In this document: positions 1-56,263 of the stretch, piece by piece
How positions within the stretch are numbered: the stretch's first letter is position 1
Layout: each line of letters begins with the position of its first letter
Assembly: GCA_002796835.1 (NCBI GenBank)
Contig: LUGL01000076.1
Coordinates: 5,675 to 61,937 of the forward strand
Direction: 5' to 3'
From: Elainella saxicola E1
Lineage (GTDB): Bacteria > Cyanobacteriota > Cyanobacteriia > Elainellales > Elainellaceae
DNA: 56,263 nucleotides
The notes under the pieces: model-generated
What the model saw: the letters and a program-made list of their open reading frames with translations, nothing else
Database searches by the model: none
What the model was told of the DNA's origin: nothing
Program-made: the position numbers and the translations under genes

Positions 1-261
1 CACCTCACCCTGCTCAGCCCCGTCCAGGATTGGCTTGATCATCTGGAAGTTCACGATCCCCGTCTGGCCCGCTTTCTGTGCAAGCTGATTCCCCCACAAT
101 GCCCCTTTGAGCGAGATGTCAAACTGTTCGGCCACAAAGTGGTTCACATTCCACCCATGTGTAAAATCAATCCGCTGTATGACCAACTCGTCGGTTTGCG
201 CTTCCGGGCGTTGTCTTATCTGGCAGATGACTGCAAAGAGGATGTGTCGAAGTATTGCTAG
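1..261 (+). CDS. Mo-dependent nitrogenase C-terminal domain protein (3' end only)
   Basis: Reading frame 1 is open from the window edge to a TAG at 259-261 and gives 86 residues. The end contains the stretches FERDVKLFGHKVVHIPP, CKINPLYDQLVGLRFRAL and YLADDCKEDV. These match the small cyanobacterial family named after the C-terminal domain of Mo-dependent nitrogenase (Mo-nitro_C). Its function is unknown, and family members occur as free-standing proteins in strains that do not fix nitrogen. The start lies outside the window, so length and upstream context cannot be judged. A different frame of the same stretch is also open but has no recognisable motif. Confidence 0.75.
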   Translation, partial: HLTLLSPVQDWLDHLEVHDPRLARFLCKLIPPQCPFERDVKLFGHKVVHIPPMCKINPLYDQLVGLRFRALSYLADDCKEDVSKYC

Positions 262-359
262 GTGGTTCGATCGCAACGCAGAAAGACTAGAAATTGGTAG
301 AGTGAGCCCTACCCACCTCACTCATCCGTCCAGTCCACGATACTGCTACGAGAACACAG

Positions 360-1433
360 CTAATTTTTAGCTTGCTCAGCGGCCTGCTCCGGATAGATCA
401 GGATCTTGAACGTTTCGGGTGTCGGCGACACCGCCCGATCGACCGCAGCAGCCAGATCACTCAAAGGATAGCGATCGCTCACCAGTGCATCGACATCAAT
501 GCGTTGGTTAAATACGATGTCTGCAGAAAGGGCCTGTAATCGATAGGAGGAGCTGTAGCTGCCGACCAGGTCAATTTCGCGGCGGTACAAAATATTGGGG
601 TTGATTGGAATTTCAACCTCATCTGGAAATTCTGCAAAGAAAAGAATTTTGCCGCCTTTGCGTGTACAGTCGAGCGCCTGGAAGAAGGCTTTTTCACTAG
701 GTACGGCCAGTAAACTGACATCTACGCCCAAACCTTTCGTCAGGACTTGAATTTTGCTGACCAATTCCGGATCGCGGGCATCAAATGCCGCTTCTGCACC
801 AACGCTTAACGCTTTCTCAATTCGGCTTGGGATCAGATCGGTGGCGATCGCCCGACCACCAAAATATTTGACCAACATGATGAACATGAGGCCGATCGGA
901 CCTGCGCCGGTGACGAGCACCGTTTGTCCGGGTTCAATTGCCGCTTTCTTGACGGCCTTCAGGCAGCAATTCGTCGGCTCGACAAAGCTGGCCTGCTCAA
1001 AGGTGATATGGTCTGGAATTTCGATCAGGCCACCATGCTGCACAATATGACCGGGCACTCGCACGTAGTCCGCAAAACCACCGCCACTCGGCGTGAATCC
1101 AGCTGTGGTCGTAATGTTTTTGTAAACCTCACACATGGAATAGTTTTCGTTGAGGCAGTAGTCACAATGCATGCAAGGAATGTGATGCAGCACCACCACG
1201 CGCTGACCGACCTGCCATCCCTGAACAGCCGATCCAGCTGCGGCGATCGTCCCAGCCGTCTCATGACCAAAAATGCGGGGCGGTTCATAGAGCGGATAGA
1301 GAATTTTTTTGATATCAGACTGACACAGGCCAACGACCTGGACCTGCACCAGCACTTCATCTGCGGCAATCTCTGGAACCGGCACTTCCTCGTAACTGAG
1401 CTGCTTAACTCCGCGAAAAACTTGTGCTTTCAT
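360..1433 (-). CDS. Zinc-dependent medium-chain alcohol/polyol dehydrogenase
   Basis: A 357-residue zinc-dependent oxidoreductase that probably oxidises a secondary alcohol, polyol or amino-alcohol with NAD(P). Visible are the catalytic-zinc cysteine in GLCQSDIKK, the GHETAG motif, the structural-zinc cluster CMHCDYCLNENYSMC (C-x2-C-x2-C-x7-C) and the Rossmann motif VTGAGPIGLM. The layout is that of sorbitol and threonine dehydrogenases. The ATG at 1431-1433 (MKAQVFRG) is chosen over an upstream in-frame TTG because the family begins with this segment. The ribosome site is weak. The gene is divergent from the TrkA-like gene at 1637. The substrate cannot be told from sequence. Confidence 0.85.
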   Translation of the reverse strand: MKAQVFRGVKQLSYEEVPVPEIAADEVLVQVQVVGLCQSDIKKILYPLYEPPRIFGHETAGTIAAAGSAVQGWQVGQRVVVLHHIPCMHCDYCLNENYSMCEVYKNITTTAGFTPSGGGFADYVRVPGHIVQHGGLIEIPDHITFEQASFVEPTNCCLKAVKKAAIEPGQTVLVTGAGPIGLMFIMLVKYFGGRAIATDLIPSRIEKALSVGAEAAFDARDPELVSKIQVLTKGLGVDVSLLAVPSEKAFFQALDCTRKGGKILFFAEFPDEVEIPINPNILYRREIDLVGSYSSSYRLQALSADIVFNQRIDVDALVSDRYPLSDLAAAVDRAVSPTPETFKILIYPEQAAEQAKN

Positions 1434-1490
1434 GACGTTTCTTAACAATCCCTTGGCTCAACTCTATCAGGGATCGGCATCCGCGAGAAG

Positions 1491-1561
1491 CATTTGCAGA
1501 CACACTGTTGCAGGCGTACTGTTACAGGTAAGTTGTTGCAAGCATACTATTGCAGACACAC
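1491..1561. repeat. Degenerate tandem repeat, period about 14 bp
   Basis: Five imperfect units related to TGTTGCAGGCATAC lie head to tail: 1491-1505, 1506-1519, 1520-1532, 1533-1547 and 1548-1561. They fill the divergent intergenic region between the dehydrogenase and the TrkA-like gene. They could be binding sites for one regulator or simply slippage products. Confidence 0.5.
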
Positions 1562-1636
1562 GATCTTGCCGCAACAATCGCTTTAGACTCTACAGTAAAA
1601 GCAATCGCACAACAGCAATCACACAAGGAAATCGGT

Positions 1637-2314
1637 ATGTACGTCTTGATTGGTGGAGCAGGATTGATCGGATTAAACTTGGCTCAAAAATTAGTAGACC
1701 TAGGACATACCGTTGCCATTATTGATGTCGATCCCAAGGCCTGTCGCTATGCCAGAGAACAAATGGGCGTGATGGCTTTTGAGGGCAGTGCAGTCAGCAC
1801 CGAAACGTTGTTAGAAGCAGGGGTGCGCAAAGCAGATGCGGTTGCCGCTGCTCTTCGGAATGATGCCCTGAACTTAGCGATGGTTTCTCTCGCAAAACAT
1901 TACGGCGTTTCTCGAATTTTAGTGCGCATGCGGCATAGAGACTTTGCCGAGCCTTACCGCATGGCAGGCGCAACCTCTGTGATTAGCATGACCGATCTGG
2001 CAGTCTCAACTATGGTGAATGCGATCGAATATCCTCAAGTGGAATCCATGATGCATTTTGAGCAAGACCAAATCGAAGTGCTGAAGCTACCAATTCCTGA
2101 AGATTGCCATATTGCTGGCCGTAATCTGGCTCAAATTGCTCAGGATCCTTGCTTCCCAAAGGGATCGCTGATTATTGGCTACCAGGCCCATCCCCATGAG
2201 GACTTAGTGATTCCCAACGGCAATACCGTTCTAGAAGCTGGCTCAACCGTGCTAATGGTCACAAAACCGGGCGCATTGCATGAAGTGATTGATTTCATGC
2301 AGGGATGCAATTAA
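1637..2314 (+). CDS. TrkA-type NAD-binding (RCK) potassium-channel regulatory protein
   Basis: A 225-residue cytoplasmic protein with an N-terminal RCK/TrkA_N Rossmann fold: MYVLIGGAGLIGLNLAQKL is the dinucleotide-binding loop and IIDVDP carries the acidic residue expected at the end of beta-2. A C-terminal TrkA_C-like domain covers roughly residues 135-225. Proteins of this build gate K+ uptake systems (Trk, Ktr) according to NAD(H) or ATP. No channel or transporter subunit is adjacent, so the partner must be elsewhere. The ATG at 1637 is preceded by AAGGAA at 1625-1630. The frame stays open upstream to 1550 without family-like sequence, so the shorter form is preferred. Confidence 0.82.
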   Translation: MYVLIGGAGLIGLNLAQKLVDLGHTVAIIDVDPKACRYAREQMGVMAFEGSAVSTETLLEAGVRKADAVAAALRNDALNLAMVSLAKHYGVSRILVRMRHRDFAEPYRMAGATSVISMTDLAVSTMVNAIEYPQVESMMHFEQDQIEVLKLPIPEDCHIAGRNLAQIAQDPCFPKGSLIIGYQAHPHEDLVIPNGNTVLEAGSTVLMVTKPGALHEVIDFMQGCN

Positions 2315-2709
2315 CAATTTCGCAGATTTCCAACGTTGCAGCCTGCAGCTTCATTGCCTTTATAAAGCGGGCATAAAGTTCGCATGCGTGGAAACCCGGC
2401 GATTTCAAGATTTCGCGTGATTCTAATACGGACCTGGATTTTTGCAAGTATCCGCAGGTTTCAGGCAATCCGTAGATTTCCCCGACTGTGAAGCTCGAAT
2501 TGAAGATTTTACGCTCAAGCGTCTAAATCCGGGCGTTTGAGGCTTTGCTATGACAATCTGAGCATAGGTGAGCCAAACCGATTCCCCCCATCCCTGTCGG
2601 AGGCCACCCGATCGCCAGCCTTTGCCCCACAACCAGGCTACGTATCGCGTTCAGTTTGTGACCGTCAACTGTATTCCGTTCTGACCTGCAAGCATTTCTC
2701 TTAATTCCT
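2315..2709. other. Intergenic region without a convincing gene
   Basis: Between the TrkA-like and DUF4347 genes. Short GATTTC-type motifs recur loosely (near 2330, 2400, 2410, 2455 and 2472), without a clear period. Open frames here have no ribosome site or recognisable protein sequence. Confidence 0.5.
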
Positions 2710-3183
2710 ATGGCACGCCAACTTCATCCCACAGCGCTTGTGATTGTGGACCCCAACGTTGATCAATACGCTCATTTTGCTTACGAAATCGCCCAATTTG
2801 CCCAAGCTGAACTATTCATCCTGGATGAACAGGCAGATGGGATTGAACAAATCACAACAACTCTGACCCATCACCAAGCTTTGCAAAGTTTGCATCTGAT
2901 CTTACCGAGTGAATGTAATCACTTCAGGTTAGGAAATGCTCATCTCACAGCCTTCAACCTCGATCGCTATGGTTGGGACTTGCAGCAATGGGGAGAAGCC
3001 TTCGCGCCTCAAGCCCAGATTTTTCTGCATCGGTGGAACATGCCAGCAGAATTTGAAGTTCCCAATCTGTTCTTAACGCGGCTCTCCTTGCTGACCGGCG
3101 CAAAAGTGGCGATTACCAGTCATTTAGCCTGCGTGGAAGACCCAACAACGCTGGAAGTCGAGACTTTTCCAGTGAGCAGCTAA
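2710..3183 (+). CDS. Stand-alone DUF4347-like domain protein
   Basis: A 157-residue protein covering one DUF4347-type domain from end to end: IVDPNVDQYAHFA near the start, ADGIEQITTTL, LQSLHLIL, RLGNAHLTAFNLDRYG and the final LTGAKVAITSHLACVED. DUF4347 is normally the N-terminal module of large secreted repeat proteins, where it carries an SHG motif and an L-Y-G-C motif. Here these positions read PSECNH and LHRWNM, so the conserved His-Gly and Cys appear lost. There is no signal peptide. The gene ends convergently with the antiporter gene, their stop codons overlapping. Function is unknown; a degenerate or non-catalytic derivative is my inference. Confidence 0.62.
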   Translation: MARQLHPTALVIVDPNVDQYAHFAYEIAQFAQAELFILDEQADGIEQITTTLTHHQALQSLHLILPSECNHFRLGNAHLTAFNLDRYGWDLQQWGEAFAPQAQIFLHRWNMPAEFEVPNLFLTRLSLLTGAKVAITSHLACVEDPTTLEVETFPVSS

Positions 3184-4853
3184 TCTTCTTCGAGGGCAAG
3201 AATTTTCTGATCGATTTGCTGCAATCGCTCCTTCACCACTGAATCCGATAGGATGCCTCGCCGAACCGCCTCTGTCAGCGATCCTTTCTCGACCAGCAAC
3301 AGCCGTTTGCGGATGCCATCTAACCCGACTGGATCCCGCTGACCGGTAGCCACTTCCACAGACCAGCGATCGTGCAAATCTCGTAACGATCGTTCGGCCT
3401 TGGCAATCTGCACCTGATACATCGATCGCATTTCTTCATAAATCGATTTAGGCAACACCCCTGTCTTCAGCATCGCTTCCAACTCATCCTGGGCCGCTTT
3501 GGCTGCAATCAACTGCGCTCGCAAGGCTTCTGTTTGCTGCTGGGCCGGAGAACCACTCGAAAGCCGCAGCCGCTTCACAATCCAAGGTAAGCTCAGCCCT
3601 TGAACTACCAGAGAGAGCAAGACTGCACCAAACACAATGGCAATCAGTTGACTGCGGCCATTCAGGCTTAGAGGCAAACTAAGGGCTAAGGCCATCGAGA
3701 GCGAGCCTTTGATGTTGCCCAAGAAAAGGACATGCTGCCAGCGAAAAGGAATTGGACGATCGAACTGGTGGAGAATGGCCAACAAGGGATAAACCGAGAT
3801 CAGCCGCCCCATTTGATAGGCAAAAACCGCAAGCAACACTGCGGGCAAGGTTTGCCAAAGCTGACTCGGTTCTAGCTCAACCCCAATTAACAAAAAAATG
3901 AAGGTGTTGACGCCAAATCCGGCATATTCCCAGAAGCTATACAGCGTGATGCGGTTGGATGCTGAACTGGAGCGCGACAGGCCAAAATTGCCGACTATCA
4001 GCCCTGCGACCACAACAGCAACCACCCCTGAAACCTCTAGCCAGTGGGCCACTTGAAACGCACCCAACGCCAGCGCCACGGTTAACAAAATGCTGCCTAA
4101 ACTGTCATCCGATCGCGCAAACAGTTCAGCACTCAGGTAACCCAACCCTAAGCCGACGAGCGTACCGCCTAAAATCACCACGACCAATTCCTGCACGCCT
4201 TCAGTAAAGGAAATCATGCCGCGAAGCTGGCTCAGCAAAATCAGATTAAACAGCACAAGCGCCACGCCATCATTAAACAGGCTCTCTCCTTCGACGATCG
4301 TGATTAGCCGCGACGGGACGGCAACCTCCTTAAACACGGCGATCACCGACACCGTATCGGTAATGGCCAAAATGGTGCCCAGCAAAAGTGCCGGAATCCA
4401 ATCCATGCCAGACCCAAACTTTAAAATCACTGCAGTGATCCCTGCGGCAATTGCCACACCAGGTCCGGCCAGTAGGGCGATCGGTTTAACCGTACTGCGG
4501 AGGCGGCTGATATCCGTATTAATTGCTGCCTCAAACAGCAAAATCGGCAGAAATAAATTCAAAATTAGCGAAGAATCTAGCCCAATACTTTTGGGTAAAA
4601 AATCAGCAATGGCCAATCCAGCTAATACGAGACCTGTCACATAGGGAATGCCCAAGCGACGAGAGAGCAAGGCCACTGCTGTCGCCACCAATAGCAAAAT
4701 AATGCCGCTAATCACATAAGCCTCAATGCCTTGGTCTTCCACTAGTCCCAACTCGGTCTTGTTACTGGCTGAAAGCAGCCATTGCGGTGGCAGCAAATCC
4801 AACCCCAGAAACCATGGGAATAAGGGCAGCGTCAAACAGAAAGGCAAATCCAT
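3180..4853 (-). CDS. Na+/H+ antiporter, CPA1 family
   Basis: A 557-residue integral membrane cation/proton exchanger. About twelve hydrophobic segments span residues 45-430. The family signature EGESLFNDGVALVLFN is present, including the Asn-Asp pair of the transport site. A soluble, charged helical tail of about 120 residues follows and probably lies in the cytoplasm as a regulatory domain. The N-terminal 40 residues are hydrophobic and proline-rich and could include an extra helix or an over-extended start; the next family-like segment begins near VEDQGIEAYVISG. It probably takes part in salt and pH homeostasis. It lies downstream of and codirectional with cobB, with a 142-bp gap. Confidence 0.88.
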   Translation of the reverse strand: MDLPFCLTLPLFPWFLGLDLLPPQWLLSASNKTELGLVEDQGIEAYVISGIILLLVATAVALLSRRLGIPYVTGLVLAGLAIADFLPKSIGLDSSLILNLFLPILLFEAAINTDISRLRSTVKPIALLAGPGVAIAAGITAVILKFGSGMDWIPALLLGTILAITDTVSVIAVFKEVAVPSRLITIVEGESLFNDGVALVLFNLILLSQLRGMISFTEGVQELVVVILGGTLVGLGLGYLSAELFARSDDSLGSILLTVALALGAFQVAHWLEVSGVVAVVVAGLIVGNFGLSRSSSASNRITLYSFWEYAGFGVNTFIFLLIGVELEPSQLWQTLPAVLLAVFAYQMGRLISVYPLLAILHQFDRPIPFRWQHVLFLGNIKGSLSMALALSLPLSLNGRSQLIAIVFGAVLLSLVVQGLSLPWIVKRLRLSSGSPAQQQTEALRAQLIAAKAAQDELEAMLKTGVLPKSIYEEMRSMYQVQIAKAERSLRDLHDRWSVEVATGQRDPVGLDGIRKRLLLVEKGSLTEAVRRGILSDSVVKERLQQIDQKILALEED

Positions 4854-4995
4854 ACAAAAAATAAAGGCAGAACAATGAACCCGGAATATTACTATATAGC
4901 GGTTATATCGCCGCCTCCTGCTGGGTTAGACACAATGAGTGCTGCAATTTCTGCCTCAACTTCTGCTCAACGCTTGACTTGGAGCATCAATCTCC

Positions 4996-6390
4996 TCAAT
5001 TGACCTGGGCAAAACGATCGCAGTTTGCAATAAACCGGGCAGGCAATTCCGGACAGGCTCCCCAATGCAAATGAACATAGGAAGCTTGCAGCGCATGTTG
5101 CTGCCACCCTTCTCGCTGCCCCGGAATCGGCCCATCATAGCCCTGAAGATGGTAAAACGGCGTGGCAGGAGGCGTCACCAAAGTCGAACGATGGAATTCA
5201 TGGCCCCAAACGATCGTTCCAGCAGGCATCAGCGGACTGTCTTGTTGCGCGATCGCCCGTCGATAGCCCAAGGTCAACCGCTGCCCCATTTGGGAGGTTG
5301 TGGGCAAAACCCCTATCATCTGCCAGGCTTTCCCTGCAAAATCAATCAGCGATTCTGTTAAATACATCAGGCCCCCACATTCGCCATAGGTCGGCATTCC
5401 AGCCAAAATGGCCGATCGCACCGCCTGTTGAGCCGATTGATTAGCCGCCAGCTCTGCTGCAAACATTTCTGGAAAACCACCGCCAAAATAGAGGCCACTC
5501 ACGCCTTCTGGCAAACTTGTCGCTGTCAGAGGACTCCAGAAAACTAGCTCTGCCCCCAGGGACTCCAACAAATCCCAATTATCGGCATAGTAAAAACTGA
5601 ATGCTTGATCGTAAGCCACCGCAATTCGAGGACGGCTCCTCAGTTTCGGCAACCTGGACTGGGTTATCGATCGAGAGGGTGGATCTGAATTATTGGTCAG
5701 AGTACTCGCTACCCCATCATTCTTGAGTAAGGGTAAAATTCTTGTCCAATCAAATGTCTGCTCACCCAGCGTTGCCAGACGATCGAGCAGTTCGGTCAAT
5801 TCGCTCAGTTCGGCAGTGGGCACGAGGCCGAGATGCCGATCGGGAATGGTGATGTTATCCTGTCGGCGCAGCACGCCCAGAATCGGTAACTCCAAGGGTT
5901 GCAAAGCTGCTTTCAACAAATCTAAATGACGATCGCTGCCCACCCGATTCAAGACGATTCCAGCAAACCGGAGGCGGGGATCAAAGGAACAATAGCCATG
6001 CACCACTGCTGCGATCGATCGAGACAGCCGACTACAGTCCACCACCAGCAAGATGGGCAAATTCAGCAACCGAGCCACATGGGCTGTACTGGCCCAATCG
6101 TCTGCTCCTGTTGCACCATCAAACAAACCCATGACACCCTCAACCAGGGTATATTCTGCCGTTGAGTGCTGGTTGAAACAATGCTGAACATAGGCTTCAG
6201 AAGTTAAAACCGGATCCAAATTACGGCACGATCGGCCTGTCACAACCGTGTGAAACATGGGATCGATATAGTCTGGACCCACTTTGAAGGATTGGACAGA
6301 AGACTGCCAGCGACGCAAAGACGAAAGTAAGGCGAGGGTCACTGTGGTTTTACCAACCCCACTTCTTTCTCCAGCAATTAATAGGGGCAT
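4996..6390 (-). CDS. cbiA: Cobyrinate a,c-diamide synthase (CobB/CbiA)
   Basis: A 464-residue ATP- and glutamine-dependent amidotransferase of cobalamin biosynthesis. The N-terminal half carries the P-loop ERSGVGKTT, FKVGPDYIDP and VEGVMGLFDG. The C-terminal half is a class I glutaminase domain with the nucleophile region PTYGECGGLMYL and the final HLHWGACPE. Length fits the family. The ATG at 6388-6390 (MPLLIAGERSG) is preferred to a GTG 12 bp upstream because the P-loop normally follows within a few residues. The gene is divergent from galE. No other corrin gene is adjacent, as is common in cyanobacteria, where the pathway is scattered. Confidence 0.92.
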   Translation of the reverse strand: MPLLIAGERSGVGKTTVTLALLSSLRRWQSSVQSFKVGPDYIDPMFHTVVTGRSCRNLDPVLTSEAYVQHCFNQHSTAEYTLVEGVMGLFDGATGADDWASTAHVARLLNLPILLVVDCSRLSRSIAAVVHGYCSFDPRLRFAGIVLNRVGSDRHLDLLKAALQPLELPILGVLRRQDNITIPDRHLGLVPTAELSELTELLDRLATLGEQTFDWTRILPLLKNDGVASTLTNNSDPPSRSITQSRLPKLRSRPRIAVAYDQAFSFYYADNWDLLESLGAELVFWSPLTATSLPEGVSGLYFGGGFPEMFAAELAANQSAQQAVRSAILAGMPTYGECGGLMYLTESLIDFAGKAWQMIGVLPTTSQMGQRLTLGYRRAIAQQDSPLMPAGTIVWGHEFHRSTLVTPPATPFYHLQGYDGPIPGQREGWQQHALQASYVHLHWGACPELPARFIANCDRFAQVN

Positions 6391-6630
6391 AAGTGATCTC
6401 ACTTCTCAAGACATAGAGATGGCCTGGATTGGAAAACTGGGTATGTTACGGGATCACCGTAAAGATTAAACAAAGCCAACGGGAAATCCTTAATTTTCAC
6501 GAGTTTAGGCTGATGGACTTGATATAACACAATAGAGACATTGCCCCTTAGTCAGGATAGATGTATCAAGTCTGTCCAGTCATTCGTACTTAATCTGTTC
6601 TTTTCACCTAGACATAAAGGAATTGCAGTT

Positions 6631-7632
6631 GTGGTAGACAAACCAACCATTTTGGTGACCGGAGGCGCAGGATACATTGGCTCACATGCTGTTTTGATGC
6701 TGAAACAGGCAGGATACCCCGTCGTCATCCTCGACAATCTGGTTTATGGCCATCGTGATCTGGTTGAAACCGTGCTTCAAGTCGAGCTAGTTGAAGGGGA
6801 CACGAACGATCGGCCTTTGCTCGATCGGCTGTTTGCGACCCATGACATTGGCGCTGTGATGCATTTCGCGGCCTATGCCTATGTTGGAGAATCGGTGAGC
6901 GATCCCGCTAAATACTACCGAAATAATGTCATCGGCACCATTACCCTGCTGGAAGCCATGCTAGCAGCCAACATCAAACATTTTGTGTTTTCTTCCACCT
7001 GCGCCACCTACGGGATTCCCAAGACAGTCCCCATTCCAGAAGATCATCCCCAATCGCCTATTAATCCCTATGGTGCAACCAAACTGATGGTGGAACAAAT
7101 CCTGGCAGATTTTGATACCGCCTATGGTCTGAAATCAGTCTGTTTCCGCTACTTCAATGCGGCAGGAGCCGATCCGGTAGGGCAACTAGGCGAAGATCAC
7201 CTGCCAGAAACCCATCTCATCCCATTAGTGCTGCAAACTGCGCTGGGCGTGCGTGAATCCGTCTCGGTGTTTGGCACTGATTATCCAACCCCGGATGGCA
7301 CCTGCATTCGCGACTATATTCATGTCATGGATCTCGCCAGCGCTCATGTGTTAGGGCTGGAGTATCTGTTGCAGGGTGGAGAAAGCAACAAGTTTAACCT
7401 GGGCAACGGCAGCGGCTTCTCGGTTAAGCAGGTGATCGAAACTGCTCGGAAAATTACCGGGCGGGAAATCTTAGCAATCGAGCACGATCGTCGCCCTGGG
7501 GATCCACCCGCTCTCATTGGCAGCGGAGAAAAAGCACGAACAGTTCTAGGTTGGCAACCTGAATATGGCGATCTTGAGCAAATCATTAGCCATGCCTGGA
7601 GTTGGCACCAAAAACGGCATCAACCTGCCTAA
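6631..7632 (+). CDS. galE: UDP-glucose 4-epimerase
   Basis: A 333-residue short-chain dehydrogenase-type epimerase interconverting UDP-glucose and UDP-galactose for glycan and lipid headgroup synthesis. The NAD-binding motif GGAGYIGSH is at the N-terminus, followed by FAAYAYVGESV, the catalytic SSTCATYG, the Tyr-x3-Lys pair in YGATKLMVE and the substrate region RYFNAAGAD. The GTG at 6631 is chosen because AAGGAA at 6618-6622 sits 8 nt before it and the length then equals the family norm; the upstream extension to 6541 starts at TTG and lacks family sequence. It converges with ftsZ, 31 bp apart. Confidence 0.93.
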   Translation: MVDKPTILVTGGAGYIGSHAVLMLKQAGYPVVILDNLVYGHRDLVETVLQVELVEGDTNDRPLLDRLFATHDIGAVMHFAAYAYVGESVSDPAKYYRNNVIGTITLLEAMLAANIKHFVFSSTCATYGIPKTVPIPEDHPQSPINPYGATKLMVEQILADFDTAYGLKSVCFRYFNAAGADPVGQLGEDHLPETHLIPLVLQTALGVRESVSVFGTDYPTPDGTCIRDYIHVMDLASAHVLGLEYLLQGGESNKFNLGNGSGFSVKQVIETARKITGREILAIEHDRRPGDPPALIGSGEKARTVLGWQPEYGDLEQIISHAWSWHQKRHQPA

Positions 7633-7663
7633 CCTTTTTAAAGCGAAGGGCATTTACGGGGAA

Positions 7664-8950
7664 TTAACGAGGAGGCCGCCGCCGCTGTAAAAATTCTGGG
7701 ATATCTAACCCAGGTTTTGCTGGACGTGAATCCGGCATTGGTGGTGGCGAAGGAGGCGTAGCTGGAGTGACAGGCATCGTTGGCGATCGCTTGATCGGAG
7801 AAACCCGCGTTGCCTGTTGCTGGGCTGGCGGTGCCTGCACTTCTGCCGAAAATCCGGTAGCAATGACGGTGATTCGGATTTCTCCCTGAAGTCGCTCGTC
7901 CAACACTGCACCAAAGATGATGTTGGCGTTCGGATCAACCGCCTCATAGATAATCTCTGCTGCTGCATTGACTTCATGCAAGGTGAGGTCATGCCCACCT
8001 GTGATATTGAAGACTACTCCTTTCGCCCCATCGATCGAGGATTCCAGCAGAGGAGAAGAAATAGCAGCTGTAGCCGCTTCTCTTGCCCTCGATTTGCCTG
8101 AGCCAATGCCAATGCCCATCAATGCCGATCCAGCATCGGCCATCACCGCCCGAACATCAGCAAAGTCAACATTGACCAGTCCAGGGATCGTAATAATGTC
8201 AGAAATACCTTGAACCCCTTGCCGCAGAATATCATCGGCAACCCGGAACGCTTCCTGCACGGGGGTTTGCTCAGAAATGACAGACAACAGCTTGTCATTC
8301 GGAATAATAATCAGCGTATCAACCCGACTTTGCAATGCGGCAATCCCTTCATCGGCTTGCCGCATCCGGTTTCTGCCTTCAAAGGTAAAGGGCCTCGTCA
8401 CTACCCCAACCGTCAAAGCTCCAACTTCTTTCGCCACTTCTGCCACAACAGGCGCAGCACCCGTGCCCGTTCCGCCTCCCATGCCTGCGGTGATAAACAC
8501 CAAATCGGCTTGTTCTAAAGCAGCGGCAATCTCATCTCGCGACTCTTCTGCTGCTTTTTGGCCAATTCCAGGATTTCCGCCTGCTCCCAATCCGCGCGTC
8601 AGCTTCTGCCCTACTTGCAGCCGATTATGAGCCGAAGCCTGCGTCAGTGCCTGCGCATCCGTATTAACAGACCAAAATTCGACCCCAGCAACCCCGCTGG
8701 AGATCATCCGATTCACCGCGTTACAGCCACCGCCACCAACTCCAATGACCTTAATTCTTGCTACGCTACTTGGCACAATTTCGTCACTCCTCATTTCCTC
8801 AGCCGTTGTTCCTTTGGGATCACGAACTTGCCCCAAGTTTACTCCAGAGTTTGTAAAAGGATTTGCAGCATTCATTGGCACTGAGAAATTGACTGGATCG
8901 GATTCGGAGGAATTTGCGTGGGTAGCCATTAATTTACTACTAAGCGTCAT
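7664..8950 (-). CDS. ftsZ: Cell division protein FtsZ
   Basis: A 428-residue tubulin-like GTPase that polymerises into the division ring. Visible are [15 protein letters not shown], the GTP-binding loop [20 protein letters not shown]-type sequence ([10 protein letters not shown]) and a conserved core to about residue 375. A Pro-rich linker and the C-terminal peptide IPEFLQRRR follow; that peptide is the docking site for ZipN/SepF-type partners. The first 60 residues are a non-conserved, Asn/Ser-rich extension typical of cyanobacterial FtsZ. It lies 406 bp downstream of ftsQ in the same direction, a common cyanobacterial pair. Confidence 0.97.
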
Positions 8951-9356
8951 TGAATGGAAAAAACAATATTAATCCGGGCAGGTTTTAACTCTAGATAACT
9001 ATAGGCGATGTTGCAGAAAAAACCAAACTAGCTTTTACAGGTCTTTTTGGGCGCAATCCGGGTCATATCAGCGGATTGGGAGTTAATTTTTATGAAAGAA
9101 CATCGCGATTCATGGAATTAATTACGGCTATTCGTTGCCATAGATTTTTCTCTCAACTTTACTTCTTTAAATTGCCGATCAAAACTTACCACTCTCAAAA
9201 GATCGATTTCTAATCTGCCCATGCAGTCTTTGCATGCTTCGTCTACCTAGATAACCAGAGCAACCCACTTTTTTAGCTTATTTTAATCGTTTCAAGTCGG
9301 TCTGTATCAATCCCATTTTGTTTGTTTCACAAGATTCAAGCTCGATCGAACCATGC
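8951..9356. promoter_or_regulatory. ftsQ-ftsZ intergenic region, probable ftsZ promoter region
   Basis: A 406-bp stretch with no credible ORF between ftsQ and ftsZ on the minus strand. It is AT-richer than the flanks and probably contains the ftsZ promoter(s) and 5' leader. I cannot place -10/-35 boxes with confidence. Confidence 0.4.
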
Positions 9357-10211
9357 CTAATTTTCAGCTTGTTGGGCAGCAACAGCACCTGATGTCAACT
9401 CCACCATCGGCATATCTGGGTTTCTCAAATCGATATAAGCAATCTCATCGGCATCAATATTATCCGAGAGTTTTCGCATTCGATCGAGCACATGGAGCTG
9501 ATCGGGAAAGCGATCGCCAAAAGGACCACAATGAACAAGCCCTAAATTTGTATGCAAGATTAAATTGCTGGGTTCGCGCCAATCAATCGTTGAGATTTTG
9601 ACTGGACTACGGCTCACCGCCTCATAGAGCTTCACCCATTGCAACCGATATTGAGACTGGATGCCAATCACTTTCAGCTTGGGCAATTTCTGCGACTGAT
9701 TAAAAGAGGCAAATTTTTCATAGGGCATCCAGGTTCCCTGGTCATCCAGCAGCGCTACAACAAAGAAATTATCGAGATTTTTGTTGATCGGACTTAAGGA
9801 TTGATTGGGACTCGCATAGACCGTAGCGATTGGATGCCGCTCTTGAATTTGAATCAGCAAACCAGGGGGAAACATTCGGCGCGTCACCGTAGCATCTGCG
9901 ATCGGCGCTTCCGTTTCAAGCTGATGTGCCAGGTCATCAGGCCGCAATGACAAGACAGATTGCGGATAATTAATCGGTAACATGGCTCGAATCATATCGG
10001 GCGAGAGCGATTTATTTCCCTCAATCACAACCTGACTGGGATCGCGCAACATCCAATCTGGTTTTGAAACCAACCAGACAACGCCCACAGTTATACCCGT
10101 CATGGCAATCACTTGCCAACTTTTTTGTAGTAAACGCGATCGACGTTGCCGCCGCAGGTGTCGTCGCCGATCCGTTAATTCTTCAGAGGAAATTGAGGAG
10201 ATATCCGCCAT
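9357..10211 (-). CDS. ftsQ: Cell division protein FtsQ/DivIB
   Basis: A 284-residue bitopic membrane protein of the divisome. A basic N-terminus (residues 12-28, many Arg) precedes one transmembrane helix (about 33-48, VIAMTGITVGVVWLVS). A POTRA domain beginning VVIEGNKSLSPDMIRAMLP follows, then a beta domain ending near residue 270. This is the expected build for FtsQ, which links early and late division proteins. In many cyanobacteria murB/murC lie upstream; here the upstream neighbour is a divergent GH8 glycosidase gene, so the mur cluster is split. Confidence 0.88.
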   Translation of the reverse strand: MADISSISSEELTDRRRHLRRQRRSRLLQKSWQVIAMTGITVGVVWLVSKPDWMLRDPSQVVIEGNKSLSPDMIRAMLPINYPQSVLSLRPDDLAHQLETEAPIADATVTRRMFPPGLLIQIQERHPIATVYASPNQSLSPINKNLDNFFVVALLDDQGTWMPYEKFASFNQSQKLPKLKVIGIQSQYRLQWVKLYEAVSRSPVKISTIDWREPSNLILHTNLGLVHCGPFGDRFPDQLHVLDRMRKLSDNIDADEIAYIDLRNPDMPMVELTSGAVAAQQAEN

Positions 10212-10557
10212 GCCCCTGCTAGATCCATCGCTTCAATATTTCAATATCGTACTGTCACTTTCTACCCTGAATGAAGGCCAGAGAAGCACTACATTAACAT
10301 GCTCTAACGCCAAGTTTGGGGGATCCGGACGAAAGCGCATTCAACCGTAACACAAAATATGGGATCCGCGACAAAGAGCCAAACCCCATAAGCCGCCAAA
10401 TTCTCTCCTTAAAATCATCTAATCAGGAATGCCTCTGCTCAAAGCCTATCTGCCGGGACAGGATTTTCCTGAAGCAGATCTCATACCGGACTCACAACTG
10501 CTATAACCCAAAAGCATAGGCCTGTTCCCTTGGAGTAGATCCAAGCCCCAAAGCATC
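10212..10557. other. Divergent intergenic region ftsQ / GH8
   Basis: A 346-bp stretch between two divergent genes. I see no credible ORF or strong palindrome; it presumably holds both promoters. Confidence 0.4.
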
Positions 10558-11799
10558 ATGCTGAAGCTGAAACCGATCGCATTTTGTTGCCTCGCCCTGT
10601 TATCCAGTTTCGTTATTTTGCTGACCTCAGGGATTCTGTCTGTTTCCTTAGAGTCCTTCAGAGTTGCAGCCCAGCCGCCTGCCTCGCTCACAGAGCTTTT
10701 GCAGCAAAGCTGGACCACCTATCGGCAACGATTTATTCAAGCAGATGGACGGGTGATCGATTGGGAAAATGGTGCCCGGTCTACTTCTGAAGGGCAAGCT
10801 TATGCCATGCTGCGATCGGTCCTCGCGGATGATCCTGCCACGTTTGACTTAACCTTCACCTGGGCTGAAAACAATTTACGCCGCCACAATTTAGACCCTC
10901 CCAACGGCATAGATCTCGACCGCCTTTGGGCCTGGAAATGGGGCCAGACACCTGAGGGCAGTTGGGCAATCCTCGATCAAAATTTTGCCAGCGATGCCGA
11001 TCTGGATGCGATCACAGCTTTGATTTTGGCCAATCGTCGCTGGCAGCGTTCCGATTATCTAGAACTGGCCCAACACAAACTGCAAGATTTTTGGAATTTA
11101 GCGACTTTTGCCGTCCCAGCTCAGAACAATCGATCGCCCAGACGCTACTTATTACCGGGACAAATCGCCGCCTTTCAGCCCACCCCCAACCAAATAATTC
11201 TCAACCCGTCTTATTTCGCCCCTTATGCATTTCGACTGTTTGCTCAGGTCGATCCAACTCATGACTGGCTCAGTCTGGTGGACAGCAGCTACATGATTTT
11301 GGCAACCTCTACGCAATTATCAAAAGTCGGATTGCCTAGCGACTGGGTGATGGTGAATCTGGATACCTCAGCCTTTCAGTCGCCTCCCGTTCGATCGCAA
11401 CTCCGCAGCACCTATAGTTTTGACGCATTTCGCGTTTGGTGGCGCATTTCGCTGGACGCTATTTGGTTTCAAGAGCCACGTGCCCTCACATTTTTAGAGC
11501 AACAACTCTCGTATCTGCAATCCCTTTGGCAAGCAAACCAGGCAATTCCGGCACGGATTAACTTAAGAGGAGCTGCGACCGCGAGGTATGAAGCCACCGC
11601 CCAATATGCTATGCTCTACCCGGCGTTTCAGCTTGTCAATCCAACGATCGCCCACGAGATTTATCAACAAAAACTGCTGACCAGCTACCGAGATGGGGTT
11701 TGGGACAATGATTCTGCCTATTATGTCCAGAATCTAGCCTGGTTTGGCCTGTTTCCTGCCGATCGATTCAATCTCCAGACCGCAACCTTCGCGCCCTGA
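10558..11799 (+). CDS. Glycoside hydrolase family 8 (endoglucanase-like), exported
   Basis: A 413-residue secreted beta-glucanase-like enzyme. Residues 1-38 form a long hydrophobic signal sequence ending near VAAQP. The catalytic region shows NGARSTSEGQAYAM (Glu78, the probable general acid), WAWKWGQ, ASDADLDAITAL (Asp of the active site), NPSYFAPYAFRLF and YSFDAFRVWWRI. These are standard GH8 landmarks shared with cellulose-synthase-associated BcsZ/CMCax. No cellulose synthase gene is near, so it may act on matrix polysaccharide or during cell separation; its position beside ftsQ is suggestive only. The start has no strong ribosome site but fits the signal peptide. Confidence 0.86.
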   Translation: MLKLKPIAFCCLALLSSFVILLTSGILSVSLESFRVAAQPPASLTELLQQSWTTYRQRFIQADGRVIDWENGARSTSEGQAYAMLRSVLADDPATFDLTFTWAENNLRRHNLDPPNGIDLDRLWAWKWGQTPEGSWAILDQNFASDADLDAITALILANRRWQRSDYLELAQHKLQDFWNLATFAVPAQNNRSPRRYLLPGQIAAFQPTPNQIILNPSYFAPYAFRLFAQVDPTHDWLSLVDSSYMILATSTQLSKVGLPSDWVMVNLDTSAFQSPPVRSQLRSTYSFDAFRVWWRISLDAIWFQEPRALTFLEQQLSYLQSLWQANQAIPARINLRGAATARYEATAQYAMLYPAFQLVNPTIAHEIYQQKLLTSYRDGVWDNDSAYYVQNLAWFGLFPADRFNLQTATFAP

Positions 11800-11845
11800 A
11801 ATTCACACCCTCAAAGTTCAAATCTGGCAGCCCATCAACCCAGCA

Positions 11846-12364
11846 TTAAACGCCACAACCGCAGGGCAAGGGAGTAGGTCCACCCTTCCGATTCACAAAC
11901 AAATTGACCTCATAGGCATTCTTGCTGTTCGTGGCATTTTTTACCTGCAAGTAATAAATTCCTGGCTGAGCCGTTGGAACCAGCGTGCTGGCTTTTTCCC
12001 CCCCTGACACAGCAATCTGCTGCCGTTTGCCATTTGCAGTTACCACTTTTCCAGCCGCATTCAGAATGGCACCGCTAATCTCACCTTCTGAGCGGTTTGT
12101 CAGGAATAATTTGATCCGACTATTTTCGGTTATTTCGATCTGAAAGAAATCGCTCGATTTTTTTGATCCCACTGAATCTTTAAAGTTGCGATGACCGGGG
12201 GGAAAAGTTCCCAATTTTTTTGCAGTGGCCAATGTGCTATTTGAAGCCCTTGTACCTGCTGTCAGCGAGGTTTTTCGTCCACTCAGTGGATCTACCCCCT
12301 GGGACCACACCCCGATCGATCGGGTTGGCAATGCAGGATTCAAACCAAGCTTTTGCTGCGACAT
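11846..12364 (-). CDS. Pre-peptidase C-terminal (PPC)-type domain protein
   Basis: A 172-residue protein. Residues 60-165 look like a PPC beta-sandwich: FKDSVGSKKSSDFFQIEI, SRIKLFLTNRSEG and the strand pair GIYYLQVKN ... NAYEVNLFVN. PPC domains usually sit behind secreted proteases or stand alone on exported proteins. No classical signal peptide is seen; the N-terminus is Ser/Thr-rich and hydrophilic, so export may use another route. The end is unusual, with a Cys-Gly-Cys motif (PCGCGV). It is the last gene of a leftward group after the TPR and patatin genes, and has a GGGAG ribosome site. Confidence 0.65.
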   Translation of the reverse strand: MSQQKLGLNPALPTRSIGVWSQGVDPLSGRKTSLTAGTRASNSTLATAKKLGTFPPGHRNFKDSVGSKKSSDFFQIEITENSRIKLFLTNRSEGEISGAILNAAGKVVTANGKRQQIAVSGGEKASTLVPTAQPGIYYLQVKNATNSKNAYEVNLFVNRKGGPTPLPCGCGV

Positions 12365-12481
12365 AAACGAACTCCCAAAATTGGACTGACGATCCCAGCC
12401 TGCAATCAGCAGATACTGCTTAAAGGTATACCCAGGACAGTGCTAAAACAGAGCAGAATGCAAAGAATTTCAATGCTTCAT

Positions 12482-13114
12482 TTATCCCTGCCTTTCAGGA
12501 TGCCAATTGCGCAAGTGCTGATGCACTAGGGCTAAATGGCCCATATAATCATCCCGCTGATACTCGGTTCGAAAAGTTTGTGCGGCTTGTTGCATCTGCA
12601 AACGGGCCTGTTCTACTTCTCTCGCCGCCTCATAATATAACCCTACATACAGCAAGCTATAAAACTTGCCCACACTTCCCATCTGCCTGCCCATTTGCAA
12701 CACCTGATCGGGGCTGAGCTGACCCGCATAAAGATCATAGATCGATCGCATGATCGGACGGGGATCATGACGCACTGGCAATAAAGCTTGACGAGCTGCA
12801 TTCGCATCTTGAAACTGGGCCATACAAAGATAGCGCCACACGGTTTCTTCCACATCTTGGGCATTCACAGTCAGGTCAATCTCAAACTGTTTGGCCCCCT
12901 CCTCATAGCGATCGGCATAGTAATAGGACAACCCGCGCTGCCAAAGATAGGGAGTGAGTTGGAGATCAAGTTGCTCTGCGCGATCGAAGTCTTGAATTGA
13001 CTCGTGAATATTGCCTTGCTTGAAATAGGCCATTCCCCGCCGCACATAAAGCTGAGGATTTTGGGGATCACGCTGAATCTTTTGATCCCAGGTTTGTAAG
13101 TCTGAAGGATACAT
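12482..13114 (-). CDS. Tetratricopeptide-repeat protein
   Basis: A 210-residue protein with at least three TPR units in its first half (around QLYVRRGMAYFKQGNIHESI, PYLWQRGLSYYYADRYEEG and the following helix pair). A conserved C-terminal half follows (YAGQLSPDQVLQMG, FYSLLYVGLYYEA). This build recurs in cyanobacteria and plastid-bearing eukaryotes and suggests protein-protein scaffolding; no enzyme motif is visible. It starts 18 bp after the patatin stop, with GGAG 8 nt before the ATG, so the two genes are probably cotranscribed. Confidence 0.75.
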   Translation of the reverse strand: MYPSDLQTWDQKIQRDPQNPQLYVRRGMAYFKQGNIHESIQDFDRAEQLDLQLTPYLWQRGLSYYYADRYEEGAKQFEIDLTVNAQDVEETVWRYLCMAQFQDANAARQALLPVRHDPRPIMRSIYDLYAGQLSPDQVLQMGRQMGSVGKFYSLLYVGLYYEAAREVEQARLQMQQAAQTFRTEYQRDDYMGHLALVHQHLRNWHPERQG

Positions 13115-13132
13115 TGCGGTGACTCCTGGCGA

Positions 13133-14866
13133 TTACTCCAGCTTTAACAGCTCATTTAGCCGTTTGGATAAGAAGATGCGCAAACTCAGCTTCAGCAACC
13201 AGCGCACCCAGATGCGGCCTTCCACGGAATCAACAATGCGCTGTAACCGATCGACCAATTGGGCTTTCAAAGCCTGTCGCGTCTTCAGATCGACTTTGCT
13301 GAGATCGACCTTGCCTAAATCGGGCTGTAACGGAGCGAGATTGTGACCGGGCACAAAGTTGGTCAAATAGAGCTGGCCCTCGCCTTTGCCTTTCTGGTTG
13401 AGCGCCTGCAATTGCTGGAGAAAATGCACTGCTTTGTGGCGACCGACATCATAGTCATGCTTACGAAACGACTGATCTAGAAATCCACCAAACGCAAACA
13501 GCTGTTCACCCGCCAGCTCCACATCTTCTGAAGTAATGGCATACACCGTCATGACATCCTTCGTCCCCAGATTTTGGGCTTTCTCTAACGCTTGGACTAG
13601 TTTCAGCCAGCTTTCCGCCACCTCTTCACCGGGCACCCCCGTTTTAGTCGAGGCATAGACGAGACGATCGTATTCTTCGGTAAATTGATGACGCAGCCGG
13701 TTGCGATCGAGCATGATTTGCTGCTGCTGTTCCACGGAGGTGCCCTGGATGTAGAGCACGGACAACAAATTGTCGGCGACGCTGCTAAAGGCCATTCTCA
13801 ACTGGGGAGACTTCAACAACACATCACTCAGTTCTTTGGCCTGCTGTTCGAACTGACGAATCGCCGCATTAATTTTGCTTGTCGCGATCCAGTTTTGAAA
13901 GCGAGCTTGGGTGAAAATGGCTCCTGCCAGCGCCGCTCCCGTATTCAGGTAGGTGGCATTCTCTGCATTGATGTTGGGATTCACGGTCGAGCTTTTGGCA
14001 CCGGGCGCAACATAAAGATAAAAGCGATCCCCATGATTGAGATGCTTTCGATCGATCTCATCAACCAGATCTTTGGCCAGCCCCAGTGGTTCATTTTCAA
14101 AAACGCCACCATCTGTATAAACAAAAGAATAGGGGCGATCGGGCGATAGGACGGATTGGGCAAAGCTAGCGTCGCTACCCTCCCGCTGAATTTGCAGCAA
14201 GCGAAACGCAAAGGGGAACGCACCGGAGGAACGGGCAATTGCTTCTAATTTTTGCCACAGCTTGGGATTGTCGTCGGCATCCTGATCCTGAATTTCGCAA
14301 GTGAAAAAATCTTTGTGCCGGGTATAGGTGAACATGCGGCGCGATCGGCTACCTGGATCTGCCACATTCGGGAAGTCTGTCACCTCAACCGCATAGTCTA
14401 CGCCATTCAAATTAGACATAGCCAAGCCCAGACGAATGCTGGAAGCCGCTGCTGGATGCCGTTGACGGGGGGTCGGTTGGCCTGCCGCATAGCGTTGCAT
14501 CACATACTTGTATCCCAACTCGGCAATTTGCTCGGACGACAAAATCGAGAAGTTGGGATCATCTTGGCCCCTCAATTTCAGCAAACCTGTGATATCTACA
14601 TCTTCCACCCAGGGTCCATACAGCGCATTGGCACAGGGCTGCCGCAATGCCTCGGCTTCAAACATCAGCTTTTGACTCAAAATACAGGCAGTCATTGCCC
14701 CAGCTGAAGCGCCAGTAATCACATCAATTTCAATGCGTTCTTCCTCTGCAGTATCGGGATGGGTGTTATGTTGAGCGATCGCTTCCACAATTTCATAGAT
14801 CACGCCAGCCTCGTAACTTCCAAGAGACACAGCGCCACTAATTGCGATCGCAAGCTTTTGCGACAT
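13133..14866 (-). CDS. Patatin-like phospholipase, soluble
   Basis: A 577-residue lipid acyl hydrolase-like protein. The N-terminus AIAISGAVSLGSYEAG holds the glycine-rich oxyanion loop, TGASAGAMTA holds the nucleophile Ser in G-x-S-x-G, and DGGVFENEPL holds the catalytic Asp of the Ser-Asp dyad. The oxyanion loop deviates from the usual GGGxRG. A long C-terminal helical extension of about 200 residues follows. The ATG at 14864-14866 is chosen because AGGAG lies 8 nt upstream; a GTG 9 bp further upstream would overlap it. First gene of a probable operon with the TPR and PPC-domain genes. Confidence 0.82.
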   Translation of the reverse strand: MSQKLAIAISGAVSLGSYEAGVIYEIVEAIAQHNTHPDTAEEERIEIDVITGASAGAMTACILSQKLMFEAEALRQPCANALYGPWVEDVDITGLLKLRGQDDPNFSILSSEQIAELGYKYVMQRYAAGQPTPRQRHPAAASSIRLGLAMSNLNGVDYAVEVTDFPNVADPGSRSRRMFTYTRHKDFFTCEIQDQDADDNPKLWQKLEAIARSSGAFPFAFRLLQIQREGSDASFAQSVLSPDRPYSFVYTDGGVFENEPLGLAKDLVDEIDRKHLNHGDRFYLYVAPGAKSSTVNPNINAENATYLNTGAALAGAIFTQARFQNWIATSKINAAIRQFEQQAKELSDVLLKSPQLRMAFSSVADNLLSVLYIQGTSVEQQQQIMLDRNRLRHQFTEEYDRLVYASTKTGVPGEEVAESWLKLVQALEKAQNLGTKDVMTVYAITSEDVELAGEQLFAFGGFLDQSFRKHDYDVGRHKAVHFLQQLQALNQKGKGEGQLYLTNFVPGHNLAPLQPDLGKVDLSKVDLKTRQALKAQLVDRLQRIVDSVEGRIWVRWLLKLSLRIFLSKRLNELLKLE

Positions 14867-14870
14867 TGTT

Positions 14871-14903
14871 ACCACTCCTACTCCAAATCACCACTCCTAC
14901 TCC
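14871..14903 (-). repeat. Duplicated ribosome-site-like 14-mer upstream of the patatin gene
   Basis: The 14-mer ACCACTCCTACTCC occurs at 14871-14884 and again at 14890-14903. On the coding strand it reads GGAGTAGGAGTGGT, so two Shine-Dalgarno-like GGAG blocks stand in tandem before the patatin ATG. Confidence 0.5.
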
Positions 14904-15019
14904 GGTAACCAGATCTTACTCCGATCGATTCCCCGGAGCTTGGACAATCAGACAATCCCTTTATTTCACCCCAATTGGCTTCCTGATTCGGCCTCTCGTT
15001 GACAAAACTGGGCGATGGT

Positions 15020-15078
15020 TGCCTCATATTTGCCCTCACACTTGACCTCATACTGGCCCTTATACTGCGCCTCTCCCC
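15020..15078. repeat. Tandem 12-bp repeat upstream of yebC
   Basis: Units related to TGCCCTCATACT run at 15020-15030, 15031-15042, 15043-15054, 15055-15066 and 15067-15078. They are imperfect but in exact 12-bp register, and end 55 bp before the yebC start. Confidence 0.55.
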
Positions 15079-15132
15079 ATCTCTGAACCGCTTGCACTAT
15101 CCTGGTTTTTTGAGGTGTTACGACAATAGACC

Positions 15133-15927
15133 ATGGCAGGACATAGTAAGTGGGCCAACATTAAGCGGCAAAAAGCGAGAGTGGATGCAGTCAAAGGCAA
15201 AACTTTTGCCAAAATATCGCGAGCCATTATTGTGGCAGCCCGCAGCGGCATTCCCGATCCGGCTGGCAATTTTCAGTTGAGAACAGCAATCGAAAAGGCA
15301 AAGGCGGCTGGTATTCCCAACGACAACATTGAGCGGGCGATCGCTAAAGGGGCAGGCAAATTTGGCAGTGACAGCGACATTGAAGAAATTCGCTATGAAG
15401 GTTACGGTCCGGGCGGCGTTGCCATTTTGATCGAAGCCATGACCGACAACCGCAATCGCACGGCAGCAGATCTGCGAGCGGCGTTTAGCAAACGGGGTGG
15501 CAATTTAGGAGAGACGGGCTGCGTGGGCTGGATGTTTGAGCAAAAAGGTGTGGCGACGCTGTTTCGACCGGGAACTGGAAAAGTGAAAGCGATCGCGATC
15601 GACGAAGAGGCGCTGTTGGAAGATCTGCTGGAAGCCGGAGCCGAAACCTATGAACTGACGGAAGTGGATGACGATGTGCCGGGAGCGGAAGTGTTTACTG
15701 ATCCAGCCGAGTTGGAAGATTTGAGTCAGGCGCTGAAAGACAAAGGCTATGTAGTGGCGCAGGCGGAACTGCGATGGATTCCCAACAACAGTGTTGAGGT
15801 GACCGATGCTGACCAGGCCCGATCGCTCTTGCGGCTGATGGATGCCTTGGAAGACCTGGATGATGTGCAAAGTGTGACGGCTAACTTCGACATGACCGAT
15901 GACTTAATGGCCACCAGTCTGGTTTAG
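15133..15927 (+). CDS. yebC: YebC/PmpR family protein
   Basis: A 264-residue member of the YebC (TACO1/PmpR) family. The strongly conserved N-terminus [14 protein letters not shown] and the segments [27 protein letters not shown] and [15 protein letters not shown] are all present. Family members were called DNA-binding regulators; recent work ties them to ribosomes and translation of difficult sequences. Slightly longer than usual because of an acidic C-terminal stretch. It converges with era, separated by only 16 bp. Confidence 0.93.
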
Positions 15928-15943
15928 CCCGATTTCTTTAGGC

Positions 15944-16927
15944 TTATTTCTCGACGCGATAGCCCAAATCCGAAAGCTGCAACCGCGATTGCCGCCATTT
16001 GGGCTGCACTTTCACAAAGAGCTCCAGATAAACCTTGCCCATCACCAGCTTTTGAATCTGCTGTCGTGCCCCTGTGCCAATTTCCCGCATCATGCTGCCT
16101 TTTTTGCCAATCAAAATGCCCTTTTGCGAATCGCGTTCCACATAGACGGTTGCTAGGATCCGCGTAATGTCTGGATCTTCTTCGACGCGATCGATCGTGA
16201 TTGCCACGGAATGGGGCACTTCTTCACGAGTTAGCGCCAGCACCTGTTCCCGGATTAACTCACCCATAATGAATCGTTCTGGCTGATCGGTCACTAAGTC
16301 AGGCGGGTAGTAATAGGGTCCGGGCTGAAGTTGCTCAATCAGTAAAGCTTGCAAGGATTCCATCCCCTCACCGGTCAAGGCAGAGAACTTAGCCACCGAC
16401 CAATTCTGGGCTGCCGCCATTTGCTGATAGCTCTCATCCAGTTCGGGCCGATCGGTCGGCTGTTGATCGCTTTTGTTGATGCCGAGAATCACGGGCACCT
16501 GGGTTTGTTCGAGCAATTTCGCTACGTAACGATCCCCACCACCCGCGATCGAGCTGCCATCCACGACAAACAGGATCAAGTCAACTGAGTCGATCGCAAT
16601 CCGAGCATTTTTCACCAACACCACACCCAGCTCATGCTGCGGCTTATGAATTCCCGGCGTATCGACAAAAATCATTTGCGCAGTGGGCAAGGTTAATATG
16701 CCGCGCAATCGGTTGCGGGTCGTCTGGGCGATGGGTGAGGTAATCGCAATTTTCTGACCCACTAACTGATTCATCAGCGTGGACTTACCGACGTTGGGGC
16801 GACCAATAATGCCAATAAATCCAGATTTAAACCCCTGTGGTGCAATTGGAATTAACTCTGATGAGATAATTTTATCGACAGCGGGCGCTTCAAGATTTTG
16901 ATCAGGATTGAGCGATCGATCGGACAT
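15944..16927 (-). CDS. era: GTPase Era
   Basis: A 327-residue ribosome-assembly GTPase. G1 GRPNVGKST, G2 region TTRNRLRGI, G3 DTPGIHKP and G4 NKSD are present. A C-terminal KH domain contains GILIGKKGSMMREIG and binds the 3' end of 16S rRNA. About 35 non-conserved residues precede the G1 domain. It is divergent from dnaN across a 540-bp region with DnaA-box-like sites. Confidence 0.95.
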   Translation of the reverse strand: MSDRSLNPDQNLEAPAVDKIISSELIPIAPQGFKSGFIGIIGRPNVGKSTLMNQLVGQKIAITSPIAQTTRNRLRGILTLPTAQMIFVDTPGIHKPQHELGVVLVKNARIAIDSVDLILFVVDGSSIAGGGDRYVAKLLEQTQVPVILGINKSDQQPTDRPELDESYQQMAAAQNWSVAKFSALTGEGMESLQALLIEQLQPGPYYYPPDLVTDQPERFIMGELIREQVLALTREEVPHSVAITIDRVEEDPDITRILATVYVERDSQKGILIGKKGSMMREIGTGARQQIQKLVMGKVYLELFVKVQPKWRQSRLQLSDLGYRVEK

Positions 16928-17024
16928 AGCTACACAACTGCCTGGAGCAGCCCATAGAGTACAACATTCCTGCGATTGAATTTCACTTCACCAAACTTTA
17001 CAAGCCAGCTCAGGCCATTTTAGC

Positions 17025-17229
17025 TGTGGAAAACTAGGTTTTTTCTGTGGAAAATCCCAGGGAAAAGTTGTGAAAAACAGGGGCAAATTGAGAAGAACTT
17101 ATGGGTTATTTTTTCTCCTGTGCAAAACAAATCATTTTTTCCACTCCTTTTCAACAGCCGATCGAACCACCAAGACGCTTAGCTGCAAGCTTTTTAACAA
17201 GTTTTCCACATTTTCCACAGCCTCTACTA
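17025..17229. other. Cluster of DnaA-box-like nonamers, candidate oriC
   Basis: Seven nonamers close to the DnaA box TTATCCACA or its complement lie in 205 bp: TGTGGAAAA at 17025-17033 and 17046-17054, TGTGAAAAA at 17069-17077, TGTGCAAAA at 17119-17127, TTTTCCACT at 17137-17145, and TTTTCCACA at 17212-17220 and 17221-17229. The first four point one way and the last three the other. The site lies directly upstream of dnaN, where origins of several unicellular cyanobacteria map. An origin role is inference. Confidence 0.65.
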
Positions 17230-17467
17230 CTACTGGATCTCTTTAAAGCTATTTCAAGATATAAGGATCTGGTGATCGAAATGACCGGAATTTTCAGACC
17301 AACAAAATTTGATCGTTTTTCGACAGGGTGTTACGATCTGCCTCCGATCAGGTACGATCAACGTCCAAATCCCTTGTGATCTGGTTCCCAGCGATTAAAG
17401 AACTGGATCGATCGATTCATTCGGCCTATCCCAACTCCCCCAGCACTTTCAGTTAACTCTTGCGCTC

Positions 17468-18601
17468 ATGAAACTTACCTGCACTCAAAGCGAACTGAAC
17501 ACCCATTTATCGTTAGTTAGCCGAGTTGTTCCCAGCCGTCCGAGTCACCCAGTTTTGGCAAATGTGCTGTTAAAGGCAAAATCCGATACTCAACAGGTCA
17601 GCTTGACTGGATTTGACTTGAGCTTGGGGGTGCAAACTAGCTTCAATGCTCAGGTTCAGGAAGAAGGCACTTTAACCTTGCCAGCCAAACTTTTGAGTGA
17701 CATTGTGTCGCGCTTACCAGAAGGGGAAATTACTTTAGAGGAAGCTGAGGGTGAATCAGTTGTGACGCTGACTTGCGCGTCGGGGCATTATCAAGTGCGC
17801 GGCATGAGTGCCGAAGAGTTTCCAGAACTGCCATCCATTGAAGATACGGAAGTGATTCACTTGCCGCTTGATGCACTCTCAGAAGGTCTGCGTGGTTCTC
17901 TGTTTGCAACCAGCAGCGATGAAACAAAGCAGGTACTGACTGGCGTTCACCTCACCTCAGAAGCCGAAAGTTTAGAATTTGCCGCCACTGATGGTCACCG
18001 ACTGGCAGTTGTGCAAACCATTCCGGAAGGAGCGACCCAGGAGCGGCAAGCATTTCATGTGACGGTTCCTGCCAAAGCCCTGCGTGAACTGGAGCGGATG
18101 ATGCAGCTTAATTCTACTGGGGATGCGATCGCCGTTCGGTTTGATCAGGGGCAGTTGATTTGTGAATGGGCAAATCAACGGTTAACCAGCCGCTTGCTGG
18201 AAGGGCAATACCCCAACTACCGCCAGCTCGTGCCGAGGCAATTCTCACGCCAAATGACGGCCGATCGTCGACTCTTTACCTCTGCGCTAGAGCGGATCGC
18301 CGTGTTAGCGGATCAGAAGAACAGCATTGTCAAACTCAGCCTGGATAGCGTCAAGCAAGAGCTGGTGCTGTCAGTAGAAGCGCAAGATGTGGGCAGCGGT
18401 CGTGAAGCAGTGCCCGCCCAAATCTCCGGTGAGGATTTGGATATTGCCTTTAACGTGAAATACCTGCTGGAAGGCTTGAAGGCATTCAACACGGGTGAAG
18501 TGCAGATGCAGTTTAATACGGCAACCAGTCCTTCTATTTTGACGCCGCTGGGTGGCTTGAAAATGACGTATCTCGTCATGCCCGTTCAGATTCGGAGTTA
18601 A
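17468..18601 (+). CDS. dnaN: DNA polymerase III beta subunit (sliding clamp)
   Basis: A 377-residue clamp with the three repeated domains of the family. MKLTCTQSELNTHLSLVSRVV, VRGMSAEEFPELP, FAATDGHRLAVV, RLLEGQYPNYRQLVP and the C-terminal YLVMPVQIR are typical landmarks. It forms a dimeric ring that tethers the replicative polymerase. The start ATG has no strong ribosome site. The gene follows the DnaA-box cluster and is the first rightward gene after leftward era. Confidence 0.97.
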   Translation: MKLTCTQSELNTHLSLVSRVVPSRPSHPVLANVLLKAKSDTQQVSLTGFDLSLGVQTSFNAQVQEEGTLTLPAKLLSDIVSRLPEGEITLEEAEGESVVTLTCASGHYQVRGMSAEEFPELPSIEDTEVIHLPLDALSEGLRGSLFATSSDETKQVLTGVHLTSEAESLEFAATDGHRLAVVQTIPEGATQERQAFHVTVPAKALRELERMMQLNSTGDAIAVRFDQGQLICEWANQRLTSRLLEGQYPNYRQLVPRQFSRQMTADRRLFTSALERIAVLADQKNSIVKLSLDSVKQELVLSVEAQDVGSGREAVPAQISGEDLDIAFNVKYLLEGLKAFNTGEVQMQFNTATSPSILTPLGGLKMTYLVMPVQIRS

Positions 18602-18609
18602 CAGCATCG

Positions 18610-18638
18610 CTTGGTTAGCTAATTGATGGCTAGCCAAG
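18610..18638 (+). terminator. Hairpin after dnaN
   Basis: CTTGGTTAGC at 18610-18619 pairs with GCTAGCCAAG at 18629-18638 (one G:T), starting 8 bp after the dnaN stop. A short T-rich stretch follows. Probably an RNA hairpin terminating dnaN. Confidence 0.55.
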
Positions 18639-18756
18639 TTGCTTTGTCATGACCGAAATGAATCGGGTGCATTTTGACTTTCTACGGATAGTGGTTGAGC
18701 TAACATAAAATGCTTCTTTTACGCTACCTGTAGAGAGGCAATAAGTAATCTCATAT

Positions 18757-18792
18757 CTTTTGTGTTTGAAAATCTTGAGCAAACACAAAAAG
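18757..18792. repeat. Perfect inverted repeat upstream of the coiled-coil gene
   Basis: CTTTTGTGTTTG at 18757-18768 is matched by CAAACACAAAA at 18780-18790 across an 11-nt loop. It lies in the 364-bp region between dnaN and the coiled-coil gene and could be a terminator or operator. No other structure stands out there. Confidence 0.5.
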
Positions 18793-18965
18793 CCCAACAG
18801 CCTAGATATGTAGGACTTAACCTAGAAACCGCTGAGCCTGATTTTAAAGCTGCTCAAGCATATCACTATCGTTCAATTTATCAACGGTTTTTGTATTAAG
18901 GATTTTTATCTAGCTGATGGGTGTCGATTCCAAAATCCCAATCCACCTTTTTGGAGGCAATCCTA

Positions 18966-19334
18966 ATGCAGCAAGATTATTTTCTGCACATTCAGCTCTC
19001 ATTTCTTGATGCTAGCTTGCAACAGAGTAAACCGGAAACTGAGCATCTGAAGAGCCAGAAGATTCAAAGGTCTGAGAAAAGGTATGAGACTGAGTTCTTT
19101 TACCAACAGATTATTATTCAGAAGGATAGAGAGCTTATTCGGAAGGATAGAGAGCTTGTGATTTGCAAGCGGCAAATTCAAGAATTGAGTGATCGTCTTT
19201 ATGAAAGTGATCTAGAAGTTCACAAAAAAAATCAAGAGATTCGATTCCTAAAGGAGCGATTATCTGAACCACAAGATGTTCCGGACAATAGATCACTCGC
19301 CGATCTTCTAGATATAAGTGAGGAATATGAGTAA
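18966..19334 (+). CDS. Small coiled-coil protein of unknown function
   Basis: A 122-residue, highly charged protein with heptad-like spacing over residues 30-105. It contains a direct duplication, KDRELI followed at once by RKDRELV. The first 20 residues are hydrophobic and aromatic (YFLHIQLSFLDASL) and the tail is acidic. The ATG at 18966 is chosen because GGAGG at 18953-18957 lies 8 nt upstream; an upstream GTG at 18921 lacks a site. I do not recognise a family. The low-complexity Lys/Glu/Arg composition differs from its neighbours. Confidence 0.6.
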   Translation: MQQDYFLHIQLSFLDASLQQSKPETEHLKSQKIQRSEKRYETEFFYQQIIIQKDRELIRKDRELVICKRQIQELSDRLYESDLEVHKKNQEIRFLKERLSEPQDVPDNRSLADLLDISEEYE

Positions 19335-19438
19335 ACTAGCATTGTTTAAGATGCTAGATTCCATCTGAAATTAATTGGTAAATACTGCTCTCACCAGCTT
19401 CCCCCAAACAGCACTTCTGAACGATCCATAAGATTTCT

Positions 19439-19479
19439 TGTAGTGCGGGCATCTTGTCCACGAGCGAGACGCTCGCACT
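19439..19479. repeat. Dispersed palindromic element, copy 1
   Basis: A GC-rich element containing GTGCGGGCATCTTGTCC and then CGAGCGAGACGCTCGCAC, the second part an imperfect palindrome. A second copy in the opposite orientation lies at 34532-34576. Such short interspersed repeats are common in cyanobacterial genomes. Confidence 0.65.
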
Positions 19480-19604
19480 TTGGTTTCACCATTCAGATGG
19501 AATGACTGTAAATCGCTGTTCAGCAGGTTTGTCGAGAAGCTGGGTCATGGTCATTGCCTTCTGCTGCTATCGTCTAATTATGGTTCCACAATACTGGCAA
19601 TTTA

Positions 19605-20198
19605 ATGGCCTACAGCGATTTCACGCTTAGAAAAGTCCTTCAAGATTTCAGCCTGCAAACCCAAGACGATACCTTTCTGGATTCCGTGTCTCCTGTTCGT
19701 CCGAGTGCCTATCTGACTGAATTTTTAGAGCGCAGTTTGCCGCTGGCGATTGCCATTGGAACGGAAAAAGCGCGATCGGAATTGCTGGTCAGTCCTCTGC
19801 TGCTAGAAGTGCGAGAGCTGCTACACCGTCAGGTCAGCATTTTTTCGGGAACTGATTTTACGGTCGATCCAGCCCTAGGCTTAAATGGCACCTGCGATTT
19901 TTTGATCAGTCGATCGCCAGAACAAGTGATTATGACAGCACCGATTGCCGTAATTGTTGAGGCCAAGAAGGGCGAATTGGACTCGGGACTGGGTCAATGT
20001 ATTGCAGAGATGCTGGCAGCCCAGAAGTTTAATCAGCAGCAGGGGAATGCGGTTTCGGCCATATATGGTACCGTAACAAGCGGCAGTCTATGGCGATTCT
20101 TGAAGTTGGACGATCGAACCGTCACATTTGACCTGAAAGAATATGCGATTCCCCCAGTGGATCAAATTCTGGGCATCTTAATTCGGCTTGCGTCTTAA
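19605..20198 (+). CDS. PD-(D/E)XK nuclease-like conserved cyanobacterial protein
   Basis: A 197-residue protein with an Asp in a strand (GTCDFLISRSP) and, one strand later, VIVEAKKGELDSGLGQCIAEM. This D...ExK arrangement followed by a Gln-containing helix is the PD-(D/E)XK nuclease pattern, here like the N-terminal domain of type I restriction HsdR subunits. No helicase, methylase or specificity subunit is nearby, so it is not a restriction system as it stands. Function is unknown; a nuclease or structural relative are both possible. Confidence 0.65.
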   Translation: MAYSDFTLRKVLQDFSLQTQDDTFLDSVSPVRPSAYLTEFLERSLPLAIAIGTEKARSELLVSPLLLEVRELLHRQVSIFSGTDFTVDPALGLNGTCDFLISRSPEQVIMTAPIAVIVEAKKGELDSGLGQCIAEMLAAQKFNQQQGNAVSAIYGTVTSGSLWRFLKLDDRTVTFDLKEYAIPPVDQILGILIRLAS

Positions 20199-20234
20199 AT
20201 TGTCTATCGCGCGTCTATCGCGCTTGCCAGCGAT

Positions 20235-20540
20235 CTACTCTTCGCCACCCATAATTTTCGGCACTTTGAAGAATTCGCCTTGAGCAGTAGCTTCCGGTTC
20301 TGGAGCGCTTTGCAGAATCAAATCCCGATTGCCATAGGGTTCCAGTTGATCGGGCCGGGTGACATTACTAACATCGATCGCACGGGCAGTCGGGGATACC
20401 TTTTCGGTGTCTAGCTCGCTGAGCTGCTCAAAGTACTCTAAAATATCGCCGAGTTGGGCGGTGAATTGGGTTTCTTCTTGAGGTGTCAGGTCCAATCGGG
20501 CCAAATGAGCTACTTTCAGAACTTGTTCGCGATCGAGCAT
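20235..20540 (-). CDS. gatC: Asp-tRNA(Asn)/Glu-tRNA(Gln) amidotransferase subunit C
   Basis: A 101-residue GatC. The motif VLKVAHLARLDLTPQEE, then ILEYFEQLSELDTE, the PTARAIDV segment and the C-terminal FFKVPKI are all characteristic. It stabilises the GatCAB complex that makes Gln-tRNA(Gln) by transamidation in cyanobacteria. gatA and gatB are not nearby. Confidence 0.94.
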   Translation of the reverse strand: MLDREQVLKVAHLARLDLTPQEETQFTAQLGDILEYFEQLSELDTEKVSPTARAIDVSNVTRPDQLEPYGNRDLILQSAPEPEATAQGEFFKVPKIMGGEE

Positions 20541-20625
20541 CGTTATTCTCTGTAGAAAATTAGCAAAAGTGGAGCCAAAGACTCCTTAGGAAAATACCCC
20601 GATTTAACAGGGCCGATCGATCATC

Positions 20626-21147
20626 TTAGAAGAAAATATCCAGCTTCGCTCGTCCGGTGGTTTTTAACCAGTTTTGGGCCTCAATGTAGTTATTGGGGGC
20701 TAACCGAATCGCCCGTTGCCAATAATCGGCGGCCTGGTCAAAGTATGTATCAGCGGTTTCCGAGTCTCCAGCTTCTTGAGCCTGATCGCCGAGGAAGTGA
20801 TAAATCACGGCAACATTATTCAACGCCTGCGGCATGCTCGGATTCAACTCGATCGCCTCGTGATACAGCTCTAGAGCCCTCTCATGTTCGCCATTGCTGG
20901 CATGGATCAAACCCATGTTGTAGAGGATAAAGCTGCGATCGCGTGGATCTTCTTCCAGAGAGAGCGCTTCCTCATAGTTCGCCATGGCTTCAGCATATTC
21001 GCCATCTGCCTGGGCCGACATGCCATCCCGATAGTAGGCAAAGGCTTGCTTCGAAGCATAGTTCGTAGGCAGCAGCTTGAGGATCAAGTCTGCCATGACG
21101 GTAAAAGACTTATCAATAAAGTTATCGTTGCGTTGAGATCTGGGCAT
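20626..21147 (-). CDS. ycf3: Photosystem I assembly protein Ycf3
   Basis: A 173-residue TPR chaperone for photosystem I assembly. It starts [21 protein letters not shown], nearly identical to the Ycf3 consensus, and shows [35 protein letters not shown] and the final [13 protein letters not shown], spanning three TPR units. The ATG at 21145-21147 gives the standard length; an in-frame extension of 9 residues upstream is not conserved. It lies 85 bp upstream of gatC in the same direction. Confidence 0.95.
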
Positions 21148-21398
21148 AAGCGCCTCGGAAGTGATATCGTTCAACCGTTTTTTATCGAAAGCCCATGGGC
21201 GTTCCTTCCCAGAATAGCGCGTTGCCTGACAGGATTGAACCGTTCAACCAATTTCTTGGTTCTGGATAGGCACTCTGAATACAGCAATCACCTGAGAGTC
21301 GAGAAGCCTGACAATGCAGACTGCTAACCTTCAGGTGAATTGGATTTTTGGATCACAAACCAAGCTTAGACTGTAGCCGATCGCGCTAGAGAATCGCC

Positions 21399-22838
21399 CT
21401 AAATGCGTCGGGAAGCTTGCTCTTGGCTGTTTTTAATTTGTGGTAAACGGATCACATATCGATAACCCTCTTCTCCAGAACCCTGGACGATAATATCTCC
21501 GCCATGGAGTTCAGCGAGCTGGCGACTCAAGGCTAGGCCCAATTGTTGACGTGTCTCGGATTGAGCGAGTGAAGGAGAATTGTCGTTCAGCACTGGGGGA
21601 TTCCAGGTTTCAGGTTCCTGCTCCCATTCAATGGTGAGACGATCGCTGGTTTCTCTCAGGCTGGAGGTTGGCCAGGTGCTGTTTGCCATCGGCAGGGGCA
21701 TGGCGAGTTGAGGTAATCCTTCGCCCAACCAGGGATTGGACGACCAGACTGAAATTTGCAGCGTGGTTTGTTTACGAGAAACATGAATGCGAACAATGCT
21801 GTCAGCGCTAGAAGTTTGAATCACGCCGAAAACGAGGTGATAAACGATCTGCCGAACTTTATCTTTGTCGAGCAGCCAGATCCGATTCCCCGGTTCAACG
21901 GTCAACTGAATCTGTTGCTCTCGTCGCTGAGCGGCTTGTGAGAGGGCGCTGATAGCTTGCTGACACAGCATCTCAATATCAACCGGACTGAGATTTAGAT
22001 CCGCACTTTGATCATCGAGGATGCCTAACTCCAAGATTTCGTTCACAAGCGCTACTAAATATTGACCGCTATTGTGAATGATTTGGATATATTCTTGTTG
22101 TTTTTGTGAGAGTGCTCCGTAAATACCCTGATTCAGCACTTTTGCCATCCCAAGAATTGAAGTCAGCGGGGTACATAGCTCTTGCGTCATCTGTGATAGC
22201 AAGCTTGCCTTCACAGAATAACTAGGAACAGACTGTAACACCGGGGTTGACAGGGTAGGGATGGATTGGGAGTGCTGAAGCCGATCGCGCTCAAATTCGC
22301 TCATGCTCCAGCGAGCAGTTAGTTCCAGAAAGGCGATTTCCTGCTCTGAAAAAGTGCGTGGTGCTAATCCCATCACTGCCAGAGTGCCAATGCATTGACC
22401 ATCGGTGGTAAACAGAGGAACCCCTAGATAGGAGCGAATCCCATAGCGTTGGACGAGCTGCATTTGGGCAAAAGCAGGGTTGGCCACCGCATCGGCGATC
22501 ATCAAAATACGCTGATCGACAATCACCTGGGAGCAAAATGCTTCTTGCAAAGGCAACTGACGGGAGGAAGCGATACTATTCATTAATCCAATTCGCGACA
22601 GTCCTACGGCTGATTTCAGGCAGAGCCGATCGCGATCGAGAATGCCTAATATACAAATAGGCATATTTAAGAAATGTGCAGCAGTTTGAGTTGCCTCTTC
22701 GAAGATGGGTACGCTGCCAGATTCAAGAAGGCCTAAAAATTCCAGCTTTTGAATTCGCTGAAATTCTTGTTCAGACGGTGACGATTGTTGCAGGTCGCAA
22801 AACACAGTTTCATCCGGGATCATTATGGATAACCCCAT
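21399..22838 (-). CDS. GAF-domain sensor kinase, degenerate (pseudokinase-like)
   Basis: A 479-residue protein with a GAF domain (about residues 35-185, including YLGVPLFTTDGQCIGTLAVM) and a histidine-kinase-like C-terminal half. The phosphoacceptor box reads MTQELCTPLTSILG, with Gln219 where the His should be and Cys in place of Arg. The expected N-box Asn is missing (RQIVYHLVFGVIQTSS) and no D-x-G-x-G loop is visible. The late motif GLALSRQLAELHGGDI survives. It therefore cannot autophosphorylate in the normal way and may sense or scaffold. The neighbouring frame is intact, so this is not an obvious pseudogene. Confidence 0.78.
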   Translation of the reverse strand: MGLSIMIPDETVFCDLQQSSPSEQEFQRIQKLEFLGLLESGSVPIFEEATQTAAHFLNMPICILGILDRDRLCLKSAVGLSRIGLMNSIASSRQLPLQEAFCSQVIVDQRILMIADAVANPAFAQMQLVQRYGIRSYLGVPLFTTDGQCIGTLAVMGLAPRTFSEQEIAFLELTARWSMSEFERDRLQHSQSIPTLSTPVLQSVPSYSVKASLLSQMTQELCTPLTSILGMAKVLNQGIYGALSQKQQEYIQIIHNSGQYLVALVNEILELGILDDQSADLNLSPVDIEMLCQQAISALSQAAQRREQQIQLTVEPGNRIWLLDKDKVRQIVYHLVFGVIQTSSADSIVRIHVSRKQTTLQISVWSSNPWLGEGLPQLAMPLPMANSTWPTSSLRETSDRLTIEWEQEPETWNPPVLNDNSPSLAQSETRQQLGLALSRQLAELHGGDIIVQGSGEEGYRYVIRLPQIKNSQEQASRRI

Positions 22839-23116
22839 TTTTTTAGGTTCCTAAGTCAACCATTTCCAAAAGAGGAGATAGTTATTCACGATACCTATAG
22901 AGTTCCCTTCGCCACTGAATTGTGAACAGGATAAAAAAGAATGATGAACAAATTCCAAATACTGTGTTTCTACGGAGAGGAATTTCTGGAGAATCGGAGC
23001 GTAAAAGCGATTTGAAATACGATCAAAGTAGCTTTTTCCTCAATAAAAATACGGAGTGGTAAATTTAAAGCTTCAAAGGTCAGGTGAATTACGGAGGTCA
23101 TGTAATTTGGAAAAGA

Positions 23117-23644
23117 TTATGCCGATCGCAACTGAGCATGATCTGAATGGTTTTGCTGGAGTTGATGCATGTGATGGAAGAGGTTCCAGCAATATTGTTC
23201 TGGCAATCCGCAGGTGATGGCTCCCCGCAGCACCACATTAAAGTACCAGTCGTTAGGAGCATGTTCTTCCGTCAGTTTCTCGATCACGGTATAGGTGCGG
23301 ACCTGAGCATAGCGTTTGTTTTGGCATTCCACCTCAATCGTTTCGTGGCAATAGCCTTCTTCCCGCTCATCTAACCGATCGCTCAAACGCCAGGGTAGTT
23401 TGTAAAGCACGCCTTCGACATGGGAGTGGGGTTCACGAATAATATCGAGTACACCGCAATTGCGTCGGACTGAGCGGCGGAAAAAGCCTAACCGGTAGCC
23501 CCGAAGAGTCGCGGGACCCACCACAAAATCATGCGTGTTCTCACCGAGCGATCGCTTCAGATCAACGGGACACATGCAAGACCCGTAGGCAAAGTAGTAG
23601 AAGAAAGCAGGGGAGCTGGATTGGGGAAATTGAATCGATGCCAT
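23117..23644 (-). CDS. Gamma-glutamylcyclotransferase-like (AIG2/GGCT fold) protein
   Basis: A 175-residue protein with the GGCT fold. FYYFAYGSCM is the substrate-binding YGS loop, GYRLGFFRRS and VEGVLYKLPWRLSDRLDEREEGY follow, and the Glu in the LDEREEGY segment is the likely catalytic acid. It probably acts on gamma-glutamyl amines or glutathione-derived peptides. It stands alone; the 278 bp before it and 234 bp after it show no other gene. Confidence 0.78.
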   Translation of the reverse strand: MASIQFPQSSSPAFFYYFAYGSCMCPVDLKRSLGENTHDFVVGPATLRGYRLGFFRRSVRRNCGVLDIIREPHSHVEGVLYKLPWRLSDRLDEREEGYCHETIEVECQNKRYAQVRTYTVIEKLTEEHAPNDWYFNVVLRGAITCGLPEQYCWNLFHHMHQLQQNHSDHAQLRSA

Positions 23645-23878
23645 GATTAGACCAGACGCTGACTATATTTGGATTTAAGGTTGGGTTTTAAAAAATATGC
23701 AAAAAAGCTGAAATCAAGTCCGGAAGATTCAAATACCGAATTTCCGATGCCACCATCGTAATTTACCGATCGTGACAAAATTGTATCAAAAGCTGCCAGG
23801 TTAATCAACCTATCCCGCTCGGCAAACCGTAGATTTGAAATCAGCTTGAGTGTTGTCCATTCCCGGTAGAATCTGGAA

Positions 23879-26341
23879 ATGAAAAATTTCCACCCTGCCC
23901 CTGATCGTTCTACCCCTAAAATTCCCCCAGCAGCCTGGAGTCGAGCAATGGGCCTGGGATGGGAAAACCCCTATACCGTTCGTTATCCCAGCAACATTGA
24001 CGATGGTCCCTGGCATGGCATGCCGTTGGGCGGTTTTGGAGCAGGTTGCATTGGCCGATCGTCCCAGGGCGATTTCAATCTGTGGCACATCGACGGCGGC
24101 GAACATGTGTTTCGATCGATTCCCGCCTGTCAGTTCAGCCTGTTTGAGCAGTTGGCAGGGCAAGCGCCGCAATCCTATGCGCTCTGTACTGAACCATCGC
24201 AAGAGGGCAGTTTGAGTCGCTGGAATTGGTATCCAGCAGTAACGACAGCAGGAGAAGGCACCGGAACTTACTCAGCGCTTTATCCTCGTAGTTGGTTTAC
24301 TTATGACCAGGTGTTTCAGGCCAAACTGACCTGTGAGCAATTTTCGCCAATTCTGCCGAACAATTACCAGGAAACCAGCTATCCGATCGCCCTATTTGAA
24401 TGGACGGCTGAGAATCCGACCGATCGCCCCATCACCCTCAGCATTCTCCTGACCTGGCAGAATTTGGTGGGCTGGTTTCGCAACACGCTGGTTTCGCCAG
24501 AGATCCGGATTCGCGATGACGGCAGTCCAGTTTATGAATATCAGCCTGCCTGGAACGACAGCGTGGGCAATGTGAATCAGCGGAAAGCGCTGGACGATCG
24601 AATTGGGCTGGTGATGAGCCGTCTGGGTCAAGGCGCAACGCCGCAAGAAGGGGATGGTCAGTGGTGTATTGCCACCCAACAGGCTGATGGAATTGAGATC
24701 TTTGTGAACTCCCGCTGGAATCCGATCGGCGATGGCGGTGAAATTTGGCGATCGTTTCAGCAAGACGGTTCGCTGGTGGAATCTGCATGTTTAGATCCAG
24801 CCTCTGCCGGAGAACAGGTGGCCGTGGCGCTGGCGGTGCGATTTACCTTGCAGCCTGGTGAAGTCCGACAAGTGCCCTTTGTGCTCAGCTGGGATTTTCC
24901 GGTGACCGAATTTGCTCAAGGGATTGAGTATCATCGCCGCTATACCGATTTCTTTGGACGGCAGGGACAGTCCGCCTGGGAAATTGCCCAAACTGGATTA
25001 CAGCAATACAAGTTCTGGCGGCAGCAAATCCAGCAATGGCAGCAGCCTGTGCTCGATCGATCTGATTTGCCGGACTGGTTCAAGATGGCTTTGTTTAACG
25101 AACTCTATTTGCTGACGGATGGGGGCACGTTGTGGACTGCTGCGACCGATCGCGATCCGGTGGGTCAGTTTGCGGTGCTGGAATGTTTAGATTACCGCTG
25201 GTACGAAAGTCTGGATGTGCGGCTATACGGCTCGTTTGGCTTGCTGCTGCTGTGGCCTGACCTGGAAAAAGCGGTGATGCGGGCCTTTGCAAGGGCGATT
25301 CCGGCCAGTGACGATCGGCTGAGGGTGATTGGCTACTACTATACGATCGGCGCATCAGAGCATTTGGCGCTGCGGAAAGTTGCGAATGCCACCCCTCACG
25401 ATTTGGGGGCACCGAATGAGCATCCCTGGGAGAAGACCAACTACACGGCCTATCAGGACTGCAATTTGTGGAAGGATCTGGGCAGCGATTTTGTGCTGAT
25501 GGTCTACCGCAATTTTCAATTCACGGGCGGGACCGATCGAACTTTCTTGCTCGACTGCTGGCCTGCGGTGATTGCCACCCTGGACTATCTGAAAACCTTT
25601 GACCTGGATGGAGACGGCATTCCGGAAAATTCGGGCGCGCCGGATCAAACCTTTGATGACTGGCGGTTGCAGGGGATTAGCGCCTACTGTGGCGGATTGT
25701 GGATTGCGGCTTTGGAGGCAGCGATCGCGATCGGACAGATTTTGCGGCCCAGTGAAGCCTGCCCAAATGCGAGCTGGAGTGAAGGGGATGAGGCGTTTTT
25801 GGCACGATGTCAGAACTGGCTGCAACAATCGCGATCGATCTATCATCCGACGTTGTGGAATGGTCGCTACTATCGTCTGGACAGCGGCAGTGGCTCAGAG
25901 GTGGTGATGGCCGATCAGCTTTGTGGCCAATTCTATGCCCGCTTGCTGAACTTGCCGGATGTTGTGCCGATCGACTGTGCGGAGTCGGCATTGAAGACAG
26001 TTTACGAAGCCTGCTTCCTCCAGTTTCAAGGCGGCCAATTGGGTGCGGCGAATGGTTTGCTGCCGGATGGTTCTCCGGTGAATCCGAAGGATACGCATCC
26101 ATTGGAAGTCTGGACCGGCATTAATTTTGGACTGGCGGCATTTCTAATTCAGATGGGGCTGCGACAAGAGGCCATGCGGCTGACGCAGGCAGTGGTACAG
26201 CAAGTCTATGAAAACGGCTTACAGTTCCGTACTCCAGAGGCAATCACGGCAGCAGGTACATTTCGAGCCTGTCACTACTTGCGGGCGATGGCGATCTGGT
26301 TAGTCTATTGGGCCTGGGATAACCGTATCGCAGGTGAGTAA
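23879..26341 (+). CDS. GH116 family glycosidase (GBA2-type glucosylceramidase-like)
   Basis: An 820-residue enzyme with the two-domain build of GH116. The N-terminal beta domain has GLGWENPYTVRYPSNIDDG, PLGGFGAGCIGRSSQGDFNLWHIDGGEH and LFEWTAENPTDRP. The C-terminal (alpha/alpha)6 domain begins with FNELYLLTDGGTLW, then YESLDVRLYGSFGLLLLWPDLE, DLDGDGIPENSGAPDQTFDDW and GGLWIAALEAAIAIG. The Glu of NELY and the Asp of PDQTFD correspond to the catalytic pair of characterised GH116 beta-glucosidases, from memory of the family. No signal peptide is seen, so it is probably cytoplasmic. The natural substrate is unknown; a glucosyl lipid or a plant-type glycoside is possible. Confidence 0.88.
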   Translation: MKNFHPAPDRSTPKIPPAAWSRAMGLGWENPYTVRYPSNIDDGPWHGMPLGGFGAGCIGRSSQGDFNLWHIDGGEHVFRSIPACQFSLFEQLAGQAPQSYALCTEPSQEGSLSRWNWYPAVTTAGEGTGTYSALYPRSWFTYDQVFQAKLTCEQFSPILPNNYQETSYPIALFEWTAENPTDRPITLSILLTWQNLVGWFRNTLVSPEIRIRDDGSPVYEYQPAWNDSVGNVNQRKALDDRIGLVMSRLGQGATPQEGDGQWCIATQQADGIEIFVNSRWNPIGDGGEIWRSFQQDGSLVESACLDPASAGEQVAVALAVRFTLQPGEVRQVPFVLSWDFPVTEFAQGIEYHRRYTDFFGRQGQSAWEIAQTGLQQYKFWRQQIQQWQQPVLDRSDLPDWFKMALFNELYLLTDGGTLWTAATDRDPVGQFAVLECLDYRWYESLDVRLYGSFGLLLLWPDLEKAVMRAFARAIPASDDRLRVIGYYYTIGASEHLALRKVANATPHDLGAPNEHPWEKTNYTAYQDCNLWKDLGSDFVLMVYRNFQFTGGTDRTFLLDCWPAVIATLDYLKTFDLDGDGIPENSGAPDQTFDDWRLQGISAYCGGLWIAALEAAIAIGQILRPSEACPNASWSEGDEAFLARCQNWLQQSRSIYHPTLWNGRYYRLDSGSGSEVVMADQLCGQFYARLLNLPDVVPIDCAESALKTVYEACFLQFQGGQLGAANGLLPDGSPVNPKDTHPLEVWTGINFGLAAFLIQMGLRQEAMRLTQAVVQQVYENGLQFRTPEAITAAGTFRACHYLRAMAIWLVYWAWDNRIAGE

Positions 26342-26444
26342 ATTTCTACCTGCTTGCGGCTTATGCAGTAAAAGTGAGTAAGGTAAAGTGGGGTTGGATG
26401 CGGCTAAAAATGCCTGCAAAATATCACCCATTGCGCTAATTAAC

Positions 26445-27173
26445 ATGGCACGCGGCGATCAAATTTATGTCATGCGCCCCCTAATGAATATGGACGGGGT
26501 TTACGAACATCACGGCATTGATTGTGGTGATGGTACCGTGATCCACTACTACAAGGGCGGTGAAGTACCAACGATTACACGCACTAGCTTTGAGATGTTT
26601 GCGCGTGGCAACCCGGTTTTTACCAAATCTCAGCCAGTCGCCTATTTGCCCGAAATTGTCATGCAGCGCGCTGAGAGCCGGATTGGAGAGCAGCAATACC
26701 AGCTCTTGACGAATAACTGCGAGCATTTTGCGACCTGGTGCAAAACCGGGCAAAGCGAAAGTCAGCAATTGCTGGAATATGGCCTTGGCTTTGGCTCGAT
26801 CAATCCGTTTGAGTCACGCCAACTGCTCGATCGATCGGCTCAATCCGGAAATCCTGTAGAAACAGTGGCGCTGTTGACTCAGGCGTTGAATCAGTCAGCC
26901 ATGGCTCGCAAGCAGTTGCAGGATCAAGCCAACCGGATGCAGTCAGAAATGTCAACCTGGCATCGTGTTGCTCAAGCTGCTTTAAACAAGGGCAGAGAAG
27001 ATCTGGCCCGATCGGCTCTGGAGCGAAAGGTCCAAGCCAAACAAAAATGGCAGAAACTGCAAGATCAAATTCAGAACTTAGACGCGATGCAAGAAACGCT
27101 GGTACGCAACACCCAAACTTTGCAACAACAAATTAAGATTGAGCCGGGATACGCCAGAGGCAATCTGCGGTAG
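26445..27173 (+). CDS. LRAT-domain protein fused to a PspA/IM30-like coiled coil
   Basis: A 242-residue protein. Residues 1-105 form an LRAT/NlpC-P60-type domain: MARGDQIYVMRP, His23 in YEHHGIDCG, His34 in TVIHYY and the nucleophile Cys92 in NNCEHFATWC. Such domains act as acyltransferases or phospholipases on membranes. Residues 145-235 are a long helical hairpin with TWHRVAQAALNKGREDLAR and then SALERK, which closely matches the PspA/Vipp1 helix 2-3 region (W-x2-rA-x2-AL-x2-G-x2-LAR-x-AL-x-RK). The ATG at 26445 is chosen since the LRAT domain starts there; an upstream GTG at 26388 adds non-family residues. No neighbour shares its operon clearly. Confidence 0.75.
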   Translation: MARGDQIYVMRPLMNMDGVYEHHGIDCGDGTVIHYYKGGEVPTITRTSFEMFARGNPVFTKSQPVAYLPEIVMQRAESRIGEQQYQLLTNNCEHFATWCKTGQSESQQLLEYGLGFGSINPFESRQLLDRSAQSGNPVETVALLTQALNQSAMARKQLQDQANRMQSEMSTWHRVAQAALNKGREDLARSALERKVQAKQKWQKLQDQIQNLDAMQETLVRNTQTLQQQIKIEPGYARGNLR

Positions 27174-27193
27174 TTGAACGGCATGAAGTCTGG

Positions 27194-27712
27194 CTATTGA
27201 GCTACTGCAACTTCACTGACTTGATCGGTTGAATGAGGGCTGACTTGGCCTTGAATCGTTAATACGGAGCAAGGCGCATGATGGACCACATAGTTGCTAA
27301 TGCTGCCGATGAAAAATTCACCCAAACCGGTGTAGCCACGGCGACCAATCAAAATCAAGTTGGCGTTCCAGGTGCGAGCGATCTTACAAATGGCATCGCC
27401 TGGATCTCCCAGAATTTGAGTGAACTCAGTTGGGATGCCGGCTGCGGTTGCTACATCTGTTTTGGCCTGTAAGAAAGCTAGCCCTTCAGCTTCTTTGCTG
27501 CGCCATTGCTTCAAGTAAAAATCGACATCTTCTCGCACGAGCGGATAAGTTCCAGGCATGGAGAAAATCGGGCTGGTAAAGCCATCGATCGGAGATAGAA
27601 CATGGACCAGCATTAAGTGGGCGTTCAAGGTTTTCGCGAGGGTAATTGCGGCATCAAAAACCTGTTGATTAAGGTCCGATCTATCCAGGGCAACCAGAAT
27701 CTTTTGAAACAT
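27194..27712 (-). CDS. Universal stress protein (UspA family)
   Basis: A 172-residue UspA-fold protein. It shows FQKILVALDRSDLNQQVFDAA at the N-terminus, LMLVHVLSP, and the ATP-binding signature ILIGRRGYTGLGEFFIGSISNYVVHHAPCSVL (G-x2-G-x9-G-S/T). It probably binds ATP and has a stress-adaptation role. A 30-residue insertion around FTSPIFSMPGTYPLVRE is typical of cyanobacterial members. It converges with the LRAT-PspA gene, 20 bp apart. Confidence 0.9.
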   Translation of the reverse strand: MFQKILVALDRSDLNQQVFDAAITLAKTLNAHLMLVHVLSPIDGFTSPIFSMPGTYPLVREDVDFYLKQWRSKEAEGLAFLQAKTDVATAAGIPTEFTQILGDPGDAICKIARTWNANLILIGRRGYTGLGEFFIGSISNYVVHHAPCSVLTIQGQVSPHSTDQVSEVAVAQ

Positions 27713-28046
27713 AACAGTCCTCCTAGATCTAAGTTTCTGAACTAGGTGTGATTTTTTGAATTATGAGATTTCTAAGGATGATAACGATCACAAAGTGAAA
27801 CAGGCAAAAGTGGAGGCAAAAACGATGCGCGGTATAAACTCGAAAAGCTAACTTTTAGCCGCTTTCCTAGCCTCTAAATTTGCTCAGCGGTCAATTACCA
27901 AACTTAAAAAAGCTGAATGAAACGCTACATCTCAATTGTAGAAGCTGCTGTTGAGGAACAGCAGACAAACTCACAAAACTTCAGGAATAGCAAAGTTAAT
28001 TTTTGGGTTGAAAAAATGGATGTTGAGCTAAAACTGCATGTGGAGA
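27713..28046. other. Intergenic region without a convincing gene
   Basis: A 334-bp AT-rich stretch between uspA and a small gene on the same strand. A 57-codon plus-strand frame beginning at 27917 has no ribosome site or family features and runs antisense into the next gene. Nothing else is visible. Confidence 0.45.
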
Positions 28047-28283
28047 CTACCAAACCCACTCCAACTCCCCATCTCTTAACTTTTGGGTGACCATCTCGCT
28101 AATTAAATTTAATTCCTGAGGAGTGACCTTGCCATCAGCCCAGGCGATCGCCTTAATTTGACAAAGCTCATCTTCGGTGAGTTTATAGTCAGCAATGGCT
28201 CGTTCGATCACCCGTTTCAGCTTTTCCAAATCTAATAATTCTTCAGCGGTCGGTTCTGCAACATTGGGGCGTGTGACTTCCAT
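28047..28283 (-). CDS. Small conserved hypothetical protein, TerB-like helix pair
   Basis: A 78-residue acidic helical protein. The core LKRVIERAIADYKLTEDELCQIKAIAWADGKVTPQELNLI resembles one repeat of TerB-like or EF-hand-like helical hairpins (D-x-K-V-T-x-x-E). The end is aromatic (LEWVW). It is a stand-alone gene with an AGGAG-like site before the ATG. No function can be assigned. Confidence 0.55.
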   Translation of the reverse strand: MEVTRPNVAEPTAEELLDLEKLKRVIERAIADYKLTEDELCQIKAIAWADGKVTPQELNLISEMVTQKLRDGELEWVW

Positions 28284-28700
28284 TTTTGAACATCTCCTGA
28301 ATTAATGATGAGAGCACAAAAATCAAACTATCATTGCGTCTATCATGCTCTGAATCTTGTTGATTTCATCTTAAAAAACACTAAAAAATGAACATCGGTG
28401 ATGGCAGTAGACAACTCTGAATTTTAAGTTCAGTGAACTTTATGGGAGTGATTCGCAAGAGGCTGGCTGCAAAAACATGGCTTTGATTTTTATAACTTTA
28501 ATTTTCATCAAGTCTTGACTGGCTGCTTTTAGCTTGAGACGATCGGTTCTTTTCGAGATGCATTCTGGCTAGACCTGAAAGGCGACAACCGAAAGCCATG
28601 AATCGATCCCCATAAGTTCTCATCTTTCGTTACACTGAGCTTCATGGCGATGGGATATTTCTGCTGATGCCGTTTGCAACTGCTACAAGATTAGGAAACT
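28284..28700. promoter_or_regulatory. Upstream region of efflux adaptor with a 15-bp palindrome
   Basis: A 417-bp region without a gene. At 28426-28440 is the perfect palindrome AAGTTCAGTGAACTT (7-bp arms, 1-nt centre), a shape typical of dimeric repressor operators. It lies about 260 bp before the efflux adaptor start and 143 bp upstream of the divergent small gene. Which gene it controls, if any, is unknown. Confidence 0.4.
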
Positions 28701-29993
28701 GTGGTCAAGATGAATTCAGCGATCGCGCGCAAGCTCCTTGGTTCGGTTTTGGTTGTCTCTTTATTAGCTTCCTGTAGTCGAGGGGATCAAGCGGGTGGAC
28801 CTCCAGGAATGGAAGGGGGTGGTCCAGCATTACCGGTGAAAGTGTTGAATTTGCAGTCCAATTCAGTAGAAGAAAGATCGGAATTTGTTGGAACGCTGGA
28901 GGCGGCTGAGAAAGTGGCTCTGCAATCCCAAATTCAAGGTCGAGTCGAACGGGTGTTTGTGGCAAATGGGGATCAGGTGAATGCCGGAACCCCAATCGTT
29001 TCTCTGAGCGTGGATCAAACTCAAGCCAATGTCTCGACCGCTCAAGCAGGGGTGAGTTCAGCTCAAGCGCGTGTGAGTTCAGCTCAGGGCGCGTTAGGCA
29101 CTGCCCAGGCCCAGTTGCAGGCTGCAGAAGCCACTCGTACTAAAGCTGCCGCAGAATTGCAGTTGCAGCAAACCCAATATGAGCGAACCCAATCCCTGGT
29201 GGGTCAAGGAGCACAATCGCAACAGCAGCTTGACATAGCACAACGCAATTTGGATACCGCAAGGGCTGATTTGACTGCTGCTGATAAACAGGTGAATGCA
29301 GCGCGTGCTTCGGTGACTCAAGCCCAAGCCTCGATTGCTGAGGCCCAGGCTGCGGTGAAAGAAGCTCAATCTAGAGTGACGGCAGCCAATGTCGATCTCG
29401 GTTTTAAACAGGTCACTTCTCCAATTAATGGGGTTGTGGGTGACTTTACTATCAAAGCCGGAGATTATTTGACGCCTCAAACCAACATCACTACGATCAC
29501 CAGCAACAAGCAACTCGATATGCGGATTGCGGTACCGTCCAACTACAGCGATCGATTGCGCACCGGCTTACCCGTTCAACTCTTGGACCCCAATACGAAA
29601 AAGGCGATCGGCTCAGGCAGTATTTACTTTATCTCCCCTCAAATTGATGCAGGGGCTCAGTCGATTTTGACCAAAGCGCGTTTCCCAAACAGTGGCAATC
29701 TGCGAGATGGTCAATATGTGCAGGCCGTCATCACCTGGAACCGATCTCCTGGAATTTTGGTGCCAACCACAGCGATTTCTCGGATTGGGGGACAGGCGTT
29801 TGTGTTTGTGGTGGAAGAAAAGAAGGCTGACTCGGGTGAGACCCAACAAGTCGTGAGCCAGCGTCCGATTAAGTTGGGTAGCCTCCAAAACAATAACTAC
29901 ATCGTCTTGGAAGGATTGAAGGCGGGTGATAGGATTGCCACAACGAATGTCTTAAAGCTGAGAGATGGTGCCCCTGTTCAGCCTGAAACCTAA
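28701..29993 (+). CDS. RND/ABC efflux periplasmic adaptor (membrane fusion) lipoprotein
   Basis: A 430-residue HlyD/AcrA-type adaptor. The signal sequence ends with a lipobox LLASC, so it is probably lipid-anchored. A lipoyl-like half (residues 60-100, IQGRVERVFVANGDQVNAGTPIV) is followed by an unusually Ala/Gln-rich coiled-coil hairpin of about 130 residues. The second lipoyl half (VTSPINGVVGDFTIKAGDYL) and beta-barrel/MP domains come next. It bridges an inner-membrane pump to an outer-membrane channel, but no pump gene is adjacent. AGGA at 28693-28696 is close to GTG 28701 and far from ATG 28710, so the exact start is uncertain. Confidence 0.88.
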   Translation: MVKMNSAIARKLLGSVLVVSLLASCSRGDQAGGPPGMEGGGPALPVKVLNLQSNSVEERSEFVGTLEAAEKVALQSQIQGRVERVFVANGDQVNAGTPIVSLSVDQTQANVSTAQAGVSSAQARVSSAQGALGTAQAQLQAAEATRTKAAAELQLQQTQYERTQSLVGQGAQSQQQLDIAQRNLDTARADLTAADKQVNAARASVTQAQASIAEAQAAVKEAQSRVTAANVDLGFKQVTSPINGVVGDFTIKAGDYLTPQTNITTITSNKQLDMRIAVPSNYSDRLRTGLPVQLLDPNTKKAIGSGSIYFISPQIDAGAQSILTKARFPNSGNLRDGQYVQAVITWNRSPGILVPTTAISRIGGQAFVFVVEEKKADSGETQQVVSQRPIKLGSLQNNNYIVLEGLKAGDRIATTNVLKLRDGAPVQPET

Positions 29994-30057
29994 ACTTGCA
30001 ACTGAGGAGCCAATCCCAACGCTGATTCAAGGAATTTGCTTGACGAGGAGAGAAAAG

Positions 30058-30282
30058 ATGAACATTCGACAAATTGTTGGATCGGCGATCGTCTCTGCTG
30101 GAGTTGGGGCAGTTTTAGGCTTATGTATTGCTCAGATTGCGGCCCCCAGATTTTTCAGCAAAGAATACCAGGAGTTGCCGTCGAAGTACCCGCTCATTGG
30201 TGCGATATCTGCTGGAATGATCGGGGGCTGTCAATGTGCGATTTGGCAGCTCAAAAAACAGCGCGATCAAGAAGAAGCCTAA
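30058..30282 (+). CDS. Small two-helix membrane protein
   Basis: A 74-residue protein with two hydrophobic segments, IVGSAIVSAGVGAVLGLCIAQI and YPLIGAISAGMIGGCQCAIW, separated by a short charged loop, and a basic/acidic tail (KKQRDQEEA). GAGGAG at 30045-30050 lies 7 nt before the ATG. It begins 64 bp after the efflux adaptor stop and may be cotranscribed with it. No family is recognised. Confidence 0.6.
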   Translation: MNIRQIVGSAIVSAGVGAVLGLCIAQIAAPRFFSKEYQELPSKYPLIGAISAGMIGGCQCAIWQLKKQRDQEEA

Positions 30283-30336
30283 TGATCGCAAAGAGCCGCA
30301 GGGCAAGAATTGACTGGCATTGAAGACAAAGCATCA

Positions 30337-30357
30337 GGGGCATACAGGTGATGCCCC
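30337..30357. terminator. Hairpin between convergent genes
   Basis: GGGGCAT at 30337-30343 and ATGCCCC at 30351-30357 form a perfect 7-bp stem with a 7-nt loop. It lies between the small membrane protein and the flavodiiron gene, which converge, so it may act as a terminator in either direction. Confidence 0.5.
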
Positions 30358-30380
30358 CCCTAGAGGATTGGAATTGCTTT

Positions 30381-32108
30381 TTAGTAGTGGTTGCCCACTT
30401 TGCGATGGTGAACGGCAGTGAGGGCATCAGATTTAGAAATTCGGCCTGTGTCTACACTGCTGTAAACCACCCAGTGATCGCTACACTCCATGCGGCTCAC
30501 CACTTCGCATTCCAGATAGGCCAGCGCATCTCCCAGAATCGGCGATCCATTGGCGGCTGAATAGGTTTTCACCCCTTCAAACCGATCGGCCCCCGGTCCA
30601 AATCGCTTGAGGAAATGCTTCATCAAATGCTGATAGTTGCCTTCTTCCAGCACATTGAGAATAAATCGATCGCCCACATGTAAGAATGATTCGATCGCCC
30701 GATCTTTAGCAACTGCGATCGTAATGCCGAGTGGCTCCACGCTAGCCTGGGAGACCCAGGAGGCCAACATAGCGCTAGACGCTTCCCCTTTCTTAGCTGT
30801 GAGAATATACAGGCCGCCGCTCAAGCGCCCTAAGGCTTTATCTAGCTCATTGTCGAGCGATTTCATTTGTTTGATGCTGCGATCGCGCGTTAGCCATTGC
30901 CCCAAGTCCGTGCCTGCTTCATCGCAGAGTTGATAGAGGGCAGCATTGGGGGTTTCTTTGATCAAAATGGGAGGAAAGACTTCCTTCATGCCCACTTCCT
31001 GAAACTGGTTGCGGAGGGGATAAACGGACTCATCGTCGCCACCTCCTGCTTCAAACAGACCGATCGACTGCTTGGAATTGACAGCCGCCAGGATGGTGCT
31101 TAAGGCTGCGCGAGTGTTGGCTGCGAATTCGCCTGACTGAGGCGGCATCCCAATCACAATCCCAGAAGCCAAATCCACCATTTCCCGAACTTCTTGCGGA
31201 TCGGTTGCCTTCAAATCGATTAGCTCAACTGCAACGCCCGTTTTGTTGATGCCGTACGCGATCGCCTGAGCGACCTCATTACTGTAGCCATAGTCTGTGG
31301 CATAGAACAGTGCCACCGTCGTTTCCGCTTTGGCCTGAGCCTGACTCCAGGTGCGATAGCGCCCCACCAGTTCAGAAATGTTGTGCCGCAGCAAAGGACC
31401 ATGACCGTTGGCGATCGTGCGAATTTCCGGCAGATCTCCCATCCGCTTCAGGGCCGCTAAGACCGATCGAGCATTAGGTCCCATCAGGCAGTCATAGTAA
31501 ATTTGATAGTCTTCGTCCAGCAGGGACAGATCCTCGTCGTAGGTGGTGTCGTCGCAATAATGCATGCCGAACACATCACAGGTGTAGAGTGTCTGCGTTT
31601 TGTGGTCATAGGTCAGGATCGTATCAGGCCAATGCAGGTTGGGCGCAGAGACAAATTCCAGTTCGTGACCCAGACCCAGGTCCAACCGATCGCCACTTTT
31701 CACCAATTTGCGCTGAAACGGCTGATGCACCAAATCATCGAGAAACTGGATGGCCACCTTTGAACCCACTACAGTGACCTGGGGGGCGATCGCCAGCACA
31801 TCCCGCACTAAACCGCTGTGGTCAGGTTCAGTGTGGCTAATAATCAAATAATCGAGTTTGGCAGGATCAATGAGTTGGGTTAGTTTTTCAAGGTAAAGGT
31901 GGCGGAATTTCTCATGCGATGTGTCTACCAGGGCTGTTTTTTCGCCTTGAATTAAGAAAGAGTTATAGGTTGTGCCGTTCTGTAGCTCAAATTCAATGTC
32001 GAATCGATCGCGATCCCAGTCCAGCGATCGGATTGTGGTCGTATGCTCTGCAATTTCAAGGGTTTGTAGCGTCAGCTTGCTCTGTACCTGCTCTGCCAGT
32101 GCTACCAT
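30381..32108 (-). CDS. flv3: Flavodiiron protein, Flv3-like
   Basis: A 575-residue cyanobacterial flavodiiron protein that reduces O2 to water with photosynthetic electrons. The metallo-beta-lactamase domain (about 30-265) has the full diiron ligand set HTEPDH, NLHWPDT, CDVFGMHYC and NGHGPLLRH. A flavodoxin domain starts near VALFYATDYGYSNEVAQAI, and a flavin reductase-like domain covers about 430-575. Canonical ligands point to Flv3 or Flv4 rather than Flv1/Flv2; the absence of the flv4-sll0218-flv2 neighbours favours Flv3. The ATG at 32106-32108 has AGGAGGG 6 nt upstream. It is divergent from rpaA across 511 bp. Confidence 0.85.
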   Translation of the reverse strand: MVALAEQVQSKLTLQTLEIAEHTTTIRSLDWDRDRFDIEFELQNGTTYNSFLIQGEKTALVDTSHEKFRHLYLEKLTQLIDPAKLDYLIISHTEPDHSGLVRDVLAIAPQVTVVGSKVAIQFLDDLVHQPFQRKLVKSGDRLDLGLGHELEFVSAPNLHWPDTILTYDHKTQTLYTCDVFGMHYCDDTTYDEDLSLLDEDYQIYYDCLMGPNARSVLAALKRMGDLPEIRTIANGHGPLLRHNISELVGRYRTWSQAQAKAETTVALFYATDYGYSNEVAQAIAYGINKTGVAVELIDLKATDPQEVREMVDLASGIVIGMPPQSGEFAANTRAALSTILAAVNSKQSIGLFEAGGGDDESVYPLRNQFQEVGMKEVFPPILIKETPNAALYQLCDEAGTDLGQWLTRDRSIKQMKSLDNELDKALGRLSGGLYILTAKKGEASSAMLASWVSQASVEPLGITIAVAKDRAIESFLHVGDRFILNVLEEGNYQHLMKHFLKRFGPGADRFEGVKTYSAANGSPILGDALAYLECEVVSRMECSDHWVVYSSVDTGRISKSDALTAVHHRKVGNHY

Positions 32109-32619
32109 CACAGCCCTCCTATCGCTTTGATTTATAAAATTTGTTTGATTGCTTCCATTATCGGCTGCTTCTCCCTATTTTTGTAAAGTTCTAATAAGAA
32201 AAGTAATTGATTAGTGCAGCTTATGAATAGAAGGGATCTTGTGCGATGCTCCGAATTGATCGAAAAAAATCGGCGTAAATTGCCTCAAATTTCAGCGAAG
32301 TGGCAATCATCATGTTTGAATCAAAATTGGCCGATCGCAGTTTGCTAAGCCCAATTCGATCGAAATAACTATCAAGAATCTTGTAGCGTTTCTCAGAAAT
32401 TTTGTCTGCTTAATTTTGCGTCTCAGCTGTCTATCGGCTCGTTTGTAAAAATTTTGCGGAAATCAATCTTTTTAAGAAAAATTTAGAATTTCAACAACAT
32501 TCGATACATTCGCTACGCTTAGAAAGAATTTAGAATCCTTGCTTATAATCTTTACAGGAATCTTTTAAAACTTAAAGATTCTGGACTTATCGTAGCGATC
32601 TTTAATCTACTTAATAGTG
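32109..32619. promoter_or_regulatory. Divergent regulatory region flv3 / rpaA
   Basis: A 511-bp AT-rich region with no credible ORF, holding both divergent promoters. TTTACAGG-like and TTTGTAAA-like motifs recur (near 32183, 32452 and 32554), but I cannot show the paired HLR1 arrangement bound by RpaB. The rpaA leader is probably long. Confidence 0.4.
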
Positions 32620-33363
32620 ATGCCCCGTATCCTTGTTATTGACGACGACCCCGCTATCTCGGAGTTAGTTGCTGTAAATCTAGAAATGGCTGGATATGAT
32701 GTCAGCCAAGCACCGGATGGCATCAAAGGTCAGGCTTTGGCCCTACAGCTCTTGCCAGATTTGATCATGCTGGACTTGATGCTGCCTAAAGTCGATGGCT
32801 TTACGGTTTGTCAGCGCCTGCGGCGAGATGAGCGGACATCGGATATCCCAGTGCTGATGTTGACGGCCCTTGGTCAAACCCAAGACAAAGTTGAGGGCTT
32901 CAACGCTGGTGCAGATGACTATCTCACGAAGCCGTTTGAAATCGAGGAAATGCTGGCAAGGGTGCGAGCTCTGCTGCGTCGAACCGATCGCATTCCCCAA
33001 GCGGCCAAACATGCCGAAATTCTCAATTATGGTCCCCTAACGCTCGTCCCAGAACGGTTAGAGGCAATTTGGTTCGACCAAACTGTCAAGCTGACTCATC
33101 TGGAGTTTGAATTGCTGCATTGCCTATTGCAGCGGCATGGGCAAACGGTTTCCCCCAGCGAAATTTTGAAAGAGGTGTGGGGATACGATCCAAATGACGA
33201 TATTGAAACGATCCGTGTACATGTCCGCCATTTGAGAACGAAGCTCGAACCCGATCCCCGGCATCCTCGTTACATTAAAACGGTTTATGGCGCAGGCTAC
33301 TGTTTAGAACTGCCTGCCACCAAAAGCAGTGGAGGGGAAGAGCAGCCTCAAACCGTGGCCTAA
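32620..33363 (+). CDS. rpaA: Response regulator RpaA (circadian clock output)
   Basis: A 247-residue OmpR-family regulator. The receiver domain has [17 protein letters not shown], the phospho-acceptor in [15 protein letters not shown] and the Lys in YLTKPFE. The winged-helix domain has [39 protein letters not shown] and [13 protein letters not shown]. The linker [22 protein letters not shown] is the near-invariant RpaA sequence and separates it from RpaB. It is phosphorylated by SasA under KaiC control and drives dusk genes. The ATG at 32620 is preferred to an overlapping GTG at 32617. Confidence 0.93.
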
Positions 33364-33441
33364 TTTTGACTGCTTAATTTCGAAGGGCGTTCATCGGCTG
33401 ATGGGTGCATTCTCAGGTTCGTTCAGCGCTGTCAACGCAAG

Positions 33442-34503
33442 CTAGGGGAGACGATCGCCCGTTTGGGGATCAAACCAGTGCAGCGACTCAGCCGGTAAAA
33501 CCAAGCTGATGTTTTTCTCTCCCCAAGATTGATCGGGAGAGAGGAGCGCTCGTAGCCCGATCGAAGTACCTTCAACCTGAACGCTGAGTAAATCACTCAT
33601 GCCTAAATTTTCCACCAGCATGACTTGTCCCTGAAGGGTCGAAGTTTCTCCGGGGCGCGCTAACCGCACATGCTCAGGCCGAATTCCTAAAATCACTTCA
33701 GGCAAGCGAATGCGATCGGGCAGGGGGATTGGATAACGCCCTAACATGGCGCAATTCTGGTCACACTTAAGCGGCAGCAAATTCATCTGGGGACTGCCGA
33801 TAAATCCTGCAACAAAGCGATTGGCGGGTCGAGTGTAGATGCGTTTGGGAGAATCTAACTGTTGTAAATAGCCATCGTTGAGGACGGCCACCCTGGTCGA
33901 GAGGGTCATGGCTTCCGTCTGGTCATGGGTGACATAAACGATCGGAGCATTTTGATCGCTAAAAATTTGCTTCAGTTCAGCTCGAACCTGCTCTCGCAGC
34001 AAGGCATCCAGGTTACTCAGCGGCTCATCGAGCAAAAACACATCCGGACGCCGCACTAAAGCCCGCGCTAGGGCAACCCGCTGCCGTTGTCCACCGGAAA
34101 GCTGTCCCGGTTTGCGTTTCAGTAACCCATCTAAGCCTAGAAAGCGGTTCACTTCCTCAATGCGCTGGCGGATTTCGCTGGCTGGCATTCGCCGCAGTTT
34201 CAAGCCTGATGCGATGTTGTCATACACCGTCATGTGAGGATAAAGGGCATAACTTTGAAACACCATGGCAATATTGCGGTCGCCCGGTGCCTGTTCGGTG
34301 ACATTGCGATCGCCAATCCAAATCTCGCCGCGTGTGGGTTGTTCCAGACCTGCAATCAGTCTTAAAGTCGTAGACTTACCGCAACCTGATGGTCCTAATA
34401 GGGTGAGAAATTCACCATCCTGCACGTCTAGACTGAGGTCTTTCAACGGCACGACCTGCGGATTATAGGTTTTGTTGAGGGCACGAAGTTTGAGTTGAGC
34501 CAC
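33442..34503 (-). CDS. Sugar ABC transporter ATPase (MalK/UgpC type)
   Basis: A 353-residue ATPase. Walker A GPSGCGKST, Q-loop FQSYALYPHMTV, signature LSGGQRQRVALARAL, Walker B VFLLDEPLSNLD and the switch His in VTHDQTEAM are intact. A C-terminal regulatory TOBE/OB domain has ILGIRPEHV. It powers uptake of a sugar or compatible solute with the two permeases upstream. The start codon is GTG. It is separated from the second permease by 97 bp that hold a dispersed palindrome (34532-34576), unlike the tight spacing of the other genes. Confidence 0.92.
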   Translation of the reverse strand: MAQLKLRALNKTYNPQVVPLKDLSLDVQDGEFLTLLGPSGCGKSTTLRLIAGLEQPTRGEIWIGDRNVTEQAPGDRNIAMVFQSYALYPHMTVYDNIASGLKLRRMPASEIRQRIEEVNRFLGLDGLLKRKPGQLSGGQRQRVALARALVRRPDVFLLDEPLSNLDALLREQVRAELKQIFSDQNAPIVYVTHDQTEAMTLSTRVAVLNDGYLQQLDSPKRIYTRPANRFVAGFIGSPQMNLLPLKCDQNCAMLGRYPIPLPDRIRLPEVILGIRPEHVRLARPGETSTLQGQVMLVENLGMSDLLSVQVEGTSIGLRALLSPDQSWGEKNISLVLPAESLHWFDPQTGDRLP

Positions 34504-34531
34504 GGTTCAATCAGTGTTGAATTTTGTTTTG

Positions 34532-34576
34532 AGTGCGAGCGTCTCGCTCGCGGCGGGCAGGACGCCTGCACCACAG
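34532..34576. repeat. Dispersed palindromic element, copy 2
   Basis: The reverse-orientation counterpart of 19439-19479: AGTGCGAGCGTCTCGCTCG is followed by GGCGGGCAGGACGCC. It sits inside the ABC operon between the permease and ATPase genes, where it could form an RNA hairpin that adjusts relative expression. Confidence 0.6.
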
Positions 34577-34600
34577 GTATTTTGTTTTCTAGAAAGCGCC

Positions 34601-35464
34601 TTAGCCCTTAACTGCGCCTGCGGTAAGTCCCTGTACGATCCGCTGTTGAAAGATTAGCAACAGCAAGACGAGGGGGAGTGTACCAATTACCGTTGCGGCG
34701 GCAAGTGCACCATAGGGGATCTCGAAAACGGCGGTGCCGCTGAGTTGGGCCACTGCAACAGGAATGGTTTTCATCGATTCGCGGGTAATGAAAGTGAGGG
34801 CAAACAGAAATTCATTCCAGGCCGCAATGAAGGTTAGGATGCCAGTTGTGACCAAAGCGGGCAATGTGAGCGGCATCAGAATTTGCAGCAGCATTTGGAC
34901 AGTGCTGTAACCATCGACCTTCGCTGAATCTTCCAAATCGCGCGGCAATTGCTGGAAAAAGCTGCGCATCACCAGAATGGTCAGAGGCACGTTCATTGCC
35001 GTGTAGGGGACAATCAGGGCTAGATAGTGGTTGGCTAACCCAAAGGTCCGCACCAGTTCCAGGAGGCCCAGAAATAGCAGAATATAGGGAAACAGAGTGA
35101 CGATCAGCGTTGCGGCTAAAACGATTTGTTCACCGGGAAGTTTGAGACGGGCTAGCGCATAGGCAGCAGGTGTGCCGATCAGCAGACAGAGCAGCGTAGA
35201 AGTAATCGCTACAAAGCCACTGTTAAACATGTATCTCAGAAAAGGCTGCCGTCGAAAGATTTCGGTGTAATGTTCGATCGTCAATTGTTTGGGAAAGTAG
35301 ACATTGGGAATTGCTGCAATATCGGCGGTTGTTTTGAATGAGGTCAAGAGCTGCCAAAGGATCGGCGCGAGGCTAAAGATAAGAATTAACAGGATGACGA
35401 TCGCCAATCCAATCCTGCGGGTTGAAAGTGCATGAGTCGAAGCCTGGGAGGAGCTGTTTGTCAT
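34601..35464 (-). CDS. Sugar ABC transporter permease (MalG type)
   Basis: A 287-residue inner-membrane permease with six predicted helices. The conserved EAA loop reads DLEDSAKVDGYSTVQMLLQILMPLTLPAL. The first helix follows a Ser/Thr-rich N-terminus. The ATG at 35462-35464 overlaps the stop of the preceding permease as ATGA, with AGGAG 7 nt upstream, so the two subunits are translationally coupled. An upstream TTG is too close to that site. Confidence 0.9.
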   Translation of the reverse strand: MTNSSSQASTHALSTRRIGLAIVILLILIFSLAPILWQLLTSFKTTADIAAIPNVYFPKQLTIEHYTEIFRRQPFLRYMFNSGFVAITSTLLCLLIGTPAAYALARLKLPGEQIVLAATLIVTLFPYILLFLGLLELVRTFGLANHYLALIVPYTAMNVPLTILVMRSFFQQLPRDLEDSAKVDGYSTVQMLLQILMPLTLPALVTTGILTFIAAWNEFLFALTFITRESMKTIPVAVAQLSGTAVFEIPYGALAAATVIGTLPLVLLLLIFQQRIVQGLTAGAVKG

Positions 35465-36363
35465 CGCCAATCTCCTGCAGGACGAAGTTTAGATAACCAG
35501 AAGGCTGCGATCGCCACTGCTAAGCTCAGAATCAGGAATGTGACGACAACCAGGGCGGCACCGTAACCGAAATCGAGATAGCGCATGATCGTGGCGTAGA
35601 TGTAAATGGAAACGGTTTCAGTCGCCCCACCAGGTCCACCTCCTGTCATTACCTGAATCAGGTCGAAAATGCCAAAGGCCTGGGCGAATCGGAATAGGGT
35701 GGCAATCAAAATTTGCGGCATCAGCAACGGCAGCGTAATCCGGTAAAAGTTTTGCCAGGGGCTGGCTCCATCCAGGGTATGCGCTTCATACAGATCATTT
35801 GGAATGGCTTGCAAACCAGCCAGCAGCAGAATGGCGATAAATGGCGTTGTTTTCCAAACATCTGCTGCAATCACGGTCCAGAGTGCCCAATGTGGATCAC
35901 CCAGCCAGTTGATGCCCGTTTTGATCAGGCCAGCCCGCATCAGTAAGTCATTCCACACGCCAAACTGATCATTAAAGATCCAGGTCCAGGTGGTGGCAAT
36001 TAAGGCGGTGGGCAATGCCCAGGGTAACAGCGCGATCGTCCTGACCGCTCCGCGACCTCGAAAAGACTGGTTCAGCACTAGCGCGGTCCCTAAGCCCAGC
36101 AGCAGTTCCAACAGTACGGAAATTGCGGTGAATAGGGTTGTATTGCCAATGCTCTGCCAGAAGCGACCATCGATCGCCATACGGCCATAGTTATTCAATC
36201 CTGTAAAAACGGGCTGCAATTCAGTGCCCAAATTTTGGGTGAACAAGCTCAGCCAAAACGATCGCCCGATCGGATAAGCATAGACCAACAAGAGCAAAAT
36301 TACGGCGGGAGCCAATAGCCACCACCCTGTCTGTCGTTCTTGATCGCGTAAGGTTTTGCTCAT
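35461..36363 (-). CDS. Sugar ABC transporter permease (MalF type)
   Basis: A 300-residue permease with about six helices and the EAA loop DLYEAHTLDGASPWQNFYRITLPLL. A typical partner motif is FDLIQVMTGGGPGGATETVS. It forms the channel with the MalG-type subunit encoded next. It begins 55 bp after the binding-protein gene in the same leftward operon. The set resembles GgtBCD-type uptake of glucosylglycerol, sucrose or trehalose in cyanobacteria, but the substrate is not determined here. Confidence 0.9.
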   Translation of the reverse strand: MSKTLRDQERQTGWWLLAPAVILLLLVYAYPIGRSFWLSLFTQNLGTELQPVFTGLNNYGRMAIDGRFWQSIGNTTLFTAISVLLELLLGLGTALVLNQSFRGRGAVRTIALLPWALPTALIATTWTWIFNDQFGVWNDLLMRAGLIKTGINWLGDPHWALWTVIAADVWKTTPFIAILLLAGLQAIPNDLYEAHTLDGASPWQNFYRITLPLLMPQILIATLFRFAQAFGIFDLIQVMTGGGPGGATETVSIYIYATIMRYLDFGYGAALVVVTFLILSLAVAIAAFWLSKLRPAGDWR

Positions 36364-36418
36364 GGGCGAAGAGGAAGTGGGGTGGGGTGGGGACTGAGTA
36401 ATGAGGCTGGGCGCGGAG

Positions 36419-37717
36419 TTATTCCTGGGCGAGTAATGCTCTGGTTTCTCTGGCTGCGGCTTGCAGGGCGGCTTCTGGACTCATTCGATCGGTAATGGCG
36501 GCACTGAGATATCGCTGTAGAATATCCGAAGCTTGGGCATATTGGGCGATCGGAGGACGCAACACGGCATTGTCGATCACGCTCATCATGCCGGAGAAGT
36601 AGGGATATTTAGTCAGAATGGCAGGATCGGCATAGAGCGATCGACGGGTGGGCAGGTAGCCATTTTCTAGAATGGACAGGCGTTGGGCATCAGGACTGGC
36701 ATAGAACTGAGCAACTCGCAGCGCTGCATCAGGATGGGCAGTCGTTTTAGTGATGCCAATGCCCCATCCTCCCAAACAAGCAGCACTCGTTAAGCCCGGT
36801 TGGTGCACCATCAGCTTGATGTCGAACTTGCCTTTAATCGGCGAATCTTCTGCATTACTCAACGGATAGGCGTAGGGCCAGTTGTGCATGAAGGCGACTT
36901 CTCCACCCTGGAATAACCGACGGGCATCTTCATGTTGATAGTTGGTGACGCCGGGAGGTGAAATGCCAGATGTGACTGTATCGCGCAGAAACTGAAGGGC
37001 TGCAATTGCTTCTGGATGATCGAGCCCCACTTCGCGATCGGTTGGATTAACCCAAAAACCACCAAAGCCTGCCAAAATATCGACAAAAACAGCTGCCAAC
37101 CCCTCAAACTGGCGACCTTGCCAAACATAACCCCATTTAGAGATGCCTGCACTTTGCAGCAGCTTAGAGGCAGCCATCAACTGATCGAAGGTGTCTGGGG
37201 GCTGAATGCCTGCTTGCTGCAACCAGTCTTTGCGATAGTACAAAAGCTGAGCGTCCGATCGCACAGGTAAACGGTACAACCTGCCGTCATAGCGTCCGCC
37301 TTCCAGATCCGCCGTCATGAAGTCAGCCAGGTCATTGGCCGGAATCCGATCGGTCAAGTCGAGCAACCAGCCTGCTGCAGCAAACTTAGGCAGCCAAACA
37401 ACATCCATCATCACCAGGTCGTAGGGAGAGTCGCCTAACAAAAACGAAGAGGTGTAGAGGTCTTCAATCAGATTGGAGGCGTTGGGCCCTTCGACCACAT
37501 CAATTTTGATGTCAGGATTCTGCGCTTCAAAAGCGGCAACCAAGCTTTGCCCCTGAGCTGCATCCAATGCCGAGGTCAGCATGGATAAATGAATGGGCTG
37601 CTGAGATAAAGCTATTTTTCCCCAGAGGAGAATGCAGCAGCAGCAGGTAATCGTAAGTGCTACAAAGCGCAGGTAGGGCAACCGTTCGGTTCGAAATAGG
37701 TGCAGAACAGTGAACAT
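36419..37717 (-). CDS. Extracellular sugar-binding protein of ABC transporter
   Basis: A 432-residue family 1 solute-binding protein. A signal segment (about residues 18-38) contains four consecutive cysteines in TITCCCCILLWGKIA, which is unusual for a hydrophobic core. The mature part shows LVAAFEAQNPDIKIDVVEG, DLVMMDVVWLPKFAAAGWL, EVAFMHNWPYAY and AACLGGWGIGITK, as in maltose/trehalose-type binding proteins. It is the first gene of the four-gene operon. Whether a lipobox Cys is used for anchoring cannot be decided. Confidence 0.88.
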   Translation of the reverse strand: MFTVLHLFRTERLPYLRFVALTITCCCCILLWGKIALSQQPIHLSMLTSALDAAQGQSLVAAFEAQNPDIKIDVVEGPNASNLIEDLYTSSFLLGDSPYDLVMMDVVWLPKFAAAGWLLDLTDRIPANDLADFMTADLEGGRYDGRLYRLPVRSDAQLLYYRKDWLQQAGIQPPDTFDQLMAASKLLQSAGISKWGYVWQGRQFEGLAAVFVDILAGFGGFWVNPTDREVGLDHPEAIAALQFLRDTVTSGISPPGVTNYQHEDARRLFQGGEVAFMHNWPYAYPLSNAEDSPIKGKFDIKLMVHQPGLTSAACLGGWGIGITKTTAHPDAALRVAQFYASPDAQRLSILENGYLPTRRSLYADPAILTKYPYFSGMMSVIDNAVLRPPIAQYAQASDILQRYLSAAITDRMSPEAALQAAARETRALLAQE

Positions 37718-38237
37718 GAGGATATTGATCGTCCAGGCAGTTCTTGAATAAAGCGATCCTATTCAATTTTTAGCGTTTTATTTGTTAATGGTAAGAAAAT
37801 GAACGGCTATCAATTTTTTGTAATTAAATTTCTATTTTCGCGGTTTTTACCGCTTTTATTGAACTGAAAAATTTTACCTTGAGGAGGGATTAACAAAGCA
37901 ATCGCAGCACAAAAAGTCAGCCTTAAAGTCATTTGCTTGAGCAATTTAGGAAAGGCCTTGCAATCTCTATGTAGTTCCTCTAAAATTTCCCCAGACGAAG
38001 AAAAAATAAACAGGCGATCGCTACAAAAAATCTGCCAAAAAAACCTTGAATCGCTGCTAAATCAGGAACTAAATTACTGCCGCTATATGTAGCGTAAACA
38101 GAAAAGATTTGAGTTTAGGAAACTCTACTAATAGGAATTGGCCTAATTTATCAAGCCTCAAAATTAATTTTGGCAGCGGAAAATAGTACAAACATATATA
38201 GTCTCGAAGATTTAATTGTGCTAATCATAAAAAAGCA

Positions 38238-38312
38238 ATGGAAGAATTTAAATTTGAATTTCTTCCTGACGGGTATGCCGACCCTGTGAAGTCAGAAACA
38301 TCCAGGAATTAA
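38238..38312 (+). CDS. Possible 24-residue upstream peptide (leader ORF)
   Basis: ATG at 38238 opens a 24-codon frame (MEEFKFEFLPDGYADPVK then SETSRN) ending with TAA at 38310-38312. The stop falls inside the loop of the hairpin at 38301-38320. The arrangement resembles a translated leader controlling a downstream hairpin. The DNA around its last codons is also conserved upstream of the third paralogue, where a short GTG-initiated frame ends in the same hairpin. It could be coincidental. Confidence 0.3.
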   Translation: MEEFKFEFLPDGYADPVKSETSRN

Positions 38313-38350
38313 CCCCTGGAATTCTTACTCCTCATAGTGAATCTATGGGG
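38301..38350 (+). promoter_or_regulatory. Conserved 5' element, copy 1 (hairpin plus TAGTGAATCTATGGG box)
   Basis: TCCAGG at 38301-38306 pairs with CCTGGA at 38315-38320. About 15 nt later comes TAGTGAATCTATGGG, near 38335-38349. The same order recurs before the third paralogue at 39537-39612. It lies about 100 nt upstream of the first paralogue, so it is probably part of its 5' UTR. I do not recognise it as a known riboswitch class. Confidence 0.5.
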
Positions 38351-38446
38351 AACAGGACGAGATCAAGCTTCAAAAGATTCGATTTATTCGATTTGATTGA
38401 ACGCTTGAAATTGTTAAGTTAGTTTACCCTTCTCGAGGTCAAAGCT

Positions 38447-38740
38447 ATGGAGACCCTTGCATATCTCTATGATGCTCAAAACTATGAGCAGTCCGAAGAA
38501 CAAGAACTGAATCTCAGCGGTTTGAAAGCTGCTGCGCTTACAGGTCTGGCTGCCGCAGGTGTTAGCGCCGCTGGCGTATTCGGACAGGCAGATGTTGCTT
38601 CTGCCCACTACTACTACGGTGGTGGATATGGTGGTGGATACTACCGTCCGGTGTACTATCGCCCATCGTACTATCGTCCGGTGTACTATCCCCGCTACTA
38701 CTCCTATCCTGTTTACTACCGTCCTTGCTATTACTACTAA
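38447..38740 (+). CDS. Small exported Tyr/Arg/Pro repeat protein, paralogue 1
   Basis: A 97-residue protein. The N-terminal leader METLAYLYDAQNYEQSEEQ is followed by a helical, Ala/Gly-rich segment LSGLKAAALTGLAAAGVSAA and a signal-peptidase-like site VASA before His54. The predicted mature part is almost only Tyr, Gly, Arg, Pro and Val: GGGYGGGYYRPVYYRPSYY, then further YYRPV units. GAGG 8 nt before the ATG supports the start. It shares leader and flanks with the gene at 39723 and is followed by strong hairpins. Surface, sheath or cross-linking roles are inference; no modification enzyme is adjacent. Confidence 0.7.
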   Translation: METLAYLYDAQNYEQSEEQELNLSGLKAAALTGLAAAGVSAAGVFGQADVASAHYYYGGGYGGGYYRPVYYRPSYYRPVYYPRYYSYPVYYRPCYYY

Positions 38741-38762
38741 GTAGTGCAAAGTCGAGTAAACC

Positions 38763-38803
38763 GTTTCATTCAGATGAAACCATGTGATTCATTTGAATGA
38801 ATC
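38763..38803 (+). repeat. Two consecutive perfect hairpins after paralogue 1
   Basis: GTTTCAT/ATGAAAC (38763-38769 and 38774-38780, 4-nt loop) and GATTCATT/AATGAATC (38786-38793 and 38796-38803, 2-nt loop) stand side by side between the stop codon and the terminator. They may protect or process the transcript. Confidence 0.5.
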
Positions 38804-38829
38804 CAAAAAAGGTATATCAGAGACATCAA

Positions 38830-38863
38830 GGGCTTCGTCTTTTTGATAGGTGGGGCGAAGCCC
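38830..38863 (+). terminator. Hairpin terminator after paralogue 1
   Basis: GGGCTTCG at 38830-38837 pairs perfectly with CGAAGCCC at 38856-38863; a T-run lies in the loop. It is preceded by GGTATATCAGA. The same arrangement follows paralogue 3, so the terminator was duplicated with the gene. Confidence 0.6.
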
Positions 38864-38979
38864 ATCAACTTCTTTCCGTTTGAAACTTCAATTGAGACCT
38901 CTGTGTTGAAATTCAGAAGTGTTCATAACCCTTTGGAGTTTTGGATTGTCAAATTAAATTACCTTTTTGAGGACGTATG

Positions 38980-39297
38980 ATGGAAACTCTTACTGGTTCA
39001 CACCATGCCCTAGGAAGTGGGCGATCGAAAAAGAAAGCATCTGGTCTCGGTGGCTTTCAGGCTGTTACAGCTGTGGGTCTGATGACGACAGGAATGACGA
39101 TCGGGCTACTCGGGCTTGCGGTAGATTCTGCTGCAGCATGGGGTTGCCGGTCTGCTTGTGTTCCTGTGGTACGAGTCTGCCGGTCTGCTTGCGTTCCTGT
39201 AGTGCGGAGTTGTGGGTCTGCTTGTGTTCCTACCTATGCACGTCCTACCTACTATCCACGTTCCCGTCACGCCTATCCTACTTTCTATGGCTCTTAA
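38980..39297 (+). CDS. Small exported Cys/Arg/Pro repeat protein, paralogue 2
   Basis: A 105-residue protein with the same plan but diverged. The leader METLTGSHHALGSGRSKKK is followed by a hydrophobic helix (TAVGLMTTGMTIGLLGLAV) and a VDSAAA cleavage-like site. The mature part begins WGCRSACVPVVRV and repeats as CRSACVPVVRS and CGSACVPTYARPTYY. It has seven cysteines in repeat units, so disulphide pairing or metal binding is possible. The ATG at 38980, not the overlapping ATG at 38977, has the better spacing to GAGGA at 38969-38973 and aligns with METL of its paralogues. Confidence 0.65.
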   Translation: METLTGSHHALGSGRSKKKASGLGGFQAVTAVGLMTTGMTIGLLGLAVDSAAAWGCRSACVPVVRVCRSACVPVVRSCGSACVPTYARPTYYPRSRHAYPTFYGS

Positions 39298-39722
39298 AGA
39301 GTTTTATAATGTTTTCTCTAGCGGTTACTATGATATGATCGCTAACTAAGTTTAGGTCTCCTCAATTCGGTTTTCTTTCACTGAACTAGTTCTGACCCAG
39401 TATCAGTGTATTTCGTAGGGCTATACATTCCGACTGAATCAAATAGAAGTTTCTCTCAAAATTTCTATTGTTTCAGTTTTGTATTTCCCTATCCATCTAT
39501 TATTTAAGCTTCTTATTTCATTCAGTGAAAGAAGCGTCCAGGTTTATGCCTGGATAATTCAGTCTTGTAGTGAATCTACTTGTAGTGAATCTACTTGTAG
39601 TGGATCTATGGGTCTGTTCGACGAATTCAATCACAGAGCAATCGCTTGATCTTTGATGAAGTATTTGAAAGTGATTAATTTGTTGGAGTTGTTGAATCAG
39701 TCTACTTTTTTGAGGAAAAGCT
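39298..39722. promoter_or_regulatory. Structured leader region before paralogue 3
   Basis: A 425-bp region without a gene. TTCTTTCACTGAA at 39373-39385 is perfectly complementary to TTCAGTGAAAGAA at 39521-39533, enclosing 135 nt. The CCAGG/CCTGG hairpin (39537-39554) and a triple 15-bp repeat (39564-39608) follow. A long structured 5' UTR is likely. Confidence 0.45.
39537..39612 (+). promoter_or_regulatory. Conserved 5' element, copy 2, with amplified box
   Basis: TCCAGG at 39537-39542 pairs with CCTGGA at 39549-39554. The following box, single in copy 1, is present as three tandem 15-mers CTTGTAGTGAATCTA at 39564-39578, 39579-39593 and (one change) 39594-39608, ending TGGG. It lies about 110 nt before paralogue 3. 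Confidence 0.55.
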
Positions 39723-39995
39723 ATGGAAACCCTTGCTTATTTGTATGGTGCTGAAACCTACGAACAGCCTGAAGAGAAAGAACTGAATCTCAGTGGCTTG
39801 AAGGCTGCTGCAGTAACAGGTTTGGTTGCTGCTGGTGTTACCACCGCTGGCGTAGTTAGCCAAGCAGATTCTGCTTCTGCTCACTGCTGGGGTAGCTGCG
39901 GCGGTTGGCGTCCAGTTGTTTACCGTCCAGTTGTCTGGCGTCCAGTTTACTACCGTCCTTGCTGTCGTCCAGTTTACTACAATCCTTGCTGGTAG
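39723..39995 (+). CDS. Small exported Tyr/Trp/Cys/Arg/Pro repeat protein, paralogue 3
   Basis: A 90-residue protein. The leader METLAYLYGAETYEQPEEK and helix LSGLKAAAVTGLVAAGVTTA match paralogue 1 almost residue for residue. A DSASA cleavage-like site follows. The predicted mature part is HCWGSCGGWRPVVYRPVVW, then RPVYYRPCCRPVYYNPCW, so the YRPV repeat is kept but Trp and six Cys are added. GAGGA at 39712-39716 lies 6 nt before the ATG. Family and function are not recognised. Confidence 0.7.
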   Translation: METLAYLYGAETYEQPEEKELNLSGLKAAAVTGLVAAGVTTAGVVSQADSASAHCWGSCGGWRPVVYRPVVWRPVYYRPCCRPVYYNPCW

Positions 39996-40077
39996 GTAGG
40001 CGGTTGATTCTCCCGCTTGAATGGGATGAATTATTGACTAAGCTATGACGGCAAGTTGCGGGTATATCAGATAAGCT

Positions 40078-40110
40078 AGGGCTTCGTCTTCCACAAAAGG
40101 GACGGAGCCT
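40078..40110 (+). terminator. Hairpin terminator after paralogue 3
   Basis: AGGGCTTCGTC at 40078-40088 pairs with GACGGAGCCT at 40101-40110 (one wobble), again after GGTATATCAGA. It is homologous to the hairpin after paralogue 1. Confidence 0.6.
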
Positions 40111-40156
40111 TGTTGTTGAATATGGATTGAATGTTGAGGAGTTGTATTGGAGTAGA

Positions 40157-41167
40157 TTAGGTTGATTCGCCTGACTGAGTCGATGAGATATTTTCAACCA
40201 TTTCTTGTTTCAGATCGCGTTCCATTAGCGCTTCGACAGCTTGCTGTGGTGTGATTTTGCCGTTGAGCAGCAGATAAACTTGATGAGACACAGGAACAGC
40301 AATGCCTTTGCGATCGGCCAGTTCAATCAAAACATTGGTGGTGTTAACCCCTTCCGCTGTGCTTTGCAATTCCGTCAAGATCTGTTCCAGCGTTTTGCCT
40401 TGGGCTAAACCATATCCGACGCGATAATTGCGGCTGAGGGCACTCGTACAGGTTGCCAACAAATCGCCTAAGCCAGACAGGCCAAAAAAAGTTTCAGGTT
40501 TGCCGCCCAACTGCGTCCCTACACGAATAATTTCAGCTAAAGCGCGAGTAATTAAACCCGATCGCGCATTTGTGCCTAAATTTAAGCCATCGCAAACTCC
40601 GGCGGCGATCGCAATCACGTTCTTTAAAGTACCACCCAGCTCCGTCCCGAAAGGATCGGCATTGGTGTAAACCCGAAAGCGATCGGATGAAAGGGCAGCC
40701 TGAACCGCAGCAGCGGCTGCTCGATCGTGACTGGCGACAACGGTGGCGGCAGGTAAACCTGCTTGAATCTCTTCCGACAAATTGGGTCCAGAAAGTACCA
40801 CGATTGGATGGTTGGGGTAAGCGGCCTGCCAGAGCTGAGATGCGGTGAATTGAGTTGTTGAATCTAACCCTTTGGTGGCGCTAACAATAATCGTATCGGT
40901 AAGAAGCTGAACGGACTGGAGTCGGGCGATCGTTTCAGGAACGCCTTTGATCGACAGTGCAGAGACAATCATTGCAGCAGAATCAACTACTTCTGCTAAA
41001 GTGGCTTCACCTCGGCGTGACCATACCCGAACTTGATGCCCCCGTTTGCGAGCTAAGGTGGCTAAAGCTGAACCCCAGGCTCCTGTTCCCAAAATGGCGA
41101 TGGCGATCGGAGCGGGGATGGCATCCAGGTCAAGTTCGTTGGGTTGTGCTGAGGAAGAGACGTTCAC
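40157..41167 (-). CDS. gpsA: NAD(P)+ glycerol-3-phosphate dehydrogenase
   Basis: A 336-residue enzyme making sn-glycerol-3-phosphate for phospho- and glycolipid synthesis. The nucleotide-binding motif IAILGTGAWGSALA, the NADP-type VWSRR, SGPNLSEEI, the catalytic Lys in ELGGTLKNVIAIAAG and LSGLGDLLATC are all present. The start is uncertain: GTG at 41165-41167 is used here, a TTG 36 bp upstream is also in frame, and neither has a clear ribosome site. About 28 residues precede the Rossmann strand. Confidence 0.93.
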   Translation of the reverse strand: MNVSSSAQPNELDLDAIPAPIAIAILGTGAWGSALATLARKRGHQVRVWSRRGEATLAEVVDSAAMIVSALSIKGVPETIARLQSVQLLTDTIIVSATKGLDSTTQFTASQLWQAAYPNHPIVVLSGPNLSEEIQAGLPAATVVASHDRAAAAAVQAALSSDRFRVYTNADPFGTELGGTLKNVIAIAAGVCDGLNLGTNARSGLITRALAEIIRVGTQLGGKPETFFGLSGLGDLLATCTSALSRNYRVGYGLAQGKTLEQILTELQSTAEGVNTTNVLIELADRKGIAVPVSHQVYLLLNGKITPQQAVEALMERDLKQEMVENISSTQSGEST

Positions 41168-41557
41168 GATGAGGTAAACCAATTCTGCTAGAGGATGCAG
41201 CAAATCTTATTACGGCGTTTCACACAGCGCCCTTTGCTAAGGATTGTGGATGAAATAAAACCGCAAACTGTACGGGCGGGTTTGATAACCAATCACTGAT
41301 GGAATGGAGTCTTTTAGTAAACTCGCCCCTACCTAATTTTCGATCTACTGAAGATCGAAAATGAATTTGTTTTGATCATCATGCTTGTGTTCGATCCCCC
41401 TAAATCCCCCTTAAAAAGGGGGACTTAAAGACACTTTCGGCTCGGTTCCCCCTTTGTTAAGGGGGGCTAGGGGGGATCTCAGCAGGATCTGCGATCTACT
41501 GATCTTATTTAATTCTCATCCTTAAGTAGAGACTAGAGATGGCAGGGAGGCCAACCT
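41168..41557. other. Intergenic region packed with inverted repeats
   Basis: A 390-bp region between two leftward genes with no ORF of note. It contains three inverted repeats: 41270-41332, 41336-41362 and 41393-41478 (the last listed separately). The first pairs GTACGGGCGGGTTT with AAACTCGCCCCTAC (12 of 14). The second is the perfect hairpin ATTTTCGATC/GATCGAAAAT. Confidence 0.6.
41393..41478. repeat. C-run/G-run inverted repeat element, copy 1
   Basis: GATCCCCCTAAATCCCCC at the left is mirrored by GGGGGGCTAGGGGGGATC at the right, with internal AAAAAGGGGGA and TTCCCCCTTT. The element is flanked by an 11-bp direct repeat CGATCTACTGA at 41341-41351 and 41492-41502. This repeat type is widespread in cyanobacteria. 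A related element lies at 53763-53837. Confidence 0.6.
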
Positions 41558-43645
41558 CTAGGCCGCCAAACCATTATGCCGCAACAGGGCTGCCGTATTC
41601 GGCTCACGTCCTCGGAACGCCTCAAACACTTTCATGGGATGTTGGCTGCCGCCGAGTGCCAGCACCGTATCACGGAAACGATGGCCCACTTCAGCGATTT
41701 GCTGCTCATCTTCCAGCCCTGCTTCCTCAAAGGCTGCAAAAGCATCGGCACTCAGCACTTCTGCCCACTTGTAGCTGTAATAGCCTGCGGCATAGCCACC
41801 AGCAAAAATATGGCCAAAGGCGCAGAGAAAGGCATCTTCTTCTAGAGGTGGCAGGACCGTTGTTTTTTCGGCGATCCGACGCCGCACCTGCGCAGGTGTT
41901 TCGCCACCTCCCGGCTGATAGCGATGATGCAGTTCCAGATCTACCCAGCTAAAGTGAATTTGCCGCAACATGACGCTGCCACTCATATAGGTGCGAGCCG
42001 CGATCAGCTTTTGATAGTAATGTTCAGGCAGAGGCTCGCCTGTTTCGTAATGTTTGCCGAGGCTCAGCAATGTCGGACGGTGATAGCACCAGTTCTCCAT
42101 AAATTGGCTGGGTAGCTCGACTGCATCCCATTCCACATTACGAATGCCAGAAGCTCTGCCATCATCCACGCGCGTCAGCATATGTTGCAGACCATGGCCA
42201 AACTCATGGAACAAGGTTTCCACTTCACTGAAGGTCATCAAGCTGGGCTTGTCATCGACAGGGGGAGTTTGGTTGCAGATCAGATAGGCTACAGGTAGGC
42301 GGACTGATGATCCAGGTTTGCCGCTGACTCTGGCCCGTCCAATGCATTCATTCATCCAGGCTCCGCCCCGCTTCTCGGCTGGACGGCTGTAGGGATCGAG
42401 GTAGAAATGAGCGATCGGACTACCGGACAGATCGGCAACCTGGAAATAGCGGACATCGGGATGCCAAACCGGCGCTTCTCCATCAGCTGGCGTAATCACC
42501 ACGCCAAAAATTCGCTTCGAAAGATCAAATAAGCCCGTTAAAACTTGCTCCAGTGGAAAATAGGGGCGCAATTCTTCTGCATTAAAATCAAACTTCTCTT
42601 CGCGCTGCCGTTCTGACCAGAAGGAAATATCCCAGTGGGCTAGCGGTTCGGTTTCGCCTTTGGTTGCGGCATAAGCTTGCAGCGTTTCTAAATCTTGCTT
42701 GGCAGCATCATAGCTCGCTTGGCGCAGCTCTTCCAGCAGTTTTTCAACCGCCTCCACGCTAGGAGCCATCTTGGCAGCCAAACTCACTTCCGCATAGCTC
42801 TCGTAGCCCAATAGTTTTGCCTGCTCTTGCCGCAGTTCTAAAATTCGCTCAATCAGGGGTGTATTATCCCACTCGCCGCTAGAAGCTCGACTGATAAATA
42901 CGCGATAGAGTTTTTCTCGCAGATCGCGCCGGCGGCTGTGTTGCATAAAGGGGAAATAGCTTGGCATGTCCAACGTGATCCGCCAGGGGCCAGCTTCCGG
43001 AGTTGCTTTTTCTTCTCCTGCCGATCGCGCTGCTTGAGCGGCCAGTGCCACCAGACTGGGCGGTAAACCAGCAATTTCTTCTGGCTGAGTTAGGGTGAGA
43101 CTAAACGCTTTCGTGGCATCCAGAACATGATTGGAAAAGCGAGTCGAGAGTTCAGCTAGCTCTAACTGAATCGCGTTAAACCGCTCCTTTGCTTCCCCTT
43201 GTAAACCAACGCCCGACAATTCAGCATCTCGTAAAGCCGATTCAACAATGCGCTGTTGAGTTTCTGTTAAAGCGTCCCATGCTTCACTGTGGCGGAGTGC
43301 CTTAAAGCCCTCATAAATTGGCTGACTCTGGCTGAGGCGATTCCAGAACTTCACCACTTCGGGCTGCATCGTTTCGAAGGCTTGCCGCAGTTCGGGACTA
43401 TTTTTCACACCCATTAAGTGACCGACGATGCCCCAACTCCAAGACAGGCGCTCCTCGATCTGTTCCAGCGGCGTCACCAACCCTTCCCAGGTCGGAACCA
43501 GATTGGCTTCCAGCTGGCTGAGCTGTTTTTCCACGTCTTGCAAGAGTTCCGTGATGGCAGGAACGACCTGCTCTGGCAAAATTTGCTCAAAAGGAGGAAG
43601 TCCTGTCCCGATCAAAAGCGGATTGACCGCAGAAATTGTACTCAT
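41558..43645 (-). CDS. prlC: M3 family zinc oligopeptidase (oligopeptidase A type)
   Basis: A 695-residue thimet-type metallopeptidase. The zinc motif HEFGH is in VETLFHEFGHGLQHMLT, with the third ligand Glu in the next helix and YMSGSVMLRQIHFSWVDLE further on. The N-terminal helical half begins NPLLIGTGLPPFEQI, as in oligopeptidase A. It degrades short peptides, including released signal peptides, in the cytoplasm. The ATG at 43643-43645 is preferred to an extension of 18 residues that lacks conservation; the ribosome site is weak. Confidence 0.93.
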   Translation of the reverse strand: MSTISAVNPLLIGTGLPPFEQILPEQVVPAITELLQDVEKQLSQLEANLVPTWEGLVTPLEQIEERLSWSWGIVGHLMGVKNSPELRQAFETMQPEVVKFWNRLSQSQPIYEGFKALRHSEAWDALTETQQRIVESALRDAELSGVGLQGEAKERFNAIQLELAELSTRFSNHVLDATKAFSLTLTQPEEIAGLPPSLVALAAQAARSAGEEKATPEAGPWRITLDMPSYFPFMQHSRRRDLREKLYRVFISRASSGEWDNTPLIERILELRQEQAKLLGYESYAEVSLAAKMAPSVEAVEKLLEELRQASYDAAKQDLETLQAYAATKGETEPLAHWDISFWSERQREEKFDFNAEELRPYFPLEQVLTGLFDLSKRIFGVVITPADGEAPVWHPDVRYFQVADLSGSPIAHFYLDPYSRPAEKRGGAWMNECIGRARVSGKPGSSVRLPVAYLICNQTPPVDDKPSLMTFSEVETLFHEFGHGLQHMLTRVDDGRASGIRNVEWDAVELPSQFMENWCYHRPTLLSLGKHYETGEPLPEHYYQKLIAARTYMSGSVMLRQIHFSWVDLELHHRYQPGGGETPAQVRRRIAEKTTVLPPLEEDAFLCAFGHIFAGGYAAGYYSYKWAEVLSADAFAAFEEAGLEDEQQIAEVGHRFRDTVLALGGSQHPMKVFEAFRGREPNTAALLRHNGLAA

Positions 43646-43837
43646 AAAATGTCGCGTATTTAGTTCTAGGTCTCTCTTGTCCCACTTTAGCGCACGCATT
43701 CAAATGGCAAACCAGGGCAAAAGAAGGACGAAAGACGTAAATTTATAAGACAGTTTTACCAAAATTCGTCTGAACTACTCAAAAATTTGTATCATTGAAT
43801 ACAGAAATTTAGAAAACTCGCTTCAAGGGCTGGGGAA

Positions 43838-44089
43838 ATGAAGCAATACCTCAAGCCGCTGTCAGTCATCGAAGCACCAGACTCCAGCGTTGGCACTCGA
43901 TCGATCGGATTTCAAGGCGCATTGACCAATCAATGGGTGCAGTTGATTGCGCCACCCGAACCGATGGCTTATGAACAGGCGCTCTTGCTCTGCAAACAGT
44001 CCGATGATGAATGGCTGGCCTGGATTCCAGACCATGGCGAGATTATGCTGCATGTCAGCGAATTTTATAACGCACGGGACTGGAATTGA
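43838..44089 (+). CDS. Small conserved hypothetical protein
   Basis: An 83-residue soluble protein, acidic, with WVQLIAPPEPMAYEQALLLCKQSDDEWLAWIPDHGEIMLHVSEF. The pattern looks like a small cyanobacterial protein of unknown role; no motif of known function is seen. GGGGA stands just before the ATG. It converges with the membrane protein gene, with 2 bp between them. Confidence 0.6.
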   Translation: MKQYLKPLSVIEAPDSSVGTRSIGFQGALTNQWVQLIAPPEPMAYEQALLLCKQSDDEWLAWIPDHGEIMLHVSEFYNARDWN

Positions 44090-44091
44090 AG

Positions 44092-45519
44092 TTAGCGCTT
44101 GGCTTGAGATTGAGAAAGCATCGCAATGCTGTTGATCAAAGTCGCCATGAGCGGCAGCCAGCCAGTAGATTGGCGCTTTAAATAATCATCAAGCAGGGCA
44201 GCGATCGGGTTCAGATCGGTTTTGGCCCGGTGGATTCTACCAATTTTGGATTGCAACTCACTGGCTTGCTGTTGGTGCTGCTGGTAGAGCTGGATCGGAT
44301 CGAGACCAGGATAGGAGCCGCGCCGGATTTTTTGCGATTTCAGATTCGGAAACACCAGTTTGTTAGAAGTCGTGATCAGCAACGTGCCGTTGAAAAAGTG
44401 AGATAAAAACTCCAGGCTGACGACTGGTTCTGCATCTGATTGGTTACCAAGTTCAATCACCATGACGATGGCATAGAGATCTTTGTTGGGGTGAGCGTAG
44501 GGGTAGAGCAGAATTTTCGGCAACGTTGAGAGTTGCAAATCGCCTACCCAGGTCAGGCCGAGACGAGCCAATTGGCGATCGATCTCCTGGACTTTGGGTG
44601 GTGACAAAGCCGGAACTTTGGTTAACCCACTGGTCTGATAAGTGCCAAGCTGACCGGTATAGACGATCGTTCCTGATTCAGTCTGGTCTAATTGCGGTGA
44701 ATCGGGACGAACGGCTGAGAGGTTGAGAAAGTCCTGAATTTTTTCCTGAAGTTGCAGAGCCTCCTGGCGATTTCTGTTCTGGGCAAAGCTAATTTGCCTC
44801 ACCGCATCGGGCATCAGGATAGGCGCATAGGATTTGTTGCCATAGCTGTCGATGTGTTCCTTTACCTCAACGCGCTGAACAATGCCTAATGGATAATCGG
44901 ATCTGCGGGTGCCCAGCAGGGTCCAGACTTTATAGGTCAAACGATTCAGGCTTTTATCCAGAATCAAGGTTTGCGATCGGACAGTGGCATAAACCAAGCT
45001 AAATCCCACGAGCACAAACAGACTCAAAAATAAAATTGGCGCGATGGTTTGAGAAACATTCCAGCGATTATCGAGGCGGAGAGTCAGTTCCGCTTGTTGG
45101 GACTGCAAAAATTCGTTAGTGCGGTTCACCCAGATGGTGTTGGTGTTGGAGTCGGTGCTGAAAGGGGTGAGCTGCCATTCCCCTTGGGGACTGACAAGGA
45201 CCGATCGATAAACCTGATATGCTCCATCATCACTCTCGCGGGTTTCCTGCTGCAATTCAGCCCTGGTGACTTGAGGAATGGCGATCGGATGATCTGGTAC
45301 GATGCCCCAACCGTGAGATTTGCTGAGATGGCAATCCACCTGAGCTATTTCACTGCGACGGCAGGTCAACTGAGTGACGCCGCTATTTGCCACTGTGGCA
45401 ATAATCACCGCTAGCGGCATTCCGGCAAACAAACTGGCCCACAACAAAATAAACAGGATCAGGCCCGGTTGCTTTTGGTGCAACACCATGCGGGAAGGCG
45501 TTTGTTCGACGATTTTCAT
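44092..45519 (-). CDS. Two-helix membrane protein of unknown function
   Basis: A 475-residue protein. Transmembrane helices are predicted at about residues 18-44 (LILFILLWASLFAGMPLAVI) and 155-178 (IAPILFLSLFVLVGFSLVYA). The segment between them has four cysteines/aromatics and probably faces outside. A large soluble C-terminal half follows, with a beta-rich part (TLILDKSLNRLTYKVWTLLG) typical of PH-like membrane proteins. No enzymatic motif is recognised. It is leftward, 56 bp after the 53-residue membrane protein gene, and may be cotranscribed with it. Confidence 0.6.
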   Translation of the reverse strand: MKIVEQTPSRMVLHQKQPGLILFILLWASLFAGMPLAVIIATVANSGVTQLTCRRSEIAQVDCHLSKSHGWGIVPDHPIAIPQVTRAELQQETRESDDGAYQVYRSVLVSPQGEWQLTPFSTDSNTNTIWVNRTNEFLQSQQAELTLRLDNRWNVSQTIAPILFLSLFVLVGFSLVYATVRSQTLILDKSLNRLTYKVWTLLGTRRSDYPLGIVQRVEVKEHIDSYGNKSYAPILMPDAVRQISFAQNRNRQEALQLQEKIQDFLNLSAVRPDSPQLDQTESGTIVYTGQLGTYQTSGLTKVPALSPPKVQEIDRQLARLGLTWVGDLQLSTLPKILLYPYAHPNKDLYAIVMVIELGNQSDAEPVVSLEFLSHFFNGTLLITTSNKLVFPNLKSQKIRRGSYPGLDPIQLYQQHQQQASELQSKIGRIHRAKTDLNPIAALLDDYLKRQSTGWLPLMATLINSIAMLSQSQAKR

Positions 45520-45575
45520 AGCGATCGGTCAGCATCGAGGTGAGATAGCCTCAGTATTCCCGATCGCTGACAAGC

Positions 45576-45737
45576 TCACCCGAGATAGAGTCCCGGCCAG
45601 ATTAGCTCAGACAAATCCGTGGGCGCTGGAATCATTTCTCCACGCATATCCAGAAACTGCACGATTAACAAATAGGCCAAACTCAGGAGAATGGCGATCG
45701 CGCCAGTGACGACGGCAACAATTTTAGAACGGTCCAT
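45576..45737 (-). CDS. 53-residue single-helix membrane protein
   Basis: A short ORF: MDRSKIVAVVTGAIAILLS continues into LAYLLIVQFLDMRGEMIP and ends in APTDLSELIWPGLYLG. One transmembrane helix spans about residues 6-28, followed by a conserved-looking soluble tail. It lies between folB (divergent) and the two-helix membrane protein (codirectional). The frame, hydrophobic profile and position support a real small gene. Function is unknown. Confidence 0.6.
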   Translation of the reverse strand: MDRSKIVAVVTGAIAILLSLAYLLIVQFLDMRGEMIPAPTDLSELIWPGLYLG

Positions 45738-45803
45738 ATTGAATCAATTCACTCAACTTGCTGGTCAATTTGTTAGAAGTTTTCGATTGTTGGATCGATT
45801 TAA

Positions 45804-45869
45804 GGACGAAGCATCCGGTACTGTACTGTTGCAATTGAGTGATGAACTGTCGCCCAGATGCTTCGTCCC
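45804..45869. repeat. Inverted repeat upstream of folB
   Basis: GGACGAAGCATC at 45804-45815 is perfectly complementary to GATGCTTCGTCC at 45858-45869, with a 42-nt spacer, and ends 28 bp before the folB start. Another dispersed cyanobacterial repeat type, distinct from the elements at 19439 and 41393. Confidence 0.6.
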
Positions 45870-45897
45870 TACTTTGTATCAACTGTATCGTATGACT

Positions 45898-46260
45898 ATG
45901 GACTGCATGCACATTAACGGCATTCGTGCCTATGGCTACACAGGATTCTTGCCCGAAGAACAGGTTTTGGGGCAATGGTTTCAAGTTGATCTGACGCTTT
46001 GGCTAGATCTATCTATTGCGGGCAAGAGCGATCGCCTCGAAGAAACCTATGATTATTCCAAAATCGTGATGGCAGTAAAGCACTTGATCCAAACCATCAA
46101 ACCGAAACTGCTGGAAAGGCTGGCCGAAGAAATTGCCGTGTTGGTACTGACTTCGGACCAAATCACGCAGGTCAAGGTACGGCTCACGAAACTACAGCCG
46201 CCAATTCCCAACTTTGATGGGCATATCGTGCTGGAAATTACGCGCGATCGGCAGAACTAA
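45898..46260 (+). CDS. folB: Dihydroneopterin aldolase
   Basis: A 120-residue folate-pathway enzyme converting dihydroneopterin to hydroxymethyl-dihydropterin. It shows MHINGIRAYGYTGFLPEEQ (with the active-site Glu), QVLGQWFQVDLTLWLD, ETYDYSKIV, LLERLAEEIA and VKVRLTKLQPPIP. The ATG at 45898 gives the family length; frame-matched ATGs at 45892 and 45907 are alternatives. The in-frame ORF upstream to 45691 runs through an inverted repeat and is not coding in my view. Confidence 0.92.
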   Translation: MDCMHINGIRAYGYTGFLPEEQVLGQWFQVDLTLWLDLSIAGKSDRLEETYDYSKIVMAVKHLIQTIKPKLLERLAEEIAVLVLTSDQITQVKVRLTKLQPPIPNFDGHIVLEITRDRQN

Positions 46261-46266
46261 ACCCTG

Positions 46267-47436
46267 TTATCGGCGTCGAATTTTGCTGACCATTTTGCGA
46301 GAAAAGCGGAGATTCAGGTCTTCCTGCTCGGCCCAGTCCTGTAAGATGCGGAAAAAAGCTTGGCGGTCTTCGGATTGCAGCACTGCAGTTTGATCGGCGG
46401 TTTCAATCACATAGGGATAGCCGCTGCCAATAATCACCTCGCCTCGCACCCAATCGACGACCCGATCGAGCAACCCAGCTTCATACACCCATACTGGAAT
46501 TTCCAAACGGGCAGGATAGCTATCGCGATTGGTTTTGAGGTAGGTAAAGGCAATTTGGTTGGTGTGATTTTCGTAGTCTGACAAAATGCCCGATCGCTGA
46601 CAGAGAAACAAAGGCGTGCGATCGCCCCATTCCATGAAAGAGTTGATTAACTGGGCATCGTGAATGGTTTGCGAATCGGGGAGTTTATATAACGTGCGCA
46701 GCATGGTGGCCAGATCTTGGGCATAGGAGGTGTCGATGTAGGCGACGAGCGGCACTTCATATTTCTGGCTGGTCTCCAGCAAATCGAGCAGACATTCGAC
46801 ATAGAATCGACGACATTTCACATCAAACGCTTCCGCAAAGGTGGCCACCAGCGATCCGTCCAAAAATACCAGGCAATCCTTGGCGTTGCGGTGAGCTTTG
46901 ATGTAATCGACCAGCCGTTCAGTTTCCATCTGGAACCGCCGCATATTCACCCGTCGATCGACCGGTTCTCCACTATTTCCGGCCTGCAGATCGCTGGGCG
47001 TCATCACATCCAGGCTAATGTCTTTTTCATATTCGCCCGTAGGGAGATGCGGATTCTCGAACCAGCCAATTTGAACCAGGGCGATCGGAATCGATAAATC
47101 TTTGCCGGGATAAATTTGGGAGCCATCGACAGCAAAAGTGGTGATGCCGGTTAACCGCTGCCGCACCCAGGCCAGACTTTGTTCCCGATTTTGCCAAGCT
47201 AAATTAAACGGAATCACCCCATTACGAGCTTTTTCCAACGGTTCCAGTAACCTCGCCCCTAAATTGATCGGATGCTTAGCGGCTCGGGCTTTCAGGTCTG
47301 CTTCTCCTTCAGCACGCAGGTTTTCTAAGACCGATCGATAATCTTGCAACTGTTGCCAGGTTTCCTGATTAAAGGCAGCAAACTCGTCGCGTTTGGCGTT
47401 GAGAATTTCGTGAATCTGAGAAGGTTTTAGCGGCAT
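46267..47436 (-). CDS. NurA-domain nuclease-like protein
   Basis: A 389-residue protein with the NurA domain. FAVDGSQIYPG holds the first catalytic Asp, LVFLDGSLVATF the second, and YIDTSYAQDL a further acidic site. NurA is a 5'-3' nuclease that works with the HerA helicase in archaeal and some bacterial end resection. No herA is adjacent, so partnership is open. It converges with folB, 6 bp apart. Confidence 0.82.
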   Translation of the reverse strand: MPLKPSQIHEILNAKRDEFAAFNQETWQQLQDYRSVLENLRAEGEADLKARAAKHPINLGARLLEPLEKARNGVIPFNLAWQNREQSLAWVRQRLTGITTFAVDGSQIYPGKDLSIPIALVQIGWFENPHLPTGEYEKDISLDVMTPSDLQAGNSGEPVDRRVNMRRFQMETERLVDYIKAHRNAKDCLVFLDGSLVATFAEAFDVKCRRFYVECLLDLLETSQKYEVPLVAYIDTSYAQDLATMLRTLYKLPDSQTIHDAQLINSFMEWGDRTPLFLCQRSGILSDYENHTNQIAFTYLKTNRDSYPARLEIPVWVYEAGLLDRVVDWVRGEVIIGSGYPYVIETADQTAVLQSEDRQAFFRILQDWAEQEDLNLRFSRKMVSKIRRR

Positions 47437-47596
47437 GGCGATTTGCGATACCCTGCAATTGTACTAAGGGTCACAAATTAATCATTATCGCGTATTGCTC
47501 GATCGTACTTTTCGCTGAAACCGGTTAGAGGGTGATAATAAATATAAATAAAATGTTGAGTTGCTGCTCTAGTGTGGGCGAAAGCGAAGTGAGTTG

Positions 47597-47615
47597 GGGC
47601 ACACGTGCTGTGCCC
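47597..47615. repeat. Hairpin in nurA / patatin gap
   Basis: GGGCACA at 47597-47603 and TGTGCCC at 47609-47615 form a perfect stem with a 5-nt loop. It stands in a 249-bp gap between two leftward genes and belongs to the class of short dispersed cyanobacterial palindromes. It might act as a terminator for the patatin gene. Confidence 0.5.
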
Positions 47616-47685
47616 GTACAGAATGTTGAATTTCGCAAGTAATTCAATTTCCTTCCCTGAGCATCTTTCAAATCAATAAATTCGC

Positions 47686-50016
47686 CTACTTTGAACAATG
47701 TGCTTGATCAAATGATTGCAGATCAGGTGGATTCATGCCCCAATCTTCCCAGAGCTGATGCAATCGAAGGGCAAGGCTGTCTGGGTGTCGATCGCAAGCA
47801 ATAAACTGCCATGCCCGCAAAATGGCTTTTTTCTCAGCGTTGGTCAGTTTCCAGGATAAAGGTGGGTCATATTTGCCATCTTCATTGAAGAAGTAGGAGC
47901 GTTGCATATTGGGAGCAAATTCCTGCTTCATCGACTCCATTTCTTCTGATGAAGGGAAAAAGATTGGCACATGTTTGATCTCTACATTGCTGTTTGGATC
48001 TTTCTGCCAGCGTTGACAGAGCAATTGAAGTTCCGCCTCATTGCGAGCGGTTTGGGTAGAATCTCGAACTCGGAATAGAGTCAGCAGTGGACCGAGCAAC
48101 GCCATTGCCCAACCCCTCTGACTGAGATCGCTTGCGTCCGCTTGCGTTCCAGGCAATGATTTTGGAAAAGCATTAATTTGCAACACCAAAATCCGCTTGA
48201 GATCCGGCATGGTATTAGAAGCCAAGAGATGATCGAGCCACTCCACCACCGTAAAAATCCCAGAATTATCGAAGAAGCCGCCGTCTGCGACGTGATAGGT
48301 TTTGCCCGGTAGGTTCAAACTGCAGCGACAAATGGGTGAAATGTAGGGGAATGTTGCCGATAGTCGAGAGGCTGTTGCTGCGCTGAAATTCGGCAGTTTT
48401 GTTGCATCCCCAAACAGCGTGTTGCAATCGACAAATTTCTGCTGAGTGAGCAGCGGCAGTTGAGGGGGTAAAGGCGTGGTTGTGGATGGTGCGAATGTCA
48501 GTGGAGAAATCAGGAAGCGTCGCCCATCTTCCACCAGGGTCGCGTTAAAGACGGGAATGGGAATTTGACCCTGCAGCACTTGAGTTCGCCAATCTTCTAA
48601 CGACAAATTTGGATGTTTGAGTTCGCCTTTCCAGTCGGTTTCGATCGCCCTCCCTCGATCGCACAAGGGATTGCCGAATAAGTTATCCGCCAAAAACGGT
48701 AGACCGACTAAACGACTCAAATCGGGATAGGTGAGTCCCCAACCCACGGCATCTAAACTATCGCTGGTGGCGCTATAGAAGATTTTCTCTAATGCATCTG
48801 GATCGGGATAGCCAGTTTGCAGATTAAACCGATCGAGAAAGTACATCGTGCCTACAGATCCGCCAGAGGCAGAGCTGATTAATCCGGTGGCCTGAGTAAA
48901 GCCGGGTCCCAGGAACTGTTGGAGTCCATTGAGCACGGCGACGGTCCACCCCGCTGCCTGAATGCCGCCACCGCTGGCGCAAACGACAACCAGCGTTTTT
49001 TGATCGGGCGGTTGATGCTGGAGGCGTTGATTGAGCACTGTGGCAAAGTCGCTGAGTTTTCCCCCTGTCTCTTGCGGTTTGCGGGGAATAAGCTCCAATT
49101 CAAAAAAGTGATCAACCTTGAATAGGGCGTAGCTGGCCGCAGAGCCACCCAAAAACAAGAGCAGCGGCAAAATTTGATAGTAGTCAAAAAAGAAGGTGAG
49201 GCTACTGAAAAAGAGGCTGGCGATCGCAATCAAAAACATGACATAAAGCAGCGCTGGAGCCTCCGGTCGTCCGGCGATGGGTTTGGGCCGAAACAGTCTC
49301 GCAATGACCAGATAAAACCCTAAACCAACCAGGAAAAAAGTTAGGGCGGTGGCCTGTCCGGGTGCAAGCTTGCCATCCACAATGTAGCCCTGGGTTTGCT
49401 GCTTCGACAGAGCGGACAGGAGCGTGAGCAAAAACTGATTCAGGCCAACCTGCTGGTTCAACCATTGTTCGAGTCGATCGATTACGAATAACAGTCCTAA
49501 ACCAACGGCTGCACCCAGTAAGGCTCCAGTCCAGCGTCCGCCACCCTGCGGTTTTTCGCGGAGGATGTTGGCATCTGCCGAGAAACCAATCCGTTCCTTA
49601 GAAAGCACAGTCGCGGTGACACAAACGGGCAAACTGAGGCCGACCGCCAGCGCATATTTCAAAAAATCGGCTTGCCAGAAAGCAGGCAGCAGATCCCAGG
49701 GGGGAACGCCAAAGCGGGCCGGAGCATTGCGCAAAATAATATTGCCCCCCAGCATGACGGCGGTGCCTGCCATGATCGCACTAATTACTACAAATGCCAT
49801 TTGCCAGGGGCCGCGCAAAACGAAGAGATTGCGCAGCATGGCTCGCAGCCAGGTGACGGCTAGAATCGGCAGGGCGATCAGCAAGGCTCCCAGCAAGATG
49901 GGCACTCGCAGGTAGAAGGCATAGCGCCAGACAGCAGCCGGAATAACCAACCAAAGCAGCAGCGCGATGAAGACAATACCGAGCCAAATGACCAGCGGCT
50001 TGAGGAAATTATTCAT
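47686..50016 (-). CDS. Patatin-like phospholipase with N-terminal membrane domain
   Basis: A 776-residue protein. The first 310 residues carry six to eight hydrophobic helices (from LVIWLGIVFIALLLWLVIP on). The patatin domain begins with the oxyanion loop VVVCASGGGIQAAGW, has the nucleophile Ser in SSASGGSVG and the Asp in VADGGFFDNSG, and ends near residue 700. This is a membrane-anchored version, unlike the soluble patatin at 13133-14866. It probably hydrolyses membrane lipids from the cytoplasmic face. The terminal 60 residues contain several Trp and Cys. Confidence 0.82.
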   Translation of the reverse strand: MNNFLKPLVIWLGIVFIALLLWLVIPAAVWRYAFYLRVPILLGALLIALPILAVTWLRAMLRNLFVLRGPWQMAFVVISAIMAGTAVMLGGNIILRNAPARFGVPPWDLLPAFWQADFLKYALAVGLSLPVCVTATVLSKERIGFSADANILREKPQGGGRWTGALLGAAVGLGLLFVIDRLEQWLNQQVGLNQFLLTLLSALSKQQTQGYIVDGKLAPGQATALTFFLVGLGFYLVIARLFRPKPIAGRPEAPALLYVMFLIAIASLFFSSLTFFFDYYQILPLLLFLGGSAASYALFKVDHFFELELIPRKPQETGGKLSDFATVLNQRLQHQPPDQKTLVVVCASGGGIQAAGWTVAVLNGLQQFLGPGFTQATGLISSASGGSVGTMYFLDRFNLQTGYPDPDALEKIFYSATSDSLDAVGWGLTYPDLSRLVGLPFLADNLFGNPLCDRGRAIETDWKGELKHPNLSLEDWRTQVLQGQIPIPVFNATLVEDGRRFLISPLTFAPSTTTPLPPQLPLLTQQKFVDCNTLFGDATKLPNFSAATASRLSATFPYISPICRCSLNLPGKTYHVADGGFFDNSGIFTVVEWLDHLLASNTMPDLKRILVLQINAFPKSLPGTQADASDLSQRGWAMALLGPLLTLFRVRDSTQTARNEAELQLLCQRWQKDPNSNVEIKHVPIFFPSSEEMESMKQEFAPNMQRSYFFNEDGKYDPPLSWKLTNAEKKAILRAWQFIACDRHPDSLALRLHQLWEDWGMNPPDLQSFDQAHCSK

Positions 50017-50313
50017 GATGGGGGATGACTGAGGGGGCTTTATTCCTTGTTAATCTATATTCCGAGTTCGATCGGTCATTTCTTAGTAAAAAGTCAAAAA
50101 ACGCGATCATTGGTAATTCTCTATTGTGCGAATTCAAAAAAATTGCTTGACATCCGATTGCCAAATGGCTTTTCGGGCTAGGTTTTGAGCAATTTTGTGT
50201 CGTTATATTAAGGTGTGTTTCAATTCGGTTAGATCTGCCGGGTTTTGGCAAAACTGGCTGCAATCTCCGTGATAGGATGCCTTTCGTAGCCTTGAGAGAT
50301 CAGGAGAAAACCT

Positions 50314-51537
50314 TTGACACTGCGGGTTGCTGTTGTGGGATCCGGTCCGGCAGGTTCATCTGCTGCCGAGACTTTAGCAAAAGCTGGTATTGAAACCTTC
50401 TTAATTGAAAGAAAGTTGGATAACGCGAAGCCTTGCGGTGGGGCAATTCCTCTCTGCATGGTGGATGAATTTGATCTTCCTGCGGAAATCATTGATCGCC
50501 GTGTGCGGCGGATGAAGATGATCTCGCCGTCGAATATTGAAGTCAATATTGGGCAAACGCTGAAGAATGATGAATATATTGGCATGTGTCGCCGAGAAGT
50601 GTTGGATAGCTTCTTACGGAATCGGGCCGCTAAATTGGGCGCAACCCTGATTAACGGAACCGTACATGCGCTCGACATTCCTTCTGGGAATACAGGCTCC
50701 TATACGCTGCACTATGCGGATCACTCGGATGGCAGCTTGGAAGGGGTTGCGAAAACCCTCCAGGTCGATTTGGTGATTGGGGCCGATGGGGCAAACTCGC
50801 GGATTGCCAAAGCGATCGATGCGGGAGATTACAATTATGCGATCGCCTTCCAGGAGCGGATTCGTTTGCCAGAAGACAAAATGGCATATTACGACGACCT
50901 GGCGGAGATGTATGTGGGGAATGATGTTTCACCCGACTTTTACGCCTGGGTTTTCCCGAAATATGACCACGTTGCGGTCGGCACGGGCACGATGAAGGTG
51001 AACAAGGCCATCATCAAAGATCTGCAAGCTGGAATTCGGGCACGCGCTGCGAAGAAATTGGAAGGTGGCAAGATCATCAAAGTGGAGGCCCATCCAATTC
51101 CTGAGCATCCCAGACCGCGTCGGGTTGTGGGTCGTGTGGCGCTGGTGGGTGATGCGGCTGGCTATGTCACCAAGTCTTCGGGTGAAGGCATTTACTTTGC
51201 TGCGAAGTCAGGTCGCATGTGTGCTGAGGCGATCGTCGAGTTTTCCAACAAGGGTCAGCGGATTCCGACTGAAGATGACCTCAAGGTTTATCTGAAGCGC
51301 TGGGATAAGAAATATGGCATGACCTACAAGGTGTTGGATTTGCTGCAAACGGTATTCTACCGTTCGGATGCAACTCGCGAAGCCTTTGTGGAAATGTGTG
51401 CTGATATTGACGTGCAAAAGCTGACCTTTGACAGCTACCTGTATAAGACGGTCGTTCCGGCGAATCCGCTGGTGCAGTTGAAACTGACGGCGAAGACGAT
51501 CGGTAGTTTGATTCGAGGGAATGCGTTAGCGCCTTAA
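50314..51537 (+). CDS. chlP: Geranylgeranyl reductase
   Basis: A 407-residue FAD/NADPH enzyme that reduces geranylgeranyl to phytyl groups for chlorophyll and tocopherol. It has the FAD motif VAVVGSGPAGSSAAE, KPCGGAIPLCMVDEFDLP, VIGADGANSRIAKAI and VALVGDAAGYVTKSSGEGI. The start is TTG at 50314, which places MTLRVAVVGSG at the family N-terminus and has AGGAG 7 nt upstream; no ATG or GTG fits. It is monocistronic and followed by a strong terminator. Confidence 0.96.
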   Translation: MTLRVAVVGSGPAGSSAAETLAKAGIETFLIERKLDNAKPCGGAIPLCMVDEFDLPAEIIDRRVRRMKMISPSNIEVNIGQTLKNDEYIGMCRREVLDSFLRNRAAKLGATLINGTVHALDIPSGNTGSYTLHYADHSDGSLEGVAKTLQVDLVIGADGANSRIAKAIDAGDYNYAIAFQERIRLPEDKMAYYDDLAEMYVGNDVSPDFYAWVFPKYDHVAVGTGTMKVNKAIIKDLQAGIRARAAKKLEGGKIIKVEAHPIPEHPRPRRVVGRVALVGDAAGYVTKSSGEGIYFAAKSGRMCAEAIVEFSNKGQRIPTEDDLKVYLKRWDKKYGMTYKVLDLLQTVFYRSDATREAFVEMCADIDVQKLTFDSYLYKTVVPANPLVQLKLTAKTIGSLIRGNALAP

Positions 51538-51597
51538 GATCGCTACAGAATTGCAGCTAGTTTGTATTGCAACAAGTTTGCAACGGTCTGAATCCTT

Positions 51598-51625
51598 GAG
51601 GGGTGCCTAGTGCGCCTCTTTTTTT
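51598..51625 (+). terminator. Rho-independent terminator after chlP
   Basis: GAGG ... CCTC with an imperfect GC-rich stem (51598-51618), followed by a run of seven T at 51619-51625. It lies 60 bp after the chlP stop. Confidence 0.65.
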
Positions 51626-51651
51626 ATCTCTCGTTTTATCTCTCGATCGCG

Positions 51652-52101
51652 CTAACAATCTACGTTGGAAAATTCGGAGAGAACTTGTTGGTATTGTTCG
51701 CTGACTTGTTCCAGATCGAACGTGCCTGCGATCATTTCGATTCTCAATGCTTTCAGTTTGGCGGTACATTCGCTGGTTTCAACCAGTAGGTCTGGATCGG
51801 CGAGTTGTTTTTGCAGTCCGCTGGTAATGGTTGCCCCTAAAGTAATCACAGAAGCGACGGTTGCCGTGGCTCGCCAATTGCCTATTAAGGGATCGTTGGC
51901 AACGGCAGATTGTCCGGCAATGAAGGTTGCGGTTGCGCCTAGAATTAAACCGAGAATGCTATAGCGTCGATCGATCGTTCTCAGCTTATTCCGCTGAGCC
52001 TGTGCTTTATCGAGGCTGGACTGAATCTGCTGTTGCAAAATATCGTAGTCGTTGGTCGAATCATGTTGCATGGTATCTAATCGGCTTATCATGGCGTTCA
52101 T
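51652..52101 (-). CDS. Small two-helix SLATT-like membrane protein
   Basis: A 149-residue protein. A hydrophilic helical N-terminus (QQQIQSSLDKAQAQRNKLR) precedes two transmembrane helices (SILGLILGATATFIAG and TATVASVITLGATITSGL), then a helical tail. This order resembles SLATT/DUF4231-type proteins, some of which form membrane effectors in bacterial conflict systems. No defence partner is nearby and the assignment is weak. It converges with chlP. The start could also be the ATG at 52092. Confidence 0.5.
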   Translation of the reverse strand: MNAMISRLDTMQHDSTNDYDILQQQIQSSLDKAQAQRNKLRTIDRRYSILGLILGATATFIAGQSAVANDPLIGNWRATATVASVITLGATITSGLQKQLADPDLLVETSECTAKLKALRIEMIAGTFDLEQVSEQYQQVLSEFSNVDC

Positions 52102-52539
52102 CGATTTGTAGCTGGAGTTATGTGAGCGTTACTCTGCTGAACTGTCTTGATTGTAGGAATATTGCGATCGAAAACCATCTGAAAAAGGTCTTGATTGGCG
52201 ATCGACGAAATAGAGAAAACCCATCTAACTTTCGCTGATGGGCTGAGTGTCGTGGCTATATCTTTCGTTGATTGGGTGAATGGCCAATCGGGACGGGTGG
52301 CTTTGAATTGCTCAAGATGATGGCGATCCGGATCGGTTTTTGTTCCACCGATCTGCGGACGGATTAGGCAACTCAGTGCGCTTCGTATTTTTCCCAGCCG
52401 CGAGTAAACTGCGGGCTAGTGGGGGAAGTCTGCTAAAGCAGACTAGGAAAGGGTTTCAGTGTCATTCCAGCGTACTTTTTTATTAGCCTGCGATCGATCT
52501 GCGGGCGGATTAGGCAACTCAGTGACACAGAAAAATTGA
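52102..52539. other. Intergenic region with direct repeat and hairpin
   Basis: A 438-bp region without a gene. A 29-bp direct repeat (GATCTGCGG-R-CGGATTAGG then CAACTCAGTG) occurs at 52350-52378 and 52496-52524 with one mismatch. Between the copies AGTCTGCT/AGCAGACT forms a perfect hairpin at 52427-52444. Confidence 0.6.
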
Positions 52540-53034
52540 TTACAGTGAACTCAATTGTTTTGCCTCAGCTTTCACTTCAGCTTGAGGTTTGCGAGCTTTG
52601 CGGCTAAAGCGGCTTCCCAGTTCGTCTACGACTGCATCAATGCCAATGCCTCGACCGTTTGCTTTTGCGGATTGATAAACGACTCTTGCGGATGTATAGG
52701 CATCATTTCCGGCAACGATGTAGGTATCTTCTAACAGTTCATGCAATTGTGACAACGACAGCAGGATCGGATATAGCCCTTCAAATAGATTGACCTCTCG
52801 CTGCATATCTTCAACGTCAAACGATCGCGGCAGAAAATCGCTGTTTTGATGGGCTACTTCCATTGCTTTCTGGATAAAGATGCGGGTTTTGTCGCCCATC
52901 CGGGGAAAGGCACGCCGTTCGGCCTGGGATAAATTGATTAAGAAGGACAGCTTTTTCTGGATTGTGGCGATCGCCTGCATGACTTCTTGCTGATCGACTT
53001 CTGAAAGGGTGACATCGTTTAAGTTGGTGGGCAT
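52540..53034 (-). CDS. Conserved hypothetical helical protein
   Basis: A 164-residue helical protein. The segment NLSQAERRAFPRMGDKTRIFIQKAMEVA, then LPRSFDVEDMQREVNLFEGLYPI and LLEDTYIVAGNDAYTSARVVYQSAK, matches a family of uncharacterised proteins seen in several bacterial phyla (from memory). The C-terminus is Lys/Ala-rich. It has no enzymatic motif or membrane segment, and is a single-gene unit. Confidence 0.65.
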   Translation of the reverse strand: MPTNLNDVTLSEVDQQEVMQAIATIQKKLSFLINLSQAERRAFPRMGDKTRIFIQKAMEVAHQNSDFLPRSFDVEDMQREVNLFEGLYPILLSLSQLHELLEDTYIVAGNDAYTSARVVYQSAKANGRGIGIDAVVDELGSRFSRKARKPQAEVKAEAKQLSSL

Positions 53035-53224
53035 TTTGTGTAGATCCCTGAGAAAACAATAAATGAATTGACTGACAATTCTGTTCCAGTGGTAGCTCCC
53101 AAAACAGAGGCGGATCGTCTGTGCTTTCTCTGAAAAAAGGATATGCTTGAGGCTAAATTTCGGTAAATTTCGGGGTGTGGGGGATGGAATGTAACGGAAT
53201 TAGCAGATGTTCCTACTTTGTTCT

Positions 53225-53601
53225 ATGTCTGATCCACTTGATTCTGTGTTCGAGATGGAAAGTTCTGGATTGGACCCACTTTGTTATATGTCAGGCCCGG
53301 TTAATTCTGGGTTGAAAGTAGATAATCTTATATCTGACCCATTTAATTTTATGTTTGACTGATTTGCTTTTGGGTCAGACTCAGTTGATTCTGGGTGGAG
53401 ATTGGACGATCTGATGTCAGATTCAGTTCATTCTATGTTTGACTTAGTTGATTCTGGATTGAGATTAGATGATTGTCTGCTTGACCTCTTAATTAAGCAG
53501 GCTCTGATGCAGGCCGAGACCGGAGCCATTTTTGTTGCTCCTTCAGACAGGATAGATGGTCGGATCAGCGCGATTCATCAGGGGCTAGATGCTGCCGGAT
53601 A
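53225..53601 (+). pseudogene. Acidic Ser/Asp repeat ORF interrupted by a stop codon
   Basis: From ATG 53225 the frame reads MSDPLDSVFEMESSGLDPL, goes on through VNSGLKVDNLISDPFNFMFD, meets TGA at 53360-53362, then continues in the same frame with SDSVDSGWRLDDLMSDSV, HSMFDLVDSGLRLDD and a non-repeat tail to TAG at 53599-53601. Variants of SD-P/S-V-x-S-M-F-D and DSGLRLDDL alternate on both sides of the stop. A repeat protein broken by one nonsense mutation explains this best; a regulated stop or pure DNA repeat are alternatives. No strong ribosome site is seen. Confidence 0.4.
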
Positions 53602-53695
53602 GAGGAAAGGAGGAGTGGGCAGGCAGTAGCGCGTTTTTTAGTATTTCTGTTGAATAGGGTTGGAATAATCAGTGGGAATTAGACTCGATCGTAAA

Positions 53696-53863
53696 ATATT
53701 GCCTCGGCAACTTTAGAGAGTGCAGAGAAAGAAGTTCGGTTATCGGCGTTACTGCTTCTATGGCCCCCAAACCCCCAACTCTGGGGGCTTTGAGAATTAC
53801 TTTCCGATTCCCCCCAGAATTGGGGGGTTAGGGGGGCATTCCTTTCAATTACCGAGGCAATAT
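53696..53863. mobile_element. MITE-like inverted element containing the C-run/G-run repeat, copy 2
   Basis: ATATTGCCTCGG at 53696-53707 is perfectly complementary to CCGAGGCAATAT at 53852-53863, and 15 of 17 positions match if extended inwards. The 168-bp interval holds the palindromic core GCCCCCAAACCCCC ... GGGGGGTTAGGGGGGC at 53763-53837. No transposase and no clear target duplication are seen, so it may also be a static structured repeat. Confidence 0.45.
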
Positions 53864-53954
53864 CTCTGAAGAAAGAGCGATCGCAATATCTTTTGCACAA
53901 AAGTGCATGTACTAGCAGGACGGGCGGGACGCTCATCCCACAAGAATTGTAGCT

Positions 53955-54188
53955 TTATCGTTCGAGCACGGTCATATACTTGCCGACGGCAAAGGGAGCT
54001 GGAACGATCGGCGTAAATTTGACTCGGTCATTCGCAATGCGTTTGACGTAAAATTCGTTGATCGTGTGCAATACCTGTTCGCGGGTGCCGATAATCCAGA
54101 TTTGGGTTTTGTCGCCCTGATCTTTGTTGCCCGAAAAATCTGTAGACGAAACGGGCAGCAGTTCGTTGAACTCTGTAGTCATATTCAT
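53955..54188 (-). CDS. Small conserved cyanobacterial protein
   Basis: A 77-residue protein with TQIWIIGTREQVLHTINEFYVKRIAN and a Pro-rich end (FTPIVPAPFAVGKYMTVLER). The beta-alpha-beta pattern and length fit a small cyanobacterial family without assigned function; a relation to the CpcD/ferredoxin-NADP reductase linker fold is possible but unproven. It stands alone between repeats and the integrase gene. Confidence 0.6.
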   Translation of the reverse strand: MNMTTEFNELLPVSSTDFSGNKDQGDKTQIWIIGTREQVLHTINEFYVKRIANDRVKFTPIVPAPFAVGKYMTVLER

Positions 54189-54550
54189 TGCCTCGCTAAT
54201 CGTTGAGCTGAGAAGAAAAGCTCAAGGCATTGGCTCCCCATACCACTTTTTCAGCATTAGCGAGGCGTTGATCGATTATCATGATCAACAACCTGTGCCC
54301 TCTGCCACTATCAGGGGGTGTAGGCTAGCTGGTTAGGAGTGTTACGACCACTCTTAATCAGCGACCAAGCCTTAAGCTTGTCTACTGGTTATTCTTTTGG
54401 AAAACCAGCATTTATTAGAATAGAGTAAAGTTCGATCGCACACAAGCGTAAGTAAGGGTTTGTCAATATTTTGTGAGAATCGATCGGATTTTGGATTTTG
54501 GATTTTGGATTTTAGAGGGGTGGCTGTGTGATCGAAACCGGCCTTCTACC
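54189..54550. other. Intergenic region with a 7-bp tandem repeat
   Basis: A 362-bp region without a gene. GGATTTT is repeated four times without a break at 54486-54513, directly after the integrase 3' end. Nothing else is convincing. Confidence 0.55.
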
Positions 54551-55516
54551 TTATCGATCCAATGGACTGCGCACGCCTTTGCCGCCTCGATTGAGCACAT
54601 GGGTGTATATCATTGTGGTCTTTACGTCTTTGTGCCCCAGGAGTTCCTGAACGGTGCGAATGTCGTAGCCAGCTTCTAACAAATGGGTGGCAAAACTGTG
54701 GCGAAACGTATGGCAGCCGACCCGTTTGTCAATTTTGGCCGCACGAACAGCTTGCTTGAGGGCTTTTTGCAAGCCGCTTTCATGCAAATGATGCCGACGG
54801 ATGATCCCACTGCGCGGATCCTTCGAGATACGGTCACTGGGGAACACGTACTGCCAGATCCAATCTCGGTTTGCGTTAGGATATTTTCGCTCTAGTGCAA
54901 ACGGCAAATACACAGAGCCATACCCTTTGCCCAGGTCCTGCTGATGTATCCGCTTAACTAGCTGTAAATGATTTTGCAGGGGTTCAACCAGGCAGGTCGG
55001 TAACATCGTCACTCGACTTTCTTGGCCTTTTGTATCCCTTAGAACTAATTGCTGCTGAGCGAAATCGAGATCTTTGATGCGGAGATAAAATGCTTCTCTC
55101 AGACGTAGGCCACTCCCATAAAGCAATTGAATGATGATTTGGTAAACGCCCTGCATTTGGGCAATGATTGCCAATGCCTCAGATCGCGATAAAACAGTTG
55201 GCAAATAGCGCGATCGCTTGGCTCGGATGGCTGTGATGTCGTTACCCAAGTCCTGTTTGAGCACATAACGGTAGAGAAACAGAATGGCGCTAAACGCCTG
55301 GTTTTGAGTCGAAGCTGAGACTTTTTCTACAACTGCTAAGTGGGTTAGGAAAGCTTCTACCTCATCGGCTGCCATTTCGATTGGATGGCGCTTGTTGTGA
55401 AATAAAATGAATCGGCGGATCCAATAGACATAACTTTGCTCAGTGCGGTAAGAGTAGTGTTTGAGGCGCACCGTATCCCGAACTTGGTCAAGCAGTTTTC
55501 TAGGCTTTTCTTCCAT
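54551..55516 (-). CDS. Integron-type tyrosine recombinase (IntI-like)
   Basis: A 321-residue site-specific recombinase. The N-terminal SAM-like domain has [18 protein letters not shown]. The catalytic Arg is in [14 protein letters not shown], the HxxR in [19 protein letters not shown], the late His in [15 protein letters not shown] and the nucleophile Tyr in the same segment. The segment between them, [17 protein letters not shown], is the extra IntI-specific patch that separates integron integrases from XerCD. It stands at the head of the accessory end of the window; no attC array is seen within the 750 bp available upstream. Confidence 0.88.
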
Positions 55517-55584
55517 AGATCTTTAGATCTTTTGTACTACTTATACTGTTTTTATACATAACATACTTAGATCAAAAATGGAAG

Positions 55585-55750
55585 ATATGTAGAAAATTTC
55601 AGTCTAATCACCTTGATTCGGCGTAATATACTGAAAAGTTTCGGTCTAATCCACCGATTGGGTTAGATATATGGAAAAGTTTCAGCATATCTCCCCTGCT
55701 GGGGGTGGTTATACTGAATTTTTCTCTCTAATTAATAGTTGTGCTGCTTA
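55585..55750. repeat. Four direct repeats of about 41 bp upstream of the integrase
   Basis: Units start at 55585, 55626, 55667 and about 55709. Each begins with a variant of TATACTGAAAAGTTTC followed by GTCTAAT and a shorter variable, partly palindromic part. Unit 2 is closest to consensus and unit 4 most degenerate. The array occupies the place where attI and the integrase promoter are expected. Iteron-like binding sites for the integrase or a regulator are plausible. Confidence 0.6.
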
Positions 55751-55877
55751 GGGTATCGGGGAGGACAATTCCTGGAGATTATTTGTAGGATAGTGGTTTG
55801 CAATTGGTGCTGAAGCCAGCAAGGTTTGTTTGGTGGTAGAGCAACCTGCAAACAAGCGCATTTGGACAAATTAAATC

Positions 55878-56263
55878 ATGAATAGAACAATCAACCCTGA
55901 AATCGTGGTTGCCTATGTCCAATGTCCACGCAAGGCTTATTTACTTTTACACTCCGATGAGGTAGGTAAAGTCAGCGAGTATATTGCTATTCTTGAGCGC
56001 CAGAAGTCTGTCAACCACAATGAATACGTGGGAAACTTAACGCAGCAACATTCTGATATACAGCCTTACAGCGATAGAAATTTGAGAAACGGTAGTAGTG
56101 TCCTGATTGATAGCAAACTGGAAGGCAAAGGGTGTGAAGCAGCCTGCGGTATTCTGACAAAAGTATCATCACCTTCATCGCTAGGTGAACACAGTTATGA
56201 GCCAACAATTGTTGTCGGGACACACCAGATCAACGGTGATCAGAAGTTAGAATTAATCTTTAT
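55878..56263 (+). CDS. TM0106-family RecB-like nuclease (5' end)
   Basis: ATG 55878 opens a frame of 128 codons that runs off the window. It reads MNRTINPEIVVAYVQCPRKA, YLLLHSDEVG, EYIAILERQKSVNH, DIQPYSDRNLRNGS and SYEPTIVVGTHQINGDQKLE. This matches the start of TM0106-type RecB-like nucleases (Cas4-related), where the Cys of CPRK belongs to an iron-sulphur cluster in relatives. The full protein usually continues with a PD-(D/E)XK core and sometimes a helicase domain, which cannot be seen here. It is divergent from the integrase and may be cargo of the same accessory region. Confidence 0.65.
   Translation, partial: MNRTINPEIVVAYVQCPRKAYLLLHSDEVGKVSEYIAILERQKSVNHNEYVGNLTQQHSDIQPYSDRNLRNGSSVLIDSKLEGKGCEAACGILTKVSSPSSLGEHSYEPTIVVGTHQINGDQKLELIF

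Follow-up and report, generated by a model that had tools for sequence, protein, structure and literature searches.

Signal peptides of the YSIRK/G-S type, on Gram-positive surface proteins, carry a motif that directs septal secretion (PMC5962339, PMC11898559), and autotransporter signal sequences are described as unusually long, with an extra N-terminal part (PMC2805444), in the portions of these papers available to us. The N-region of a textbook signal peptide is positively charged and about 5 amino acids long, and a more hydrophobic, helical core is a reported correlate of lumenal location; the available portion of the same source calls the sorting of cyanobacterial precursors between the periplasm and the thylakoid lumen elusive (PMC12341915). 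We analyzed a 56,263-nucleotide stretch of DNA from Elainella saxicola E1 (the window; assembly of 8.7 Mb in 284 contigs) in which short ORFs encode a different kind of leader. By working principle, the YSIRK/G-S signal peptides, as portrayed in those portions, come nearest to it, in that both place a conserved signal-peptide motif on wall-type proteins. Unlike theirs, the cyanobacterial motif is acidic and lies at the extreme N terminus, and SIRK was present in the first 60 residues of 0/173 leaders. Unusual length and an N-terminal extension are also shared with autotransporter signals, at least as far as the available description goes. Autotransporter signals of the ESPR type begin with MNK, a start seen in 0/173 leaders, and unlike them our leader precedes a wall-binding or repeat protein.

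The three ORFs lie on the plus strand between two minus-strand genes that we used as synteny markers, both assigned by domain scan. Upstream is an ABC transporter solute-binding protein gene (SBP_bac_1; 36419..37717), divergent to the ORFs, and downstream is a convergent gene for a GpsA-type glycerol-3-phosphate dehydrogenase (40157..41203). ORF1 (38447..38740) encodes a 97-residue precursor. Its leader, delimited by alignment, comprises residues 1 to 53 (38447..38605) and includes the acidic N-block METLAYLYDAQNYEQS (codons 1 to 16; 38447..38494), recognized as the conserved leader motif from the leader alignment, composition and pN/pS. Cleavage is presumed, from a reading of the sequence, between ASA and H, which would leave a mature part of 44 residues with Tyr/Pro/Arg repeats of the YYRPV type (38606..38737). 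ORF2 (38980..39297; 105 residues) has CRSACVPVVR repeats and a second in-frame ATG at 38977. ORF3 (39723..39995; 90 residues) has WRPVVYRPV repeats with Trp and Cys; its leader (residues 1 to 53; 39723..39881), presumed to be cut at the same ASA-H junction, would be followed by a mature part of 37 residues (39882..39992). The description of the ORFs in the original prediction was accurate: all begin with METL and have a hydrophobic stretch and AxA at residues 51 to 53. Across the three, the predicted mature repeat parts have 37 to 52 residues rich in Tyr, Pro, Arg and Cys.

None of the three proteins matched a Pfam or NCBIfam model over its cut-off; matches to GLTT, keratin-like and TraX models (E 0.07 to 0.08) fell below the cut-offs and were dismissed as noise. 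A search of solved structures with ORF3 only gave two matches (best E 0.64), and an AlphaFold prediction of ORF3 with four relatives was unusable (mean pLDDT 44.7). An Rfam scan of positions 37700 to 40300 gave no match up to an E value of 1, and plasmid records contained no match for ORF1 or for the leader of another family. The eight flanking ORFs scanned (33442 to 46260) encode four ABC transporter parts (a MalK-like ATPase, two permeases and the solute-binding protein), GpsA, a peptidase M3 oligopeptidase, FolB and one protein without a match.

Next to their shared start, ORF1 and ORF3 are 70% identical as proteins (by protein search), and a 172-nucleotide block covering the start site and leader occurs twice with 80% identity (38441..38612 and 39717..39888), which marks ORF3 as the tandem duplicate of ORF1. 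The dN/dS ratio (Nei-Gojobori) between their leaders was 0.18, and it ranged from 0.09 to 0.26 in the unsaturated comparisons among eight short proteins; in the mature part, pN was lower than pS in every pair compared. Both leaders are under purifying selection, and ORF1 and ORF3 therefore behave as translated frames. Codon statistics of a noncoding kind, named beforehand as a ground for giving up the original prediction, were thus not what we found. ORF2 stands further off. It was absent from the results of a protein search with ORF1 as the query at an E value of ≤10, and it matched the leader hidden Markov model (HMM) with E values of 0.008 in the family genome search and 7e-4 in the later extraction. 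Its N-region is basic (RSKKK), in contrast to the acidic N-region of the family. The best nonself match of ORF2 in 36 family genomes had an E value of 5e-4, and it aligned with a short protein of genome G002 over residues 1 to 56 (43% identity; E 0.001). At best, ORF2 is probably a diverged third copy, a status made plausible only by the similarity of its start-site DNA. Predicted as three tandem paralogues, the ORFs thus include one clear pair, and ORF2 does not rank as its equal.

Four other genomes (G001, G002, G003 and G017) have a short gene between the same two neighbors, and the leader HMM had a single match at that locus in each. From synteny and dN/dS, this single-copy gene is the ortholog of ORF1. 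Genome G002 belongs to the same genus as the genome of the window. In G002 and G003, where the small ORFs of this gap were listed, no second METL frame appeared. Among the five genomes compared at the locus, the triplet occurs in that of the window only, and the tandem family does not hold as a natural unit; since the four relatives have one copy each, a single gene is probably the ancestral state. Two more short relatives, in G006 and G014, sit at other loci. (The tally of 12/40 from the protein search that gave the 70% identity includes stop-interrupted matches in G027, G028 and G032, which we took as chance.) The core RPVYYPRHYYAYPVYYRPC is largely kept in the single-copy genes of G001, G002 and G003 and partly in that of G017. 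Likewise, RPVYYPRYYSYPVYYRPC, the core of the mature ORF1 part, changes little in the first three genomes and is partly retained in the fourth. The original idea of a fast-changing mature region therefore fails for ORF1, in agreement with the excess of pS over pN; it is ORF3 that drifted after the duplication.

To follow the leader beyond the locus, we used two alignments. An HMM built from 20 leaders (ORF1 and ORF3 among them) matched 32 of 36 family genomes at an E value of ≤0.01; ORF1 and ORF3 scored 7.2e-22 and 1.4e-22, respectively, values to be read knowing that both are in the model. Matches confined to the hydrophobic half were seen on contigs G014:C484 and G040:C266, and the same two genomes also have full matches. 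With the broader alignment of 30 leaders, 112 of 388 genomes of the class and 65 of 157 genera had the leader at an E value of ≤0.001 (up to 16 candidates per genome scored). In a draw from the phylum, 49 of 291 genomes had the leader, all of them in the same class (the class makeup of the nonmatching genomes was not fully listed). A pattern scan of named genomes confirmed 13 loci among 56 pattern matches, in organisms that include Elainella, Phormidium tenue, Phormidesmis priestleyi, Trichocoleus, Symplocastrum and a Coleofasciculus metagenome-assembled genome. Homologs with the same leader, the absence of which from related genomes would have spoken against the original prediction, therefore abound in cyanobacteria.

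When 30 diverse leaders were scanned alone, Pfam gave no match at an E value of ≤0.01, and NCBIfam gave three single-member matches to three unrelated models (E 0.0045 to 0.0081), which is chance level. Judged by these profile searches, the leader is a large family without a Pfam or NCBIfam model, and the initial failure to recognize a described family was right as far as the leader is concerned. Within an open-access library that leaves many journals outside, our searches brought up no description of this leader and nothing on a tyrosine-rich sheath; the string METLAYL turned up there in a single chemistry paper, unrelated by its title. The leader family is widespread in cyanobacteria and apparently unnamed.

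HetR served as our stand-in for filamentous growth. Its domain (PF18460) had a match in 185 genomes of a 388-genome draw made in the same way. Assuming that the two 388-genome draws are identical, as their shared handles suggest, 106 genomes have both leader and HetR, 6 the leader only, 79 HetR only and 197 neither (Fisher's exact test, P = 5e-36, uncorrected for phylogeny and genome size). Two of the six leader-positive genomes without a HetR match (G258 and G381) match only the hydrophobic half of the leader, and three (G030, G283 and G367) have full leaders; the sixth is G191. As full leaders occur in genomes without a HetR match, leader and filaments are strongly but not strictly linked. 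Conversely, the 79 HetR-positive genomes without the leader had no match at an E value of ≤0.001, again with up to 16 candidates scored per genome.

For a view of what follows the leader, we extracted 175 leader proteins from the loci, deduplicated on their first 60 residues; a candidate frame was kept only if it had Met (or VE/LE) at the aligned start, and two proteins shorter than 60 residues were left out of later counts (n = 173). Domains were scanned in the best 150 by leader E value, taken from the 160 that had a stop codon and 60 to 560 residues. In these 150 of the 175 proteins, Pfam detected PG_binding_1 in 131, SH3_3 in 54, PG_binding_2 in 44 and SH3_4 in 20. The leader is followed by several PG_binding_1 domains, by PG_binding_1 and SH3, or by a spacer rich in Tyr, Gly and Cys and then PG_binding_1; layouts lacking a peptidoglycan (PG)-binding domain have SH3 or short repeats alone. 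The larger proteins have about 120 to 750 residues and are mostly of the PG-binding/SH3 type, and the short kind (81 to 105 residues) makes up 10 of 173 with ORF2 counted in. The AlphaFold prediction for one PG-binding relative was confident only over about residues 132 to 200. The leader is thus not private to small repeat peptides and is common to many PG-binding and SH3 proteins.

The genome of the window itself has two such proteins (267 and 223 residues) on contig C144, both ending in PG_binding_1. The pair is flanked by genes that appear, by their sequences, to be HisG-like and HAD-phosphatase-like, and this place is also used in G002 and G017. The second of the two (G000:C144:97894) aligns with residues 1 to 83 of ORF3, into the repeats (46% identity; E 2.5e-9), and ends in a PG_binding_1 domain (E 1.3e-17); it has CCQPVVYQPIVFRPVVIRP directly after the leader, with similar RPVV-type repeats. 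The proteins of the window therefore appear to combine this leader with repeats of a similar kind, differing from the PG_binding_1/SH3 leader proteins (PF01471 and PF08239), which share the leader by HMM, in their length of 90 to 105 residues and in having no wall-binding domain. Since only the C144 pair among 17 PG_binding_1 ORFs of this genome has the leader, it marks a subset and is not a general wall-protein tag. The company of PG-binding and SH3 proteins points to the cell wall over free adhesive or interaction peptides; of the secreted structural, adhesive or interaction peptides first proposed, an export-type leader is supported, and a free adhesive or interacting role is less favored.

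The leader reads ME(T/S/N)LAYLHxAxxYEDP, followed by a hydrophobic stretch and then A/VxA. Position by position, the start is M-E-(T/S/N)-(L/F)-A-(Y/F)-(L/I)-H-x-A-x-x-Y-E-(D)-(P), and its strict form matches 113 of 173 leaders. Lys or Arg occurs within positions 2 to 15 in 6/173, with a mean of 2.98 Asp plus Glu there. The best hydrophobic 14-mer begins at median residue 38, and A/VxA follows the stretch in 170/173, ending at median residue 57 (range, 37 to 81). In 200 shuffles of the same segments, A/VxA appeared on average in 122 and at most in 136 of 173; for strict AxA, the count was 160/173 against a shuffle mean of 94 and a maximum of 112. These segments are Ala rich, so the motif is frequent in shuffled versions too and is weak evidence by itself; the excess over shuffles is real. 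Both Ala columns of AxA reach 90% in an alignment of 150 full proteins. Across the six conserved-locus sequences including ORF3, pN/pS was 0.26 in codons 1 to 16 and 0.18 in codons 17 to 26, against 0.44 for the hydrophobic stretch and 0.55 close to the cleavage site; within the leader, the extra N-terminal part is thus under the strongest constraint. Because the leaders (173 to 175) were chosen by HMM, the conservation and composition of their N-block are partly circular, and the six-sequence pN/pS is less so.

Compared with known signal types, the leader has the hydrophobic core and AxA-type motif of a Sec/signal peptidase I substrate (170/173, with cleavage a prediction), and this signal-peptide-like arrangement bears out the export-type leader originally proposed. 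In place of the short positive N-region given in the available portion of PMC12341915, it has an acidic one. A lipobox Cys in residues 31 to 80 was found in 0/173, and the twin Arg of a Tat signal, sought in the first 45 residues, in 1/173. ORF1 and ORF3 have the complete family arrangement, an acidic N-block of the form ME(T/S/N)LAY..A..YE, a hydrophobic stretch and AxA. The best hydrophobic 14-mer had a median of 2.17 in the 173 leaders and 1.76 in ten short proteins, compared with 2.84 in PsbO precursors from relatives (22 of 25 fetched). PsbO is a single lumenal family and mostly lipobox bearing (LTAC in 21/22), so this difference in core hydrophobicity is only suggestive; the weaker cores lie in the direction that the available portion of that source reports for periplasmic rather than lumenal proteins.

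A described protein with a similar C-terminal end is HxsA (TIGR03979), as the leader proteins also end in a PG-binding domain. TIGR03979 matched 96 of 150 members at an E value of ≤0.001. When 13 were scanned singly against the model's cut-off of 121.65 bits, 3 were over it (140.5, 143.9 and 146.0), 9 were below and 1 had no match; the best stretch was the C-terminal half of the model (the PG part) in 12/12 matching members. The three over the cut-off are multi-PG proteins, two of them also over the spore_SleB cut-off, and we take these scores as a repeat effect of summed PG units. Unlike HxsA, 0/175 leader proteins have three tandem His-Xaa-Ser.

The feature is real and conserved. The window encodes two members for certain, and probably a third, of a leader family dominated by proteins of the wall-binding type; all three lack the domain. 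Our main reading, with a probability of roughly 0.55, is that ORF1 and ORF3 (and probably ORF2) encode precursors of small cell-envelope proteins that are exported by Sec and bring repeats to the wall or sheath. On the best reading, the leader would be a lengthened Sec signal peptide used by wall proteins, and the proteins of the window are short forms without a wall-binding domain that probably act as structural wall or matrix peptides. We infer export, cleavage and a periplasmic or wall destination of the mature parts from the features above. The Sec translocon would export the ORF1- and ORF3-type precursors, and signal peptidase I would cut at AxA. The acidic N-block would stay on the cytoplasmic side, where it would time export or steer it to the plasma membrane and wall. 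In that case the Tyr/Pro/Arg/Cys repeats would be deposited in the wall or sheath next to PG-binding relatives, and some of these relatives have similar repeats fused to a wall-binding domain. Plant proline-rich wall proteins and extensins have short Tyr/Pro repeats and are exported to the wall, and by an analogy of composition only, the repeats here may act as an extended filler, possibly cross-linked through tyrosines or disulfides. As the short forms have no wall-binding domain, their retention in the wall is likewise proposed by analogy only.

A constrained N-terminal part is odd for a piece that is merely discarded, and the leaders are long (the A/VxA end ranges up to residue 81), with AxA common by chance in these segments. 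These features would suit an uncleaved signal anchor, with the acidic block as its cytoplasmic tail (e.g., a docking peptide) and the repeats as a membrane-tethered periplasmic tail. We nevertheless consider an anchor unlikely, as A/VxA after the stretch exceeds all 200 shuffles, the Ala columns reach 90% and the stretch is Ala/Gly rich, with a 14-mer median in the short proteins (1.76) that is weak for an anchor. Mature parts rich in Cys, Tyr, His and Trp might instead serve as metal-binding or redox peptides for copper, iron or a similar metal in the periplasm; CCRP, CWGSC and PCCRP in ORF3 and its relatives and the Cys repeats of ORF2 fit such a role. The few Cys in ORF1 and its orthologs, which are mostly Tyr, Pro and Arg, argue against it, as do the eight scanned neighbors, none of which is a metal transporter or sensor, and we regard it as improbable.

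The small size, the conserved leader and the mature parts that differ between the three ORFs would also be expected of secreted peptides of a signaling, antimicrobial or RiPP type, whose leader would serve processing and export. The eight scanned neighbors include no maturation or dedicated export gene (the original prediction had set a RiPP reading aside for want of an adjacent maturation enzyme), the leader also precedes the longer proteins, mostly PG-binding/SH3, and a His-Xaa-Ser array occurs in 0/175; such peptides are accordingly very improbable here. Low-complexity mature parts and ORFs overlapping on both strands could, finally, be signs that these ORFs are spurious and lie in intergenic DNA rich in repeats. 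This has next to no chance of being right, given the low leader dN/dS, the same locus in four other genomes and a conserved start context of the GAGG/GAGGA type, which lies upstream of all three ORFs, the four orthologs and the two C144 relatives. For ORF1 and ORF3 it is refuted by dN/dS and synteny; ORF2 is without a close homolog.

Within the reading as exported envelope proteins, we tentatively propose a sorting role for the acidic N-block, which would make it the cyanobacterial equivalent of YSIRK. It might direct Sec precursors to the plasma membrane, perhaps to the septum of dividing filaments, and keep them from the thylakoid, with the Tyr/Pro/Cys peptides as wall or sheath building blocks laid down there. 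This is possible rather than probable. Being common to many wall-binding proteins of mostly filamentous cyanobacteria, the leader is a candidate for a label that addresses proteins to the cell envelope. As no Pfam or NCBIfam model matched the 30 diverse leaders together, a gene of this family can take its annotation from the PG-binding or SH3 domain only, and gets none if, as in the window, the domain is missing. A conserved, compact N-terminal block on proteins of the peptidoglycan-binding type is a defined and swappable candidate for a sorting signal, and the short Tyr/Pro/Cys forms, if our reading is true, would represent small structural peptides of the cyanobacterial wall.

A repeat search returned a 15-bp unit, CTTGTAGTGAATCTA, in three head-to-tail copies ahead of ORF3 (window 39564 to 39608) and as one related 15-bp copy ahead of ORF1 (38331 to 38345). 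These units are candidates for a common regulatory or slippage element, possibly shared by both genes. On the 3' side, we noticed by eye that ORF1 and ORF3 are followed by similar hairpin-like stretches of the form GGGCTTCGTC...G(A/G)AGCC (38830 to 38863 and 40079 to 40109, respectively); the repeat search, with a minimum length of 14, listed no inverted repeats. They are perhaps duplicated terminators.

Beside leader genes in Elainella sp. Prado103 lies an additional repeat type, a 281-aa protein (L123, positions 7904 to 8746) that begins with a start of the leader kind, METLAYLELGQIYDE, and whose mature part holds numerous QPIVQPI and CCTP repeats. It had no Pfam matches at an E value of ≤1e-5. 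Among the PsbO precursors from relatives (loci L225 to L247), a lipobox-like LTAC ends the hydrophobic core in 21 of 22. HetR_C gave two matches across the whole genome to which the window belongs.

The gene for an M3 oligopeptidase (41558 to 43699) adjoins gpsA, and the same pairing occurs in the relatives G001, G002, G003, and G017. PrlC, the M3 enzyme of Escherichia coli, acts on cleaved signal peptides; by analogy, the gene neighborhood that the ORFs share with the M3 oligopeptidase may not be idle.
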